NCBI GenBank assembly: GCA_003670925.1
Contig: QWQG01000203.1
Location: 1-51,087 of the forward strand
Source: Planctomycetota bacterium
Lineage (GTDB): Bacteria > Planctomycetota > Planctomycetia > Planctomycetales > Planctomycetaceae
Length of the DNA stretch: 51,087 nucleotides
Direction: 5' to 3'
Shown here: positions 1 to 51,087 of the stretch, piece after piece
How positions within the stretch are numbered: position 1 is the first letter of the stretch
How the letters are laid out: each line of letters begins with the position of its first letter
Position numbers and translations under genes: made by a program
Notes under the pieces: generated by a model
The model's input: the letters and a program-made list of their open reading frames with translations, nothing else
What the model was told of the DNA's origin: nothing
Database searches by the model: none

Positions 1-2
1 CA

Positions 3-1088
3 CATTTGGATCCATATTCCAGCTACATCGCTCCCGAAAAGGTGCGTCAGTTCGATCGATATATCGAGCAAGAATTCGGTGGCATCGGAATTCATGTCGA
101 CGCTTCTGTGGGCAAACTGCAAATCATCAGTGTGCTGCCCGGTTCCCCGGCCTTTCGCGGCGGATTAAAAGCCGGTGATGAAATTGTTGAAGCCGATGGA
201 AAGTCCACGAAAGGATTGACTCAGGCCGCACTTACGGAGCGACTGACAGGGCCGTCCGGTCGGCCAGTGGAACTCGGCATTCTGCGGGCAGATTCCCCAA
301 CAATCGAAAAGGTCACTGTGGTGCGTGAGATCATTCAGATCCCGACGATCGTGGGGCATCAACGAAATGCTGATCATACGTGGAATTACTTCTTAGATGA
401 TGTTCATCAGCTTGGCTATCTGCGGATCACCCACTTCACAAAAAACACGCCGGATGATCTGCGTCAGACGATGGATATTTTGGTAGCGGCCGGGATCAGA
501 GGTGTTGTGCTGGACCTGCGTTCCAATCCAGGCGGACTGCTGACGGCAGCCATCGAGATTGCGGATATGTTTCTCGAATCAGGCACGATCGTCAGTGTCA
601 AAGGACGCACGGTTCCCGAACGCACATGGCAGGCCAAGCAAGGCTTGACGTATCCGGATCTGCCGATCGCTGTGCTTGTGAATCGTTACAGCGCTTCGGC
701 TAGCGAAGTTTTGAGTGCCGCCTTGCAGGACAATAGTCGGGCAATCATTGTCGGGGAGCGTACGTTTGGAAAAGGAAGCGTGCAAAATGTGCTGCAACTC
801 GAGTCCGGCAAGAGCCTGCTTAAACTGACTACGGCGCGATACTATCGTCCGAGCGGCTTAAATATTCACCGCACCGACGACATGAAGCCCGAAGACAACT
901 GGGGTGTGCAACCTACAGAAGGACACGCCCACTTGATGTCACAAGACGAATTGCAGAATTGGCTGATGGCACGTGATGCGATCGATAACGAACGCCCAAT
1001 CCCCGAGGTATCATTCGCAGACCCTCACCTTGCCGATGCCACAGCATGGCTGAAAAAAGAAATCGCGACGAGAGAGACCGTCAAATGA
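3..1088 (+). CDS. S41 family C-terminal processing peptidase (5' truncated by window edge)
   Basis: Serine protease of the CtpA/Prc family, which cleaves proteins near their C-termini, normally in the periplasm. The reading frame is still open at the left edge (a CAT codon precedes the first TTG), and the protein begins within the conserved DPYSSYI segment, so the signal peptide and start lie outside the window. A PDZ domain follows (about residues 20-105 of the visible part, with GGIGIHVD and LKAGDEIVEADG). The peptidase core comes next, with VVLDLRSNPGG near residue 168. The catalytic pair is visible as Ser231 in SASASEVL and Lys256 in FGKGSVQ, 25 residues apart as in the family. About 75 residues follow the core. 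Family assignment is secure; the substrate is unknown. Confidence 0.93.
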   Translation, partial: HLDPYSSYIAPEKVRQFDRYIEQEFGGIGIHVDASVGKLQIISVLPGSPAFRGGLKAGDEIVEADGKSTKGLTQAALTERLTGPSGRPVELGILRADSPTIEKVTVVREIIQIPTIVGHQRNADHTWNYFLDDVHQLGYLRITHFTKNTPDDLRQTMDILVAAGIRGVVLDLRSNPGGLLTAAIEIADMFLESGTIVSVKGRTVPERTWQAKQGLTYPDLPIAVLVNRYSASASEVLSAALQDNSRAIIVGERTFGKGSVQNVLQLESGKSLLKLTTARYYRPSGLNIHRTDDMKPEDNWGVQPTEGHAHLMSQDELQNWLMARDAIDNERPIPEVSFADPHLADATAWLKKEIATRETVK

Positions 1089-1191
1089 TCGGGACACCCC
1101 AAGCGTTCTCGCCCTCCCCCCCACGACAACCGTGATAGGTCACGGCCAGAGACGGCCATCCCGTCAGGGAGCGACAAAAGGAATTCATTCG

Positions 1192-1968
1192 ATGTACCGC
1201 AAGCTGGATCCGCAAAAAACCATTTCAACACTGGAGACGCTGGCCAATCGAATCGACGAACGATTTCCTGGAGCCAGCCTGAACGGCGTCTGTAAAGAAG
1301 TATCGGCAATAGCCGTTGAAACATGCGGACGGATCGCGTGGACTGCCAGACCATACAAGGCGATTCGGCTTGCCGTGATGCTCGTGATTACCGCCGCCGG
1401 ATATCTTGCTTGGTTGCTCTATGGAGAGTTAGATATTAAGTCAAATGGCTTAAGTATCGAGGAATTGGAGGCGGGAACAAACGGTGTTGTCCTGACAGGC
1501 GCAGCTTTGTTCTTCCTGTTCTCACTGGAGTCCCGGATGAAGCGGGCTAAAATCCTGCAGGCGATTGATGAATTGCGAGCGGTCTCACATGTCATTGATA
1601 TGCACCAGCTTACGAAAGACCCGAGCCAGACTGTGTCGGCCCGAGGAAAGCGTACAAAGTCTTCTCCGGAACGCACCCTGACTTCCTTTCAATTGGCACG
1701 TTATCTGGATTACTGCAGTGAGCTGTTGTCGCTGATCGGCAAGCTCGCGGCCCTCTACGCTCAAAGCTCGTCGGACAGCGTGGTGTTGCAGGCCGTGAAC
1801 GATATTGAGACGCTGACGAACGGCATCAGTCGCAAGATCTGGCAAAAGATCATGATTTTGGACGACGATATTGCAGAAGAGGCAGCAAAGGAGAAGCTCC
1901 AGACCGAAACGCCAAGCACTGCTCAGACGATGCCAACCACTGACGTCGTGGCACTGAAAATAGACTGA
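1192..1968 (+). CDS. Conserved hypothetical two-helix inner membrane protein
   Basis: A 258-residue protein of unknown function. The ATG at 1192 is chosen because AAAGGA lies about 10 nt upstream and the protein then begins MYRKLDPQKTISTLE; the frame is open 60 nt further upstream, but that part looks non-coding. Two hydrophobic stretches are visible: about residues 63-82 (AVMLVITAAGYLAWLLYG) and about 100-115 (VVLTGAALFFLFSLES). They are followed by a long polar, probably helical cytoplasmic part of about 140 residues. The C-terminal 30 residues are rich in Thr, Glu and Ala and look disordered. It lies 103 nt after the S41 peptidase gene and converges with the ATPase gene at 2081-2854. No enzymatic motif is seen. 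Confidence 0.75.
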   Translation: MYRKLDPQKTISTLETLANRIDERFPGASLNGVCKEVSAIAVETCGRIAWTARPYKAIRLAVMLVITAAGYLAWLLYGELDIKSNGLSIEELEAGTNGVVLTGAALFFLFSLESRMKRAKILQAIDELRAVSHVIDMHQLTKDPSQTVSARGKRTKSSPERTLTSFQLARYLDYCSELLSLIGKLAALYAQSSSDSVVLQAVNDIETLTNGISRKIWQKIMILDDDIAEEAAKEKLQTETPSTAQTMPTTDVVALKID

Positions 1969-2005
1969 GAGTTATTCACGTCAAGCAAGTTCTTGCTCAC
2001 GACAC

Positions 2006-2052
2006 ATGCTTCATCAGTTTGATCAACATCGGATCAGGAATCGATGAAGCAT
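2006..2052. terminator. Inverted repeat between convergent genes, possible bidirectional terminator
   Basis: A perfect 10-bp inverted repeat (ATGCTTCATC at 2006-2015, GATGAAGCAT at 2043-2052) encloses a shorter one (TGATC/GATCA). It sits in the 112-nt gap between two genes that converge. Neither side has a clear T-tract, so termination is an inference from position and structure. Confidence 0.4.
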
Positions 2053-2080
2053 CCCAGTCTTAAGTCTTAGCTTGCATCCC

Positions 2081-2854
2081 TTATGCAACAGCACGGGGCG
2101 ACAACTCAGTCACCATCGCCGCGATTGCCTCTGGCGTGAGTGGCGTTTCTGGCGAGGTCTCGTGCAGGACGGCGAGTAACGCACACACACGTGACATGCG
2201 TGCCGCGTTCCCACAACTCAGATCGTAGATCGCACGGACGGCACTGTCATCTAGACAGGCAGCAGGAATATTATGGCGTCTCACAAGCGAACGGACAAAA
2301 TTCGACGACTCGACCGCATCAAGCGGACTTAGGCGTATCTGCAACAGTGATTCCATTGATAATCCGTTGGCCAGCGGCCTGTCGGACGTCACAACGACTG
2401 TCAGCTTTCCGTGGCCGCCGGAATTGCAACCGGCATTCAATGCTGCCATCACGCGGAGAAATGATTCAAGGTCGTTCTGCGCACGGTGCAGATCGTCGAT
2501 GAGAAGAACCGTGTGGACGCCGCAGTGCATGCGTCCAGCCATTTCATCCCGCAGGACTGACACAAGTTCATGCCGTGCCATACCGCGTCGAACCGAGGAG
2601 GAAACTGCCGAGGTCACTTCCGCAAGCGCCGCATTTTCATCGAGTCCCGACACATTCAGCGACACCACGAATTTTCCGGTGCGCTCAATTTCTTCTCGCA
2701 GGCGCGTGAGAATCCGAGTGCGACCACTGCCGTCAGGACCGCAAATTACGCCAAATGGCTCACCAACCTCAATCAGATAAAGTAGGCGGCTCACAGCTTC
2801 CAGATGGACTGCGCTATCAAAAAACCATGCTGTTTGTTTCTTCTGACCGAACAT
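2081..2854 (-). CDS. AAA ATPase, ExeA/GspA-like, with Arg in the Walker A motif
   Basis: A 257-residue ATPase resembling the N-terminal AAA domain of ExeA-type proteins and transposition-associated ATPases. It begins MFGQKKQTAWFFDS, similar to the family's typical start ahead of a region that ends just before Walker A. The Walker A sequence is GPDGSGRT (residues 39-46), with Arg45 where Lys is usual. Walker B is TVLLIDDLH (about residues 117-125). A VVVTSDRP sensor-like segment and a helical lid follow (residues about 185-250). There is no transmembrane segment and no peptidoglycan-binding domain, so it is shorter than ExeA. No secretion or transposon genes are adjacent, and its role is unknown. 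The Arg may lower or alter nucleotide hydrolysis, but that is inference. Confidence 0.75.
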   Translation of the reverse strand: MFGQKKQTAWFFDSAVHLEAVSRLLYLIEVGEPFGVICGPDGSGRTRILTRLREEIERTGKFVVSLNVSGLDENAALAEVTSAVSSSVRRGMARHELVSVLRDEMAGRMHCGVHTVLLIDDLHRAQNDLESFLRVMAALNAGCNSGGHGKLTVVVTSDRPLANGLSMESLLQIRLSPLDAVESSNFVRSLVRRHNIPAACLDDSAVRAIYDLSCGNAARMSRVCALLAVLHETSPETPLTPEAIAAMVTELSPRAVA

Positions 2855-3010
2855 TCACCCGGCTCCCGTTGGACCGACATCATGCCTGACGACTTGTCAA
2901 ATTGAGAAATCGGCAGAATCGGCGTAATTGGTTCAGTCAAATCCGAGCAAACTCAACCAGAGCCAGGATTGGCAATTCAAAACTCTGCAGGACCCTGCTA
3001 CTCCGGCGAC

Positions 3011-3039
3011 TTGACAGTAGAATCGGCAGGTCGTGCAAT
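3011..3039 (+). promoter_or_regulatory. Putative sigma-70-type promoter of purM
   Basis: TTGACA at 3011-3016, a 17-nt spacer, then TGCAAT at 3034-3039. The predicted start of transcription is about 40 nt before the purM ATG. The -35 is perfect and the -10 matches 4 of 6, so this is only moderately supported. Confidence 0.35.
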
Positions 3040-3084
3040 TCGGCAATTCTGCCCTCCCCAAACACGCGTTCATGGTTGAGTTAC

Positions 3085-4140
3085 ATGTCTGAACTGACGT
3101 ACCGTTCTGCTGGTGTAGACCTTGACCTCTATGAACAGGCGATGCAAAAACTGCCGCGACTGATGCAGCGCACATTCACGCCCGGCGTGATGGAGCTCCC
3201 CGGAGGCTTTGCCGGTCTGTTTCGCCTGAACGGAACGAAACAGTGGAAAGACCCGGTACTCGTTTCAGGAACTGATGGCGTAGGCACAAAAATCAAGGTC
3301 GCCATTCAGGCTCAAAAATATGACAGCATCGGCATCGACTTGGTCGGCATGTGTGTAAATGATGTCCTGTGCCTCGGTGCTACGCCATTATTCTTTCTCG
3401 ATTATATCGCAATGGGAAAGGACAACCCACTGCTGTTGGAGCAACTGGTCAGCGGTGTGAGCGACGGATGTCAGCAGGCAATGTCGGCACTGCTTGGTGG
3501 GGAAACGGCTATCATGCCAGATTTGTACGCGGCCGGCGATTTCGACATGGCTGGTTTTTCAGTGGGCGTTGCCGAACGTGATGAACTTGTCAATGGCAAG
3601 ACTCGCGTGAAACCCGGCGATGTGCTCATCGGAATCCCATCATCTGGCTTTCATTCAAATGGTTACAGCCTCGTTCGAAAAGTTGTATTTGAACACGCAG
3701 GTCTGAATGTCTCGGGTCATGTTGCCGAATTGAATTGCACTGTGGCCGACACTTTGCTTCAGCCTACAAGAATCTACGCACAAATTGTTGCAGCCGCTTT
3801 GGAAGCAGCCGGTAATGCAAGCTTACATGGAATCGCACATATTACGGGCGGCGGAATTGCAGATAACTTTGAACGCATTCTCCCGAACCACGTGCAGGCT
3901 GTCGTCAGTCGTAGTGCATGGACGATTCCGGATGTGTTCCAGTGGCTACAACGGTTAGGAAATGTCGCTGAAAATGAAATGTTTAGTGTGTTCAATATGG
4001 GCATTGGGATGATCATGTGTGTGCCACCCGCTGCAGCCGACAAAGTGCAGGCCGCCTGCTCGACACCAGAATATCCGGCCATACGATTGGGAGAAATTCG
4101 CTCGCAGCATGCGGAAACCCCAACCGTAACACTTGTGTAA
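3085..4140 (+). CDS. purM: Phosphoribosylformylglycinamidine cyclo-ligase (AIR synthetase)
   Basis: Fifth step of de novo purine synthesis: ATP-dependent closure of the imidazole ring of FGAM to give AIR, in the cytoplasm. The 351-residue protein starting at the ATG at 3085 begins MSELTYRSAGVDLD, the typical PurM N-terminus; the open frame upstream of it does not resemble PurM. Family motifs are clear: LVSGTDGVGTKIKVA near residue 65, GIDLVGMCVNDVLCLGA, a GGETAIMPDLY segment, GIPSSGFHSNGYSLVRK, and HITGGGIADNFERILP in the C-terminal half. Length matches the family (about 345). It stands alone here; purK is about 10 kb away on the other strand. A candidate promoter lies at 3011-3039. Confidence 0.97.
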   Translation: MSELTYRSAGVDLDLYEQAMQKLPRLMQRTFTPGVMELPGGFAGLFRLNGTKQWKDPVLVSGTDGVGTKIKVAIQAQKYDSIGIDLVGMCVNDVLCLGATPLFFLDYIAMGKDNPLLLEQLVSGVSDGCQQAMSALLGGETAIMPDLYAAGDFDMAGFSVGVAERDELVNGKTRVKPGDVLIGIPSSGFHSNGYSLVRKVVFEHAGLNVSGHVAELNCTVADTLLQPTRIYAQIVAAALEAAGNASLHGIAHITGGGIADNFERILPNHVQAVVSRSAWTIPDVFQWLQRLGNVAENEMFSVFNMGIGMIMCVPPAAADKVQAACSTPEYPAIRLGEIRSQHAETPTVTLV

Positions 4141-4233
4141 GACATGAATAAATCGCAGCCCCTATCAATCGTCTGACCACGCAATTCTAAATCATGCAGT
4201 GGATCGCTTGTCTGGCCATCAGAGCGGCGCATG

Positions 4234-4259
4234 AAAAAGCCGAGGATAATTCCTCGGCT
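4234..4259 (-). terminator. Rho-independent terminator downstream of csrA
   Basis: Read on the minus strand, a perfect 9-bp stem (AGCCGAGGA / TCCTCGGCT) with a 4-nt loop is followed directly by TTTTT. It lies 60 nt past the csrA stop codon and is oriented to end csrA transcription. It also separates csrA from the convergent purM gene. Confidence 0.85.
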
Positions 4260-4319
4260 AATGCGGCTATGATCTTGGTTGTGTTTTCTGCGGTCGGTTA
4301 CCGCTGAATTTTATTCGAT

Positions 4320-4517
4320 TTAGTTGGCAGGCACGACGATATCCTGACTGTCTGCCTTGCTGTCCCTGAAATTGCACAACTCTTCGCGAACGATGTTCAT
4401 CGACTTTGGTGCTTCAATCCCAATCCGTACCGAGTTGGGGCCAATGCGGACAATCGTGATCGCAACGTCGTCACCGATTAGAATTCGCTCGCTCGTCTTT
4501 CTGGATAGTACTAACAT
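4320..4517 (-). CDS. csrA: Carbon storage regulator, RNA-binding translational regulator
   Basis: CsrA/RsmA is a small dimeric RNA-binding protein that blocks or modulates translation by binding GGA motifs in mRNA leaders. The 65-residue product starts MLVLSRKTSERILIG, the hallmark N-terminus, and continues with ITIVRIGPNSVRIGIEAP and an I-V-R-E-E-L segment containing the conserved Arg and Glu. The start at 4517 is fixed by this N-terminus and by an AGGGAG ribosome-binding site 7 nt upstream; the frame is open further upstream but that part is not CsrA-like. A terminator lies at 4234-4259. No flagellar genes or fliW are adjacent, so the targets cannot be inferred. Confidence 0.95.
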   Translation of the reverse strand: MLVLSRKTSERILIGDDVAITIVRIGPNSVRIGIEAPKSMNIVREELCNFRDSKADSQDIVVPAN

Positions 4518-5033
4518 ATTTTCTCTCCCTACGTCTTGCCTTGGGTCTTCCTTGATCCGTACGGGTTGACCACATCGTGATCCCATCGCCCCGCCATGCC
4601 GCCCATCTTTTTGTGCTGATCCGCCGCACCTCCGCATGATATCACAATGACTGCGACATCAATACGATAACACCACCCATAGGCCCTGCCAACAGAAAAG
4701 TCGACAAAATCTGTTCTGCCTAAAAAAACAGCACAACCCGATCTGCCAACGAGTGCCTTGTTTTTAGGCACCCACACAGTGAAGGCGGACCGCCAGTGTG
4801 GCAGGTGGGCGATAGGGTTGTCTGTTTAGTTGTTTTTTATGGAGTTTGAAGTGAAATTCTGGCATGATGGCCCGGCACCGTGCGTCATCTGTTGATTTAA
4901 TACCAAACAAAGGCGGGATTGGCTGAATCCCCTGCTTGTGTTTTGATTGAGTCTCATTACGTTGTCAAAATCGACTCACAAACTTGCCGCCGGTTGCCAC
5001 ACTCCACAGCTTTACGACACAAAGGAATCAACA
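4518..5033. other. Intergenic region between divergent csrA and the oxidoreductase gene
   Basis: 516 nt with no convincing gene. It must hold the promoters for csrA (leftward) and the Gfo/Idh/MocA gene (rightward). A compound inverted repeat is visible: CCACAC at 4772-4777 with GTGTGG at 4796-4801, enclosing GGCGG/CCGCC. A weaker GTGCC/GGCAC pair lies just to its left. The function is unknown. Confidence 0.5.
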
Positions 5034-6077
5034 GTGGTCCGCATTGGAATTATTGGCGTCGGGTTTATGGGGTACACGCACTATGAGGGGGCGCGCGACC
5101 TTGTGGGAGGGAAAGTGACGGCGATCTCGACACGCGATCCCAAAAAGCTGACGGGGGACTGGACCTCAATCAAGGGCAACTTTGGGCCACCAGGGGGCCA
5201 TGTCGATGTTTCGCAGTTGAAGTGCTGCACGGACTATCGCGTGCTTCTAGCTGATCCCGAGATTGATCTCATCGATGTCTGCCTGCCAACCGACCAGCAT
5301 TTCGCTGTCGTGATGGAATCTCTCCAGGCTGGCAAAGCAACTCTGGTTGAAAAGCCAATCTCTGTCGACCTAGCGCAGGCCGAGCAGATGGTGAGCGCAG
5401 CGAAGGCCGCTAACGTGCCATTGCTGGTCGGGCACGTCCTGCCATTCTTTCCTGAATTTCGCTTCGCCGCTGAATCCATTCAGGACGGGCGTTTTGGAAA
5501 GCTGAAAGCCGCGCACTTCAAACGCGTGATCAGTCCTCCGGATTGGTCAAGTGGCATGTCAGATTTCCGAAAGCTCGGAGGCTGGGGAATCGATTTGCAC
5601 ATTCACGACAACCACTTCATTGCACACGCCTTTGGCCGCCCCGACGGCGTCTTTTCCCGCGGATTACTGCAGGATGGTTTCGTGAATCATGTTCACACGT
5701 CGTATCTGTATTCCGACGGCCCCGCCATCTCATGTGTCAGTGGCGGCATTGCCACAAAGGGGCTCCAGTTTTCGCATGGGTACGAATTGTTTTTCGAAAA
5801 TGCGACAGTGCTGTTTGATGCAGGGACTCTGGCGGGTGAGTGGACCGTAAGCCGCCCGCTGAGCGTGATCACCAACGACGGAAAAATGACGCACCCTGAA
5901 CTTGGCGGCAGCGGAAAATGGTGTGGTGCCTTTACGGACGAACTACAGGTGGCCGTAAATGTGATCACCAACAATCAAGCAGCAGGCCCATTGTCGAGCG
6001 ATACAGCGTTGGCTGCATTACAACTCTGCTGGGCTGAAGCCGCCAGTATCGAATCCGGAGCTGTTATGCCGCTGTGA
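5034..6077 (+). CDS. Gfo/Idh/MocA family NAD(P)-dependent oxidoreductase
   Basis: A dehydrogenase family acting on sugars, inositols and related compounds. The N-terminal Rossmann fold shows GIIGVGFMG (about residues 6-14). The catalytic-lysine motif EKPIS sits at about residue 108, and a GWGIDLHIHDNH segment in the C-terminal domain matches the family's active-site histidine region. A GTG start at 5034 is preferred: AAAGGA lies about 8 nt upstream, and the protein then begins VVRIGIIGVG, typical for the family, giving 347 residues. A TTG at 4947 would add 29 residues that do not resemble the family. No twin-arginine signal is seen, so it is probably cytoplasmic. Planctomycetes carry many paralogues of this family, and the substrate cannot be told. 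Neighbours give no pathway. Confidence 0.9.
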   Translation: MVRIGIIGVGFMGYTHYEGARDLVGGKVTAISTRDPKKLTGDWTSIKGNFGPPGGHVDVSQLKCCTDYRVLLADPEIDLIDVCLPTDQHFAVVMESLQAGKATLVEKPISVDLAQAEQMVSAAKAANVPLLVGHVLPFFPEFRFAAESIQDGRFGKLKAAHFKRVISPPDWSSGMSDFRKLGGWGIDLHIHDNHFIAHAFGRPDGVFSRGLLQDGFVNHVHTSYLYSDGPAISCVSGGIATKGLQFSHGYELFFENATVLFDAGTLAGEWTVSRPLSVITNDGKMTHPELGGSGKWCGAFTDELQVAVNVITNNQAAGPLSSDTALAALQLCWAEAASIESGAVMPL

Positions 6078-6401
6078 GATCTCCGCACCTTGTGGCAAGC
6101 TCGGGTGGATGGTAGCCACGTGCATAGCGATTTTTTTCGTGGACCGTGTGTGTTTCTCAGCAATACTCCAAAATCCGAATCTGTGCTGGAGACGCGCATT
6201 GGAGGGCTGACGCTTCTCGCGCGCCGGATTGGCTCAAATCGCCCGGAAAAAACACGCAGAACTGCGGTTTCAGATTCACATCCTGCCGCAGCTTTGCTAA
6301 ACCACCACTATATCCGGAGGATTGGTAGTGGTTAGAAGCGGAAAACCGAAGCTCTTCGGCAACCGCTGAGCAAGCCATCCTCAAAGACAAGGACGTGTTG
6401 G
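6078..6401. other. Intergenic region, no gene recognised
   Basis: 324 nt between two rightward genes. An imperfect inverted repeat (AACCACCACTA with TAGTGGTT, about 6299-6335) lies some 70 nt before the next start codon. Nothing else is recognised. Confidence 0.4.
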
Positions 6402-8033
6402 ATGCCATCTGTCTTACTCTTTCTTTTCATGTTCCTGACGTGCCTCATGTTCTTGGGCATGCTCTGGGGTGATCGACTCAGTTTCCCTGCGCTGTTTGAT
6501 GGCAATTGGCTAACCCCCATCACCGGACTGATCAACGTGGTCTCCCGCACTTTGGGAGAATTCCTTGAATTGTCGGTGGCGTTTATTGTGGGCCACTTGC
6601 CGTGGGTGGTCGCTGCTGTTTCCGGAACTGTCGGATTAATGCTTGTCGCGTTTCTTATGGGTGGTGGACTGGCAACGGATGCGGAAGCATATTATCGCGA
6701 CACGATCGCGCCACTTTATGCTGGCGGCGTCTTGGATCGTGTGAATGAGGTCCAGCCGGCGGAACCAATCCAGGAGATCGCCAACGGCACTCTGCTGGCC
6801 CAAGCCGACATGGACGATTCGAATCTGGTCGTGCAGGCGCAGGGCGGCGCTTACTTGGTGTTCGGAAAGCCTGAATACCAGCCTGCACACGTGCGAACTC
6901 GCCGTCCGATCGATGGTTCAATCGCCGCAGCGGCAACATCACGACCATTGCTCGGACGTCCCGAACTGGACGTCCGTTTTGATCGATTGTCGTCCGAAAC
7001 ATTGATCCCAGATCGTGTGCGTACAATCGTCACCGATGGACGACTGCTCAACGATCTTCCCAATGTGCAGTTTGTGGATCGCGCCGTTCGAAATCTACTG
7101 CGGGACAACTGGCGTGCTGGGCTTGGCCTGCCGAATACATTCGGAGGCATGGAAGCGTCTGACGATCTTGTCCCCGAATCGCCGCTCACTGTCGTGCGTG
7201 ATCTGGAATCCCGAATACGTGTCACGCCGGGCCTGATGGTTTCGCGGCAGGATCTGCGCATCGAAAAAACGGTGCCGCAGCGATCGGCGACGGGCGAAGT
7301 GACGATGCAAGTGACGATTACAAATCTGGCGAGCGACGTGATCAATGGGCTGTTGGTGCGGGAACTACTTCCCTACGGGACAAAGGTGCGTGGGCATTTT
7401 CCGGCAGGGATCCTCCGTGATGCGACACTGACATGGCTGGTGAGCGACCTGCAACCTCAGCAAGAGCAGGTTCTCCGCTTCACGGTTTTCCCGGCAGACG
7501 ATCCAATCAGCGGCCGAGATACATTATTTGAATCTCAGACCGAAGTGTCAGCGGTGACGGCTGTCACAACGCGGACTGTTGTCACAGCAGAAAAATTCCA
7601 GCCGACGCCAACACGGCCACCCAGTGGGGCACGCCCTCCGGAAGTCGTTCGCGCGCCAAAACTGCGTCTCCGGATTGCTGAACCAGAATCAGCAGTAACC
7701 GTCGCAGCATGGACCACGGTCATGTTTCGCGTCAGCAATCTAGGCAATACCAACGCCGAGGACGTGCGATTGCGACTGATCCTTGACGAAGTACTTGATC
7801 ATCACGCGTTGTTAGACGATGACCTTGACCGCCAACTCGACGCCCCCATCGCGAAGATTGGCCCAGGGGAAACACGTGACTTTGAGCTTGTGGTCAAGCC
7901 CCGCCGAACAGGTGAAGCCGTATCAACTGCCGAATTGTTCTTCGGCGACAAGCAACTCGACCTCCAAACCTTTCGATTCAAGACTAGCGCTGCCAACTCA
8001 TCAACGTCTACAAAAACCCGAGTCCTGCCATAA
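6402..8033 (+). CDS. Membrane-anchored protein with DUF11/COG1361-like repeat domains
   Basis: A 543-residue protein. The N-terminus is hydrophobic (MPSVLLFLFMFLTCLMFLGML), and a second strong membrane segment lies at about residues 56-88 (WVVAAVSGTVGLMLVAFLMGGG). A polar region follows (residues 90-285). Two beta-rich modules in the second half look like the DUF11/CARDB type used in cell-surface proteins: about 290-390 (VTMQVTITNLASDVINGLLVRELLP) split as VTMQVTITNLAS and VRELLPYGT, and about 430-530 (TVMFRVSNLGNTNAEDVRL). The C-terminal tail is Ser/Thr rich. No catalytic motif is seen; a structural or envelope role is likely but is inference. It is 115 nt upstream of rnc on the same strand. 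Confidence 0.75.
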   Translation: MPSVLLFLFMFLTCLMFLGMLWGDRLSFPALFDGNWLTPITGLINVVSRTLGEFLELSVAFIVGHLPWVVAAVSGTVGLMLVAFLMGGGLATDAEAYYRDTIAPLYAGGVLDRVNEVQPAEPIQEIANGTLLAQADMDDSNLVVQAQGGAYLVFGKPEYQPAHVRTRRPIDGSIAAAATSRPLLGRPELDVRFDRLSSETLIPDRVRTIVTDGRLLNDLPNVQFVDRAVRNLLRDNWRAGLGLPNTFGGMEASDDLVPESPLTVVRDLESRIRVTPGLMVSRQDLRIEKTVPQRSATGEVTMQVTITNLASDVINGLLVRELLPYGTKVRGHFPAGILRDATLTWLVSDLQPQQEQVLRFTVFPADDPISGRDTLFESQTEVSAVTAVTTRTVVTAEKFQPTPTRPPSGARPPEVVRAPKLRLRIAEPESAVTVAAWTTVMFRVSNLGNTNAEDVRLRLILDEVLDHHALLDDDLDRQLDAPIAKIGPGETRDFELVVKPRRTGEAVSTAELFFGDKQLDLQTFRFKTSAANSSTSTKTRVLP

Positions 8034-8148
8034 CGCCCAGCATCCTTCGGGACGAAATTCGTTTCCACAGACCGGCCATTCGATAGAATCATTTGCGATC
8101 CTCATCTCGTAATCCACATTCTTGTTTCCATTGGATTCTTGAGTCTGC

Positions 8149-8850
8149 ATGTCTTCCATTGATGATATTCTTATCACCTGCGAATCACGGATTGGCTATA
8201 AATTTCGCGACCAGTTGTTGTTGCGCCGCTGCCTCACGCATAGCTCTGCCGCTGAGACACGCCTTGATTCTAATGAACGCTTGGAATTCCTAGGTGACTC
8301 CGTATTAGGGGTCGTCATCTGCGAGTACCTGTTTCAGAATTTTCCCGATCAACGTGAAGGCCAGATGACGCAAATGAAGTCGTGGCTGGTCAGTCGCCAA
8401 ACGTGTGCTCGTGTCGCCCGATTATTAAACGTCGAGGAATTGATTCTGGTGGGACGTGGTCTGCAGAGTATTCCAGACTCAATCCTTTCGGCCGTGGTGG
8501 AATCATTGATCGCCGGAGTTTATTTTGATGGTGGCATGGAAGCCGCGCGACAGTTTATTCACACTTCGTTCCGTGAAGAACTGGCACTCTGCCGCCCAGA
8601 AGATGCTGAAAACTTCAAGAGTCAGCTCCAAGAAATCACCCAGCGTGATGTGGGCAAGACACCCGAATATATCGTCGTCGAAGAAACAGGACCTGATCAC
8701 GCGCGGGTGTTTTGCATCGTGGCACGCGTGGGTGACACCGTCTTTGAATCAGGCTGTGGCAAAACAAAAAAAGAAGCCGAACAACGGGCCGCTCGTAACG
8801 CTGTCGAAGCACTCCAGCGTCCCACTCCAGCACGGGATGCCGCGGAATAA
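8149..8850 (+). CDS. rnc: Ribonuclease III
   Basis: Double-stranded RNA endonuclease used in rRNA and mRNA processing. The 233-residue product has the RNase III signature ERLEFLGDSVLG (about residues 42-53) and the second acidic cluster VVESLIAGVYFDGG (about residues 115-128), which together supply the metal-binding Glu and Asp residues. A C-terminal double-stranded RNA-binding domain (about residues 157-225) has FKSQLQEITQR at its start and a GCGKTKKEAEQRAARNA end motif. Length and domain order are standard. The ATG at 8149 gives the usual N-terminus (helical, ahead of the HSSAAE segment); the ribosome-binding site is weak. Confidence 0.97.
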   Translation: MSSIDDILITCESRIGYKFRDQLLLRRCLTHSSAAETRLDSNERLEFLGDSVLGVVICEYLFQNFPDQREGQMTQMKSWLVSRQTCARVARLLNVEELILVGRGLQSIPDSILSAVVESLIAGVYFDGGMEAARQFIHTSFREELALCRPEDAENFKSQLQEITQRDVGKTPEYIVVEETGPDHARVFCIVARVGDTVFESGCGKTKKEAEQRAARNAVEALQRPTPARDAAE

Positions 8851-8904
8851 GCCCCTGCGACCTCTCAATCAGGGAAACGTCAGTAGCGGGATAAATCTGA
8901 CTTA

Positions 8905-8934
8905 TTGTCAGCCGTTGTCAGCCGTTGTCAGCCG
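8905..8934. repeat. Three tandem copies of the 10-mer TTGTCAGCCG
   Basis: Three perfect 10-bp units lie in the gap between the convergent rnc and beta-propeller genes, just beyond the stop codon of the latter. No hairpin is formed by the units themselves. Possibly a slippage product. Confidence 0.85.
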
Positions 8935-8954
8935 CGGTTGATCCTAGGCAAGCA

Positions 8955-10658
8955 TCACAGTGGCCGTGTCGGGATCATCGCAATTTCGAGGCATGCGGCT
9001 TCGATTTCACTGCGCACAAGTAATTTATTGCCGGTCAGGCAAAGCGTGTTCCAGCAAACGCCATCGATGGTCTTCAGCGTTCCAAGTTCCCGGTATTCAT
9101 CCGGTGTCGCTTCGAGGAGGAACAGTTCGCCAGATTCACTGTGAAGTAGAATGACGTTGCCAACCCCGAGGACTTGGCCATGACCAAAGCGACCACGGCG
9201 TTTCCACATTTGTGCACCGTCTGATAGGCGTGCACATTCCATGAATCCGTTCGAAAGTGAATACGCATAACCACCGTGAATGATCGGGCTTGTCAATTTT
9301 GTTTTCAGAACCTTCGAACTGCTCCAGACCGACGACGCGATCAATTGGCCACCCTGTTGTTCCAGATGAATCCGCTCTCCGCCGCCGTCCGGATATCCCT
9401 TGGATGTGAGTACGTCTGTTTCTGAAAGGACAGAAATCTGCGACGTGTTAGCACCACCGTCGGATTCACCAGGGCGGGCGTGGCTCCACAAGAGTTCGCC
9501 GGTTGCAGGATCGAATCCCTGCGCTTGCGATTCGCACGTCAACAGAATCTGACGCTGGCCGGAAAGTGTGACGAGGATCGGCGAACCGTAGGCAATCATG
9601 GCGTCGCCTCCCTTCCATTTCAGTTGCCCGGTTTCGAGATCAAAGGCGAGGAGCGTTGCGCGAGTTTCTCCTTCCGGTCCACCCCCGGCGACAACCAGCG
9701 TTTCATCCACCACTAAGGGAGCACCCGCGCGGGCCCATGCCAGACGCGTGTTTTCCTCGAACTGCGTCTTAAAACCATCGGAGCCTTCAACTTCGCTCAG
9801 CTTAATACCTAGGATTACATTCAAATCCTGCTGCCAAACGAGTGATCCGTCGGCGCCGTTCAAGCACACAAGATTCCCCACAGCACCAACGGCATATACC
9901 CGCCCATCATGAATTGTGGGTGTGGAACGCGGCCCGATCCGCCCTAGCCCCATCTTGTCTTGGTGGCATGCCGCGTGACGCGAGATCCACTTGAGTTCCC
10001 CCGTCTGGATTTCATAACATGTCACGCATTCCTGATCTCCCCGCTGTTCCATCGTGACCGCGTAACCGTTCCGAGCCGAGAACCCTGACCAGCCTGCACC
10101 GATCGGCTGTTTCCAGAGGATACGTGCGTTTTCCGCAACTCCGGCTGTCTCAATTTGTTGACCATTTGCCACCATGCCGTTTTGGGTGGACCCGAGAAAC
10201 CGGGGGAAATCTGTCAGCGATTCAACCGCCAGATCAGCGGTCGCGTGCAGCAACACATCGGTTGTCAGCACACTCCGACGCTGCACCCAAATCGGTTCGA
10301 ATCGAACGAGATTCACGTCACCACCGTGTACTGGACGAAAGATTTTTAGCAACGCATAGACGGCGAACACTAATACCAAGGCGCCAACAAGACGTTTCCA
10401 CCAACGCCAGCGGCTGCCCCATAAAATCCAGACCAGCCAGAGCACAATCAAACAACCAGCACAGAGAGCCGTCACCACCATGATGACGTCGAGCCCCAGA
10501 TGTAGAACGTCTTCGATTTCGCTGACAAACACCTGCGCGAGGACTGCGACAACGATCAGCAACACGGTCAAGATTGTCATTTTCACGGGGAATCCCGGAC
10601 GACGGACTGAGATTGTGACTTCTGCAGTCTGCGGAGGGGTACCAGATTCAGTAATCAT
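8955..10658 (-). CDS. PQQ-like beta-propeller repeat protein with N-terminal membrane segments
   Basis: A 567-residue protein. Three hydrophobic segments lie in the first 110 residues (about 28-50, 57-82 and 90-110), after a short cytoplasmic N-terminus. The rest is a beta-propeller with blades resembling PQQ-binding outer membrane assembly and quinoprotein repeats: YEIQTGELKW, LNGADGSLVWQQ, FDLETGQLKWKG, FDPATGELLWSH and ARLSDGAQMWKRRG. Such proteins are abundant in planctomycetes, and most do not bind PQQ. No catalytic residues of an alcohol dehydrogenase are seen, so an extracytoplasmic scaffold or binding role is likely. It starts 9 nt after the mqnE stop and is probably co-transcribed with it, which does not by itself imply a shared function. 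Confidence 0.85.
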   Translation of the reverse strand: MITESGTPPQTAEVTISVRRPGFPVKMTILTVLLIVVAVLAQVFVSEIEDVLHLGLDVIMVVTALCAGCLIVLWLVWILWGSRWRWWKRLVGALVLVFAVYALLKIFRPVHGGDVNLVRFEPIWVQRRSVLTTDVLLHATADLAVESLTDFPRFLGSTQNGMVANGQQIETAGVAENARILWKQPIGAGWSGFSARNGYAVTMEQRGDQECVTCYEIQTGELKWISRHAACHQDKMGLGRIGPRSTPTIHDGRVYAVGAVGNLVCLNGADGSLVWQQDLNVILGIKLSEVEGSDGFKTQFEENTRLAWARAGAPLVVDETLVVAGGGPEGETRATLLAFDLETGQLKWKGGDAMIAYGSPILVTLSGQRQILLTCESQAQGFDPATGELLWSHARPGESDGGANTSQISVLSETDVLTSKGYPDGGGERIHLEQQGGQLIASSVWSSSKVLKTKLTSPIIHGGYAYSLSNGFMECARLSDGAQMWKRRGRFGHGQVLGVGNVILLHSESGELFLLEATPDEYRELGTLKTIDGVCWNTLCLTGNKLLVRSEIEAACLEIAMIPTRPL

Positions 10659-10667
10659 AATCAGTTC

Positions 10668-11807
10668 TTAAACGCGTGTTGTTTTCAATGGTTCACCCAC
10701 AGTCCAGTCGCGACCAGTCCGGATGACTTTGCGGTACAAAGTATCACGTTCCACCGGGATACGCCCCGCTTCGTGAATCAATCGATGCAGCTGTTCCACC
10801 GTCATCCCTTCCGGAGTTTTCGCACCAGCATCGTGATAGATCAATTCATGCACAACCGTACCGTCAACGTCGTCAGCTCCGTAACTGAGCGCCAGCTGGG
10901 CTGTCTGCTGCCCCAGCATAATCCAGTAGGCTTTAATATGATCAAAATTGTCCAACATCAGCCGCGACAAAGCTACCATCCGTAAATCAAACACACCGTC
11001 GGCTTTCTTAAGCGTCGACAATTCGGTGTTCTCCGGATGAAACGCAAGGGGAATGAACGTCTGAAATCCCGACGTTTCGTCCTGCAAAGTCCGCAGACGA
11101 ATCAGGTGATCGATGCGATGTCGCGCCTGTTCGATATGGCCATAAAGCATCGTCGCATTCGACCGCAGTCCAAGCTGATGGGCAGTTCGATGTACATCGA
11201 ACCACACATCACTGTCTGCCTTGTGTTCACAAATCTGGCGGCGCACTTCCTCATCAAAGATCTCAGCCCCACCGCCCGGCATGCTGCCAAGGCCAGCGTG
11301 GATCATCTGCTCCAAGATCCATTGCAAGGGTTTTTTTGTGATGAAGCTAAACCAACTAATTTCAACGGGCGTCCACGCTTTAATATGAACTTCGGGACAC
11401 GTTTCATGGATGATCCGTACAACATCAAGATACCAGTCGAAACTTTTCTTATGATGTAGCCCACCCACAACGTGAATTTCTGTCGCCCCCGCCGCGCGGC
11501 CTTCGAGAACTCTCTCGCGAAGCATGTCGTCGGTAAATGTGTAGGCCTTTTCATCCTTCAAGTCGGCTCGAAATGCACAGAACCTGCAGCGGTACACACA
11601 GACATTCGTGGGGTTCAAATGGATGTTTGTATTGTAAAACGCAAAGTTGCCGTTCTTACGCTCACGGACAAAATTTGCAAGTTGGCCGAGCAGATGCAGG
11701 TCCGCTCGTTCATCCAGAAGGACGCCGTCCTCAAAACTTAAACGCTCCCCCGCCAGTACTTTATCTGCAACAGCACGGAGCCCAGAATCATGGATAGAAA
11801 GAGACAT
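10668..11807 (-). CDS. mqnE: Aminodeoxyfutalosine synthase (radical SAM), menaquinone synthesis
   Basis: MqnE is a radical SAM enzyme that joins a chorismate-derived enolpyruvyl benzoate to SAM, giving aminofutalosine in the futalosine route to menaquinone. The 379-residue protein has the [4Fe-4S]-cluster motif CVYRCRFC (Cys-x3-Cys-x2-Cys, about residues 71-78). The family segments TEIHVVGGLHHKKSFDWYL, IKAWTPVEISWF, GLGSMPGGGAEIFDEEVR and SYGADDVDGTVVHE are also present. The start at 11807 (MSLSIHDSGL) is preferred over an upstream in-frame start because family proteins begin close to this point. It lies 26 nt after mqnP. MqnC, A, B and D are not in the window. Confidence 0.95.
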   Translation of the reverse strand: MSLSIHDSGLRAVADKVLAGERLSFEDGVLLDERADLHLLGQLANFVRERKNGNFAFYNTNIHLNPTNVCVYRCRFCAFRADLKDEKAYTFTDDMLRERVLEGRAAGATEIHVVGGLHHKKSFDWYLDVVRIIHETCPEVHIKAWTPVEISWFSFITKKPLQWILEQMIHAGLGSMPGGGAEIFDEEVRRQICEHKADSDVWFDVHRTAHQLGLRSNATMLYGHIEQARHRIDHLIRLRTLQDETSGFQTFIPLAFHPENTELSTLKKADGVFDLRMVALSRLMLDNFDHIKAYWIMLGQQTAQLALSYGADDVDGTVVHELIYHDAGAKTPEGMTVEQLHRLIHEAGRIPVERDTLYRKVIRTGRDWTVGEPLKTTRV

Positions 11808-11833
11808 GGTTGTGACTTTGCCTTGAACGAAAT

Positions 11834-12703
11834 TCAAAACACCCAGACATCCAAGCACCCAAGGATCAGGATGCCAAAACTAATGATGGCGTTAACATTA
11901 AAGAAAGCGACGTTGATCCGATTGAGATCATCGGGCCGGACAATCCAATGCTCGTACATCAGCAAGCCGGCGATCGCAATCACTCCAATCAGGAATACCA
12001 GTCCCAGTCCTGCCATTTTCCACAGCACCAGCAGCATCAAAATCGTGATGAGATGACTACCCGATGCAATGCGTAAAGCTGAGCGAACTCCGAACCGGGC
12101 GGGAATGCTTTTTAAACGCCGCTTCTTGTCGAATTCTGCATCCTGACAGGCATAGATAATATCGAAGCCTCCCACCCAGAAAAAAATCACACCTCCCAGC
12201 AATGCGGGTACTAATGCAAACTCGTTCCGCACGGCAATCCACGCGGCATTTGGCGACAGCATCAGAGCCGCTGAGAGCCAGTAATGACATAAGCTAGTCC
12301 AGCGTTTTGCCAGTGAATATCCGAGCAGAAAGCAAAGCACGGGAACGGCAAGCAGCAACGGGAGTTGCTTGGGAAAAAAGAGGGTCGTGGCAGCCACAAA
12401 AGCCAGACTCATCAGGATCGTAAACACAACCACTGATCCCACCGAAAGCAACCCTGCCGGCAGATGACGTTTCGCAGTGCGCGGATTTTCAGCATCAATC
12501 TCACGATCGACCAAGCGATTGAATGCCATCGCGGCAGATCGGGCTGTCACCATGCAGACCAAAATCCCTAGCACATCCCGCCAACGGAATTCACTGCCCG
12601 GCATGGACCAAGCAATCACAGCGGACAGCATCGCAAATGGTAATGCGAAAACCGTGTGGCTGAAACGGATGAGTTCCAGAAAATGGCGGAGTTGCTGAAA
12701 CAT
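11834..12703 (-). CDS. mqnP: UbiA-type prenyltransferase, probably menaquinone biosynthesis MqnP
   Basis: An integral membrane aromatic prenyltransferase that would attach the polyprenyl tail to the naphthoate intermediate of the futalosine route. The first Asp-rich motif is NRLVDREIDAENPRT (about residues 62-76), matching the UbiA NxxxDxxxD pattern. The second is DIIYACQDAEFDKKRRLKS (about residues 181-199). Some eight or nine hydrophobic segments run through the 289 residues. The N-terminus FLELIRFSHTVFALPFA is typical. The assignment to MqnP rather than UbiA rests on the neighbouring mqnE, 26 nt downstream. It is 124 nt after the ThiF-like gene. Confidence 0.88.
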   Translation of the reverse strand: MFQQLRHFLELIRFSHTVFALPFAMLSAVIAWSMPGSEFRWRDVLGILVCMVTARSAAMAFNRLVDREIDAENPRTAKRHLPAGLLSVGSVVVFTILMSLAFVAATTLFFPKQLPLLLAVPVLCFLLGYSLAKRWTSLCHYWLSAALMLSPNAAWIAVRNEFALVPALLGGVIFFWVGGFDIIYACQDAEFDKKRRLKSIPARFGVRSALRIASGSHLITILMLLVLWKMAGLGLVFLIGVIAIAGLLMYEHWIVRPDDLNRINVAFFNVNAIISFGILILGCLDVWVF

Positions 12704-12827
12704 GAACTGCGATACGCATCTAAAACGAAATCAAACAATAAAAATTACGCAACCGGAATCCCTGCCGCTGCCCAGTGATGCCCACAAGTCGCCTAAAGTC
12801 TCCATCACACACTGGTTCAACCGGATC

Positions 12828-13874
12828 TCACGTCCCCATATAACGCGAATAAAGAATTCGGGCCAATGCTGGGTCGTCTGTCCCACGAATGATAGCTCGA
12901 CCATCTGGGAAAATGGTAATTTCAAGGGAGTGTTCGCCGTACGATTCCGAAACTATCACACGCACGAGAAACGGATTCAAGACGACCTCGCCGACTGCGA
13001 GCAAACGATTCGCGATGTCAGGCAGCGACAGTGTCAACTTCTCAGGTGGCGTCACCTGCACGGCGTTTCGGCCGCACAGAATTGTTGAAGACGATTTTTG
13101 ACTTCCGTGGAGCCACAGGCGTTCGCCCTGAAAACATGCAGGGCACTGTGACGTCGCTCGCAGTTTGCTGACATCGACTTGCCGAAAGGAATCCGACCAA
13201 ACGTCGATAATCGTGAGCTTTCGAGCCACCTCGTGCGCGTGACCAGTGAGAATTTTCAGGGCTAAGGCTGCTTGGAATGAGGCCACAACATTCACGGCAG
13301 GGCCAAGCACCCCGGCGGTGTCGCATGTTTCCGTTGATCCGAGTGGCGGTGGAGTTGGCATCAGACAGCGCAGACATGCAGAGTCGTGCGGAAAGACGGG
13401 CATTACCTGACCAACGCTTCCCGTGCACCCGGTAAAGATCCACGGAATCCCAGCGTGCAGAGAAACATCATTGATCAGATACCGGATTTCGAAGTTGTCT
13501 GTACCGTCCAGAATTAAAGACACGCCCTCGGTGAATTGGCAAATATTCGACCAGTCCACATCGGCCACGATGGGTTCAATAGCGATCTCCGAATTAACAC
13601 AGCGGAGACGGCGTTCGGCAGCAATCACCTTCGGCAGATGCTCCGCGACATCCTGCTCGTCAAACAGAATCTGCCGCTGCAGATTACTGAGTTCCACAAA
13701 GTCGCGATCGACAATCCGGATCCGCCCCACGCCAGCACGAACTAGCGTATCAGCCACGACGCAACCCAAGGCACCACACCCGACAAGCAACACATGACTG
13801 CCCGCTAGGCGTTGCTGCCCGTCCAAGCCAACGCCGGCGAACAGCATCTGTTTTTGATAGCGCGAAGGTGACAT
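12828..13874 (-). CDS. ThiF/MoeB/HesA family sulfur-carrier adenylyltransferase
   Basis: An E1-like enzyme that adenylates the C-terminus of a ubiquitin-like sulfur carrier (ThiS, MoaD or similar). The 348-residue protein starts SRYQKQMLFAGVG, then has the nucleotide-binding LLVGCGALGCVVADTL (about residues 29-44). DRDFVELSNLQRQILF supplies the conserved Arg, and DGTDNFEIRYLIND follows. Two zinc cysteine pairs are visible (CLRC near residue 167 and CPAC near 245). A Cys in ETCDTAGVLGP matches the catalytic cysteine position. A C-terminal extension of about 90 residues replaces the rhodanese domain found in some MoeB-like proteins. It follows purK by 34 nt. The carrier-protein partner is not in the window, so ThiF and MoeB cannot be separated. 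Confidence 0.88.
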   Translation of the reverse strand: MSPSRYQKQMLFAGVGLDGQQRLAGSHVLLVGCGALGCVVADTLVRAGVGRIRIVDRDFVELSNLQRQILFDEQDVAEHLPKVIAAERRLRCVNSEIAIEPIVADVDWSNICQFTEGVSLILDGTDNFEIRYLINDVSLHAGIPWIFTGCTGSVGQVMPVFPHDSACLRCLMPTPPPLGSTETCDTAGVLGPAVNVVASFQAALALKILTGHAHEVARKLTIIDVWSDSFRQVDVSKLRATSQCPACFQGERLWLHGSQKSSSTILCGRNAVQVTPPEKLTLSLPDIANRLLAVGEVVLNPFLVRVIVSESYGEHSLEITIFPDGRAIIRGTDDPALARILYSRYMGT

Positions 13875-13908
13875 GTTTTACGCAATCCGACGGACACGAA
13901 TGCCCAAC

Positions 13909-15066
13909 CTACGTTGTACCCATCAGCCCTGCACGGACTTGTCGCCCAAGTCTTTCCGCGGCAACGACATCGTGCCCGATCACCGTGAGATGTCCCATTT
14001 TCCGACCAAGGCGTATTTCAGATTTCCCGTACAGATGCACATGGATTTCCGGATGGGCAAACACAGTCTGCCACGCTGACGGTGACTGATGTTGCAGATG
14101 ATCGCCTAGCAGATTCAACATGACCGCCGGCGTCTGCAGAGACACATCTCCGGTACCCAACCCACAAACAGCACGCAGCTGCTGTTCGAACTGACTGCTG
14201 CGGCAGGCATTGATCGTTAAGTGGCCGCTATTATGGGGACGTGGAGCGATTTCGTTGACCAGCAATTCATTGTCGTGGGTGGCAAAGAACTCTACACACA
14301 TGACCCCAATCACGTCGAAGTATTCCAAAATTGTCCGTGCGATCTGCTGAGCCTCAAGCGTCTGATGCTCAGAAATCAAAGCTGAAGGACTGATTGAAAC
14401 GTCCAGAATATGGTTTTCATGGTGATTCATCACAGGCGCAAAGAAGCTACAGGTTCCGTCCGCAAACCGCGACGCAACAATCGAAAGCTCATGCGCAAAA
14501 GGCACCACCTTTTCGAGAATAGCCTCCGATACATTTAAAGATTGCCAGATTGCGCCGCAGTCACTTTCACTCCCAACACGCGTCTGCCCCTTGCCGTCAT
14601 ATCCAAGCGTGACCGTCTTCAGAATCGCGTCACCGCCAAAGTCGAGGATTCCCTTTCGGAGTTCAGACTCAGACGTGATCTTCAGAAAATCGGCCGTCGG
14701 AATCCCCATTCTCCGGAGCGACGTTTTCTCTAAGAGACGATGCTGAGACGCACGCAGAAGTTCCGGGCCGGGAAACACGGGAACATGCTGCAACAGTGTC
14801 TCTACCGTCGCAACCGGAATGTTCTCCTGTTCGTATGTCACCACATCGACGTGCTGAGCAAATTGTCGCAACGCGTCTTGATCCGCAAACGACGAGAACC
14901 ACGATCGATCACTCACCTGCCCCGCAGGTGATTCTTCCGGATCACCGTAAATTTGAACGCGGAACCCGCACTGCCTTGCGGCAATCGCAAACATGCGTCC
15001 CAACTGGCCACCACCCAGCATTCCGATTGTGGAACCGGGACGGACAACATGTTTCATTGACGACAT
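13909..15066 (-). CDS. purK: N5-carboxyaminoimidazole ribonucleotide synthase (ATP-grasp)
   Basis: PurK uses ATP and bicarbonate to carboxylate AIR, the product of PurM. The 385-residue protein has the N-terminal TIGMLGGGQLGRMFA segment, an ATP-grasp core with AILKTVTLGYDGKGQ (about residues 140-154), and the late ATP-grasp motif VNEIAPRPHNSGH (about residues 255-267) that supplies metal and phosphate contacts. The ATG at 15066 is chosen because GGAGAG lies 8 nt upstream; an ATG at 15057 is also possible, and a GTG at 15120 would add an unrelated N-terminus. The partner purE is not in the window. It is followed closely by the ThiF-like gene. Confidence 0.95.
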   Translation of the reverse strand: MSSMKHVVRPGSTIGMLGGGQLGRMFAIAARQCGFRVQIYGDPEESPAGQVSDRSWFSSFADQDALRQFAQHVDVVTYEQENIPVATVETLLQHVPVFPGPELLRASQHRLLEKTSLRRMGIPTADFLKITSESELRKGILDFGGDAILKTVTLGYDGKGQTRVGSESDCGAIWQSLNVSEAILEKVVPFAHELSIVASRFADGTCSFFAPVMNHHENHILDVSISPSALISEHQTLEAQQIARTILEYFDVIGVMCVEFFATHDNELLVNEIAPRPHNSGHLTINACRSSQFEQQLRAVCGLGTGDVSLQTPAVMLNLLGDHLQHQSPSAWQTVFAHPEIHVHLYGKSEIRLGRKMGHLTVIGHDVVAAERLGRQVRAGLMGTT

Positions 15067-15120
15067 GAACCGAAACTCTCCGTCCGGACGATACACCCGA
15101 ATTGACGATTCGCTCCCCAC

Positions 15121-15169
15121 GCGGACATCGCAGGAGTGGTTCCAGATTCACAAGAATCTGGAGGTCCGC
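15121..15169 (-). other. Two-part hairpin between rho and purK
   Basis: A perfect 9-bp stem (TCCAGATTC / GAATCTGGA, 4-nt loop) is enclosed by an outer GCGGAC/GTCCGC pair. It lies about 55 nt before the purK start, in the leftward transcript. No T-tract follows, so it is more likely an mRNA processing or regulatory structure than an intrinsic terminator. Confidence 0.55.
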
Positions 15170-15337
15170 CTCATTCTAAACCCAATCTTCATCAAGTTGG
15201 CAGCCACCAAACGTCTCAAGCCAACTCGCTTGGGACCTAGCATCACGCCTCCATTGCCACCAGTGAGACCGAGAATGAGCAAACAAAGCCTGCCATGAAT
15301 CTGAAATGAAACTCAGAGACACACGTCGCCACCGATC

Positions 15338-17800
15338 TTATAACACCGCTCGAATCCGCTTTAGAAACTCCGCGTTTGTCGGGAACTTGTCCATCGTCTT
15401 AGTGAGTTGTTCCATGGCTTCCACCGGATTCATACTGATCAGACTCCGCCGCAGCATGGTAATTCCTTCCAACAGATCCGGTTCCAAAATCTTTTCTTCA
15501 CGTCGAGTCCCAGATTTCGAAATGTCAATCGAAGGCCAGATGCGACGATCGGCAAGATCACGGCTGAGCACCATTTCCATATTGCCCGTACCTTTGAACT
15601 CTTGAAAAATTGCTTCATCCATGCGGCTTCCCGTATCGATCAATGCCGTTCCACAGACCGTCAGTGATCCTCCTTCGTCGAAGCGTCGTGCCTGACCAAA
15701 TAGTTTTTTGGGGATATCCAAGGCACGAATATCTAGCCCGCCCGTCGCCGTGCGACCGGTGTTGCTCCATTTATTGAACGCGCGTGCCATCCGCGTGATG
15801 CTGTCAAGCAAAATAAAGACGTCTTTGCCTTCTTCCGCAAGGCGTTTGGCTCGCTCAATAATCAATTGGCTAATCCGCACATGACTCTCGACGTCACTGT
15901 CCAGCGATGATGAAATTACTTCACCCTGAACCATCCGCCGCATCTCAGTCACTTCTTCAGGACGTTCATCGATCAGTAACACCATCAGATAAATTTCGGG
16001 ATGATTTTGGCTGACCGAATTGGCAATGTCCTGCAGTAACATCGTCTTGCCCGTCCGCGGCGGCGCAACAAGCAGCGCACGCTGTCCTTTACCGATCGGA
16101 CACAACAAGTCCATCACACGCATCGTTAATGGCTTTGGTCCTACTTCGAGACGAATCTGCTCGAAAGGATTTATCGCCGTCAACGTATCAAACACTTTGA
16201 TGTCGGCGTAGTCTTCTAGTGTGTACCCGTCGATAAGCTCCACATCCCGCAGACGCGGCCCTTGATTCCGCGTTCCATTCCCAACGTCACCGCGAATCAG
16301 AACCCCCTCGCGGAGCTTGTATTTTTCCACGAGTGAACTGGAAACAAACGGATTGGAATCTTCAGCTGCATAATTTTTCTTCGGATCGCGCAAAAATCCG
16401 TAGCCGCGGTTGTGCAGTTCGAGAACACCTTCGAATGTGCCTTCAACGATTTCAACCGAAGGCTGAATCTGTCGACTATTGCGACGCGGCAGTCCTCGAT
16501 CCCGGCCACCACGTCCGCCACTGTCTCGACTGTCTCGGCTGTCTCGGCTGTCTCGGCTGTCTCGACCTGAAGCGCCACCACGTGGCTGAACACCTTCATT
16601 TCGCCGCCCACGATTCGAGCCCCCAGCATTCGGTCCGCCACCGCTTGGCCGACGCCCTCGAACGCTATCTTGACGACTGGGCTCATTCCGATTGGCACCC
16701 TGTGAACGCCCTGAATCTCCGCGACCACGGTCACTCCGACCTGAGTCACTCCGACCTGAATCACTCCGACCTGAGTCACTCCGACCACGATCTCCGCGGC
16801 CAGAATCACGACCACGACCATCATTTCTTGGTTCATGGCGATTGCCATCACTAACGCGATTATCTTCACGACCACGATTATTTTCGCTGCTGGGGATATC
16901 GTCAACGCCGCGACGTCCATCGGCACTGCGACTAACGTCTGCTCTACGATTGTCCCCAGCATCGATATTATAGTCACCACTACGACTGGTCTCAGAGAGC
17001 CGATTGCTCTCTACACCACCATTGTCATTTTCACCGCGATCATCCTCAAGACCACGATTACTCTCGATACTCTGATTGTCGTCGCCACTGCGGTTGCTGT
17101 CACTGGCCTCTGAAGCACCTGCTCCGTCCGGGCGGCGGCGACGGCGACGGCGGCGTTTTGGCCTTCGATCACCGCCATCAAAGTCTCCACTAGGTTCACC
17201 CTGACGTGGACTGTCACTGGAATCGCCCTCGAAACCCCTATCGTCAGATCGACTGCCGGGATCGAAATCATCTCGAGCGTCTCGAGTGTCAGGTTCATTT
17301 GAAGCATAGCGTGAACGATTGCGGGGCGGGGGTGAATCTTTGTCGTCGTCGCCAAAATCTAATTCGTCGGTACTAAAATATCGCATCCCCGTCTGCGGCT
17401 CGACGTCAGCAATCTGACGCTCCAAACGACTCGACGTCCGTTCGCCTCGTGGGAGGCGGTCGATAGGTTTAGTGGCATCCGGAGTTTCAGACACTGTCGG
17501 AACGACTTGCTCGACAGGTTCTCGGCGAGGTTTTCGTTCGCGTCGAGGTGGTTCTTCAGAGACGGCTGGGGTGCTCCCAGCATCACTGGCACTTCGGGAA
17601 CGTCTTGCCGGTTTCGTCTCACGGACGATTTTCTCTTCTGAAACGCCAGACCCAAAATCGTCATCACTAACCGGGGCGGGCATTTCAGCACCTTCATCGG
17701 CAGCCTTGCGGCGGGATCGTGTGGCTGGGCTGCTTGTCGTACTACGACGACGCGGGGCCCGCTGGCTGGTTCCTTCAGAATCGGAACTGCTTGTCGGCAT
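15338..17800 (-). CDS. rho: Transcription termination factor Rho with a long disordered N-terminal extension
   Basis: Rho is a hexameric RNA-dependent ATPase that ends transcription. The 820-residue product is about twice the length of E. coli Rho (419). The C-terminal half is canonical: an RNA-binding domain with RGYGFLRDPKKNY (about residue 462), Walker A LLVAPPRTGKT (Lys585), Walker B VFILLDSITRMARA, and a Q-loop/R-loop region with KLFGQARRFDEGGSLT. The first 440 residues are low complexity, rich in Arg, Asp, Ser, Gly and Asn, with tandem DSR and RSDSG repeats and a run of Arg (KRRRRRRRR) near residue 230. The ATG at 17800 opens a continuous frame. Long Arg-rich insertions occur in Rho of several phyla and are thought to aid RNA binding or condensation. 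A strong hairpin lies in the leader (17908-17943). Confidence 0.96.
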   Translation of the reverse strand: MPTSSSDSEGTSQRAPRRRSTTSSPATRSRRKAADEGAEMPAPVSDDDFGSGVSEEKIVRETKPARRSRSASDAGSTPAVSEEPPRRERKPRREPVEQVVPTVSETPDATKPIDRLPRGERTSSRLERQIADVEPQTGMRYFSTDELDFGDDDKDSPPPRNRSRYASNEPDTRDARDDFDPGSRSDDRGFEGDSSDSPRQGEPSGDFDGGDRRPKRRRRRRRRPDGAGASEASDSNRSGDDNQSIESNRGLEDDRGENDNGGVESNRLSETSRSGDYNIDAGDNRRADVSRSADGRRGVDDIPSSENNRGREDNRVSDGNRHEPRNDGRGRDSGRGDRGRSDSGRSDSGRSDSGRSDRGRGDSGRSQGANRNEPSRQDSVRGRRPSGGGPNAGGSNRGRRNEGVQPRGGASGRDSRDSRDSRDSRDSGGRGGRDRGLPRRNSRQIQPSVEIVEGTFEGVLELHNRGYGFLRDPKKNYAAEDSNPFVSSSLVEKYKLREGVLIRGDVGNGTRNQGPRLRDVELIDGYTLEDYADIKVFDTLTAINPFEQIRLEVGPKPLTMRVMDLLCPIGKGQRALLVAPPRTGKTMLLQDIANSVSQNHPEIYLMVLLIDERPEEVTEMRRMVQGEVISSSLDSDVESHVRISQLIIERAKRLAEEGKDVFILLDSITRMARAFNKWSNTGRTATGGLDIRALDIPKKLFGQARRFDEGGSLTVCGTALIDTGSRMDEAIFQEFKGTGNMEMVLSRDLADRRIWPSIDISKSGTRREEKILEPDLLEGITMLRRSLISMNPVEAMEQLTKTMDKFPTNAEFLKRIRAVL
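16521..16565 (-). repeat. Five 9-bp tandem units in rho encoding Arg-Asp-Ser
   Basis: Five near-identical copies of CTGTCTCGG/A (plus-strand sequence), in frame with rho and encoding consecutive Arg-Asp-Ser triplets. The unit length is a multiple of three, so copy-number changes keep the frame. Confidence 0.9.
16731..16785 (-). repeat. 15-bp tandem units in rho encoding Arg-Ser-Asp-Ser-Gly
   Basis: About 3.7 copies of the 15-bp unit TCACTCCGACCTGAG (plus strand), in frame with rho and encoding RSDSG pentapeptides. One copy differs by one base. Confidence 0.9.
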
Positions 17801-18511
17801 AAATGAGAACCTGACTGCGCTTTATAAAGGTAGGAAGGCAGAGGACGATCACTCGTCACAATCCTTGATAACGGACTATTTCCATCAATTCCCAATCCTC
17901 CGTGGCTAACAATCTGCCGCTCCGTGGAGTCCGGCAGATTGTTCGACGCCTGCGAAGCAAGATCGGAATTGTCACAAAAAATGAGATGTGCGCCCGAACG
18001 AGCACACTAATTGGGACCATGAACTGCAACTGCAGTTTGTGCGGATCAATCCGCGTCAACCACAAACTCGGCCGGAAGATCAACATACTTTTCAATGAAG
18101 CCTGTTGACATGTCGCTGAGTTCACTTTGAACCAGACTCAACCCCTACGAGGCTGAAACTCAAACTAAGAATTCAGAAGTGAAGACGGCTCGCGTTGATG
18201 TCAAGCAGCGAAACAGTCTTCAATTGCCGAAACTTTCCTTAAACCAAGGTTCGGGTGCCACCATCTGGAGGGGCCGCACAGCAATGGAAAGCTCAGACAG
18301 CGAAAGGAAGCCGATCAGGGAGATCCACTGTGCATCAAAATATCTTCGAAACTCGACACGCCCAACACAACCGCTTCTGTGCAGACGCAACACGTCTCCG
18401 ATGTCCCAAAGCTTTAACACACAAGAGTGCTCAATGAAGCTAAGCTGATCCTTAGTATTGATTGATTTCAAGTCCGTGTCAATTGTACTCTGCCGTACAA
18501 TAGCCAACATT
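17801..18511. other. Intergenic region upstream of rho
   Basis: 711 nt between the end of the thioredoxin/YHS gene and rho, both leftward. The only clear structure is the inverted repeat at 17908-17943. Open frames on either strand have no recognisable protein and no good ribosome-binding site, so no gene is called. Confidence 0.5.
17908..17943 (-). promoter_or_regulatory. Strong hairpin in the rho leader, possible attenuator or operator
   Basis: A perfect 12-bp inverted repeat (AACAATCTGCCG / CGGCAGATTGTT) with a 12-nt centre that itself pairs (CTCC/GGAG), giving a near-continuous stem. It lies 108-143 nt upstream of the rho start. No T-tract follows in the rho direction. In E. coli rho is autoregulated by attenuation in its leader; a similar role here is inference. 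Confidence 0.55.
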
Positions 18512-19444
18512 TTATTGAAACTTGCTTCCCTCGACCTGATCAACTCGCAGCGCACTGCGAATTCGCACGAATTTCAGAGGGTTCTCCTTAAACTCTGTGC
18601 GATTTTCCGGTGACTGAAAAAGGTACAGGCGTTCGTCGAAGAATGCTCCGAAACGAATACTGCCTGTCACAGCGCGCTGTGTCTCGGTCAGCACGACAGC
18701 GTCGCAACCTAAATCCTGTGGTGCATAAAGTGAAGGATTCTTCAGGAACACATCCCGATTTGCTGTTGATAAAAATACATACCTTACCCCGCGATAGTCC
18801 GACGTGAACTTCTCGTTCCCCGTAATCCACTCACGTTTGTCATGTAGTTGCACGGGGCAAAAGCCTTCCAATCCCATCAGCAATGGATCGGCCGCTGGTT
18901 CGCCGGCATCGGATGAAGCAATTGCAGCAGATCCTTGAGCAGCGTTTTCATTGACAGCGTCAGCGACGCCTGCCGCACCGATGGATGTGTTTAAATTCCC
19001 CGGAGTGGGGTCCATTGGCTTTGGCACCGACATTTTGTGGGCACGTTCGGAGACATCACGCAGAAGACTTAAGTACTGGATCTTTTGCATGTAGCCCACG
19101 TTCACCGTTTCGATAGTCCCGTCCGGGAACATCACGACGTCGCGTGGTACTGACGTCGCCTTACAGCGTGTCGCTAGTTCTGGCTCGCGTGTGATATCGA
19201 CCTTAACCGCTGCTATCCCGTCTGTCAGGGCCTGCTGAACCTGTAAATCAGCGAACACTTCACGATCCATTCTCTGGCAAGGACCGCAGTACCAAGCATT
19301 GAAGTGAATGAGCACCGGTTGTGAACCAGACGCAGCAGAAGTGCGTGCTTGCTCGAATCCTGCGTGCCAGCCGTGCGTCTGAGCTTGTGAGATGGAAACA
19401 TCAGCAGCAAATAAAATTGCCGTACAAATGAGTGAAAGACGCAT
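18512..19444 (-). CDS. Secreted thioredoxin-fold protein with C-terminal YHS-like domain
   Basis: A 310-residue extracytoplasmic protein. An N-terminal signal peptide is visible (residues 1-21, MRLSLICTAILFAADVS with a cleavable A-Q-A like end). A thioredoxin-like domain follows, with the redox motif CGPC at residues 53-56 (FNAWYCGPCQRMD) and a SVPRDVVMFPDG segment holding the cis-Pro equivalent. After a linker (about residues 140-185, rich in Ala), a second domain begins GLEGFCPVQLHDKREW and continues with YRGVRYVFLSTANRDVFLKNP. This resembles a YHS domain, which in other proteins binds metals. A role in disulfide or metal handling in the periplasm is plausible but unproven. It is divergent from nrdA. 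Confidence 0.85.
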   Translation of the reverse strand: MRLSLICTAILFAADVSISQAQTHGWHAGFEQARTSAASGSQPVLIHFNAWYCGPCQRMDREVFADLQVQQALTDGIAAVKVDITREPELATRCKATSVPRDVVMFPDGTIETVNVGYMQKIQYLSLLRDVSERAHKMSVPKPMDPTPGNLNTSIGAAGVADAVNENAAQGSAAIASSDAGEPAADPLLMGLEGFCPVQLHDKREWITGNEKFTSDYRGVRYVFLSTANRDVFLKNPSLYAPQDLGCDAVVLTETQRAVTGSIRFGAFFDERLYLFQSPENRTEFKENPLKFVRIRSALRVDQVEGSKFQ

Positions 19445-19859
19445 GGCAGCGAACTCCTATTTCAACTTCCGGCCGTCAGCAGATTCGCATCAGAGGACGT
19501 TGGACGCAGACGTGATGCGCCCAGCCATGTGAGTTATCGGCCGCGAGAAAACACGAAACCGAAGCCAGTTGAATTCCACTGCAGATTTGACCGGAGCAAT
19601 CGACCGAATAGTCAGGTCTGTCGGACGAGTCAACAGGGACGGATTATAACGCTTAGCAAAGCAACGTCGGGTAGCCGTAACGCAAGATCGTGCATGGCGT
19701 GCGGAAGAAAAAAAAAGTTGCTAAGTTTCAACATTGCCATCTCACATTCCCGTCCATTTTTGAAAAGAATGATACGCTTTGAATCCTTGTCTGAAGCGAG
19801 TTTCATTATTTTTCATAAAAACTTGAAGGAAAACTGACTTCTGTGACGATGTTGCAGAC
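19445..19859. other. Intergenic region between divergent thioredoxin/YHS and nrdA genes
   Basis: 415 nt with no recognisable gene. The part from about 19700 onward is AT rich, as expected upstream of the nrd promoter at 19860-19906. Confidence 0.5.
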
Positions 19860-19906
19860 ATACAACATTTAGTGTTGACAGATTCGCGGAGCCCACTATA
19901 TTGCGG
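19860..19906 (+). promoter_or_regulatory. nrdA promoter with two NrdR boxes
   Basis: A near-consensus sigma-70 promoter: TTGACA at 19875-19880, a 16-nt spacer, TATATT at 19897-19902. Two 16-bp sites match the NrdR box (acaCwAtATaTwGtgt): ATACAACATTTAGTGT at 19860-19875 (13 of 16) and GCCCACTATATTGCGG at 19891-19906 (11 of 16, core 9 of 10). They start 31 bp apart, the three-helical-turn spacing known for NrdR operators, and overlap the -35 and -10 elements. NrdR is the ATP/dATP-sensing repressor of ribonucleotide reductase genes. The nrdA start codon is about 500 nt downstream, so the transcript has a long leader. Confidence 0.75.
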
Positions 19907-19998
19907 TTGTCGATGAATTCACCGGAGCATTGAGTTTGAGTCAACGCTACCGCAAACCGCTGGCAGAACAAGGTTTGAGTGACGTTAAGCTGAGTTTG

Positions 19999-20026
19999 TT
20001 GACATAGCCTCGATGCCGTTTATTCT
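19999..20026 (+). promoter_or_regulatory. Possible second promoter in the nrdA leader
   Basis: TTGACA at 19999-20004, a 16-nt spacer and TATTCT at 20021-20026 (4 of 6). Transcription would start around 20034, just ahead of the small reading frame at 20074. It is not overlapped by NrdR-like sites. Confidence 0.35.
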
Positions 20027-20054
20027 GCGTCACATCTCGGTAAGGATGCCCCCC

Positions 20055-20069
20055 TCGACAGGAGGTCGA
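20055..20069 (+). promoter_or_regulatory. Ribosome-binding site presented in a hairpin loop
   Basis: A full AGGAGG (20060-20065) lies 8 nt before an ATG at 20074. Its first five bases form the loop of a TCGAC/GTCGA stem, and an alternative CCTC/GAGG pairing could hide it. This could gate translation of the small reading frame that follows. Confidence 0.45.
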
Positions 20070-20073
20070 TTAC

Positions 20074-20151
20074 ATGACAATTTCGTCGCTTGCGTATCTG
20101 GCTGCTACCCTCATTGCCCGCCAACTGACTCAATCTCATTTGCCTGATTGA
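20074..20151 (+). CDS. 25-codon leader reading frame upstream of nrdA
   Basis: A short frame of 25 codons starting with ATG, 8 nt after a perfect AGGAGG. The peptide begins MTISSLAYLAATLIARQ and ends with a polar SHLPD. It is mildly hydrophobic in the first 15 residues and shows no run of one amino acid that would suggest a classical amino-acid attenuator. The stop codon (20149-20151) lies inside the 3' arm of a perfect 8-bp hairpin (ACTCAATC at 20128-20135, GATTGAGT at 20146-20153), so a terminating ribosome would open that hairpin. It may be a regulatory leader peptide or a small protein gene; no homologue is recognised. The nrdA start is 257 nt further on. Confidence 0.4.
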   Translation: MTISSLAYLAATLIARQLTQSHLPD

Positions 20152-20407
20152 GTTGCCTTAGTCAACCACTGTTATGAGCCGCTGCGCGCAAGTTCGAATT
20201 GGCATGATGTTGTTGTGTGACTGTTCTGAGTCAGCTTCGAACTGGTATTTTCGTGCTTTGAATTCGAGTGTCTTTTTGCTCGTCTCAGGGCGTGCGTTAC
20301 GCGGCGTTGCCGCAATGAGTTGATTTTGTGTCGAGTTTTCATTGAGTTGAAGGTGCTGCGTATGAAGCGCAGTTTTCATCTGAAAAAATTAAGGGGAGTA
20401 GCGTCGA

Positions 20408-23299
20408 ATGATTCGAGCAGTATCAGAATGGATAATTCGCAAACGAGATGGACGAACAGTTCCGTTTGAGCCAAGTTTGATCGGCAAAGCGATCAGCAAT
20501 GCGTTTCGGGCAGAACAAAACCTCGCTGTCAACCAGCCGCTCGATGAAGACATTGAGCAGGAAGTCGCATCCATCACGGCCGAGGTGGTGTCTGAAGCGG
20601 CCAATGATGCTACGTCTGCGCGCGGAGTCGGTGTTGAGCATATCCAAGATCTCGTCGAAATGCAGATGATGAAGCGTGGGCACTACCGAGTGGCACGGCG
20701 GTATATCGTTTATCGTGCCGAACACGCCAAGATTCGTTCGTTGCTGCATCCGGAGACGATGGAAGGTTCTGATCTTTTAGCGCCGCCGAGGATGTTCGTC
20801 AAACTAGAAGACGGTGTTCGCGTGCCGTTCGATAGTTCGCGAATTCGGCGACGCATCGACGCCGCCTGTGTCGGCCTGCCGGAGTGTGACCCGAACGCAT
20901 TAGTAGAAGAAGTGATGAAATCCGTCTTTGACGGGATATCAGTGGGAGAAATTTACCGCGCGATGATTCTGGCGGCCCGCTGCCGCATTGAATGTGATCC
21001 GGCATTCGATACCGTAGCCGCCCGGCTGCTGCGAATGGTGATCAGTAACGAGGCACTGGGGAGTTCCCCTGTAAATCATGCGGAATACAGCAAGCTATAC
21101 CGCAACCAATTTGAGCACTACGTGATTGACGGTATTAATGAAGATCGGCTGACTCCAGACCTGCGAAATCTGGATTTGACCCGCATCGCAATGGCTCTGC
21201 GTCCTGAACGCGATGGATTGTTCAAATATCCGGGTCTCCAGGCAGTTTATGACCGTTATTTACTGCACATCGAAGGTCGTCGCATCGAGACTCCGCAGTA
21301 CTTCTGGATGCGTGTGGCAATGGGTCTAGCGATGAAAGAAGACCAGCCTGAGACGCGAGCGATTGAGTTCTACAACATGCTGTCGACCATGCGGTTCACA
21401 TCTGCGACGCCGACACTGTTCAACTCAGCAACAAATCATCCTCAGCTCAGTTCCTGCTACCTGTCGACCGTAAAAGACGACCTCGAACACATCTTCAAGT
21501 GTGTTGCTGACAACGCAAAGCTCAGCAAATGGGCCGGTGGACTTGGAAACGACTGGACCAGCATTCGCGCCACAAATTCGCACATCAAGGGCACGAATGG
21601 TCGTAGCCAAGGTGTGATCCCATTCTTGAAAGTTGTGAATGACACTGCGGTTGCTGTGAACCAAGGTGGCAAACGCAAGGGGGCCGTGTGTTCGTATCTT
21701 GAGACGTGGCACATGGATGTTGAGGAATTCTTGGACCTCCGCAAGAACACAGGTGACGATCGTCGTCGAACACACGACATGCATACGGCGAACTGGATTC
21801 CGGACTTGTTTATGAAACGCGTCGAAGAAGAACGCGAATGGACGCTGTTCAGCCCGGATGAAGTTCCTGATCTGCATGATCTGGTAGGGAAGAAGTTCGA
21901 AGACCGCTATCTTGAGTACGAGCGAATGGCGGAATCCGGCGAAATCCGGATGTCGAAAAAGCTGCCAGCGATTGAACTCTGGCGTAAAATGCTCACACGA
22001 CTTTTCGAAACAGGGCATCCTTGGATCACATGGAAAGATCCCTCGAATATTCGATCGCCTCAAGATCATGTGGGTGTTGTGCACAGTAGCAATCTTTGTA
22101 CGGAGATTCTCCTGAACACGTCGGCGACTGAAACTGCTGTCTGCAATTTGGGCTCAGTCAATATGCTGGCTCATATCACAGATGGTCAGCTTGACCTGCC
22201 GATGCTGGAAGAAACGGTCCGCACCGGAATGCGGATGTTGGATAACGTTGTTGATATCAACTTCTATCCAACCGATGAAGCGAAGACGTCAAACCAGAGG
22301 CATCGTCCAGTGGGCTTGGGTTTAATGGGATTCCAAGACGCTCTTGCAGCCATGCACATCAGCTATGCGAGCGTAGCAGCAGTGGACTTTGCCGACTACA
22401 GCATGGAAGCCATCTCCTACTTCGCAATTTTAGCGTCGTCTGAGCTAGCAGCTGAACGTGGCGTGTACAGTACCTATCGGGGATCTAAGTGGGATCGCGG
22501 GATGTTGCCGATCGACACCATGGATCTACTAGAGCAGGAACGCGGTTGTCGAATCGACGTCGATCGTACGGCCCGCATGGACTGGGCGGTTGTACGTGAC
22601 TCCGTGGCAAAGCATGGCGTCCGCAACAGTAACTGTATGGCCATCGCCCCAACAGCAACAATCTCCACGATTGTGGGGGTTTCACAGTCGATTGAGCCAA
22701 TGTACAAGCATCTGTTTGTGAAGAGCAATCTCTCAGGTGAGTTTACTCATCTGAACCCATCATTGGTCACGGAGTTAAAACAACGCGGTCTGTGGGATGC
22801 CGATATGCTTGAAGCATTGAAGTATTACGATGGCACGCTTGCTCAGGTTCCACGAATTCCTAGTGACATCAAGGCTCGGTTTCTGACCGCGTTTGAAGTG
22901 GAACCCAAATGGTTGATTGAATGTGCGGCACGCCGCCAAAAATGGATTGACATGGGCCAGTCACTCAACCTGTACATGTGTGAGCCGAGTGGACGCAAAC
23001 TGCACGAAATGTACATGCTGGCTTGGCGTAAAGGTCTTAAAACAACCTATTATCTCCGCACCCTGGCAGCGACTCAGATTGAAAAATCGACAGTAGACAT
23101 TAACAAGTTTGGTCTTCAGCCTCGCTGGGTCAAAAGTCGCAGTGCTTCCAGTGACATTCAGGTCGCACGCATGGATTCTGATCGGTCGCCGGAGCAGGGA
23201 CGCACCGACATCCCGACGCCGCATGTCGTGCCGGTGACTGAGGTTTCGCAGTACAATGCCTGCAGCATAACGGACCCGGATTGCGAAGCGTGTCAGTAG
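20408..23299 (+). CDS. nrdA: Ribonucleoside-diphosphate reductase class I, alpha subunit
   Basis: The large subunit of aerobic ribonucleotide reductase, which makes deoxyribonucleotides in the cytoplasm. The 963-residue protein is longer than E. coli NrdA (761) because two ATP-cone regulatory domains precede the core (about residues 6-100, [17 protein letters not shown], and 137-225, [16 protein letters not shown]). Active-site residues are in place: Cys350 in LSSCYL and Cys579 in AVCNLGS (the redox pair), and Asn562, Cys564 and Glu566 in SNLCTEI (radical and catalytic residues). The C-terminus ends DPDCEACQ, a Cys-x2-Cys tail for thioredoxin reduction. AGGGGAG lies about 10 nt before the ATG. 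Transcription is probably controlled by NrdR through the sites at 19860-19906. nrdB follows after 362 nt. Confidence 0.97.
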
Positions 23300-23661
23300 G
23301 CTAAACGCCCCTTCAACCGCAATACCGCATGTGGTATTGCGGTTGCTAGTCGGCATCCTTTTGGGAGGGTATGAAAGCAACGCGTTGGCACACTAAATTG
23401 TGACGCCATCGTAACCTGATCCTCACACCCCACACTGTGACGATTGCGAATCCTAAAACAGGGATCTGTCTGCGTGCGACAGATTCTCTCGGAAAGACGA
23501 TGCCCGAAACGGTACCGTGGAATCCAAGTGAGTATCTTCTCAAATGCATGGCGTCGAGTTCCCGTAAGTCGATTTAATATTTGAGATTTCAAATCTGAAA
23601 TTTTTAACCTCAAATCTGAACTACCCTTTTTTGTTTTTTACTCTCACGGAATGAGGTCTCT
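23300..23661 (+). other. nrdA-nrdB intergenic region with hairpins and an AT-rich repeat
   Basis: 362 nt without a gene. A perfect 13-bp inverted repeat (arms 23314-23326 and 23333-23345, loop GCATGT) follows the nrdA stop by 14 nt but has no T-tract. A second inverted repeat, ATCTGTC/GACAGAT, lies at about 23463-23483. The last part (23578-23622) is an AT-rich ATTTGAGATTT-type repeat also found elsewhere in this window. The first hairpin may protect the nrdA 3' end or reduce read-through into nrdB. Confidence 0.6.
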
Positions 23662-24723
23662 ATGACTACTGCTGTAATCGCCGATCAGAAATTGCTCATC
23701 GGCACCGAAGGTCGCGTCAAGGCGACTGAAAAACGCTTGATTAATAACGCCCAAGTGGACGTAAACCAGTTGATGCCCATCAAGTATCACTGGGCCTGGG
23801 AGCACTACAACAGTGGTTGCGCCAATCACTGGATGCCAACCGAAGTGCCGATGAATCAGGACGTCGAAATTTGGCGTTCAGATCGTTTGACTGATGACGA
23901 ACGCTTGGTGATCAAGCGAAACCTAGGGTTTTTCTCAACAGCTGAATCACTGGTGGGGAACAATCTGGTCTTGGCAATCTTTAAACATGTGACAAACGCG
24001 GAGTGCCGCCAATACTTACTTCGTCAGGCGTTTGAAGAGGCCGTGCATTCGCATACGTTTCTGTACGTCGTTGAAAGTCTTGGTCTGAACGAAGGCGAGA
24101 TCTTCAACATGTACCGGGAAATCCCGGCGATTGCGAAGAAAGATGCTTTCGAAATGGAACTCACTGCGGAAATCATGTCCGAAGGATTTTCGACAGACAC
24201 GCTCGAGGGCCAGCAGATGTTCCTCAAAAACCTAATTGGCTTCTATGTCATTATGGAGGGCATTTTCTTTTACAGTGGCTTCGTGATGGTGCTTTCATTC
24301 CACCGTCGCAATCTGATGAAGGGGATCGGAGAACAGTTCCAGTACATTTTGCGGGACGAAACGGTCCATATGAATTTCGGCGTCGATCTGATCAATGGAA
24401 TCAAGTCCGAAAATCCAGGCTTGTGGACGCCGCAGTTCCAGTCAGAAATGATCGATCGCATTCGTACGGCTGTCGAACTGGAAATCGACTACGCCGAAGG
24501 CTGCCTGCCACGCGGTGTGCTAGGTCTGAATGCGGAATCATTTCGGGACTATGTACAGCACATCGCTGACCGTCGCCTCGAACGCATTGGCCTCCCGACG
24601 CAGTATGGTTCTCCAAACCCATTCCCTTGGATGAGCGAGACGATTGACCTGTCTAAAGAGAAGAATTTCTTTGAAACCCGCGTTAACGAATATCAAAGTG
24701 CTGGTTCGTTGAACTGGGATTGA
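23662..24723 (+). CDS. nrdB: Ribonucleoside-diphosphate reductase beta subunit, class Ic type
   Basis: The small, radical-generating subunit of ribonucleotide reductase. The 353-residue ferritin-like protein shows the metal ligands Glu95 (AESLVGN), Glu126 and His129 (EEAVHSHTF), Glu199 (VIMEGIFF), and Glu233 and His236 (RDETVHMNF). The residue seven positions after Glu126, which holds the radical tyrosine in class Ia, is Phe133, and the first ligand is Glu rather than Asp. Both features mark class Ic proteins such as that of Chlamydia trachomatis, which use a Mn/Fe cofactor instead of a tyrosyl radical. The ATG at 23662 follows a GAATGAGG-type binding site. An intrinsic terminator follows at 24759-24788. 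Confidence 0.96.
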
Positions 24724-24758
24724 TGAACCCAGCGCGTTTCTGAATTTCGAATTAAGAG

Positions 24759-24788
24759 CCCGGCTTTTGTAAAAAGCCGGGTTTTTTT
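24759..24788 (+). terminator. Rho-independent terminator of nrdB
   Basis: A perfect 10-bp stem (CCCGGCTTTT / AAAAGCCGGG) with loop GTA, followed by seven T residues. It lies 35 nt after the nrdB stop codon and ends the nrd unit. Confidence 0.95.
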
Positions 24789-25670
24789 GTGAGCACCCCG
24801 GGATCACCGTCGCAACTAGAGCTCTTCGAGCACAAGCCGGAGCTTAATAAGCTGCCCATGCAGGACTGTCCTGCCGCATTTCTGGAAGGCAAACGATTTG
24901 CCTTTATTAAGGGCGTTCCAAAGATTTTGGCGGGACAATTTTCGTTTCGTCAATATGGGGCAATCCGTCGCTCGGATCTTGGATCAATTATGAACTCGGC
25001 AGCTTCAACGAAAATTTGCCGGGGTTTGTCGTATTATTATCGGGAGGGAAAACGCCGGATGCGGGTAAGTTTCTGTGGGGTTCCGGCTTTCTTCCGTCCG
25101 TCTATCAGGGCGTGCAGTGCCGTACGACCGGCGATCCCGTCTTGGATCTCACGGACCCGGAAGGGATGGATCGGAACCTTCACCGGCGCATGTTGGACAC
25201 GTTGGCAGAGATGCACGCTGCGGAATTCGAGCAGAGTGCTGACCCCGAAACACAGACTCGAATTTCGCAGTACGAACTTGCTTATCGCATGCAAATGTCA
25301 GTCCCTGAGGTGATGAATATCTCGCAAGAACCCCAGCATATCTTGGAGATGTACGGGGCGCAACCGGGAGACGTCTCACCGGCCGAAACGGCAGATGACC
25401 CGCGCGTCTTTTACAAGGGCCATGATCCGACTTTCCCCAACAATTGCCTCTTGGCTCGGCGTTTAATCGAAGCTGGCGTGCGTTTCGTCCAGTGATATGA
25501 CGGGGGCTGGGATCACCACGGATCATCTTTAGGTGAGAGCCTTGATGAAACTTTGCCAACACGTCATGGGACTCGATCCACACCGTTTTAGTTATCTTTA
25601 TCAGGGACTCAATAACCGCCTTATCGGTCCGACTGATGAAGGACGCGTGTTAACAGATGTCCTAGGCTAA
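24789..25670 (+). pseudogene. Decayed DUF1501 family gene
   Basis: DUF1501 proteins are secreted, sulfatase-fold proteins of unknown role that are abundant in planctomycetes. Three fragments in order look like one such gene. The first (from 24795) has SQLELFEHKPELNK and KRFAFIKGVPKILAG. The second (from about 24974, another frame) has SLGSWINYELGSFNENLPGF, then FLWGSGFLPSVYQGVQCR and an intact stretch to VRFVQ. An in-frame TGA at 25493 interrupts this just before YDGGWDHHGSSLGESLDE. The third (from about 25564, again frame-shifted) has MGLDPHRFSYLYQG and ends at 25670. Segments expected between fragments one and two and between two and three are missing, as is the N-terminal signal. It starts directly after the nrdB terminator. 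Several independent lesions make a sequencing error unlikely. Confidence 0.82.
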
Positions 25671-25800
25671 GCATCAGAACTCCATGCCTGAATTTGATCT
25701 TGGGGGTGCCCGTTCGATTGACGAACGCCGCTGAACATCGTCTCATATCGATCCTCAGGCACCATCCACAGTTAACACCCGCCACAAAAAGGTCCGCACC

Positions 25801-28005
25801 ATGTCCGATCGTTCCGTCAGTCGTCGCTCTGTCCTGCAATTTGCATCATCAGCTGCTGTCGCAAGTCTGCTGCCGTCTGAAATGCTGTTTGCCAGCGCGC
25901 TCAGTTCGCATGGATTGTCACTGGTTCCGGGTGATGCACGCCTTGGAGCACTCAAGGACTTGGACGGATATTTTCCATTTACGCCTTCGACATCGGTGGA
26001 AGCATGGAACGTCCGCAAAGAATTCTTGCTGCGGCAATTGAAGGTCGCCTGTGGTCTCTGGCCAATGCCCGAGCGGCCACCAATTGAAGCCACCGTACAT
26101 GGTCGCGTCGAACGAGACGACTATACGGTTGATCGCGTCTACTTTGAAAGTAGTCCGGGGTTACTGGTCACAGGAAGTCTTTATCTCCCCAAAAATGCCG
26201 TCGGCAAGTTACCGACCATCCTGTGTCCGCATGGTCATTGGGCGAACGGTCGTTTTCATGATCACGGCGCTTCCATTAAGCATGAACTTGCGTCCGGGGG
26301 CGAACAATTTGAAATTTCAGGACGACATCCCTTGCAGGCACGCTGCGTGCAGTTGGCACGGATGGGGTGTATGGTCTTTTTGTATGACATGCTTGGGTAC
26401 GCCGATGGTAGTTCGTTTACACAACCGTTGGCGCACGGCTTTGCCAAGCAACGGCCCGCATTGAGTTCACCTGAAACTTGGGGACTGTTTAGTGCGCAGT
26501 CGGAACTGAGATCATGGAATGCCTTGGGGTTGCAGACGTGGAACTCGATCCGCACTGTGGACTGGCTAACCTCGCGTGCAGACTGTGATGCAAATCGAAT
26601 TGGGGTAACTGGCGCTAGCGGAGGCGGCACGCAAACATTCATTTTGGCCGCACTGGACGAACGCATCACGGCAGCATTTCCGGCCGTGATGGTCTCCACT
26701 GCGATGCAGGGTGGATGCACATGCGAAAATGCGTCCTACCTTCGCGTCAACACGGGTAACATTGAAATGGCCGCGTTGATTGCGCCGCGGCCAGTTGCCA
26801 TGAGCGGAGCGGATGACTGGACGGTCGAGATCGAAACAAAAGGCCTGCCTCAACTTAAACAACACTATGCAATGCTGGGCGTTCCCGAAAACGTGGATGC
26901 GAAATACTTTAAGTTCCCGCACAACTACAATCAGCATAGCCGCATGATGATGTACAATTTTTTTAATCGAACACTGAGTCTCGGCATCAACGAAATTGTG
27001 GAACGTGACTTCATGCCGCTGGCTGTCGCGGATGCCACCGTGTTCGATGCAGAACATCCGGCTCCTGTGAAGACAGAAGCGGCTGAAGTTGCCTTATTGC
27101 ATGCGTTGGATGCCGCCCAACAGAAACAGATTGCAGCGTTGACACCGCAGGATGCCGGCAGTCTGAAAGAATTCCGAAAGGTTATTGGTGGTGCCCTTGA
27201 AGCCATGATCGGCCGCGGACTTCCGCCTGCAGAATCAACACACTTTGAAAAGCCTGATGAGTCTGCACGAAACGGATTCCTCGAATTCAAAGGCGTGCTG
27301 AGTTTAAAATCTCAGGGAGAAGAGTTGCCAGCGGTGTTCCTGCTGCCCCAGAACTGGAATAAACAAGTGGTGCTGTGGTTCGATCTGGCCGGAAAAAACC
27401 GGCTCTTTGCAGCCGATGGGCAGCCCAATCTGCAGACTTCCAGACTACTCAAGGCCGGTTTTGCGATCGGGAGTGCCGATTTGTACCTGACCGGCGATTT
27501 TACCGACAACCATGAACCCGTAGCTCAGATGCCAGTGGTGAAGAACCCGCGAGAATTTGCGGGATTCACCTTGGGTTACAATCACCCATTGTTTGCGCAA
27601 CGCGTCCACGATGTCCTGACATGCCTTTCGTCGGCTAAGTACCACGAACAAAAACCAGCAAAGGTACACCTCGTGGGCGTGAACGGAGCTGGCGTGATTG
27701 TGGCTGCCGCTTGTGCTGTAGCTGGCAATGCGGTCAGTTCGATCGCGGTCGATACGGTCGGTTTCCGTTTCGAATCGATCACGGAGATCCGGGATGTCAA
27801 TCTGCTGCCAGGAGCCGTGAAGTACGGCGACGTGCCAGCGATTCTCGCTCTGTGTTCGCCGACAAAAATCGCAGTCGCGGGCGAGACTGCGAGTTCCGTT
27901 GGCCTGATGAAATCCGCTTACACTGCAACTGGCGCAATGAACGACTTTCTGCCAACAAGCGACGATGATTCGGCGATTGTGGATTGGCTGCTCAAGCAGG
28001 CGTAA
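25801..28005 (+). CDS. Large secreted alpha/beta hydrolase, acetyl xylan esterase-like
   Basis: A 734-residue protein. Its N-terminus (RSVSRRSVLQFASSAAVASLL) has a twin-arginine pair followed by a hydrophobic stretch, suggesting Tat export. The first alpha/beta hydrolase domain (about residues 100-400) has PTILCPHGHW (oxyanion region) and a nucleophile elbow GVTGASGGGTQTF with Ser near residue 272; a SGADDW segment may carry the acid, and HNYNQHSR supplies candidate histidines. The second half (about residues 480-730) has a further hydrolase-like region with HLVGVNGAGVIVAA, where the expected Ser is replaced, so it may be a degenerate second domain. The substrate is unknown. Similar proteins are numerous in planctomycetes, and a role in polysaccharide ester cleavage is inference. 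It is 130 nt after the DUF1501 relic. Confidence 0.85.
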   Translation: MSDRSVSRRSVLQFASSAAVASLLPSEMLFASALSSHGLSLVPGDARLGALKDLDGYFPFTPSTSVEAWNVRKEFLLRQLKVACGLWPMPERPPIEATVHGRVERDDYTVDRVYFESSPGLLVTGSLYLPKNAVGKLPTILCPHGHWANGRFHDHGASIKHELASGGEQFEISGRHPLQARCVQLARMGCMVFLYDMLGYADGSSFTQPLAHGFAKQRPALSSPETWGLFSAQSELRSWNALGLQTWNSIRTVDWLTSRADCDANRIGVTGASGGGTQTFILAALDERITAAFPAVMVSTAMQGGCTCENASYLRVNTGNIEMAALIAPRPVAMSGADDWTVEIETKGLPQLKQHYAMLGVPENVDAKYFKFPHNYNQHSRMMMYNFFNRTLSLGINEIVERDFMPLAVADATVFDAEHPAPVKTEAAEVALLHALDAAQQKQIAALTPQDAGSLKEFRKVIGGALEAMIGRGLPPAESTHFEKPDESARNGFLEFKGVLSLKSQGEELPAVFLLPQNWNKQVVLWFDLAGKNRLFAADGQPNLQTSRLLKAGFAIGSADLYLTGDFTDNHEPVAQMPVVKNPREFAGFTLGYNHPLFAQRVHDVLTCLSSAKYHEQKPAKVHLVGVNGAGVIVAAACAVAGNAVSSIAVDTVGFRFESITEIRDVNLLPGAVKYGDVPAILALCSPTKIAVAGETASSVGLMKSAYTATGAMNDFLPTSDDDSAIVDWLLKQA

Positions 28006-28080
28006 TTGAGCGAAATATGTCTCGTTCTGAAGTACCTGTCCGCTGCTTACTATTTGCAGGGCTCTGCAGGATGAAGTAAG

Positions 28081-28178
28081 ACCCCCCTGACAAAACTGGT
28101 GGCTGGATTCGCAAGAATTCAGAAATGGGGGCCTGAATTCTTGCGAATCCAGCTACGGAGTGCGGTTTTGTGAGGGGT
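28081..28178. repeat. 98-nt palindromic element with a perfect 21-bp stem
   Basis: A perfect 21-bp inverted repeat (28102-28122 with 28133-28153) around a 10-nt loop. Outer pairings extend it: CAAAAC at 28091-28096 with GTTTTG at 28165-28170, and ACCCC at 28081-28085 with GGGGT at 28174-28178. The core contains GAATTCTTGCGAATCC. It lies between the hydrolase stop and the start of the metallopeptidase gene. Size and shape suit a MITE or REP-like mobile palindrome; it could also act as a terminator. No second copy occurs in the window. Confidence 0.75.
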
Positions 28179-28212
28179 TTTGAATCGGTCCCCAAAGCAA
28201 GAGGCGGTGAAA

Positions 28213-28991
28213 ATGGCTGCTACCATTTTACATATCGATGGTGGATTTGAAGTTCGGGAAGGACTGCCACGCCCAAACTGGCAGACTATCTTTGATTGGG
28301 CTCAAACAAGCGGAGGCAGTGTTGAACCGCACGAAAGAAGATCCTCGGGTTGCTTGGAGAGATGGCGTGCAACGAGGGTTATGGAAAACACGTTGTCCTG
28401 CTGTTGCATGATGCTGAAACGTACTTCGACTATATCTCGGATGCATATCCGGAAGAAGGCGAATTCGGCGGAAGCATCAGCATGTTCATTCCCGACTACT
28501 ACGCTCATATCGTCGTACTCGCCGAGATGAATTCTCCGATAGAATCGACGATCGCTCACGAACTTTTGCATTGTCTACTGCGACATCTTGATCTGCCGCT
28601 GTGGCTCAACGAGGGCGTCACACAGCTTGCGGAACAGGAAGTCGCAGGAGGAGTTCGTCTCGGAATGACGAAAGAACTCGCGACAAAGCATCGGCGTTGG
28701 TGGAACTGTGACACCATCCAGGAATTCTGGAACGGGGCGGCATTCTCGGCCCCGGATGATCGGCAAGAACTGAGTTACAGTCTTGCGGAGACACTCACGA
28801 GTCGTCTGATGCAACAGTTTCCGGATTCATGCACCGAGTTCGTGAAAACAGCAACTGCCACCGATGCTGGAGAATCCGCACTTTGGAATACGTGTCGCAC
28901 GAGTTTGAGTCAGCGTGTATCGGAATGCTTCGGTAATCAGGACTGGTCACCGCGTCCTGAGAAATGGCCAGAGCAAGATGAGAAAACGTGA
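28213..28991 (+). pseudogene. Zinc metallopeptidase-like (gluzincin) gene with a frameshift
   Basis: Two overlapping frames read as one protein. The first starts at the ATG at 28213 (GAGG upstream) and runs through WAQTSGGSVEP. The sequence then continues sensibly only in another frame as ARKKILGLLGEM from about 28329. One missing base near 28325-28329 explains the break. The downstream part has the zinc-binding motif HELLH followed 18 or so residues later by WLNEGVTQLAE, the HExxH...NEG pattern of peptidase MA-type gluzincins. No signal peptide is visible. It could be a recent pseudogene, a sequencing error, or two genes if translation starts inside (for example at 28362). No slippery heptamer supports programmed frameshifting. 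The first 98 nt upstream is the long palindrome. Confidence 0.6.
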
Positions 28992-29015
28992 GTGCATAGC
29001 ACTGGTGAGCGGCAT

Positions 29016-29098
29016 GCGTCAGCTTGCCGGTACGTTGCGGTTCATCGCGAATCGAGTTGGCACACAGAAGAATCGCAGTTGTACCGGCGGGCTGACGC
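29016..29098. repeat. Inverted repeat of 8+8 bp with a large loop
   Basis: GCGTCAGC (29016-29023) and GCCGGTAC (29026-29033) pair with GTACCGGC (29081-29088) and GCTGACGC (29091-29098); only a 2-nt mismatch separates the two stem parts. The loop is 47 nt. It lies between the convergent metallopeptidase and dehydrogenase genes and may be a mobile palindrome. Confidence 0.6.
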
Positions 29099-29130
29099 CA
29101 AATGGCACGTGTTTTAGATCGAAAGCCGTC

Positions 29131-29187
29131 GAGTGTCGCCTTTTGCTCTGCAAAAGCGGCGTTTCTTTCGCGGAGCGAAAGACGACA
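29131..29187 (-). terminator. Pair of hairpins after the malate/lactate dehydrogenase gene
   Basis: On the minus strand, directly after the stop codon, TCTTTCGC/GCGAAAGA (8 bp, 3-nt loop) is followed by a second stem (CGCC..TTTTGC with GCAAAA..GGCG, one bulge). No long T-tract follows. The position at the end of the BMC operon suggests termination or 3'-end protection. Confidence 0.5.
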
Positions 29188-29188
29188 A

Positions 29189-30118
29189 TTACCCCTTCAG
29201 CACCTTGCTGATCGTTTCTTTCAGTACGTTGCTGCTTTGCACGAGAGCTGTCTTTTCTTTGGACCACAGCTCGACTTCGATGTGACTCTTCACGCCGTTG
29301 CGGCCGATGACGGTCGGAATCGACAGGCAGACGTCGCGGATTCCGTAGGCTCCGTTCATCAGGGAACTCACAGGATGAATGCGTTGATCGTCCAGCGCGA
29401 TGCTGTGGACGACATCGGCAATCGAAACGCCAACCGCGAATCCAGCGCCGCCTTTTTTCTTGATCACTTCTGCGCCACTCCCACGCGTCTTCGATTCGAT
29501 TTCGGCAATCAGACTGGCCGTAACGCCGGGATATTTGTCGAGCGGCAGATTGGCGATTTGAGCCATCGACCAGATCGGCACCATGCTGTCGCCGTGTTCA
29601 CCGAAGATTGTCACGTTCACCTGAGTCGCCGGGACGTTCAATCGCTGCGCCAGCAAACTGCGGAGACGCGTGGTATCCAGAACCGTGCCGAGCCCGATCA
29701 CCTGCGTCGCGGGCAGACCAAGTTCTTTCACAGCCAGATACGTCAGCACGTCGACCGGATTGGAGACCACAAAGACAATCGCGTCTTTCTTGTACCCGTG
29801 CTTCTTGAGGTCCGCCAAGATCCCCCGGAATAAGGTCACGTTGCGGTTGATCAGGTCGAGTCGACTTTCATCTGGCTTGCGTCGCAGACCAGCGGTGATC
29901 ACGATCACATCGCTGTCTTTGCAGGCTTCCGTCCCGCCCGCCGTGATCCGCTGAGGCGCCATCAGTGACGCACCATGCAGTAGGTCCAGAGCCTGACCTT
30001 CACACAGTTCCTGATTGACGTCCACAAGTGCAATCTCGCTGACGATCTTCCCGGCTTGTAGTGCAAACCCGGCACAGGAACCCACCAATCCACCACCACC
30101 GATAATGCTGACTTTCAT
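29189..30118 (-). CDS. Malate/lactate dehydrogenase family protein, last gene of the BMC operon
   Basis: An NAD-dependent 2-hydroxyacid dehydrogenase of 309 residues. The Rossmann motif is IIGGGGLVGSCAG. The substrate Arg is Arg86 (SRLDLINRN), the second substrate Arg lies in LDTTRLRSLLA, and the catalytic His is in FGEHGDSMVP. The residue that sets specificity (position 102 in lactate dehydrogenase numbering) is Arg80 in GLRRKP. Arg here is typical of malate dehydrogenases, whereas lactate dehydrogenases have Gln. Related genes occur in planctomycete BMC loci, where the enzyme may recycle NADH formed by the aldehyde dehydrogenase. No encapsulation helix is evident. It is separated from the DUF4058 gene by 67 nt that hold an AT-rich repeat. 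Confidence 0.92.
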   Translation of the reverse strand: MKVSIIGGGGLVGSCAGFALQAGKIVSEIALVDVNQELCEGQALDLLHGASLMAPQRITAGGTEACKDSDVIVITAGLRRKPDESRLDLINRNVTLFRGILADLKKHGYKKDAIVFVVSNPVDVLTYLAVKELGLPATQVIGLGTVLDTTRLRSLLAQRLNVPATQVNVTIFGEHGDSMVPIWSMAQIANLPLDKYPGVTASLIAEIESKTRGSGAEVIKKKGGAGFAVGVSIADVVHSIALDDQRIHPVSSLMNGAYGIRDVCLSIPTVIGRNGVKSHIEVELWSKEKTALVQSSNVLKETISKVLKG

Positions 30119-30140
30119 TGCGTCTATCCAACTTCTTTGT

Positions 30141-30180
30141 AATTTAAGATTTCAAATTTGAGATCTCAGACTCTGAAATT
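30141..30180. repeat. AT-rich ATTTGAAAT-type intergenic repeat
   Basis: A 40-nt stretch containing AAGATTTCAAATTTGAGATC and then CTGAAATT, related to similar stretches at 23578, 37188 and 44329. It lies 20 nt upstream of the dehydrogenase start codon. Confidence 0.6.
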
Positions 30181-30185
30181 CGGCA

Positions 30186-30956
30186 TTATGCCGACTTTGA
30201 TTCAATCATTTTCTTCCATGGTGCAGGAACACCCTGCCACGCGTCCTGGTATGTCGATTCCAGCGGAACCGAGATATAACGTTCTTCGTTCAGAAACAAT
30301 GGCATGTCCGGAAGAGTCTGCTCACGAGAAACCAACTCAACAAATCCACTCAGAATATCTCCGGCCTCTGCACATCGAACGGAGAACAGCGTCAACGGCT
30401 CGGCATCGGTCGCACTCGGAACCTCAGCCTGATCCGTAATCGAGAGCGCCAGTGGTAACCCGTGCGGATCGACAGGTCCCGGAGGAAGGACATCGACCAG
30501 CAACAAATGAACTCCTTCATCAAGCAATAAATTCACCTTCTTACGAAGGCTTTCCAACGCGCGGTTATTGTTTTTGTTGCCGGGGGAAATGATCTCGATG
30601 ACTGCGATGAGTCGATGGCTGCTGACATGTCTCAATGCAACATGATCAGCCTTACCTGCGTAGTGGCGTCGATCCGCTTCAAACTGGTATCTGACTTTTG
30701 GAGGATGGTCGGCAAGGGCAACGCCACCTGACAGATAATCCGGCAATCGCTCACCTTGTCCGTGTTCGTCAACCGGCTGCCAGGCATCGAGTGTCACAAC
30801 ATCCGCGTTCGGCCCCCCGACGACTTGCTCTGCGGCTGCGTAGTAGCCGTCTGGAAGCAACCCTGCGTTGAGCGTTCGGGAGATCGCTACAACCCACGTC
30901 TGATGAAAATGGTGAAACGCTCCATCGAAGATCTTTGTCCAGTCATGCACCGACAT
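30186..30956 (-). CDS. DUF4058 family protein within the BMC operon
   Basis: A 256-residue protein of unknown function, starting MSVHDWTKIFDGAFHHFHQ, the usual opening of DUF4058 proteins. The ATG at 30956 has an ideal AAGGAG 6 nt upstream. The central part has HRLIAVIEIISPGNKNN, which resembles the D/E...ExK core of PD-(D/E)xK nuclease-fold proteins of the Uma2 type, and the next segment GVHLLLVDVLPPG continues the fold. No membrane segment or encapsulation helix is visible. It lies between the aldolase (95 nt) and the dehydrogenase, in the same direction. It is not a usual shell or catabolic component, so it may be an insertion into the operon or an accessory gene; both are inference. Confidence 0.85.
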   Translation of the reverse strand: MSVHDWTKIFDGAFHHFHQTWVVAISRTLNAGLLPDGYYAAAEQVVGGPNADVVTLDAWQPVDEHGQGERLPDYLSGGVALADHPPKVRYQFEADRRHYAGKADHVALRHVSSHRLIAVIEIISPGNKNNNRALESLRKKVNLLLDEGVHLLLVDVLPPGPVDPHGLPLALSITDQAEVPSATDAEPLTLFSVRCAEAGDILSGFVELVSREQTLPDMPLFLNEERYISVPLESTYQDAWQGVPAPWKKMIESKSA

Positions 30957-31050
30957 TTCATTCTCCTTCAATCGAGGGAGTGCTTATCATAACAAGATTG
31001 CCGCATGTGGGTGATGCCTGCTGGGAATCGGATGTCCGTCGGTGCTGCCT

Positions 31051-31941
31051 TCATGCCTTTCCTAAAGCCGCTAGAACCTGACTCGTAATCAGCTTCACCA
31101 AGTCTTCGTTGACAGTCGGCAGCTTCGTGTCACACGCTTCGCCGCAGGGCTTTTGCAGGATGCCGGGATATTCAGGAGCCTTGTCGAATGCGCGTTGAAC
31201 GGGGATGTTTTCCTTGTAGCCTTCACGGAATGCACTGTTGCCGCAGAGGTCACAGTCTTCGTTGTGGAAGCGAGGATCGTCAAAGCCCCATTTCTTTTTC
31301 AGGTCGAGTAGTTCGCGGCTCTTCTGTTCGTTGAGGTATTGGGGCTGACCGAGTTGCTTGGCCAGCAGAAGAATGCGACAGTAAGCGTCAAGGATTTCAG
31401 TCTTCCAGTACGCATCCACCAGATCCTTGCCAAATGAAACCGTGCCGTGATTCCTGAGGATGATCGTATTGGTGGCTTTCAGAAACGGAACGACCGTCTG
31501 GGCAAATCGATCATCTCCGGGAGTCTCATAAGGCGCGATTGGAACTTCGCCCATGAACACTTCCACTTCAGGCAGAATGCACTGAGGAATCGGCTCGCCG
31601 GCGACGGCAAATGCGGTCGCATGCGGCGGATGGCAGTGCACGACGGCCTTCACGTCTGGACGATGTTTCATGATAGCCAAGTGTAGCAGGACTTCGCTTG
31701 TGCGTTTGCGAACTCCGGCGATCTGCTTGCCTTCCATATCGACGGCACAGATATCTTCCGGTTTCATGAAGCCTTTGCAGATCATGGTTGGAGTGCAAAG
31801 CACTTCGTTCTCGCCGACTCGAATGCTGATATTGCCATCATTGGCAGCGGCGAATCCCTTGTTGTACACACGTCGGCCAATTTCGCAGATCTCTTCTTTG
31901 AGTCCTCGATCATTGATGCCGCTGTTCCATTTATTTGACAT
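31051..31941 (-). CDS. Class II aldolase (fuculose/rhamnulose 1-phosphate aldolase type) with encapsulation tail
   Basis: A zinc-dependent aldolase that would split a 1-phosphate of fuculose or rhamnulose into DHAP and lactaldehyde inside the microcompartment. The 296-residue protein has His102 and His104 (VVHCHPPHA), His165 (LRNHGTVSFG) and the catalytic Glu83 (TSEVLLHLAI). The last 80 residues are an extension beyond usual FucA (about 215 residues). It contains CDLC (230-233) and a further pair (C266, C270), then a linker and a predicted amphipathic helix (about residues 277-294, NEDLVKLITSQVLAALG) typical of a C-terminal encapsulation peptide. The signature enzyme role in this BMC type is known from planctomycetes; the extra cysteines may bind metal. 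It is followed by the DUF4058 gene. Confidence 0.93.
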   Translation of the reverse strand: MSNKWNSGINDRGLKEEICEIGRRVYNKGFAAANDGNISIRVGENEVLCTPTMICKGFMKPEDICAVDMEGKQIAGVRKRTSEVLLHLAIMKHRPDVKAVVHCHPPHATAFAVAGEPIPQCILPEVEVFMGEVPIAPYETPGDDRFAQTVVPFLKATNTIILRNHGTVSFGKDLVDAYWKTEILDAYCRILLLAKQLGQPQYLNEQKSRELLDLKKKWGFDDPRFHNEDCDLCGNSAFREGYKENIPVQRAFDKAPEYPGILQKPCGEACDTKLPTVNEDLVKLITSQVLAALGKA

Positions 31942-31961
31942 GGTGCTTACTTCGTAAAAAA

Positions 31962-32043
31962 AGTTTTCAGTTTTCAGTTTTCAGTTTTCAGCGAGTCGCA
32001 GTTCCTGTGTTTTCTGAACAGGGAAAACTGACTACTGAAAACT
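31962..32043. repeat. GTTTTCA tandem repeat and inverted copy in a BMC operon gap
   Basis: Four perfect tandem heptamers GTTTTCA (31963-31990) followed by inverted copies (GGAAAACTGA at about 32022 and ACTGAAAACT at 32034-32043). The arms AGTTTTCAGT / ACTGAAAACT give a 10-bp stem. It fills most of the gap between a BMC-P gene and the aldolase gene. Related elements lie at 33021, 35461 and 37633. Confidence 0.75.
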
Positions 32044-32048
32044 CGACA

Positions 32049-32330
32049 TTATTCAACACTCACCGTATCCAAAATCGCGGCGTTGTACGCATCGATTGGT
32101 TTTGAGTTAGGATAAAAAGGAGTCGATGCATCGGCACTTTCCGTCACCGCCATCAGACTCCCAATTCCTGCTCCCATGTCATCGTAAACAACCACCGGCT
32201 CCGTCCGCCCTGATTCATCGCCATTCAATCCCGCATGCATCAAGGGAACCGCCAGTTTCCAGCTTGCGCCTGTGAGTGTTGGATCCCAATGTGACAACGT
32301 GACCAATCCGATACATTCCATGATTCTCAT
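32049..32330 (-). CDS. BMC-P pentameric shell vertex protein (EutN/CcmL family)
   Basis: Pentamers of this family cap the vertices of the polyhedral microcompartment shell. The 93-residue protein begins MRIMECIGLVTLSHWDP, and continues with the family's KLAVPLMHAG segment, an EPVVVYDDMGAGIGSLMAVTES core, and a C-terminal AYNAAILDTVSVE strand. The start at 32330 overlaps the stop codon of the preceding RpiB-like gene by one base (TAATG), implying translational coupling. The family's usual length (about 90) fits. It is one of three BMC-P genes in the operon, which differ enough to be non-redundant. Confidence 0.92.
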   Translation of the reverse strand: MRIMECIGLVTLSHWDPTLTGASWKLAVPLMHAGLNGDESGRTEPVVVYDDMGAGIGSLMAVTESADASTPFYPNSKPIDAYNAAILDTVSVE

Positions 32331-33013
32331 TAATTGCTCCCAGCCGGTATCTCTCTCCAATGCTCCGGAATCCTAGACGAAGCCGCAAGTGACCGCAGGA
32401 GTCGCAGAATGTCTCCGAAAGACCATCCTGAGGAATCGAGACAAACAACATGAGGACTCATCATCTTGCTCAGCATTACAAGATTTGTCGCACGCGTAAT
32501 GACCGCTGCCCGGATGGCAGGATTTCGATTCAACAGGCACGCGACAATCGACGGTTCACCGCCACAACAGGCAACGATCCCCATGGTGGTATGTTGTGCA
32601 GCCACACTTGCCGCATCAAATTCTGTTGACGCCGTCAAGGCTTTCCATCCGGCCGCGGCAGCCGCGGATGCGATCGGATGAGCTCCGATTGCTACAAACG
32701 TCCCACTCAGCGAGATGGAACTTGCACCACTGACGTCACTCGTTAAGCGAACGCCGTGCTTTCGAATGTAATCGCGTCCGGACGGGGTAATCACCGTTCC
32801 CGGCTGCAGTGAAATCGCCTGCCCGGCAGCATTTGCCGAGACTAAGACCTTTTCACTCAGGACGCGACTCCCGATCCTGATTGTCTGTTCTGAACGCGGT
32901 TTTGTGACGATCGGTTCCGCCAACGCAGCAGGCGCGTTCGACGTTGTCCGGGATTGCATTTCCCGCATCACGTTCTGCACGATCTGATCGATAAATTCTG
33001 CGTTGATGGCCAT
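32330..33013 (-). CDS. RpiB-like protein with N-terminal encapsulation-type helix
   Basis: A 227-residue protein without a firm name. Residues 4-21 (AEFIDQIVQNVMREMQSR) form an amphipathic helix of the encapsulation type, followed by a linker rich in Ala, Pro and Thr. Residues 46-90 contain VITPSGRDYIRKHGV, a motif like that in EutQ/EutT-type accessory proteins. Residues 105-205 resemble the RpiB/LacAB sugar-phosphate isomerase fold: VAIGAHPIA at the start, GIVACCGGEPSIVACL where RpiB has GILICGTGIGMSI, then IRAAVITRATN and VVCLDS. Cys149 aligns with the RpiB catalytic cysteine. An isomerase or other sugar-phosphate role in the lumen is inference. It is translationally coupled to the following BMC-P gene. 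Confidence 0.75.
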   Translation of the reverse strand: MAINAEFIDQIVQNVMREMQSRTTSNAPAALAEPIVTKPRSEQTIRIGSRVLSEKVLVSANAAGQAISLQPGTVITPSGRDYIRKHGVRLTSDVSGASSISLSGTFVAIGAHPIASAAAAAGWKALTASTEFDAASVAAQHTTMGIVACCGGEPSIVACLLNRNPAIRAAVITRATNLVMLSKMMSPHVVCLDSSGWSFGDILRLLRSLAASSRIPEHWREIPAGSN

Positions 33014-33020
33014 TGTTTAG

Positions 33021-33099
33021 TTTTCAGTTTTTAGTCGGCAGTTATGAGTTGTCAGTTGGGGGTGTGTTGTTGAATCCTGAAAACTGCCGGCTGACAACT
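33021..33099. repeat. GTTTTCAG/CTGAAAAC repeat element in a BMC operon gap
   Basis: GTTTTCAG at 33021-33028 pairs with CTGAAAAC at about 33077-33084, and AGTTGTCAG with CTGACAACT at the right end. GTCGGCAG with CTGCCGGC is also possible. It fills the gap between a BMC-P gene and the RpiB-like gene and just reaches the BMC-P stop codon. Confidence 0.65.
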
Positions 33100-33385
33100 A
33101 TTTCCTGCGCTTCTTCATTGGTTCCGGTTGTTCATCTAGAATTCCCTGCACCGAAAATCGGATTGGTGAATCTTGGTGGCCGGTGACCTGCTGGATGTAC
33201 TTAGTATCGCTCGTAAAAAAAACGTGATCACCTTGGCGAGCCCCCAGAGGGTCAATTGCCAACTGAGGAAACTCATCCGGCTCGTTGTTGATGTCCAGCG
33301 GTTGCAACACCACCAACTTCCATCCGTTTAAAGACGGATGCTTAAGTGTTGCTGTGGCATGACCGATGACTCGTGCTGTTTGCAT
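33098..33385 (-). CDS. BMC-P pentameric shell vertex protein (EutN/CcmL family)
   Basis: A 95-residue EutN/CcmL-type protein: MQTARVIGHATATLKHPS at the start, WKLVVLQPLD, a central DPLGARQGDHVFFTSD segment and FSVQGILDEQ near the end. A basic tail follows (MKKRRK). The GAxxGDxV pattern and length are typical of shell vertices. It lies downstream of the aldehyde dehydrogenase, separated by 129 nt that contain GC-rich hairpins. Confidence 0.93.
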   Translation of the reverse strand: MQTARVIGHATATLKHPSLNGWKLVVLQPLDINNEPDEFPQLAIDPLGARQGDHVFFTSDTKYIQQVTGHQDSPIRFSVQGILDEQPEPMKKRRK

Positions 33386-33404
33386 GGGTAGTGTTTTCTG
33401 CGAG

Positions 33405-33510
33405 TTCCCCCTCTCCCTTTTTCAAGGGGAGAAGGTCAGGCCGCGAGGGCAAGCCCCCTTATCCTGCCTATCGACCACCTGCTCCCCCGCTTCTGGGGGC
33501 GAAGGGACCG
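33405..33510. repeat. GC-rich hairpin block between a BMC-P and the aldehyde dehydrogenase gene
   Basis: Two purine/pyrimidine hairpins: CTCCCTTTTTCAAGGGGAG at about 33410-33430, and CCCCCGCTTCTGGGGG at about 33483-33499. The block is quite different in base composition from the GTTTTCAG elements in other gaps of the same operon. It may be a mobile palindrome or an mRNA-stabilising structure. Confidence 0.6.
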
Positions 33511-33514
33511 GGTG

Positions 33515-34960
33515 TCAAATAATCCTCAAATCATTCACCGTCACACAGCGGCGTTGACGAGTAAACGTCATCGGGCTCGTCACGCCCTCTCCCGTTGGAG
33601 TCGCAATACTGAACGACAAATAACCTTCTCCACCCAAGCCAAGTCCTGCCATGCACGGACCGTTCTGAATGAAGAGTGTTGTATTCATGACACGGCCCAT
33701 CTTTGTGATCGTGTGAATGTCGCGCGAATGAATGATCGCGGTGTGACCAAAGCCGTGCTCATATTTCTTCGCCAGGGCAATCGCATGATCGCTGCAGTTG
33801 GCTCTTACGAAAGGAATGAACGGCATCATCTGTTCTTCGGTCACAAACGGATTAAATTCATCAGTTTCGCCATACAAAATCAGGGTGCTTGACGGAACGT
33901 TCACCCCAATCTGGGCCGCTAGCCATGCTGCATCTTTGCCGATATAGCTCCGGTTCAGGACATGATGTCCGCCCGGTTCCTTTGGAGCACCAAACGCTTT
34001 GGCTGTAAACGCGGCAACTTGCGCTGCGTTGAGTCGGAAACCACCGTGATTCGAAACGGCCGTCATCAGCTGGTCGAAGATTTCTTTGACCGCAAAGATT
34101 TCTTTTTCGCTAATGCACAGCAAACTGTTGTCAAAGGCTGCTCCGGCAACAATAGACTTAGCCGCGTTGTCGATATCAGCCGTGGCATCAACGACGACTG
34201 GGGGATTCCCCGGTCCAGCCACGATGGCGCGCTTAGGGCTCTGCAAAGCTGCGCGTGCCACCGCTGGTCCGCCGGTCACGACCAAAAGTTTGACGCCACG
34301 ATGATCAAACACGGCCTGAGCCGACTCAATCGTGGGCGTACCAATAATTGTGACCAAGTTTTCGAGCCCGGTCGCGGCAAAAATAGCTTTGTTAAAACGT
34401 CGCACACCTTCGCTGGCGATCTTGGCTCCACTGGGATGGGGGTTGCAGACGATTGTGTTTCCAGCAGCCACCATGTTGACAAAATTGCCGGCCAGTGTTG
34501 GCAGCGAATGCGTCACGGGAGTGATTGCCCCAATCACCCCGAACGGAGCATATTCAGTGATCATCAGCCCCTGTGATCCACTGACTGCATCTGTCCGCAA
34601 GAACTCAACACCAGGCACACCCTTGATCGCCTTTAGTTTGCCAATCTTGTGTTCGAGCCGGCCGATCTTCGTTTCTTCGAACTCTAATCGCCCCAGTTCT
34701 TCAGCCTGCTCGTCGCAGATCTGCTTGACGATGTTGATGGCTGTCTTACGATCTTCGAGAGAAGCGCGACTGAGTTTTTCAAAACCCATTTGCGCGGCCT
34801 CAACGGCGTCATCCACCGTGTTAAACACGCCCCATCGAGTATCAGGACTAGGACCCGCTGAGCCATTGACTTTCGCTCCTGCGCCGTTCCGGGTAGTCAG
34901 TTGCGTCAAAACTTCCTGCACGATAGTCCGAATCGTCTGTTCGTTTGCTGTTGCCTGCAC
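33515..34960 (-). CDS. CoA-acylating aldehyde dehydrogenase, BMC-targeted (PduP/EutE-like)
   Basis: It would convert lactaldehyde (or propionaldehyde) plus CoA and NAD to the acyl-CoA in the microcompartment lumen. The 481-residue protein has an N-terminal amphipathic helix at about residues 7-22 ([15 protein letters not shown]), the classic encapsulation peptide position of PduP, then a Gly/Ala/Ser linker. The aldehyde dehydrogenase core follows with [29 protein letters not shown] (NAD-binding) and the catalytic Cys282 in [12 protein letters not shown]. Length and motifs match PduP/EutE. It is central in the operon, between two BMC-P genes. The exact aldehyde depends on the aldolase product and is inferred. 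Confidence 0.95.
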
Positions 34961-35126
34961 GATTTTGCATCTCTCTGTTTCGCGACGACTCCATGTCGCA
35001 AGCTGTTACCTCCCCGATCCGTCGGCAGGTCTTTGTAATTTTGGAGGATAGGACAACCGCATCGCTGTCCTACCATTTCTTGCTTCATCCGCGTAAGACG
35101 AACACCCTGCCGTGTACCTTCGAGAT
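34961..35126. other. BMC operon gap with hairpins
   Basis: 166 nt without a gene. Two inverted repeats are visible: GCGAC/GTCGC at about 34980-35000 and AGGACA/TGTCCT at about 35050-35072. Confidence 0.45.
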
Positions 35127-35438
35127 CTATTCACTCGCCTTGAAAACGGCCTTCTGCTTAATCTGCACCGTGTCCACAATCCCAATAATGGCAGCATCGA
35201 TGGGAAGTTCTTTTGTCCCCGGTGTGAACCGCGCACTAGAGCCCTGCACACAAAGCACGACTTGGCCTTCACCGGCTCCGACTGTGTCTACCACCACAAA
35301 TGAGCGGCCGGTAGGTTTCAAACTTTTCTGATCCTTTTCATCGACCCGCAACGGTTCCACCAACAATAATTTTTGGCCGACAAGCGACTCAACTTTCTGG
35401 GTTGCCACGAGGCTGCCGATAATGCGTGCCAGAAACAT
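35127..35438 (-). CDS. BMC-P pentameric shell vertex protein (EutN/CcmL family)
   Basis: A 103-residue EutN/CcmL-type protein with MFLARIIGSLVATQKVES, KLLLVEPLRVDE, the core VVVDTVGAGEGQVVLCVQGSSAR and the C-terminal AIIGIVDTVQI strand. Of the three BMC-P proteins in the operon it is closest to textbook CcmL/EutN. AAGGGG lies about 9 nt before the start codon. It is downstream of the acetate-kinase-like gene. Confidence 0.95.
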   Translation of the reverse strand: MFLARIIGSLVATQKVESLVGQKLLLVEPLRVDEKDQKSLKPTGRSFVVVDTVGAGEGQVVLCVQGSSARFTPGTKELPIDAAIIGIVDTVQIKQKAVFKASE

Positions 35439-35460
35439 AAGGAGCCCCTTGGTCGTTTTC

Positions 35461-35540
35461 CGTTTTCAGTTGTCAGTTGCCAGTGAAACGCAGTTCAGGC
35501 TGACAAATATCGACCGACCACTGAAAACTCTTTTCTGAAA
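35461..35540. repeat. GTTTTCAG/CTGAAAAC repeat element in a BMC operon gap
   Basis: CGTTTTCAGTTGTCAGTT at the left, and ACTGAAAACT (about 35519-35528) with TCTGAAAACTGA at the right, forming inverted arms. It fills the gap between the acetate-kinase-like and BMC-P genes. Confidence 0.7.
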
Positions 35541-35562
35541 ACTGAACACTGTAAACTAAAAC

Positions 35563-36753
35563 CTAACGTCCCAACGCTTCTGCCGTCTGGCGTGCGACCA
35601 CGAGTTCTTCATTGGTGGCCACAGTCCAGACTTGGACACGACTTGACTCTTTGCTCAGGCAAGCTTCACCCTTCATTCCTGAGTTCTTCAACTCACACAA
35701 CTCGACGCCTGCCCACTCCATATGGCGGCAAACATGGGCTCGAATACGTTCGCTGTTTTCACCAATGCCGCCCGTGAACACGATGACATCGGCACCGCCC
35801 AAAAGAGCCATGTACGATCCAACGTAGGCTCGAATCGACGCCTCAAACAGCTTCAAAGCTTTCTCGGCACGAACATGGCCTTTGGCCGAGGCCTCCTCCA
35901 AGTCGCGGCAATCACCACTGAGTCCGCTAATTCCCAGCAGACCACCCTTCGAAGACATCTCGGTCAAAACCTGTTCAAACGTCAGTCCTGTGCGTTTCAT
36001 AATCACCGGAATCGCATAAGCATCAAAATCGCCGACGCGATTGTTATTCGGCAGGCCTCCCTGAGGACTCATACCCATCGATGCGGCAAAACTTTCACCG
36101 TTTCGAATTGCACAGATCGACGCACTTCCCCCAAGATGACAGCTGATGACTTTGAGATCATTTCGCCCGAGTATCTGCGCAATGCGTCCCGCGATAAAGC
36201 GATGACTGGCACCGTGAAATCCCCAACGACGAATCTCAAAGTCCGTGTACCATTCGTAAGGAACCGCGTAGGCTCGATGTTCGAACGGAATCGTTTCGTG
36301 AAAGCCTGTTTCCAGAGCGGCCACCAGAGGAATCTGCGGAAACGCCTGCTGCAGTTGTCGCATGGCCCGCACGTACGGCGGATTGTGAGCTGGAGCAATA
36401 TCCGACAGAGCTTCCATCTTCTGCAGCAATGTTTCATCGACGATCCGAACGCCGCTGAGATTTCCTGCAAAGACCGCTTTGAACCCAATGCCACCGACTT
36501 CATCCACCGATTTCAGACAGCCATGTTCGGCATTCGTCAGTTGCTCAAGGCAGATGCCGACAGCCGCCGCATGATTGGGCACGGACTGCTGCGTCTCTGC
36601 TTTGTAACTTCCGATCTGCACGGAACAACTGCTTAGAGCACCTGCCTGTCCGATCCGATCGATCCCACCTTTTGCCAGCTGGGTTTCGTTCGTGAGGTCA
36701 AACAGTCGGTACTTGAAACTGGTAGATCCAAGATTGGCGACAAGAACTTTCAT
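35563..36753 (-). CDS. Acetate/propionate kinase-like enzyme of the BMC operon
   Basis: It would make ATP from an acyl phosphate, the last energy-yielding step after PduL. The 396-residue protein has the ASKHA-fold N-terminus [17 protein letters not shown], a variant of the usual NxGSSSxK motif. Further family segments include [47 protein letters not shown] and [10 protein letters not shown]. The start at 36753 is chosen because the protein then begins MKVLVANLG as in the family; an in-frame start 57 nt upstream adds an unrelated segment. The divergent N-terminus suggests a substrate other than acetate (lactyl phosphate is the expected one), but this is inference. No encapsulation helix is visible, so it probably works in the cytosol. 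Confidence 0.93.
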
Positions 36754-36877
36754 GAGACTTTCGTCGTTCTTCCGTAGGGTGGCACCAACCGCATGCCGGC
36801 CCACCGGCATTCATTGAACGTCCTGCAACTCAGTGGGCCCTCGCGACTGATCAGCCGCTCGTCCCACCCAGCAACGT

Positions 36878-37144
36878 CTACAACACGGATTCTAGTAAAG
36901 ACGCTTCTGGTCGTGGAATCAGGTGCGCACAGACCAGTTCGCCAGACTGTGAAGCCGCAGCGGCCCCAGCATCAACAGCAGCGCGGACGGATCCGACGTC
37001 GCCTTTAATGATCGTCGTGATATAGGCAGCGCCGATGTTGAGCTGCTTCACCAACGTGACGTTTGCTGCTTTCAGCATGGCGTCTGATGCCTGGACAGCG
37101 GCAACCAGACCCTTGGTTTCAATCATTCCAATAGCTTCGTTCAT
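36878..37144 (-). CDS. BMC-H hexameric shell protein, variant pore loop
   Basis: A single-BMC-domain protein that forms hexameric shell facets. The 88-residue product begins MNEAIGMIETKGLVAAVQASDAM (shown in part as EAIGMIETKG), continues LKAANVTLVKQ and DVGSVRAAVDAGAAAA, and ends LIPRPEASLLESVL. The pore loop reads NIGAA where PduA-type proteins have KIGSG. The ATG at 37144 gives the standard N-terminus; an upstream in-frame start would add 25 residues rich in Glu and Phe that BMC-H proteins lack. It pairs with the second BMC-H gene just upstream. Confidence 0.95.
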   Translation of the reverse strand: MNEAIGMIETKGLVAAVQASDAMLKAANVTLVKQLNIGAAYITTIIKGDVGSVRAAVDAGAAAASQSGELVCAHLIPRPEASLLESVL

Positions 37145-37187
37145 TGGTCGTTGTTCCGAAAATAGTTCAAGTTGAATCGGGTTCATG

Positions 37188-37227
37188 GGATTCGAAATTT
37201 CAAAAACTTCAAATTTCAAATCTCAAC
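37188..37227. repeat. AT-rich ATTTGAAAT-type intergenic repeat
   Basis: GATTCGAAATTTC, a short spacer, then TTCAAATTTCAAATCTC. Related to the stretches at 23578, 30141 and 44329. It lies between the two BMC-H genes. Confidence 0.6.
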
Positions 37228-37246
37228 AGAGGAATGCAGATCACGT

Positions 37247-37552
37247 CTACTTCTTCGCTGGACCTGCTGCCTTGGGCTTTGGCAGGAAGGCAGACAGCTC
37301 TTCGTGCGGACGAGGAATGACTTCCACGCTGACGACCTGTCCAAGTTTTGATGCGGCAGCGGCACCAGCTTCAACAGCTGCTTTCACCGCACCAACATCA
37401 CCGGACACGAATGCCGTGACAAATCCACTGCCGATTTTGTCCCATGCGACCAACTGCACATTCGCAGCTTTCAGCATTGCATCGATAGCTTCGAGCATGC
37501 ACACGAAGCCTTTAGTTTCGATCATTCCCAATGCTTCAGTTGACTTTGCCAT
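37247..37552 (-). CDS. BMC-H hexameric shell protein, canonical pore loop
   Basis: A 101-residue single-BMC-domain protein: [30 protein letters not shown], then the pore loop KIGSG and [16 protein letters not shown]. The C-terminal tail ([12 protein letters not shown]) is a basic extension of about 15 residues. KIGSG is the PduA-type pore sequence that passes small polar metabolites, so this is the better candidate for the main facet pore. The start at 37552 is set by the family N-terminus. The GTTTTCAG element lies just upstream. Confidence 0.96.
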
Positions 37553-37632
37553 ATCAAATTTACTCCAGCCTTTGCACGCTTCCATCCTGAAACGCGATCG
37601 GCAACAAAGGAATGCCACTCTCCGAGTGACGC

Positions 37633-37702
37633 AGTTTTCAGATTTCAGTTTTCAGAGTGTGACTTGCGATTGCTGAACACTAAAAACTGAAGACTGAAAA
37701 CT
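37633..37702. repeat. GTTTTCAG/CTGAAAAC repeat element in a BMC operon gap
   Basis: AGTTTTCAG at 37633-37641 and CAGTTTTCAG shortly after, with the inverted CTGAAGACTGAAAACT at 37687-37702. It fills the gap between pduL and the first BMC-H gene. Confidence 0.7.
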
Positions 37703-37703
37703 A

Positions 37704-38498
37704 TTAATGTTTACAATGACAGGGTTCCGGACTCACTAATTCCACTTTTGTGGCGTTTTCAAGGTTGCAGGCGTTGCCTTCGTCGGTGTCCAAATGGACC
37801 TCCAGTTTGATTCCCGTGGCGGCGCGGACCGCGAGGTCTTCAAGTACAGTCGTGCATCCCGGTGATTCAATTCGCAGATGGATGTGATCACCGTTCGCCA
37901 CACCGTAGTACGCTAAGTCATCCGGCCCCATATGAACGTGCCGCATGGCTCGAATCACCCCGTGCTTCAGGTCGACGACCCCATGGGGCCCCATCAGCAC
38001 ACACCCGGGAGTCCCCTTCACGTTGCCACTCACGCGCACAGGCAGGTCGATCCCAAGCGAAATCCCGTCCGTAAACGCCAGTTCGACCTGTGAATCTTCG
38101 CGACACGGACCAAGAACTCGCACGTTCGGCAACATCCGGCGACGCGGGCCGACAACTGCGACGGTTTCCTTCGCGGCAAAGTACCCGTCCTGATAGAGAT
38201 CCTTTTCCGGCGTGAGCGTCGCTCCAACCCCAAACAACACCTCGACGTGCGCCTGAGTCAAATGCACATGACGGGCCGAAATATTGACGACTAATGGATT
38301 CCGCTTCCCGGCCGCAGACACCACAGCCTGCCCGCTTGCCGTCGATGCCAACGCGGAACGCAACACCGGGATCTCGACGCTAGGGTTTTGCACCACGGCA
38401 CTCCCCGATCGCGATCCAAGGTGCCGATTGAGCACATCCCGAACGACTTGTTCCACGTCCGCAGGATTCAAGGTTACTGCCCCCACAAATCGCTCCAA
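37704..38498 (-). CDS. pduL: Phosphate propanoyltransferase, BMC-targeted
   Basis: PduL transfers the acyl group from CoA to phosphate, regenerating CoA inside the compartment. The 264-residue protein starts with a predicted amphipathic helix (about residues 11-27, [17 protein letters not shown]) of encapsulation type, then a linker. The two PduL zinc-binding halves follow: [19 protein letters not shown] near residue 75, and [18 protein letters not shown] with DHIHLRI near 185-205. The end of the protein is Cys/His-rich (PEPCHCKH). Length is somewhat above PduL (about 210) owing to the N-terminal extension. It begins 3 nt after the DeoR gene stop and is probably translated with it. Confidence 0.96.
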
Positions 38499-38501
38499 AC
38501 T

Positions 38502-39281
38502 TCATCGCACGCGAACGGCATGCGCCACTGTTTCAACAACCTCCATGCGAACATTGGCAGACTCCATTACAGCCCGCCATTCATCGGACACTCCATCGTC
38601 CGTCACAATTTCATGCACATCAGTCAGCGGACACAACATCGCTAATGCGCGCTGCCCAAACTTGCTGCTGTCCGCCACTAAAGTCACCCGATCCGCAGTT
38701 CGAATCATCTGTCGTTCTGTATCGACCAACAACGCGTTACTATTGAAAAGACCTTCGGCTGTTATCCCACCCGTACTCATTACTAACCGGCCAGCGTGCA
38801 TTTTCCGCAAAGCCTCCACTGCCTGCTCACCCAGAGCCACTCCTGTCTTCGGATACACATAACCGCCAATAAAAATCAGCTCGATCTCAGGGCGATTCAT
38901 CAACAACGATGCGATCGGTAAAGAATTTGTCAGAATCTGCAACGACTTGCCCGTCAAATAACGCGCAACCTCTAACGTCGTTGTCCCGCCATCTAATAAC
39001 ACCGTCTCACCCGAACAAATTAAATCCGCCGTCCGCCGAGCAATTTGCTGCTTCTCATCTGAGGCACGGCTCTTCCGGGCGTCAAAATCAGAAAGCGAAT
39101 CCCCCACAAACGAAGCACCTCCACGCGTCCGCTGAATCTGACCAATCGCGTCAAGATACTCCAAATCCCGCCGAATTGTTGACTCACTTGCGTCAACTTC
39201 AGCCACCAGCCTTTGAAGAGACACAAAGCCTGATTCTTCAGTGATTTTCAGGATTATTGAACGACGTTCATCCACGATCAT
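38502..39281 (-). CDS. DeoR/GlpR family transcriptional regulator, first gene of the BMC operon
   Basis: A repressor of the DeoR family, which responds to phosphorylated sugars. The 259-residue protein has an N-terminal winged helix-turn-helix (about residues 18-55, VSLQRLVAEVDASESTIRRDL and RTRGGASF) and a C-terminal sugar-phosphate sensing domain of the ribose isomerase-like fold (TVLLDGGTTTLEVARYL, TNSLPIASLL, LVADSSKFG). The start at 39281 is set by the family N-terminus (MIVDERRSIILK). It leads the operon, so it probably regulates its own transcript; a small palindrome at 39328-39338 is a candidate operator. A fucose or rhamnose pathway phosphate is the likely effector (inference). Confidence 0.93.
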   Translation of the reverse strand: MIVDERRSIILKITEESGFVSLQRLVAEVDASESTIRRDLEYLDAIGQIQRTRGGASFVGDSLSDFDARKSRASDEKQQIARRTADLICSGETVLLDGGTTTLEVARYLTGKSLQILTNSLPIASLLMNRPEIELIFIGGYVYPKTGVALGEQAVEALRKMHAGRLVMSTGGITAEGLFNSNALLVDTERQMIRTADRVTLVADSSKFGQRALAMLCPLTDVHEIVTDDGVSDEWRAVMESANVRMEVVETVAHAVRVR

Positions 39282-39648
39282 TGTGTTTTTGCCCCTGGGA
39301 AGCGGCTTATGCCATGTATTTATGACACATTCTGAATGATAACACAACTATTTCAGTCATATTAATGAAAGAATTTGGAAGATTTGTTTCCAAAGCGGGC
39401 ATGTTCTGTATTCGACGTTTCTTCGTGAGACACTCGTGCTCCATTCGGGCTGACTGCAGAGATCACAACAGCAATGTGGGTCCTGCCCGCACGACCTGCA
39501 CAGTTAAAAGATGTCAATCCCGAGTTATTACACGAGGTGGTCAGCGGCTATCATTTCGACTTTTATCTCGCATATTTCCCGCGAATTTGCTCTGACGGCA
39601 AGGCTGGAGAGGAGATTCGGCGTATGCAACGTTGAACAGGGGGGAATC
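39282..39648. other. Divergent control region of the BMC operon and the EEP-fold gene
   Basis: 367 nt between divergent genes. The left half is AT rich and holds the candidate operator at 39328-39338. The right half shows no convincing gene before the start at 39649. Confidence 0.5.
39328..39338 (-). promoter_or_regulatory. Palindrome upstream of the DeoR regulator, candidate operator
   Basis: CATTC-T-GAATG, a perfect 11-nt palindrome 47 nt upstream of the regulator start, in an AT-rich stretch. A DeoR binding site is plausible from position only. Confidence 0.35.
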
Positions 39649-40764
39649 ATGTTGAAAAATGCGAAAGTGACGCCAAGTCGCAGGTGGCGGCGGCGTGTGG
39701 ATTGGCTTGGAGGGTTTTTAGTTGCGTCGTCGGTCCTCACGTTAGCATCGCGGCACTGGTGGATTGCAGATGTGATCGCGAATCTCCGAGTGCAGTTGCT
39801 GATCGGTCTGTTGGGGACAAGCGTATTATGTCTGATCTTGTCGCGCCGGAAAATGATGCTGGTTGTTTTATCCTTGACGCTGTGGCAGGCGATGGCGCTC
39901 CGCTCGGCATTTCAGCCTAGCGACACCCAGATGGATCAGGCTGGTCTGGCCGTTGATGTTGCCACCGCGGCACAGGGCGAGCAGCGGCTGCGTGTCTATC
40001 TGGCAAATGTGTTAACACGAAACCAGCACCACGATCAGATCATCGCGCAAATTCGTGCTGAAAATCCGGACGTCATTGCGATTCTTGAGCTCAGTTCAAC
40101 ACTGGAAAGTTTGTTGCATCGCGAATTTTCTTCTACATACAAGTACGCTATTTCAGAATCTCAGAACGATGGGAATTTTGGCATCGGCCTGTGGTCTCGT
40201 TATCCTCTGTCGGACGCGTGTGTGTTTCATTTAAATGTACCGATCCTGCCATCGATCGAAACAGATATTCAGATGCCTTGGGGCATGATCCGTGTGATGG
40301 CAACACATCCGCTGCCGCCGATTGGAGCGAGGAATTTCGCTCATCGAAACCAGCATCTGGCGTTACTTGCGCAACGGATCCAAAAGCACTTTCAGGTTGA
40401 GGCTTCCTCCTCGCAGATCTTACTTGGCGATCTGAATTTGACTCCGTGGTCACCGTTATTCGGAGACTTTCTGGCTTCGACCGGACTTCAAAATGCTGCA
40501 GCGGGACGAGGCCTTCAACCGACATGGTATCGGTGGCCCGGATTTCCCTTTGGCCTCCTGCTCGATCACGGCCTGCACAGCGGGAACCTGCACTGTGATC
40601 AGCGGACCATCCTTACCGCGAATGGATCAGATCACCGAGCGATCGTGTTCGATTTTTTGCCCTTGGAACCGCGTGGAGTTCCAGCACCGCAGGAGTCTGC
40701 CCAAGGCGGTGGTGCTGTTCATGAAATGGGATCTGCGAAGAAATCGCCGCGTGCCAGTCTGTGA
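39649..40764 (+). CDS. Membrane protein with endonuclease/exonuclease/phosphatase domain
   Basis: A 371-residue protein. After a basic N-terminus (RRWRRR) it has two or three hydrophobic segments in the first 90 residues (about 21-37, 44-62, 67-85). An EEP-fold phosphodiesterase domain follows: VYLANVLTRNQHHDQI, NPDVIAILELSS (metal-binding Glu), FGIGLWSRYPLSD, ATHPLPP, LLGDLNLTPWSP (Asp and Asn) and ANGSDHRAIVFDF (the final Asp-His). These are the standard catalytic residues. The substrate could be a nucleic acid, a lipid or a phosphoinositide-like compound; membrane attachment with an outside domain suggests an envelope role (inference). The ATG at 39649 has GGGGGAA about 6 nt upstream. It converges with the recombinase gene. 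Confidence 0.9.
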   Translation: MLKNAKVTPSRRWRRRVDWLGGFLVASSVLTLASRHWWIADVIANLRVQLLIGLLGTSVLCLILSRRKMMLVVLSLTLWQAMALRSAFQPSDTQMDQAGLAVDVATAAQGEQRLRVYLANVLTRNQHHDQIIAQIRAENPDVIAILELSSTLESLLHREFSSTYKYAISESQNDGNFGIGLWSRYPLSDACVFHLNVPILPSIETDIQMPWGMIRVMATHPLPPIGARNFAHRNQHLALLAQRIQKHFQVEASSSQILLGDLNLTPWSPLFGDFLASTGLQNAAAGRGLQPTWYRWPGFPFGLLLDHGLHSGNLHCDQRTILTANGSDHRAIVFDFLPLEPRGVPAPQESAQGGGAVHEMGSAKKSPRASL

Positions 40765-40925
40765 AGATGCCGACGCGGACTGTGGCCTTCTTGCCCTCCG
40801 TGGTCATCCAAAAATCAAATTTAGTACCAGTCTGCAGGGCGGCGGTGGGCAGTTGTTTCCTGTCCACAGCACGAAGCATCGCGCGACTTGGGTTCGAACT
40901 GTGTGACGCGAAACGCTCCTGCGTC

Positions 40926-41882
40926 TCAACCACGCGGGTGGCATTGTTTATGAACAGCCTTGAGTCGACTGTGCTCAACGTGCGTATAGATCTGCGTAGT
41001 GCGGATACTGGAGTGCCCCAGCATTTCCTGCAAAGCTCGGATGTCGGCACCGCCTGCCAGTAAATGCGTGGCAAAACTGTGCCGTAACGTATGCGGGCCA
41101 ACTTCCTGCGGGCATCCTATCCGGGCGGCGTAACGCTGGACCAAGGCCCAGATGGACTCACGATTCATGATCCGCCCGCTCCGCGTCAGAAACAGATTCC
41201 CGCTGTCGGATCCGGCCACCACCACGAGATCCGGGCGTTCTTGGTCTAGGTATTTTTGAATTGCATCTGTAGCCACAGGATTCAAGGACACGAGGCGTTG
41301 TTTGTTGCCTTTGCCTGTGCAGCGGCAATAGCTTTCATCCAACTGCACATCTTGCTGCTTCAAACCAACGACTTCTGAAACACGGCAGCCAGTGGCATAC
41401 ATCACGGCCAGTAACGCGCGGTCGCGAAGATAGTAGCGATCGATGGGACCGATCGGAGCAACCAGCAACGCATCCACCATCTCCGGGCTGAGCACCTTAG
41501 GCAGGCGTTCCCAGAGTTTTGGTGAACTGACAAGGTCAACCGTACTTTCCGCGACGACACCTTCCAGCATCAGAAAACGAAAAAACATGCGCACGGCCAC
41601 AAGATTACGTCCGACGCTGCTGGCTGCAAGTCCTAGATTCTGCAAGTAATCCAAGAAGGAGGTGATCGTCGGGACGCCAATGTCGTGAATTCCAACTTTG
41701 CCATTGTCCCGATTCCAAGCGAAAAATCGTGCCAGATCGCGACCATATGCGGACAACGTATTTTTCGCCATCCCGCATTCAGCATCGAGATACGTAATAA
41801 ATCCGGGTAGCCAGCTTGCAGGATCTCGAAAGGTTGAGACTGCAAACGCACGACCTTCGGGAGGACGTTTGCGGCGCGTCAT
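40926..41882 (-). CDS. Xer-type tyrosine recombinase
   Basis: A site-specific recombinase of the XerC/XerD class, which resolves chromosome dimers at dif sites with FtsK. The 318-residue protein has an N-terminal SAM-like DNA-binding domain (about residues 15-110, FITYLDAECGMAKNTLSAYG). The catalytic domain has Arg in ATGCRVSEVVGL, His-x-x-Arg in HTLRHSFATHLL, His in LGHSSIRTTQ and the nucleophile Tyr in IYTHVEHSRLK. Length and lack of extra domains favour a housekeeping Xer over an integrase. No phage or integron genes are near, and no partner Xer is in the window. XerC and XerD cannot be separated by eye. Confidence 0.93.
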   Translation of the reverse strand: MTRRKRPPEGRAFAVSTFRDPASWLPGFITYLDAECGMAKNTLSAYGRDLARFFAWNRDNGKVGIHDIGVPTITSFLDYLQNLGLAASSVGRNLVAVRMFFRFLMLEGVVAESTVDLVSSPKLWERLPKVLSPEMVDALLVAPIGPIDRYYLRDRALLAVMYATGCRVSEVVGLKQQDVQLDESYCRCTGKGNKQRLVSLNPVATDAIQKYLDQERPDLVVVAGSDSGNLFLTRSGRIMNRESIWALVQRYAARIGCPQEVGPHTLRHSFATHLLAGGADIRALQEMLGHSSIRTTQIYTHVEHSRLKAVHKQCHPRG

Positions 41883-42461
41883 AAATGCGTTCTGAAAAAA
41901 AAGGGGGTCATCACGCAGAGCACGCAGGTCAACAGCTGAATAACAATTGGAAACCGTGCGAGACCCGTATTGTTACAAGACATCGCCTGAGAAAACTAGA
42001 GTTCTTGCCAGACCTCAGATGACATCGTCATTTTGCTCTTGAAGGTTTTGCTCTTTTGGTTCTTTCACAACTGCCGGCATTGTAGGGGAAATACGGGATT
42101 GCCACTTGCCGTCAAGATCTTGCTGAAAGACACAGGGACCTTCAGTTTGGCTCCTGATCAGCGTCGCAGTCAGATGACAACCATTGCAGCCCTGTTCCCA
42201 ACGCCGGGAAAGCACTGCCGTGTTCGTCTCACGAGATGGAACGCATGCCCGCCATGCGAAAGCAGTTTGCGATAGGTTGCAGAGAGAATTCTGTTTTGTC
42301 ATAGTCTCGCCGCCTCCGTGGGAGCGACTGTTGGAATCGTGATTACATGCCAGTAATCACTGCGACGGTTTTCGTTACAGTTGCCGTCAGGATGGGTGCG
42401 CTGTTCGTGCCTGCTAAAATCTGACACGGAATGTTAGACCTGATTTTCGGGTGTGTGATCC
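41883..42461. other. Intergenic region upstream of the nuo operon
   Basis: 579 nt. A perfect 8-bp inverted repeat (GTGATTAC at 42339-42346, GTAATCAC at 42353-42360) lies about 100 nt before nuoH. A leftward frame of 95 codons (42015-42302) could encode a small protein with a WEQGCNGCHLTA segment, but it has no clear ribosome-binding site and no recognised homologue, so it is not called as a gene. Confidence 0.5.
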
Positions 42462-43745
42462 ATGATGTTCGCCGCTCAATCCATCGCCGATTTTTTCCAA
42501 GGATTCGGTGGATGGCAGTATGTGATTGCTGCCGTGATTCATGCGGTGCTGCTCGTTCACGTCTTTGCAGTTTCTCCGTTCGCGTTTATCTGGCTGGAGC
42601 GGAAAGTTTCGGGACGAATTCAGGACCGTCTTGGTCCGACTCGCGTCGGAGGACTCTTTGGTTGGCTCCAGTCTTTGGCAGACGGAATTAAACTCGTTCA
42701 AAAAGAAGATCTCTGCCCCACGGCAGCAGATTCGATGTTGTTCCGGTCGGCCCCATATATCGTGTGTGTGTCGTCATTTGCCGCATTTATGGTGTTGCCA
42801 TTCAGCCACGGATGGGTGGCGGTTGCGGCAGACTGCGGCCTCTTCATCATCTTAGCCATTCTGTCATTGGAAGTGTTCGGAATCATTATGGCTGGCTATT
42901 CCAGCGGCTCCAAATGGTCGCTGTTCGGCGGGATGCGTGAAGCGGCTCAAATGGTCAGTTACGAGATTCCCTTGGCGATCTGCGCGTTGGTCCCTGTCAT
43001 TGCCGCCGGATCACTCAATCTTGGGGAAGTTGGCGGAATGCAACGAGGATGGTTTACGAACTGGTTTCTGTTTCACGACCCGTTTACGTTTATTGCGTTC
43101 TTTGTGTACTTCGTGGTTGCGACAGCCAGCTGCAAACGAGCACCGTTTGACCTTGCTGAAGCCGAGAGCGAACTTGTGGGTGGCTTCCATACCGAGTACA
43201 GCGGAATGCGGTGGTCGTTTTTCTTTATGGGTGAATACGCGAGCATGTTTGCGGTTTGCGCCATCGCCTCAGTTCTGTTTTTGGGCGGCTGGAATACAGG
43301 CTTAGCCCCGATCGATGATGCCTTATATGCAGCGCGGCATGCCAGTCTCGACGGCACGTCCAGTGCCGCGGCAATGGGCTACCTTGCAAATGTCATTGGA
43401 GCAGGTGTCTTTGCGGCGAAAGCCAGCTTTGGAGTCTTCGTCCAAGTCTGGTTGCGATGGACTTTGCCACGACTGCGAATTGACCAAGTGATGACGACCT
43501 GTCTGAAGTATCTAGTTCCGATCAGTTGCTTTTTGTTCCTTGGTGCGACGTTATGGCCTTTAATTTTAGTGACTGGCATGGGCCGTACGACATGGACATC
43601 CCCGATCGGTGACCGAGCGGCGGAGGGACTGCAGGAGACCCGCGACGGGAGTGCCGAAGTCTCTGCGGTGACTGTTCCGTCAATCGAAATCGGTTTGCTT
43701 GTGCCCGCGGCAAGCAGTCTTGATCTGGAAGGAGATGTGCAGTGA
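42462..43745 (+). CDS. nuoH: NADH-quinone oxidoreductase subunit H
   Basis: The membrane-arm subunit at the base of complex I that forms part of the quinone channel and proton path. The 427-residue protein has the family signature WLERKVSGRIQDRLGP (about residues 45-60), FGGMREAAQMVSYEIPL, and the loop PFDLAEAESELVGGFHTEY with its conserved acidic residues. Eight or so hydrophobic segments are visible. It is longer than most NuoH (about 330) because of a polar C-terminal tail of about 60 residues (from about 365) with no recognised domain. Its stop overlaps the nuoJ start (GTGA). The usual neighbour nuoI is absent. Confidence 0.96.
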   Translation: MMFAAQSIADFFQGFGGWQYVIAAVIHAVLLVHVFAVSPFAFIWLERKVSGRIQDRLGPTRVGGLFGWLQSLADGIKLVQKEDLCPTAADSMLFRSAPYIVCVSSFAAFMVLPFSHGWVAVAADCGLFIILAILSLEVFGIIMAGYSSGSKWSLFGGMREAAQMVSYEIPLAICALVPVIAAGSLNLGEVGGMQRGWFTNWFLFHDPFTFIAFFVYFVVATASCKRAPFDLAEAESELVGGFHTEYSGMRWSFFFMGEYASMFAVCAIASVLFLGGWNTGLAPIDDALYAARHASLDGTSSAAAMGYLANVIGAGVFAAKASFGVFVQVWLRWTLPRLRIDQVMTTCLKYLVPISCFLFLGATLWPLILVTGMGRTTWTSPIGDRAAEGLQETRDGSAEVSAVTVPSIEIGLLVPAASSLDLEGDVQ

Positions 43746-44329
43746 ACGGCGAATCCTTTCTCTTCACCGTGTTTGCTTTGGCAACCTGCTTAGGTGCGAT
43801 CGCGGTTGTGTTCAGTCAGACAGTTGTCCGGATGGCTTTTTGGCTGGTAATCTCATTGGGAAGCACGGCCGCGTTGTTCTTTCTTGCCAAAGCGGATTTT
43901 GTGGGTGCGGCGCAGCTCTTAATTTATGTTGGCGGCACATTGGTGTTGCTGGTCTTTGGTGTCATGCTGACAGCCAGCGGCCCATATTTAAAAATCATAA
44001 CTTCGCCTGGCGAAATTATAATGGGCAGTTGTGTGGGACTGTTGTTCTTGTTTGTCGTCTTTGCTTCCTTGGACGGAGTCAAATGGCGTGAACCGTCGGT
44101 AGCAGCGATGGCAACCGGCAATCCCGTGGTGGCAACCGGGAATACATTGCGTCCGATTGGTTTGAGTTTCTTAGGAAGCCGGCCAGATCAGGATCTGATT
44201 AGCGACGGCGACGACCTGACACCAGGATATTTGTTGCCATTTGAAATTGTATCGGTGCATTTACTAGTCGTCTTGATTGGTGCCGCCTATCTGGCTCGGG
44301 CAAAACGACGGCCAGTTGGGTCTGGCTGA
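43742..44329 (+). CDS. nuoJ: NADH-quinone oxidoreductase subunit J
   Basis: A membrane-arm subunit of complex I. The 195-residue protein has five hydrophobic segments and the family regions FLAKADFVGAAQLLIYVGG and LVLLVFGVMLTASGP (about residues 40-85), then a loop and a last helix, FEIVSVHLLVVLIGAAYLAR. The GTG start overlaps the nuoH stop by 4 nt, suggesting translational coupling. A loop of about 50 residues (115-160) before the last helix is longer than in E. coli. The gene directly follows nuoH, skipping the place of nuoI. Confidence 0.94.
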   Translation: MNGESFLFTVFALATCLGAIAVVFSQTVVRMAFWLVISLGSTAALFFLAKADFVGAAQLLIYVGGTLVLLVFGVMLTASGPYLKIITSPGEIIMGSCVGLLFLFVVFASLDGVKWREPSVAAMATGNPVVATGNTLRPIGLSFLGSRPDQDLISDGDDLTPGYLLPFEIVSVHLLVVLIGAAYLARAKRRPVGSG

Positions 44330-44360
44330 TTTGAGATTTGAAATTTGAGATTTGAAATTC
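44329..44360. repeat. Two tandem 14-bp ATTTGAGATTTGAA units
   Basis: Two perfect 14-bp copies (44329-44342, 44343-44356) followed by ATTC. The sequence begins at the last base of the nuoJ stop codon and ends 18 nt before the nuoK start. Related to the AT-rich elements at 23578, 30141 and 37188. Confidence 0.8.
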
Positions 44361-44378
44361 TTACGGGTGTGATCGTCC

Positions 44379-44687
44379 ATGACGGCTGATCTGAATTCCT
44401 ATTTGTTTGTCGGTGCAGTGTTGTTTGTCTGCGGCGTGGTCTGCATGGCAACTAAACGCAATGGCATAGGGGTGTTGATGGGGGTGGAGTTGGTTCTCAA
44501 TGGGGCCAACGTCAACTTCGTCGCGTTCGCACGCTATACGGATCTTGGTTTGGATGGTCAAGTGTTTTCACTCTTTGTGATCGTGCTCGCGGCAGCAGAA
44601 GCTGCCGTCGCCTTGGCTATTGCTCTGAACTTCTACAACAACCATTTAACAATTGACGTTGATCGAGCGAACAAGCTGAAGGGCTGA
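44379..44687 (+). CDS. nuoK: NADH-quinone oxidoreductase subunit K
   Basis: A small membrane-arm subunit of complex I. The 102-residue protein has three transmembrane helices. The conserved Glu residues are in MGVELVLNGANVNF (about residue 35) and in AAAEAAVALAIAL (about residue 71), as expected for proton transfer. The length is standard. It is separated from nuoJ by 49 nt that include two 14-bp repeats. Confidence 0.96.
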   Translation: MTADLNSYLFVGAVLFVCGVVCMATKRNGIGVLMGVELVLNGANVNFVAFARYTDLGLDGQVFSLFVIVLAAAEAAVALAIALNFYNNHLTIDVDRANKLKG

Positions 44688-44709
44688 GGGCCTGAGCTCG
44701 GCGTCATTT

Positions 44710-47178
44710 TTGGATTGGTTGGATTTAAGCACACGCTGGTTTTCTGGAATACCCATGGTTGGCGAAACACTAAGAAACCTGTTGATGATCGCATGGCTGC
44801 TGCCGCTTGCCGGATTTGCAGTTGAGATCTTCGGTGGCTTCTGGGGATCTCGAAAAAGCCGCGTTGCCGCATGGATGTCCGTGGGGTGTATTGGCGTTGG
44901 GTTTCTCTGTAGCTTGAGTGCGTTGCTGATCTGGGGAAATTCCAACAACTTCTGGAAGGTAACACACGACTCTGAGCACCATGCTGAAGCCGGTCATGCT
45001 GAAGCCGGTCATGCTGAAGCCGGTCATGCTGAAGCCGGTCATGCTGAAGCCGGGACGGACCAGCATAAGTCCCCTGACTCGGTGGCTTCCTCAGCAGCAT
45101 CTGTCGTGCTTGGAAAAACAGTGTTCTCGGGGACCCTCTACTCGTTGGCTCGCTTTGGCAGTTTGGACATTTCGCTTGACTACTACATCGACAGCCTCAC
45201 GCTCGTCATGTTCACAATGGTGACCTTCATTGCGACGTGTATTCATTTATTTGCAATGGGATACATGTCAGAAGAGCTGACTGAAGAGTTTGTCGATCAC
45301 AGCGCTCATCTTTCGAATGGGCACCATGTGCATCGTCCCGGTCGCTATTACCGGTTCTTTGCATTTCTGTCACTTTTTTGCTTTTCAATGTTAGGGCTGG
45401 TGCTGGCTGGAAATATTTTTCAAGTATTTATTTTCTGGGAGCTCGTGGGCATTTGCAGCTTCCTCCTGATTGGTTTCTACACCGAGCGCAAGTCTGCGTG
45501 TAATGCGGCAAACAAAGCCTTCATTATGAATCGCGTGGGCGACTTTGGCTTTCTCATTGGGCTGATGGTGCTGTGGACGTTTTTTGGTACTTTCCGCTTT
45601 GGCAATACAGTCGATGCCAAAGGTGAAGTCGTGCAGGCCGGTTTGTTCCAAATGCTACCGCGCGATGAAACCGGGAATGTATTGCGTGATGCAGCCTCTG
45701 GAGACGTGAAGTTGGGTGCGGTGACGGCGGCTCCTGAATCGCCAAGTAGTCGCACGATTCCTTATTCACTGCTTGTTGTGGCTGGGCTTGGTGTGTTTGC
45801 AGGTTGCGTAGGAAAAAGCGCGCAATTTCCCTTGCAGACATGGCTTCCAGACGCAATGGAAGGCCCGACACCTGTAAGTGCGTTAGTGCATTCAGCGACG
45901 ATGGTCGCGGCAGGCGTGTATTTGGTTGGACGCTTCTATCCGATGTTTGTCCAAGAAGTTTTATTGACCATTGCCTATGTTGGCTGCATCACTTTATTCA
46001 TGGCAGCCACAATCGCGATGGTGGCGACGGACATCAAGAAAGTCTTAGCCTATTCCACCATCAGTCAATTGGGCTACATGATGCTCGGGTTGGGTGTATT
46101 CGGTTGGGGTGCGGGATTGTTTCACTTGATTACGCACGCATTCTTTAAGTCACTCATGTTCCTGTGTTCGGGCAGCGTGATCTACGGATGCCATCACGAA
46201 CAGGAAATGCCGAAGATGGGTGGGTTGTGGAGAAAGATGCCCATCACGGCCTTCACCATGCTTGTTGGCGTCATTGCAATCAGTGGCCTCGCGATTCCAG
46301 GGCTCGTCAACTGGTGTTCGGTATTTGCCTTTTCCGGTTACTTTTCCAAAGATGCCGTTGTGGCAACGTCCTTGGCATTTGTGAAGGGCAACCCGACACA
46401 TTTCCTCTTGTTCATCGTGCCTCTGGTTACTGCTGGACTGACCGCGTTCTACATGTTTCGCCTGTGGTTCTTCACGTTTGCCGGGAAACCTCGCGATCAG
46501 CACATCCACGATCACTGCCATGAATCCCCGTGGATCATGACTGGTCCCTTGCTGGCCTTGTCAGTATTTGCTGCGTTTTGTGCGATTGGTGGTGAGACCG
46601 GGCCATTGTACCGCTTGATCACAGGTGATCAGCCGGCCCATGTGGCTCATGGAATTGCTGGGGCAGTCGGGTCGGGGGAACTCACTTTACCGGGGCATGA
46701 GGCAATCCATGCTGTGCATGGTACCGCAGGCACGCTTGCCTTAATCGCGGCAGCTTCAGGCACATTCATCGCTTGGCTTTTGTACGGCACGACGTTAGTC
46801 AACGTCGCCGAGATTAAGCGTCAACTCTCTGGCCTGCATGGATTTTTGGCAAATAAATGGCATTTTGATGAACTGTATGACGGGCTGTTTATGCAACCGT
46901 CGCATGTTGTGGGACAATGCTGTGTGTGGATTGACAAGACTGTCTTTGACGGCATCATTCATGCTTCGGCCAAGGTCATGATCTTTGTTTCCAAATGGGA
47001 CAAATTATTTGATGAAGCTGTCGTTGATGGCTTCGTGAACCTACTTGGAAATTCCACATTTGCCGTCGGGCGTTCGTTGCGGGTCATTCAGACCGGACGA
47101 CTGCGGCAGTATGTGATGTTTATTGTAGTGGGTGTGGTGGCTCTGTTTGCAATTTTGTTCACGACCTTTCCGGGTTAG
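44710..47178 (+). CDS. nuoL: NADH-quinone oxidoreductase subunit L
   Basis: An antiporter-like proton-pumping subunit at the far end of the complex I membrane arm. The 822-residue protein is longer than E. coli NuoL (613). Core motifs are clear: FWELVGICSFLLIGFY, SAQFPLQTWLPDAMEGPTPV, ALVHSATMVAAGVYL and STISQLGYMMLGLG, and a C-terminal helix region with FDELYDGLF. Three insertions explain the length: a His/Ala/Glu/Gly repeat (HAEAG five times, about residues 91-115) between helices 2 and 3, a loop of about 60 residues near 300-350, and a His-rich loop near 640-670. The start may be the TTG at 44710 or an ATG at 44755, as neither has a strong binding site. It is 22 nt after nuoK. Confidence 0.95.
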   Translation: MDWLDLSTRWFSGIPMVGETLRNLLMIAWLLPLAGFAVEIFGGFWGSRKSRVAAWMSVGCIGVGFLCSLSALLIWGNSNNFWKVTHDSEHHAEAGHAEAGHAEAGHAEAGHAEAGTDQHKSPDSVASSAASVVLGKTVFSGTLYSLARFGSLDISLDYYIDSLTLVMFTMVTFIATCIHLFAMGYMSEELTEEFVDHSAHLSNGHHVHRPGRYYRFFAFLSLFCFSMLGLVLAGNIFQVFIFWELVGICSFLLIGFYTERKSACNAANKAFIMNRVGDFGFLIGLMVLWTFFGTFRFGNTVDAKGEVVQAGLFQMLPRDETGNVLRDAASGDVKLGAVTAAPESPSSRTIPYSLLVVAGLGVFAGCVGKSAQFPLQTWLPDAMEGPTPVSALVHSATMVAAGVYLVGRFYPMFVQEVLLTIAYVGCITLFMAATIAMVATDIKKVLAYSTISQLGYMMLGLGVFGWGAGLFHLITHAFFKSLMFLCSGSVIYGCHHEQEMPKMGGLWRKMPITAFTMLVGVIAISGLAIPGLVNWCSVFAFSGYFSKDAVVATSLAFVKGNPTHFLLFIVPLVTAGLTAFYMFRLWFFTFAGKPRDQHIHDHCHESPWIMTGPLLALSVFAAFCAIGGETGPLYRLITGDQPAHVAHGIAGAVGSGELTLPGHEAIHAVHGTAGTLALIAAASGTFIAWLLYGTTLVNVAEIKRQLSGLHGFLANKWHFDELYDGLFMQPSHVVGQCCVWIDKTVFDGIIHASAKVMIFVSKWDKLFDEAVVDGFVNLLGNSTFAVGRSLRVIQTGRLRQYVMFIVVGVVALFAILFTTFPG
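44980..45054 (+). repeat. Five 15-bp tandem units in nuoL encoding HAEAG
   Basis: Five copies of CATGCTGAAGCCGGT (the last with GGG), in frame with nuoL, encoding the pentapeptide HAEAG. Near-perfect DNA identity shows recent expansion. The unit keeps the frame if copies are gained or lost. Confidence 0.95.
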
Positions 47179-47181
47179 ACG

Positions 47182-48777
47182 ATGAATCCTGAATTCTTAT
47201 TGACAGCCATCATTTTCGCCCCTTCTGTCGGCGCGCTCATTCTTGCGCTGCTGTTTGACAGCAAAAACGCGGAAGCCATGCGCTTATTTGCGTTTGCCAC
47301 GACTGCAGTCACTTTCGGGCTAACGCTCGTCTTGTGGTTAGGCGAGTTTCAATCTGACGCACCGGGGATGCAGTTGGAAGTGGTGAGGGAATGGATTCCT
47401 CGTTGGAATGTCTACTACCGGCTCGGGGTCGACGGAATCAGTATGCCCTTGGTTTTGCTGACAAGCCTGATCAGCATGCTGTCGATGGGCGCTAGCTGGA
47501 GTATTAAGAAACACATCAAGGGTTATATGGTCCTGTTTCTGCTGCTGGAAACCGGGATGATGGGCGTTTTCCTGGCGCTCGACTTCTTCCTGTTTTACGT
47601 GTTCTGGGAAGTCATGTTGCTGCCGATGTACTTCCTGATCGGTGTCTGGGGGGGCCCGCGGAAAGAATATGCGGCCATCAAATTCTTCCTTTACACCCTA
47701 GCTGGAAGCGTGTTAATGCTCGTGGCGATGTTGATGTTTTACTTCAACACGAGCGTTCAAGCGGATGGGTTCAATCTCATCAAGTTGGCCGAAGCGGCGA
47801 CGACGGGGTCATTGCTGAGTCCTTCCTTACAGATCACAGCGTTCATCATGCTGTTCATTGGCTTCGCCATCAAGCTGCCAGCTTTTCCTGTTCATACATG
47901 GTTGCCTGATGCGCACGTGGAAGCTCCGACTCCGATCAGTATGATCTTGGCGGGTGTCCTGCTGAAAATGGGTGGCTACGGTATCATTCGCATTGCGTTT
48001 CCACTCTGTCCGTATGGGGCCCAGTACTTAGCTTACGCCATGGTGGCGATTGGTGTGATTAGCATTATTTATGGTGCTTTCGCCGCGCTTGCGCAAACCG
48101 ACTTCAAACGCTTGGTCGCATACAGCTCCGTGAGTCACATGGGTTATGTGTTGCTGGGTCTGGCAGTCTGGAAGATCAACGAGAAGACCGGGGAGACGAT
48201 GAACTCGGAGTACTGGCAGATGGGCCTGAATGGTGCCATGTTCCAGATGATCGCTCACGGCATTTCTTCGGCTGGCATGTTCTTTATGGTGGGCGTGATT
48301 TACGATCGAGTCCACCATCGTGATCTGAACAAATTTGGGGGCCTGATGGGTAAAATGCCGCTCTATGGTGGGCTCTCGGCTGGTCTATTTTTTGCTGGCC
48401 TCGGTTTGCCGGGTCTTTGCGGGTTTATCGGTGAAGTGTTTGTAGTGCTCAGCACATGGAGCTTCAATCCTGCTCTTGCGATCGTGGCCGCGTCAGGCGT
48501 GATTTTGACCGCTGGATACATTCTGTGGGCCATGCAACGGGTTTATCTCGGAGCTGAATACAAGGGGCCGCATCCGGAGGATCTGACACCGATGAATATG
48601 CGTGAAACGGCAATTGCTGGAACACTCTTAACGCTGGCGGTCATTTTGGGTGTTGTTCCAGCCATTATGTTCAACGTCATGACGCCTTCAATCAGTCGCA
48701 TGGCGAAAGCGGCTGAGGCCGGTTATCAACAGTCGGCGGCTCAGTTGAATCAGGATGAAATGCAGGCTCAGCGTTAA
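47182..48777 (+). CDS. nuoM: NADH-quinone oxidoreductase subunit M
   Basis: An antiporter-like proton-pumping subunit of complex I. The 531-residue protein has about 14 hydrophobic segments, with FYVFWEVMLLPMYFLIGVWG (about residues 137-156, containing the conserved Glu), FPVHTWLPDAHVEAPTPIS, LAGVLLKMGGYGIIR (conserved Lys) and YSSVSHMGYVLLGLA. The length is standard. The start is 3 nt after the nuoL stop. It lies between nuoL and nuoN as usual. Confidence 0.96.
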   Translation: MNPEFLLTAIIFAPSVGALILALLFDSKNAEAMRLFAFATTAVTFGLTLVLWLGEFQSDAPGMQLEVVREWIPRWNVYYRLGVDGISMPLVLLTSLISMLSMGASWSIKKHIKGYMVLFLLLETGMMGVFLALDFFLFYVFWEVMLLPMYFLIGVWGGPRKEYAAIKFFLYTLAGSVLMLVAMLMFYFNTSVQADGFNLIKLAEAATTGSLLSPSLQITAFIMLFIGFAIKLPAFPVHTWLPDAHVEAPTPISMILAGVLLKMGGYGIIRIAFPLCPYGAQYLAYAMVAIGVISIIYGAFAALAQTDFKRLVAYSSVSHMGYVLLGLAVWKINEKTGETMNSEYWQMGLNGAMFQMIAHGISSAGMFFMVGVIYDRVHHRDLNKFGGLMGKMPLYGGLSAGLFFAGLGLPGLCGFIGEVFVVLSTWSFNPALAIVAASGVILTAGYILWAMQRVYLGAEYKGPHPEDLTPMNMRETAIAGTLLTLAVILGVVPAIMFNVMTPSISRMAKAAEAGYQQSAAQLNQDEMQAQR

Positions 48778-48815
48778 TCGTCCTTCAGTGCCTTCGTGGT
48801 CTGTCTCCTGTTCTC

Positions 48816-50444
48816 TTGTCGGTAAGTTTCAAAATGTTGTTTCCTCAGCTTCTCGATAAACTGATTTCTGAAACAACATCGTTGTCATTGCCTGGCTTTA
48901 GCGTCGAGTTGTGCCTGAGCGCAACGATCGTGGCGATGCTGATGATGCGGTTGGTCAACCTTGACCGTTTCGTGCCAACTTCGGTGACTGCGGTCCTTGG
49001 AGCATTTGCGGCATTGGTCTTTACGTGGTTGCAGTTCCGCCAGATCGGAGCAGCAGATGCGATTGTCTCGCAGAAAATTTTCACGGGTTTGCTGATCCAC
49101 GATACCTTTACTGTGTTCTTTAGAGCTTTTCTGTCGCTGTTTCTGCTGCTGACAATTGCGCTCACTTCGCTGACCGGCATCCCGGATAACGAAGACGGCC
49201 CGGACTTCTACTCGCTGCTCTTCGGTGCCACGATCGGCCTGATGATTATGGCCAGCGCGAACAGTCTGCTGATGCTGTTTGTCGGCGTTGAAATGGCAAG
49301 CGTGCCAAGTTATGCAATGGTGGGGTTCCTTAAAGGTCGCAAACCAAGCAGTGAAGCAGCCTTGAAGTTCGTGGTCTACGGAGCCGGTGCGGCTGGCGTG
49401 ATGTTGTATGGTATCAGTCTGATTGCAGGCGTGCTGGGCACAGTGGATATGTCATTACTGGCGGCACGTCTGGGTGAAGCGGCAGCGGGCGGGACTGGTG
49501 GATTGAGTGATCCGGAACTGCGGGCGGTGTCACTGGGTATCTTATTAGTGATGGTTGGTTTGGCGTTCAAATTGTCACTGGTGCCATTTCATTTCTGGTG
49601 TCCAGATGCATTCGAAGGCGCTTCTGCGGAAGTGGCTGGGTTTCTCTCCGTCGCATCCAAGGCCGGGGCGTTTGGACTGCTGGTGCGTCTGGCACTTGCC
49701 TTATCCGGTGCGCCAGGAACTGAATCGCTCATGATTGCGTTCGGTGTCGGCATAGGATTCATTGCCTGTGTCACGACTACTTTTGGCAATCTCGCAGCGT
49801 ATTCTCAGACCAATCTGAAACGCCTGCTAGCTTACTCAACAATCGCGCACGCTGGTTACATGGTGATGGCCGTCTCAGCCTTGCTTGTGATGTCGAATAG
49901 TGTTCAAGCTGCAGCCATGCAGATCGACATCAATCGTACGGTCGAAGGACTGCTGTACTATTTGTTCGTGTACCTCTTTATGAACCTGGGTGCATTTGCT
50001 GTCGTGGCGATAGCCCGCAACCACACGTTTAGTGAGGAAGTAGACAGCTTCAAGGGACTTGTCGGTCAGTCGCCGACGTTGTGTATCGTGATGCTGATTT
50101 GTATGTTCAGCTTGGTGGGAATGCCTCCCTTTGGGGGTTTTGTTGGAAAATTGATGATTTTTGCCTCTGCATTCAAGGCTGGCGATATTCACTGGTTCAT
50201 GTATGTCGTAGTGGCGTTTGGTGCCTTGAACACCGTCTTCAGTCTGGTCTATTACATTCGCGTATTGAAGACCATGTTTATGGACGAACGACCGGCAGAC
50301 GCTCGGCCAGTTCCCGTGCATTTGGGATCTTTGGAATCGATTTACGTAGTTGCCCTTGCGGCGTTTGTGTTGCTCCTAGGACTACTGCCCCAGTTTTTGA
50401 GTGCGACCGCGGGTGCTGCAGCTCAGTCGCTGGCGAAGTTCTAG
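48816..50444 (+). CDS. nuoN: NADH-quinone oxidoreductase subunit N
   Basis: An antiporter-like proton-pumping subunit of complex I. The 542-residue protein has the family regions FVGVEMASVPSYAMVGFLKG (conserved Glu), FHFWCPDAFEGASAEVAGF, FLSVASKAGAFGLLVRLA (conserved Lys) and YSTIAHAGYMVMAVSALLV. The TTG at 48816 would be the start of this reading; an ATG at 48834 (MLFPQLLDKL) is equally plausible and would shorten it by six residues. It is the last recognisable nuo gene here. Confidence 0.95.
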   Translation: MSVSFKMLFPQLLDKLISETTSLSLPGFSVELCLSATIVAMLMMRLVNLDRFVPTSVTAVLGAFAALVFTWLQFRQIGAADAIVSQKIFTGLLIHDTFTVFFRAFLSLFLLLTIALTSLTGIPDNEDGPDFYSLLFGATIGLMIMASANSLLMLFVGVEMASVPSYAMVGFLKGRKPSSEAALKFVVYGAGAAGVMLYGISLIAGVLGTVDMSLLAARLGEAAAGGTGGLSDPELRAVSLGILLVMVGLAFKLSLVPFHFWCPDAFEGASAEVAGFLSVASKAGAFGLLVRLALALSGAPGTESLMIAFGVGIGFIACVTTTFGNLAAYSQTNLKRLLAYSTIAHAGYMVMAVSALLVMSNSVQAAAMQIDINRTVEGLLYYLFVYLFMNLGAFAVVAIARNHTFSEEVDSFKGLVGQSPTLCIVMLICMFSLVGMPPFGGFVGKLMIFASAFKAGDIHWFMYVVVAFGALNTVFSLVYYIRVLKTMFMDERPADARPVPVHLGSLESIYVVALAAFVLLLGLLPQFLSATAGAAAQSLAKF

Positions 50445-50479
50445 TTTCCGCAGTACTTTTTCATTACGCAGGTTCGGAA

Positions 50480-50935
50480 ATGACGTGTCAGGACAATGAA
50501 ATCCTTCTGAACGGCGTGCTGATTCAGATGGCGCGGAGCTTTCTGCAGTACGTAGCAGAATGTTCGCTTTGGGTCGCTGCGAATGATGCGTCGGATGAAG
50601 CTCAAGTGCTCGTCCTCGCCGCCCGTCAACGACAGGATGTCGCAGAGATTGCAGCTCTCTTGGATGCCCGCGAACACTCCATCGATTTTGGCTCATTCCC
50701 AACCGAATACACAGACCAGCAATTTCTTGCCTTAAAATCAGTCATACGCAGCCTTAAACGCAGCCATGAGTCAGTCTGCAACAGTGTTCGTACGACCGCG
50801 GTGTTGCTCCGCAATGCTGGTGACTCTGAAGCGGCCGACTTATTGACCACCATCGAATCCCATGAACGCGATATCTTGCGTGCGATGCACGAGATTGAAG
50901 CGTTGCTGGTGAGTGACGTTGCGGCTGTTGGGTAG
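50480..50935 (+). CDS. Small helical protein of unknown function
   Basis: A 151-residue protein that appears entirely alpha-helical: about four helices, with YVAECSLWVAAND, RQRQDVAEIAALLD, FLALKSVIRSLKRSH and LTTIESHERDILRAMHEI. The pattern suits a four-helix bundle, perhaps ferritin-like in shape, but the paired ExxH iron ligands of ferritins are not seen. It starts 35 nt after nuoN on the same strand and may be in the same transcript. No homologue is recognised. Confidence 0.65.
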   Translation: MTCQDNEILLNGVLIQMARSFLQYVAECSLWVAANDASDEAQVLVLAARQRQDVAEIAALLDAREHSIDFGSFPTEYTDQQFLALKSVIRSLKRSHESVCNSVRTTAVLLRNAGDSEAADLLTTIESHERDILRAMHEIEALLVSDVAAVG

Positions 50936-51087
50936 GAGAGATCACCGCAGCGCGCAATGATTCACAATTGGAACATCAAAAGGCCACTATACCTCACGCG
51001 GCCATAAGTGAGATATTTTCGAACTGTTGAAAGTTGAGCGTCATAAGACTGGCGAGATCTCCTGCGTGGGTGTTTGAAATCTGTTCG
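50936..51087. other. Right end of the window, no gene recognised
   Basis: 152 nt with no complete gene or clear signal before the sequence ends. Confidence 0.4.

Follow-up and report, generated by a model that had tools for sequence, protein, structure and literature searches.

The window analysed here, i.e., the whole 51,087-nt stretch of a Planctomycetota contig, carries the genes of a class I ribonucleotide reductase on its forward strand. The large chain, nrdA (20408-23299, +), has homologues in relatives and owes its name to the first-pass annotation of this DNA and to inspection by eye; the small chain, nrdB (23662-24723, +), lies downstream of it and was identified by eye from sequence. 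The start codon of nrdA (ATG 20408) follows a Shine-Dalgarno sequence, GGGGAG (20393-20398, +), and is preceded by a long leader. From 5' to 3' this leader holds a promoter overlapped by NrdR-like boxes (P1), a second, predicted promoter (P2), two GGA-bearing sites (A and B), a 25-codon frame that ends in a hairpin (E), a conserved heptamer, GCTGCGC (20181-20187, +), kept in 8/8 of the closest leaders and 13/15 of the aligned ones, and two further hairpins (C and D). An Rfam search of the window found no family at or above its gathering score, the cobalamin riboswitch (RF00174) included, in line with the first-pass annotation, which recognised no known riboswitch; with relaxed thresholds, the region 19700-20500 gave three weak matches (E 1.3-4.3). 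The folding energy is ordinary, both for the whole leader (z -0.97) and from the predicted P2 start onwards (z -1.29), and it is owing to conservation and covariation, not stability, that we judge the leader to be real. We consider that it is very probably conserved as a cis-regulatory region and that it contains a second promoter.

Both the leader and the N-terminal third of NrdA were searched in 99 related genomes, the latter finding a match in 31 of them. From a scan of named genomes we took nrdA loci, the best 80 of at least 539, and among the 78 leaders cut from these best 80 of at least 539 loci hairpin B was present with at most two mismatches in 16; L094 and L167, where the nrdA start is unset or absent, were left out of this count and of the doublet count given below. 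The main set for sites A and B comprises 28 leaders from 28 genomes of five genera, i.e., 24 aligned leaders plus four found by a covariance model of A and B (R1), which are thus not independent of that model; L066 and L068 were dropped as duplicates of L101 and L102. Alignment A1 was built without L107, which is missing hairpin B (by eye, two GGAs remain there), and alignment A2 without L093, L098 and L107, in which C and D are unrecognisable.

Site A (20039-20050, +) reads GGU[AAGGAU]GCC, an ANGGAN motif in a hexaloop on a short stem, and hairpin B (20055-20069, +) reads UCGAC[AGGAG]GUCGA, an AGGAX pentaloop. The latter corresponds to what had already been noticed from the sequence, namely AGGAG (20060-20064) forming the loop between TCGAC (20055-20059) and GTCGA (20065-20069); the perfect AGGAGG (20060-20065) reported 8 nt ahead of an ATG (20074) is there as well. 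Across the 28 leaders, the loop of A is composed of A (28), a free position (A12 C8 U7 G1), G (28), G (27), A (28) and a last variable base (C11 U10 G6 A1), and A(N)GGA(X) is found at this site in 27/28, L096 carrying GCA. In loop B, AGGA is invariant (28/28) and the following base is G in 24 leaders, A in three and U in one, i.e., AGGAGG is replaced by AGGAA (3) or AGGAU (1) in 4/28. The loop positions that vary in A and B are those left free in the published A(N)GGAX motif. Given that the Shine-Dalgarno letters vary while AGGA stays, AGGAGG makes better sense as belonging to an A(N)GGAX site, and it may also start translation in some species. The GGAs of A and B are separated by 13-20 nt in the 24 leaders (14 nt here), and L098 has a distance of 23 in the doublet scan.

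An ANGGAN loop closed by at least two pairs occurs within 35 nt before B in 23/24 leaders, compared with a total of 0.23 from dinucleotide shuffles, the leaders being related and hence not 24 independent events. By criteria that were fixed after the site had been seen, a hairpin with an AGGAN pentaloop and five or more stem pairs is present once on the plus strand of the 51-kb window and zero times on the minus strand, and the doublet (ANGGAN plus AGGAN hairpin, 13-30 nt apart) once across both strands, at this leader. The same doublet was found 22 times in the loci of 78 relatives (1.28 million base-strands), 15 of these at the same leader position and seven elsewhere. Model R1, run over 170 family genomes with strict filters that lose weak matches, gave 35 matches at E <=0.01; the 28 best (E <=0.0015) are all nrdA leaders, one of which (G008) stops at a contig edge before nrdA, and the remaining seven are weak (E 0.0027-0.0095). 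Judged by its 28 strong matches, the element formed by A and B is specific to nrdA. The exact string CGACAGGAGGTCG occurs in 68/170 family genomes and in 12/18 genomes of the genus, in the latter always at the nrdA leader, plus a second copy in G003; as a marker it was rejected. Of 30 inspected loci, six are this leader (five g43, one g6) and 24 look by eye like chance. The total of GGA was also considered (205 vs 157 expected in the 24 leaders) and dropped as evidence because this genome's own leader, with 3 vs 3.5 expected, shows no increase.

In the stem of A, at least two pairs (hexa- or heptaloop) form in 27/28 leaders, only 2-3 pairs in most, and the pairs themselves are changed among leaders (GGU/GCC, GC/GC, GAA/UUC); in 16/28 the GGA of A could instead be buried in an alternative stem of at least three pairs. 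In stem B, 99.1% of cells are paired in the 24 leaders, two rows have A-U in place of G-C at one pair, and there is one G-U; its covariation is thin, a control slid by three columns and B itself scoring alike (0.086 vs 0.084). In isolated folds, the mean pair probability of hairpin B exceeds 0.5 in 8/24 leaders, and the GGA is mostly unpaired in 3/24 leaders for A and 10/24 for B. In the best fold of 20033-20075 of this genome, the GGA of A is taken up by upstream bases and CCUC/GAGG forms in place of hairpin B.

Two promoters are predicted upstream of A. The NrdR-like box pair (19862-19906, +), so called for a resemblance to NrdR boxes, overlaps P1 (-35 TTGACA 19875-19880, -10 TATATT 19897-19902) and is kept in the leader alignments. 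P2 (19999-20026, +) consists of TTGACA (19999-20004), a 16-nt spacer and TATTCT (20021-20026), matching 10/12 consensus letters. This sequence alone contains two promoter-like sites against 1.0 expected, and therefore a single sequence proves nothing for P2. Among relatives, in a scan that allowed spacers of 15-19 nt and required at least 5/6 letters at the -35, the spacer is exactly 16 nt in 25/25 leaders, the -35 is an exact TTGACA in 24/25, and the distance between P1 and P2 is 122-126 nt in 22/25, the rest having 133, 134 and 144. The P2 transcript would start near 20033, about 7 nt past the -10. Site A lies only 7-10 nt past the P2 -10 in some leaders, so that with such a start their P2 RNA would not include the 5' arm of A, leaving a bare 5'-terminal GGA. 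No gene for NrdR itself turned up in this draft genome, though its presumed boxes are kept; as NrdR is present in 15/18 genomes of the genus, an assembly gap is the likely reason for its absence here. Between P1 and P2 there is also an inverted repeat, CAAACC...GGTTTG (19953-19977), which by eye is kept in many leaders of the genus.

At the other end of the leader, hairpins C and D adjoin the ribosome-binding site of nrdA. Hairpin C (20356-20372, +) reads CUGCGU[AUGAA]GCGCAG, and hairpin D (20373-20386, +) reads UUUUC[AUCU]GAAAA, the latter drawn by eye for this genome, whose row is shifted in the aligned columns. Counted in 22 leaders that were selected for having this region, 98.5% of the cells of C and 88.2% of those of D are paired. 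Two-sided changes affect 4/6 pairs in C (matched by 10/500 shuffles) and 4/5 pairs in D (matched by 35/500), and both the number of such cells (11 in C, 15 in D) and the covariation score were reached by 0/500 shuffles for either hairpin. In 17/22 leaders the loop of D holds a GGA, which precedes the Shine-Dalgarno sequence by a few bases; at the aligned place it is absent from this genome and four other rows, and in most leaders the base preceding it is not A. A covariance model of C and D, run on 82 sources, gave 18 matches at E <1e-5, all of which extend up to the nrdA start; L201, L203 and L206 among them are outside the set used to build the model. The model of A and B found 21 sources at E <0.001, comprising all 18 with C and D; those without a strong C and D match are L093, L098 (E 0.34) and L204, which is cut before nrdA.

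The loops of A and B bring to mind the targets of the CsrA family. According to PMC4005645, the core motif of CsrA/RsmE is A(N)GGAX, with ANGGAX hexaloops as well as 5-nt loops without the N (RsmZ SL3/SL4), which are bound more weakly; according to PMC7652899, ANGGAN hexaloops are CsrA targets and a CsrA dimer bridges sites 10-63 nt apart, a range that includes the gap of 13-20 nt between A and B. This genome has canonical CsrA genes: eight CsrA-family matches, seven of them over the cut-off, three showing VSVHR or VAVHR and one aligning to the E. coli CsrA structure 1y00, RsmE (2jpp) being among its structural hits too. In 59/59 genomes searched there were CsrA-family genes over the cut-off, and thus their presence does not discriminate. 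A divergent member of the family is encoded in the window itself, at 4371-4517 on the minus strand (within 4320-4517), with MNIVREE in place of VSVHREE.

We postulate that the nrdAB leader is a Csr-type dual-site leader that would add post-transcriptional control to nrdAB, with a CsrA-family dimer gripping A and B, a reading to which we give slightly less than an even chance; that the distal sites A and B are CsrA targets is close to an even call. P1 would operate under the NrdR-like boxes, and P2, some 125 bp downstream, would start a second nrdAB RNA, or P1 would read through. The first ca. 40 nt of the P2 RNA would carry A and B, to which a CsrA-family dimer would most likely bind together, and hairpins C and D, at the other end of the leader, would sit against the ribosome-binding site of nrdA. 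Bound CsrA could protect the 5' end of the P2 mRNA from decay, as on flhDC, or alternatively, with GGAs near the start codon, it could make the mRNA less accessible to ribosomes, as on glgC. In our assessment most of the probability falls on CsrA-type recognition of the two sites, with stabilisation and repression about equally plausible.

Several known systems offer partial parallels. The RsmZ/hcnA-type RsmE target loops of P. fluorescens (PMC4005645) are likewise an ANGGAX hexaloop, as in A, and an AGGAX pentaloop without the N, as in B, and share the closing C-G pair of B; unlike them, the stem of A has only 2-3 pairs in most leaders, the leader is that of nrdAB in Planctomycetota, and the sites are candidates by sequence. 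The E. coli flhDC leader (PMC7652899) similarly carries a pair of GGA sites close to the mRNA 5' end, whereas here the gene is nrdAB, the P1 transcript would cross the sites and stabilisation is a proposal. The E. coli glgC leader (PMC7652899) resembles the nrdA leader in having a hairpin-loop GGA just before a GGA-containing Shine-Dalgarno sequence (as in D of 17/22 leaders), but in this genome hairpin D is without a GGA, and the base before the GGA is mostly not A elsewhere.

Descriptions of nrdAB control mostly concern transcription (NrdR) or B12 riboswitches. Within the titles and abstract openings covered, from a literature mostly outside the subscription journals, we found no description of Csr control of nrd genes and none of RNA targets of planctomycete CsrA. 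If true, a Csr-type site on nrdAB would link the supply of DNA precursors to a global RNA-binding regulator and provide the Planctomycetota CsrA paralogues, seven of which are above the cut-off in this genome, with a defined and testable target. It is possible, and we suggest it only tentatively, that dNTP synthesis is in this way wired into the Csr network, ribonucleotide reductase being set by a nucleotide-sensing repressor at P1 together with CsrA at P2, in a phylum in which CsrA paralogues are numerous per genome.

Other explanations might account for the same conservation. A and B could act as DNA elements that RNA polymerase or a repressor reads, with A as the stretch transcribed first from P2 and B as a palindromic operator. 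Neither is further than 45 bp past the P2 -10, B is palindromic as DNA, and its single two-sided change is symmetric, all of which such a role would accommodate. However, the AGGA in the centre of B varies no more than the arms do, which is unusual for a spacer, the G-U pair in L093 and L204 breaks the DNA symmetry, and variation at A follows A(N)GGAX; we regard this explanation as rather unlikely.

The leader might also work by folding alone, or through another ligand or protein: the CCCC/CCUUC before B would pair with GGAGG or with the GGGG of the nrdA Shine-Dalgarno sequence, and C and D would gate the start. C and D are indeed the best-supported helices, and many isolated folds of the A-B region favour alternative stems. 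By eye, most leaders of g1 and g71 combine a CCCC tract before B (20050-20056) with GGGG in the nrdA Shine-Dalgarno sequence (20393-20396), and the g43 leaders are missing this GGGG, so that a long-range anti-Shine-Dalgarno pairing is possible. Yet the C-rich tract is absent from most g43, g6 and g30 leaders whereas A and B stay, and folding alone leaves the A(N)GGAX pattern unexplained; we hold this explanation to be improbable. Kissing of the B and D loops and the long-range CCCC pairing to the nrdA Shine-Dalgarno sequence were both set aside as general features, as by eye neither holds across all genera.

The first-pass annotation had instead centred on the 25-codon frame (20074-20151, +), the translation of which could reshape the RNA upstream of nrdA. 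On such a leader-peptide explanation, translation would begin at AGGAGG/ATG 20074, and ribosomes passing or stalling there would alter hairpin E and the RNA before nrdA. The structural details on which this was built are accurate. AGGAGG is well spaced from the ATG, and the frame ends, as had been described, in a perfect 8-bp hairpin (E, 20128-20153, +), formed by ACTCAATC (20128-20135) and GATTGAGT (20146-20153), with the TGA (20149-20151) in its 3' arm. Hairpin E keeps 7-8 pairs in the seven closest species (by eye, both arms are changed in L092), and these species also keep the frame length (25-26 codons) and the stop, one of them with a TTG start. A start codon 4-13 nt past the site is found in 16/29 leaders altogether, and four g43/g6 leaders have a common ATG (MPAG, MPAG, MPAN, MSAS), their peptides diverging after the first residues. 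Nevertheless, the frame with this stop is present in only 7/29 leaders, all from the closest species. Among the 22 other leaders, 13 have no ATG, GTG or TTG 4-13 nt past the AGGA(X) hexamer, and the nine that do (L099, L100, L101, L103, L105, L107, L063, L204 and L206) open peptides of 5 to 68 codons, unlike the 25-codon product; by our estimate, a start would be expected by chance in that interval in ca. 40% of cases (10 positions, 3/64 codons). Selection on the peptide is not evident in the nearest clade, where pN/pS is 1.08 (pairwise differences add up to 48 non-synonymous and 15 synonymous); a second clade of three species has 0.55, from few changes. AGGAGG, as noted, is lost in 4/28 leaders. 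No run of special codons was seen in the frame, terminator-like sites are near chance (2 vs 1.0 expected), no conserved terminator was found near nrdA, and the U-run behind hairpin C is not conserved.

Comparison with related leaders, which had been proposed as the check on this idea, thus turned out in two ways: the frame is not conserved, hairpin B is. The suggestion of a second layer of control beyond NrdR is borne out to the extent that the leader is conserved, structured and carries more than the NrdR-like boxes; translation of the short frame as the switch is not, and we hold it, like the leader-peptide explanation as a whole, to be decidedly improbable.

That P2 drives a separate small RNA tying up CsrA, i.e., a CsrB/RsmY-like decoy with nrdA merely downstream, would fit its own promoter and the GGA sites at the 5' end, but with two distal sites only, no conserved terminator seen and all 28 strong matches of the element in nrdA leaders, it is very improbable.

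The Csr-type dual-site reading that we favour can lastly be set beside the cobalamin riboswitches in nrdA leaders of other planctomycetes, which are alike in gene, position in the leader and in being structured RNA, and unlike in that the Rfam search found no RF00174 or other family in the window. Within the 16 loci searched, RF00174 was found in the nrdA leaders of four (L116:2534-2750, L118:1864-2082, L119:2518-2739 and L124:2521-2735).
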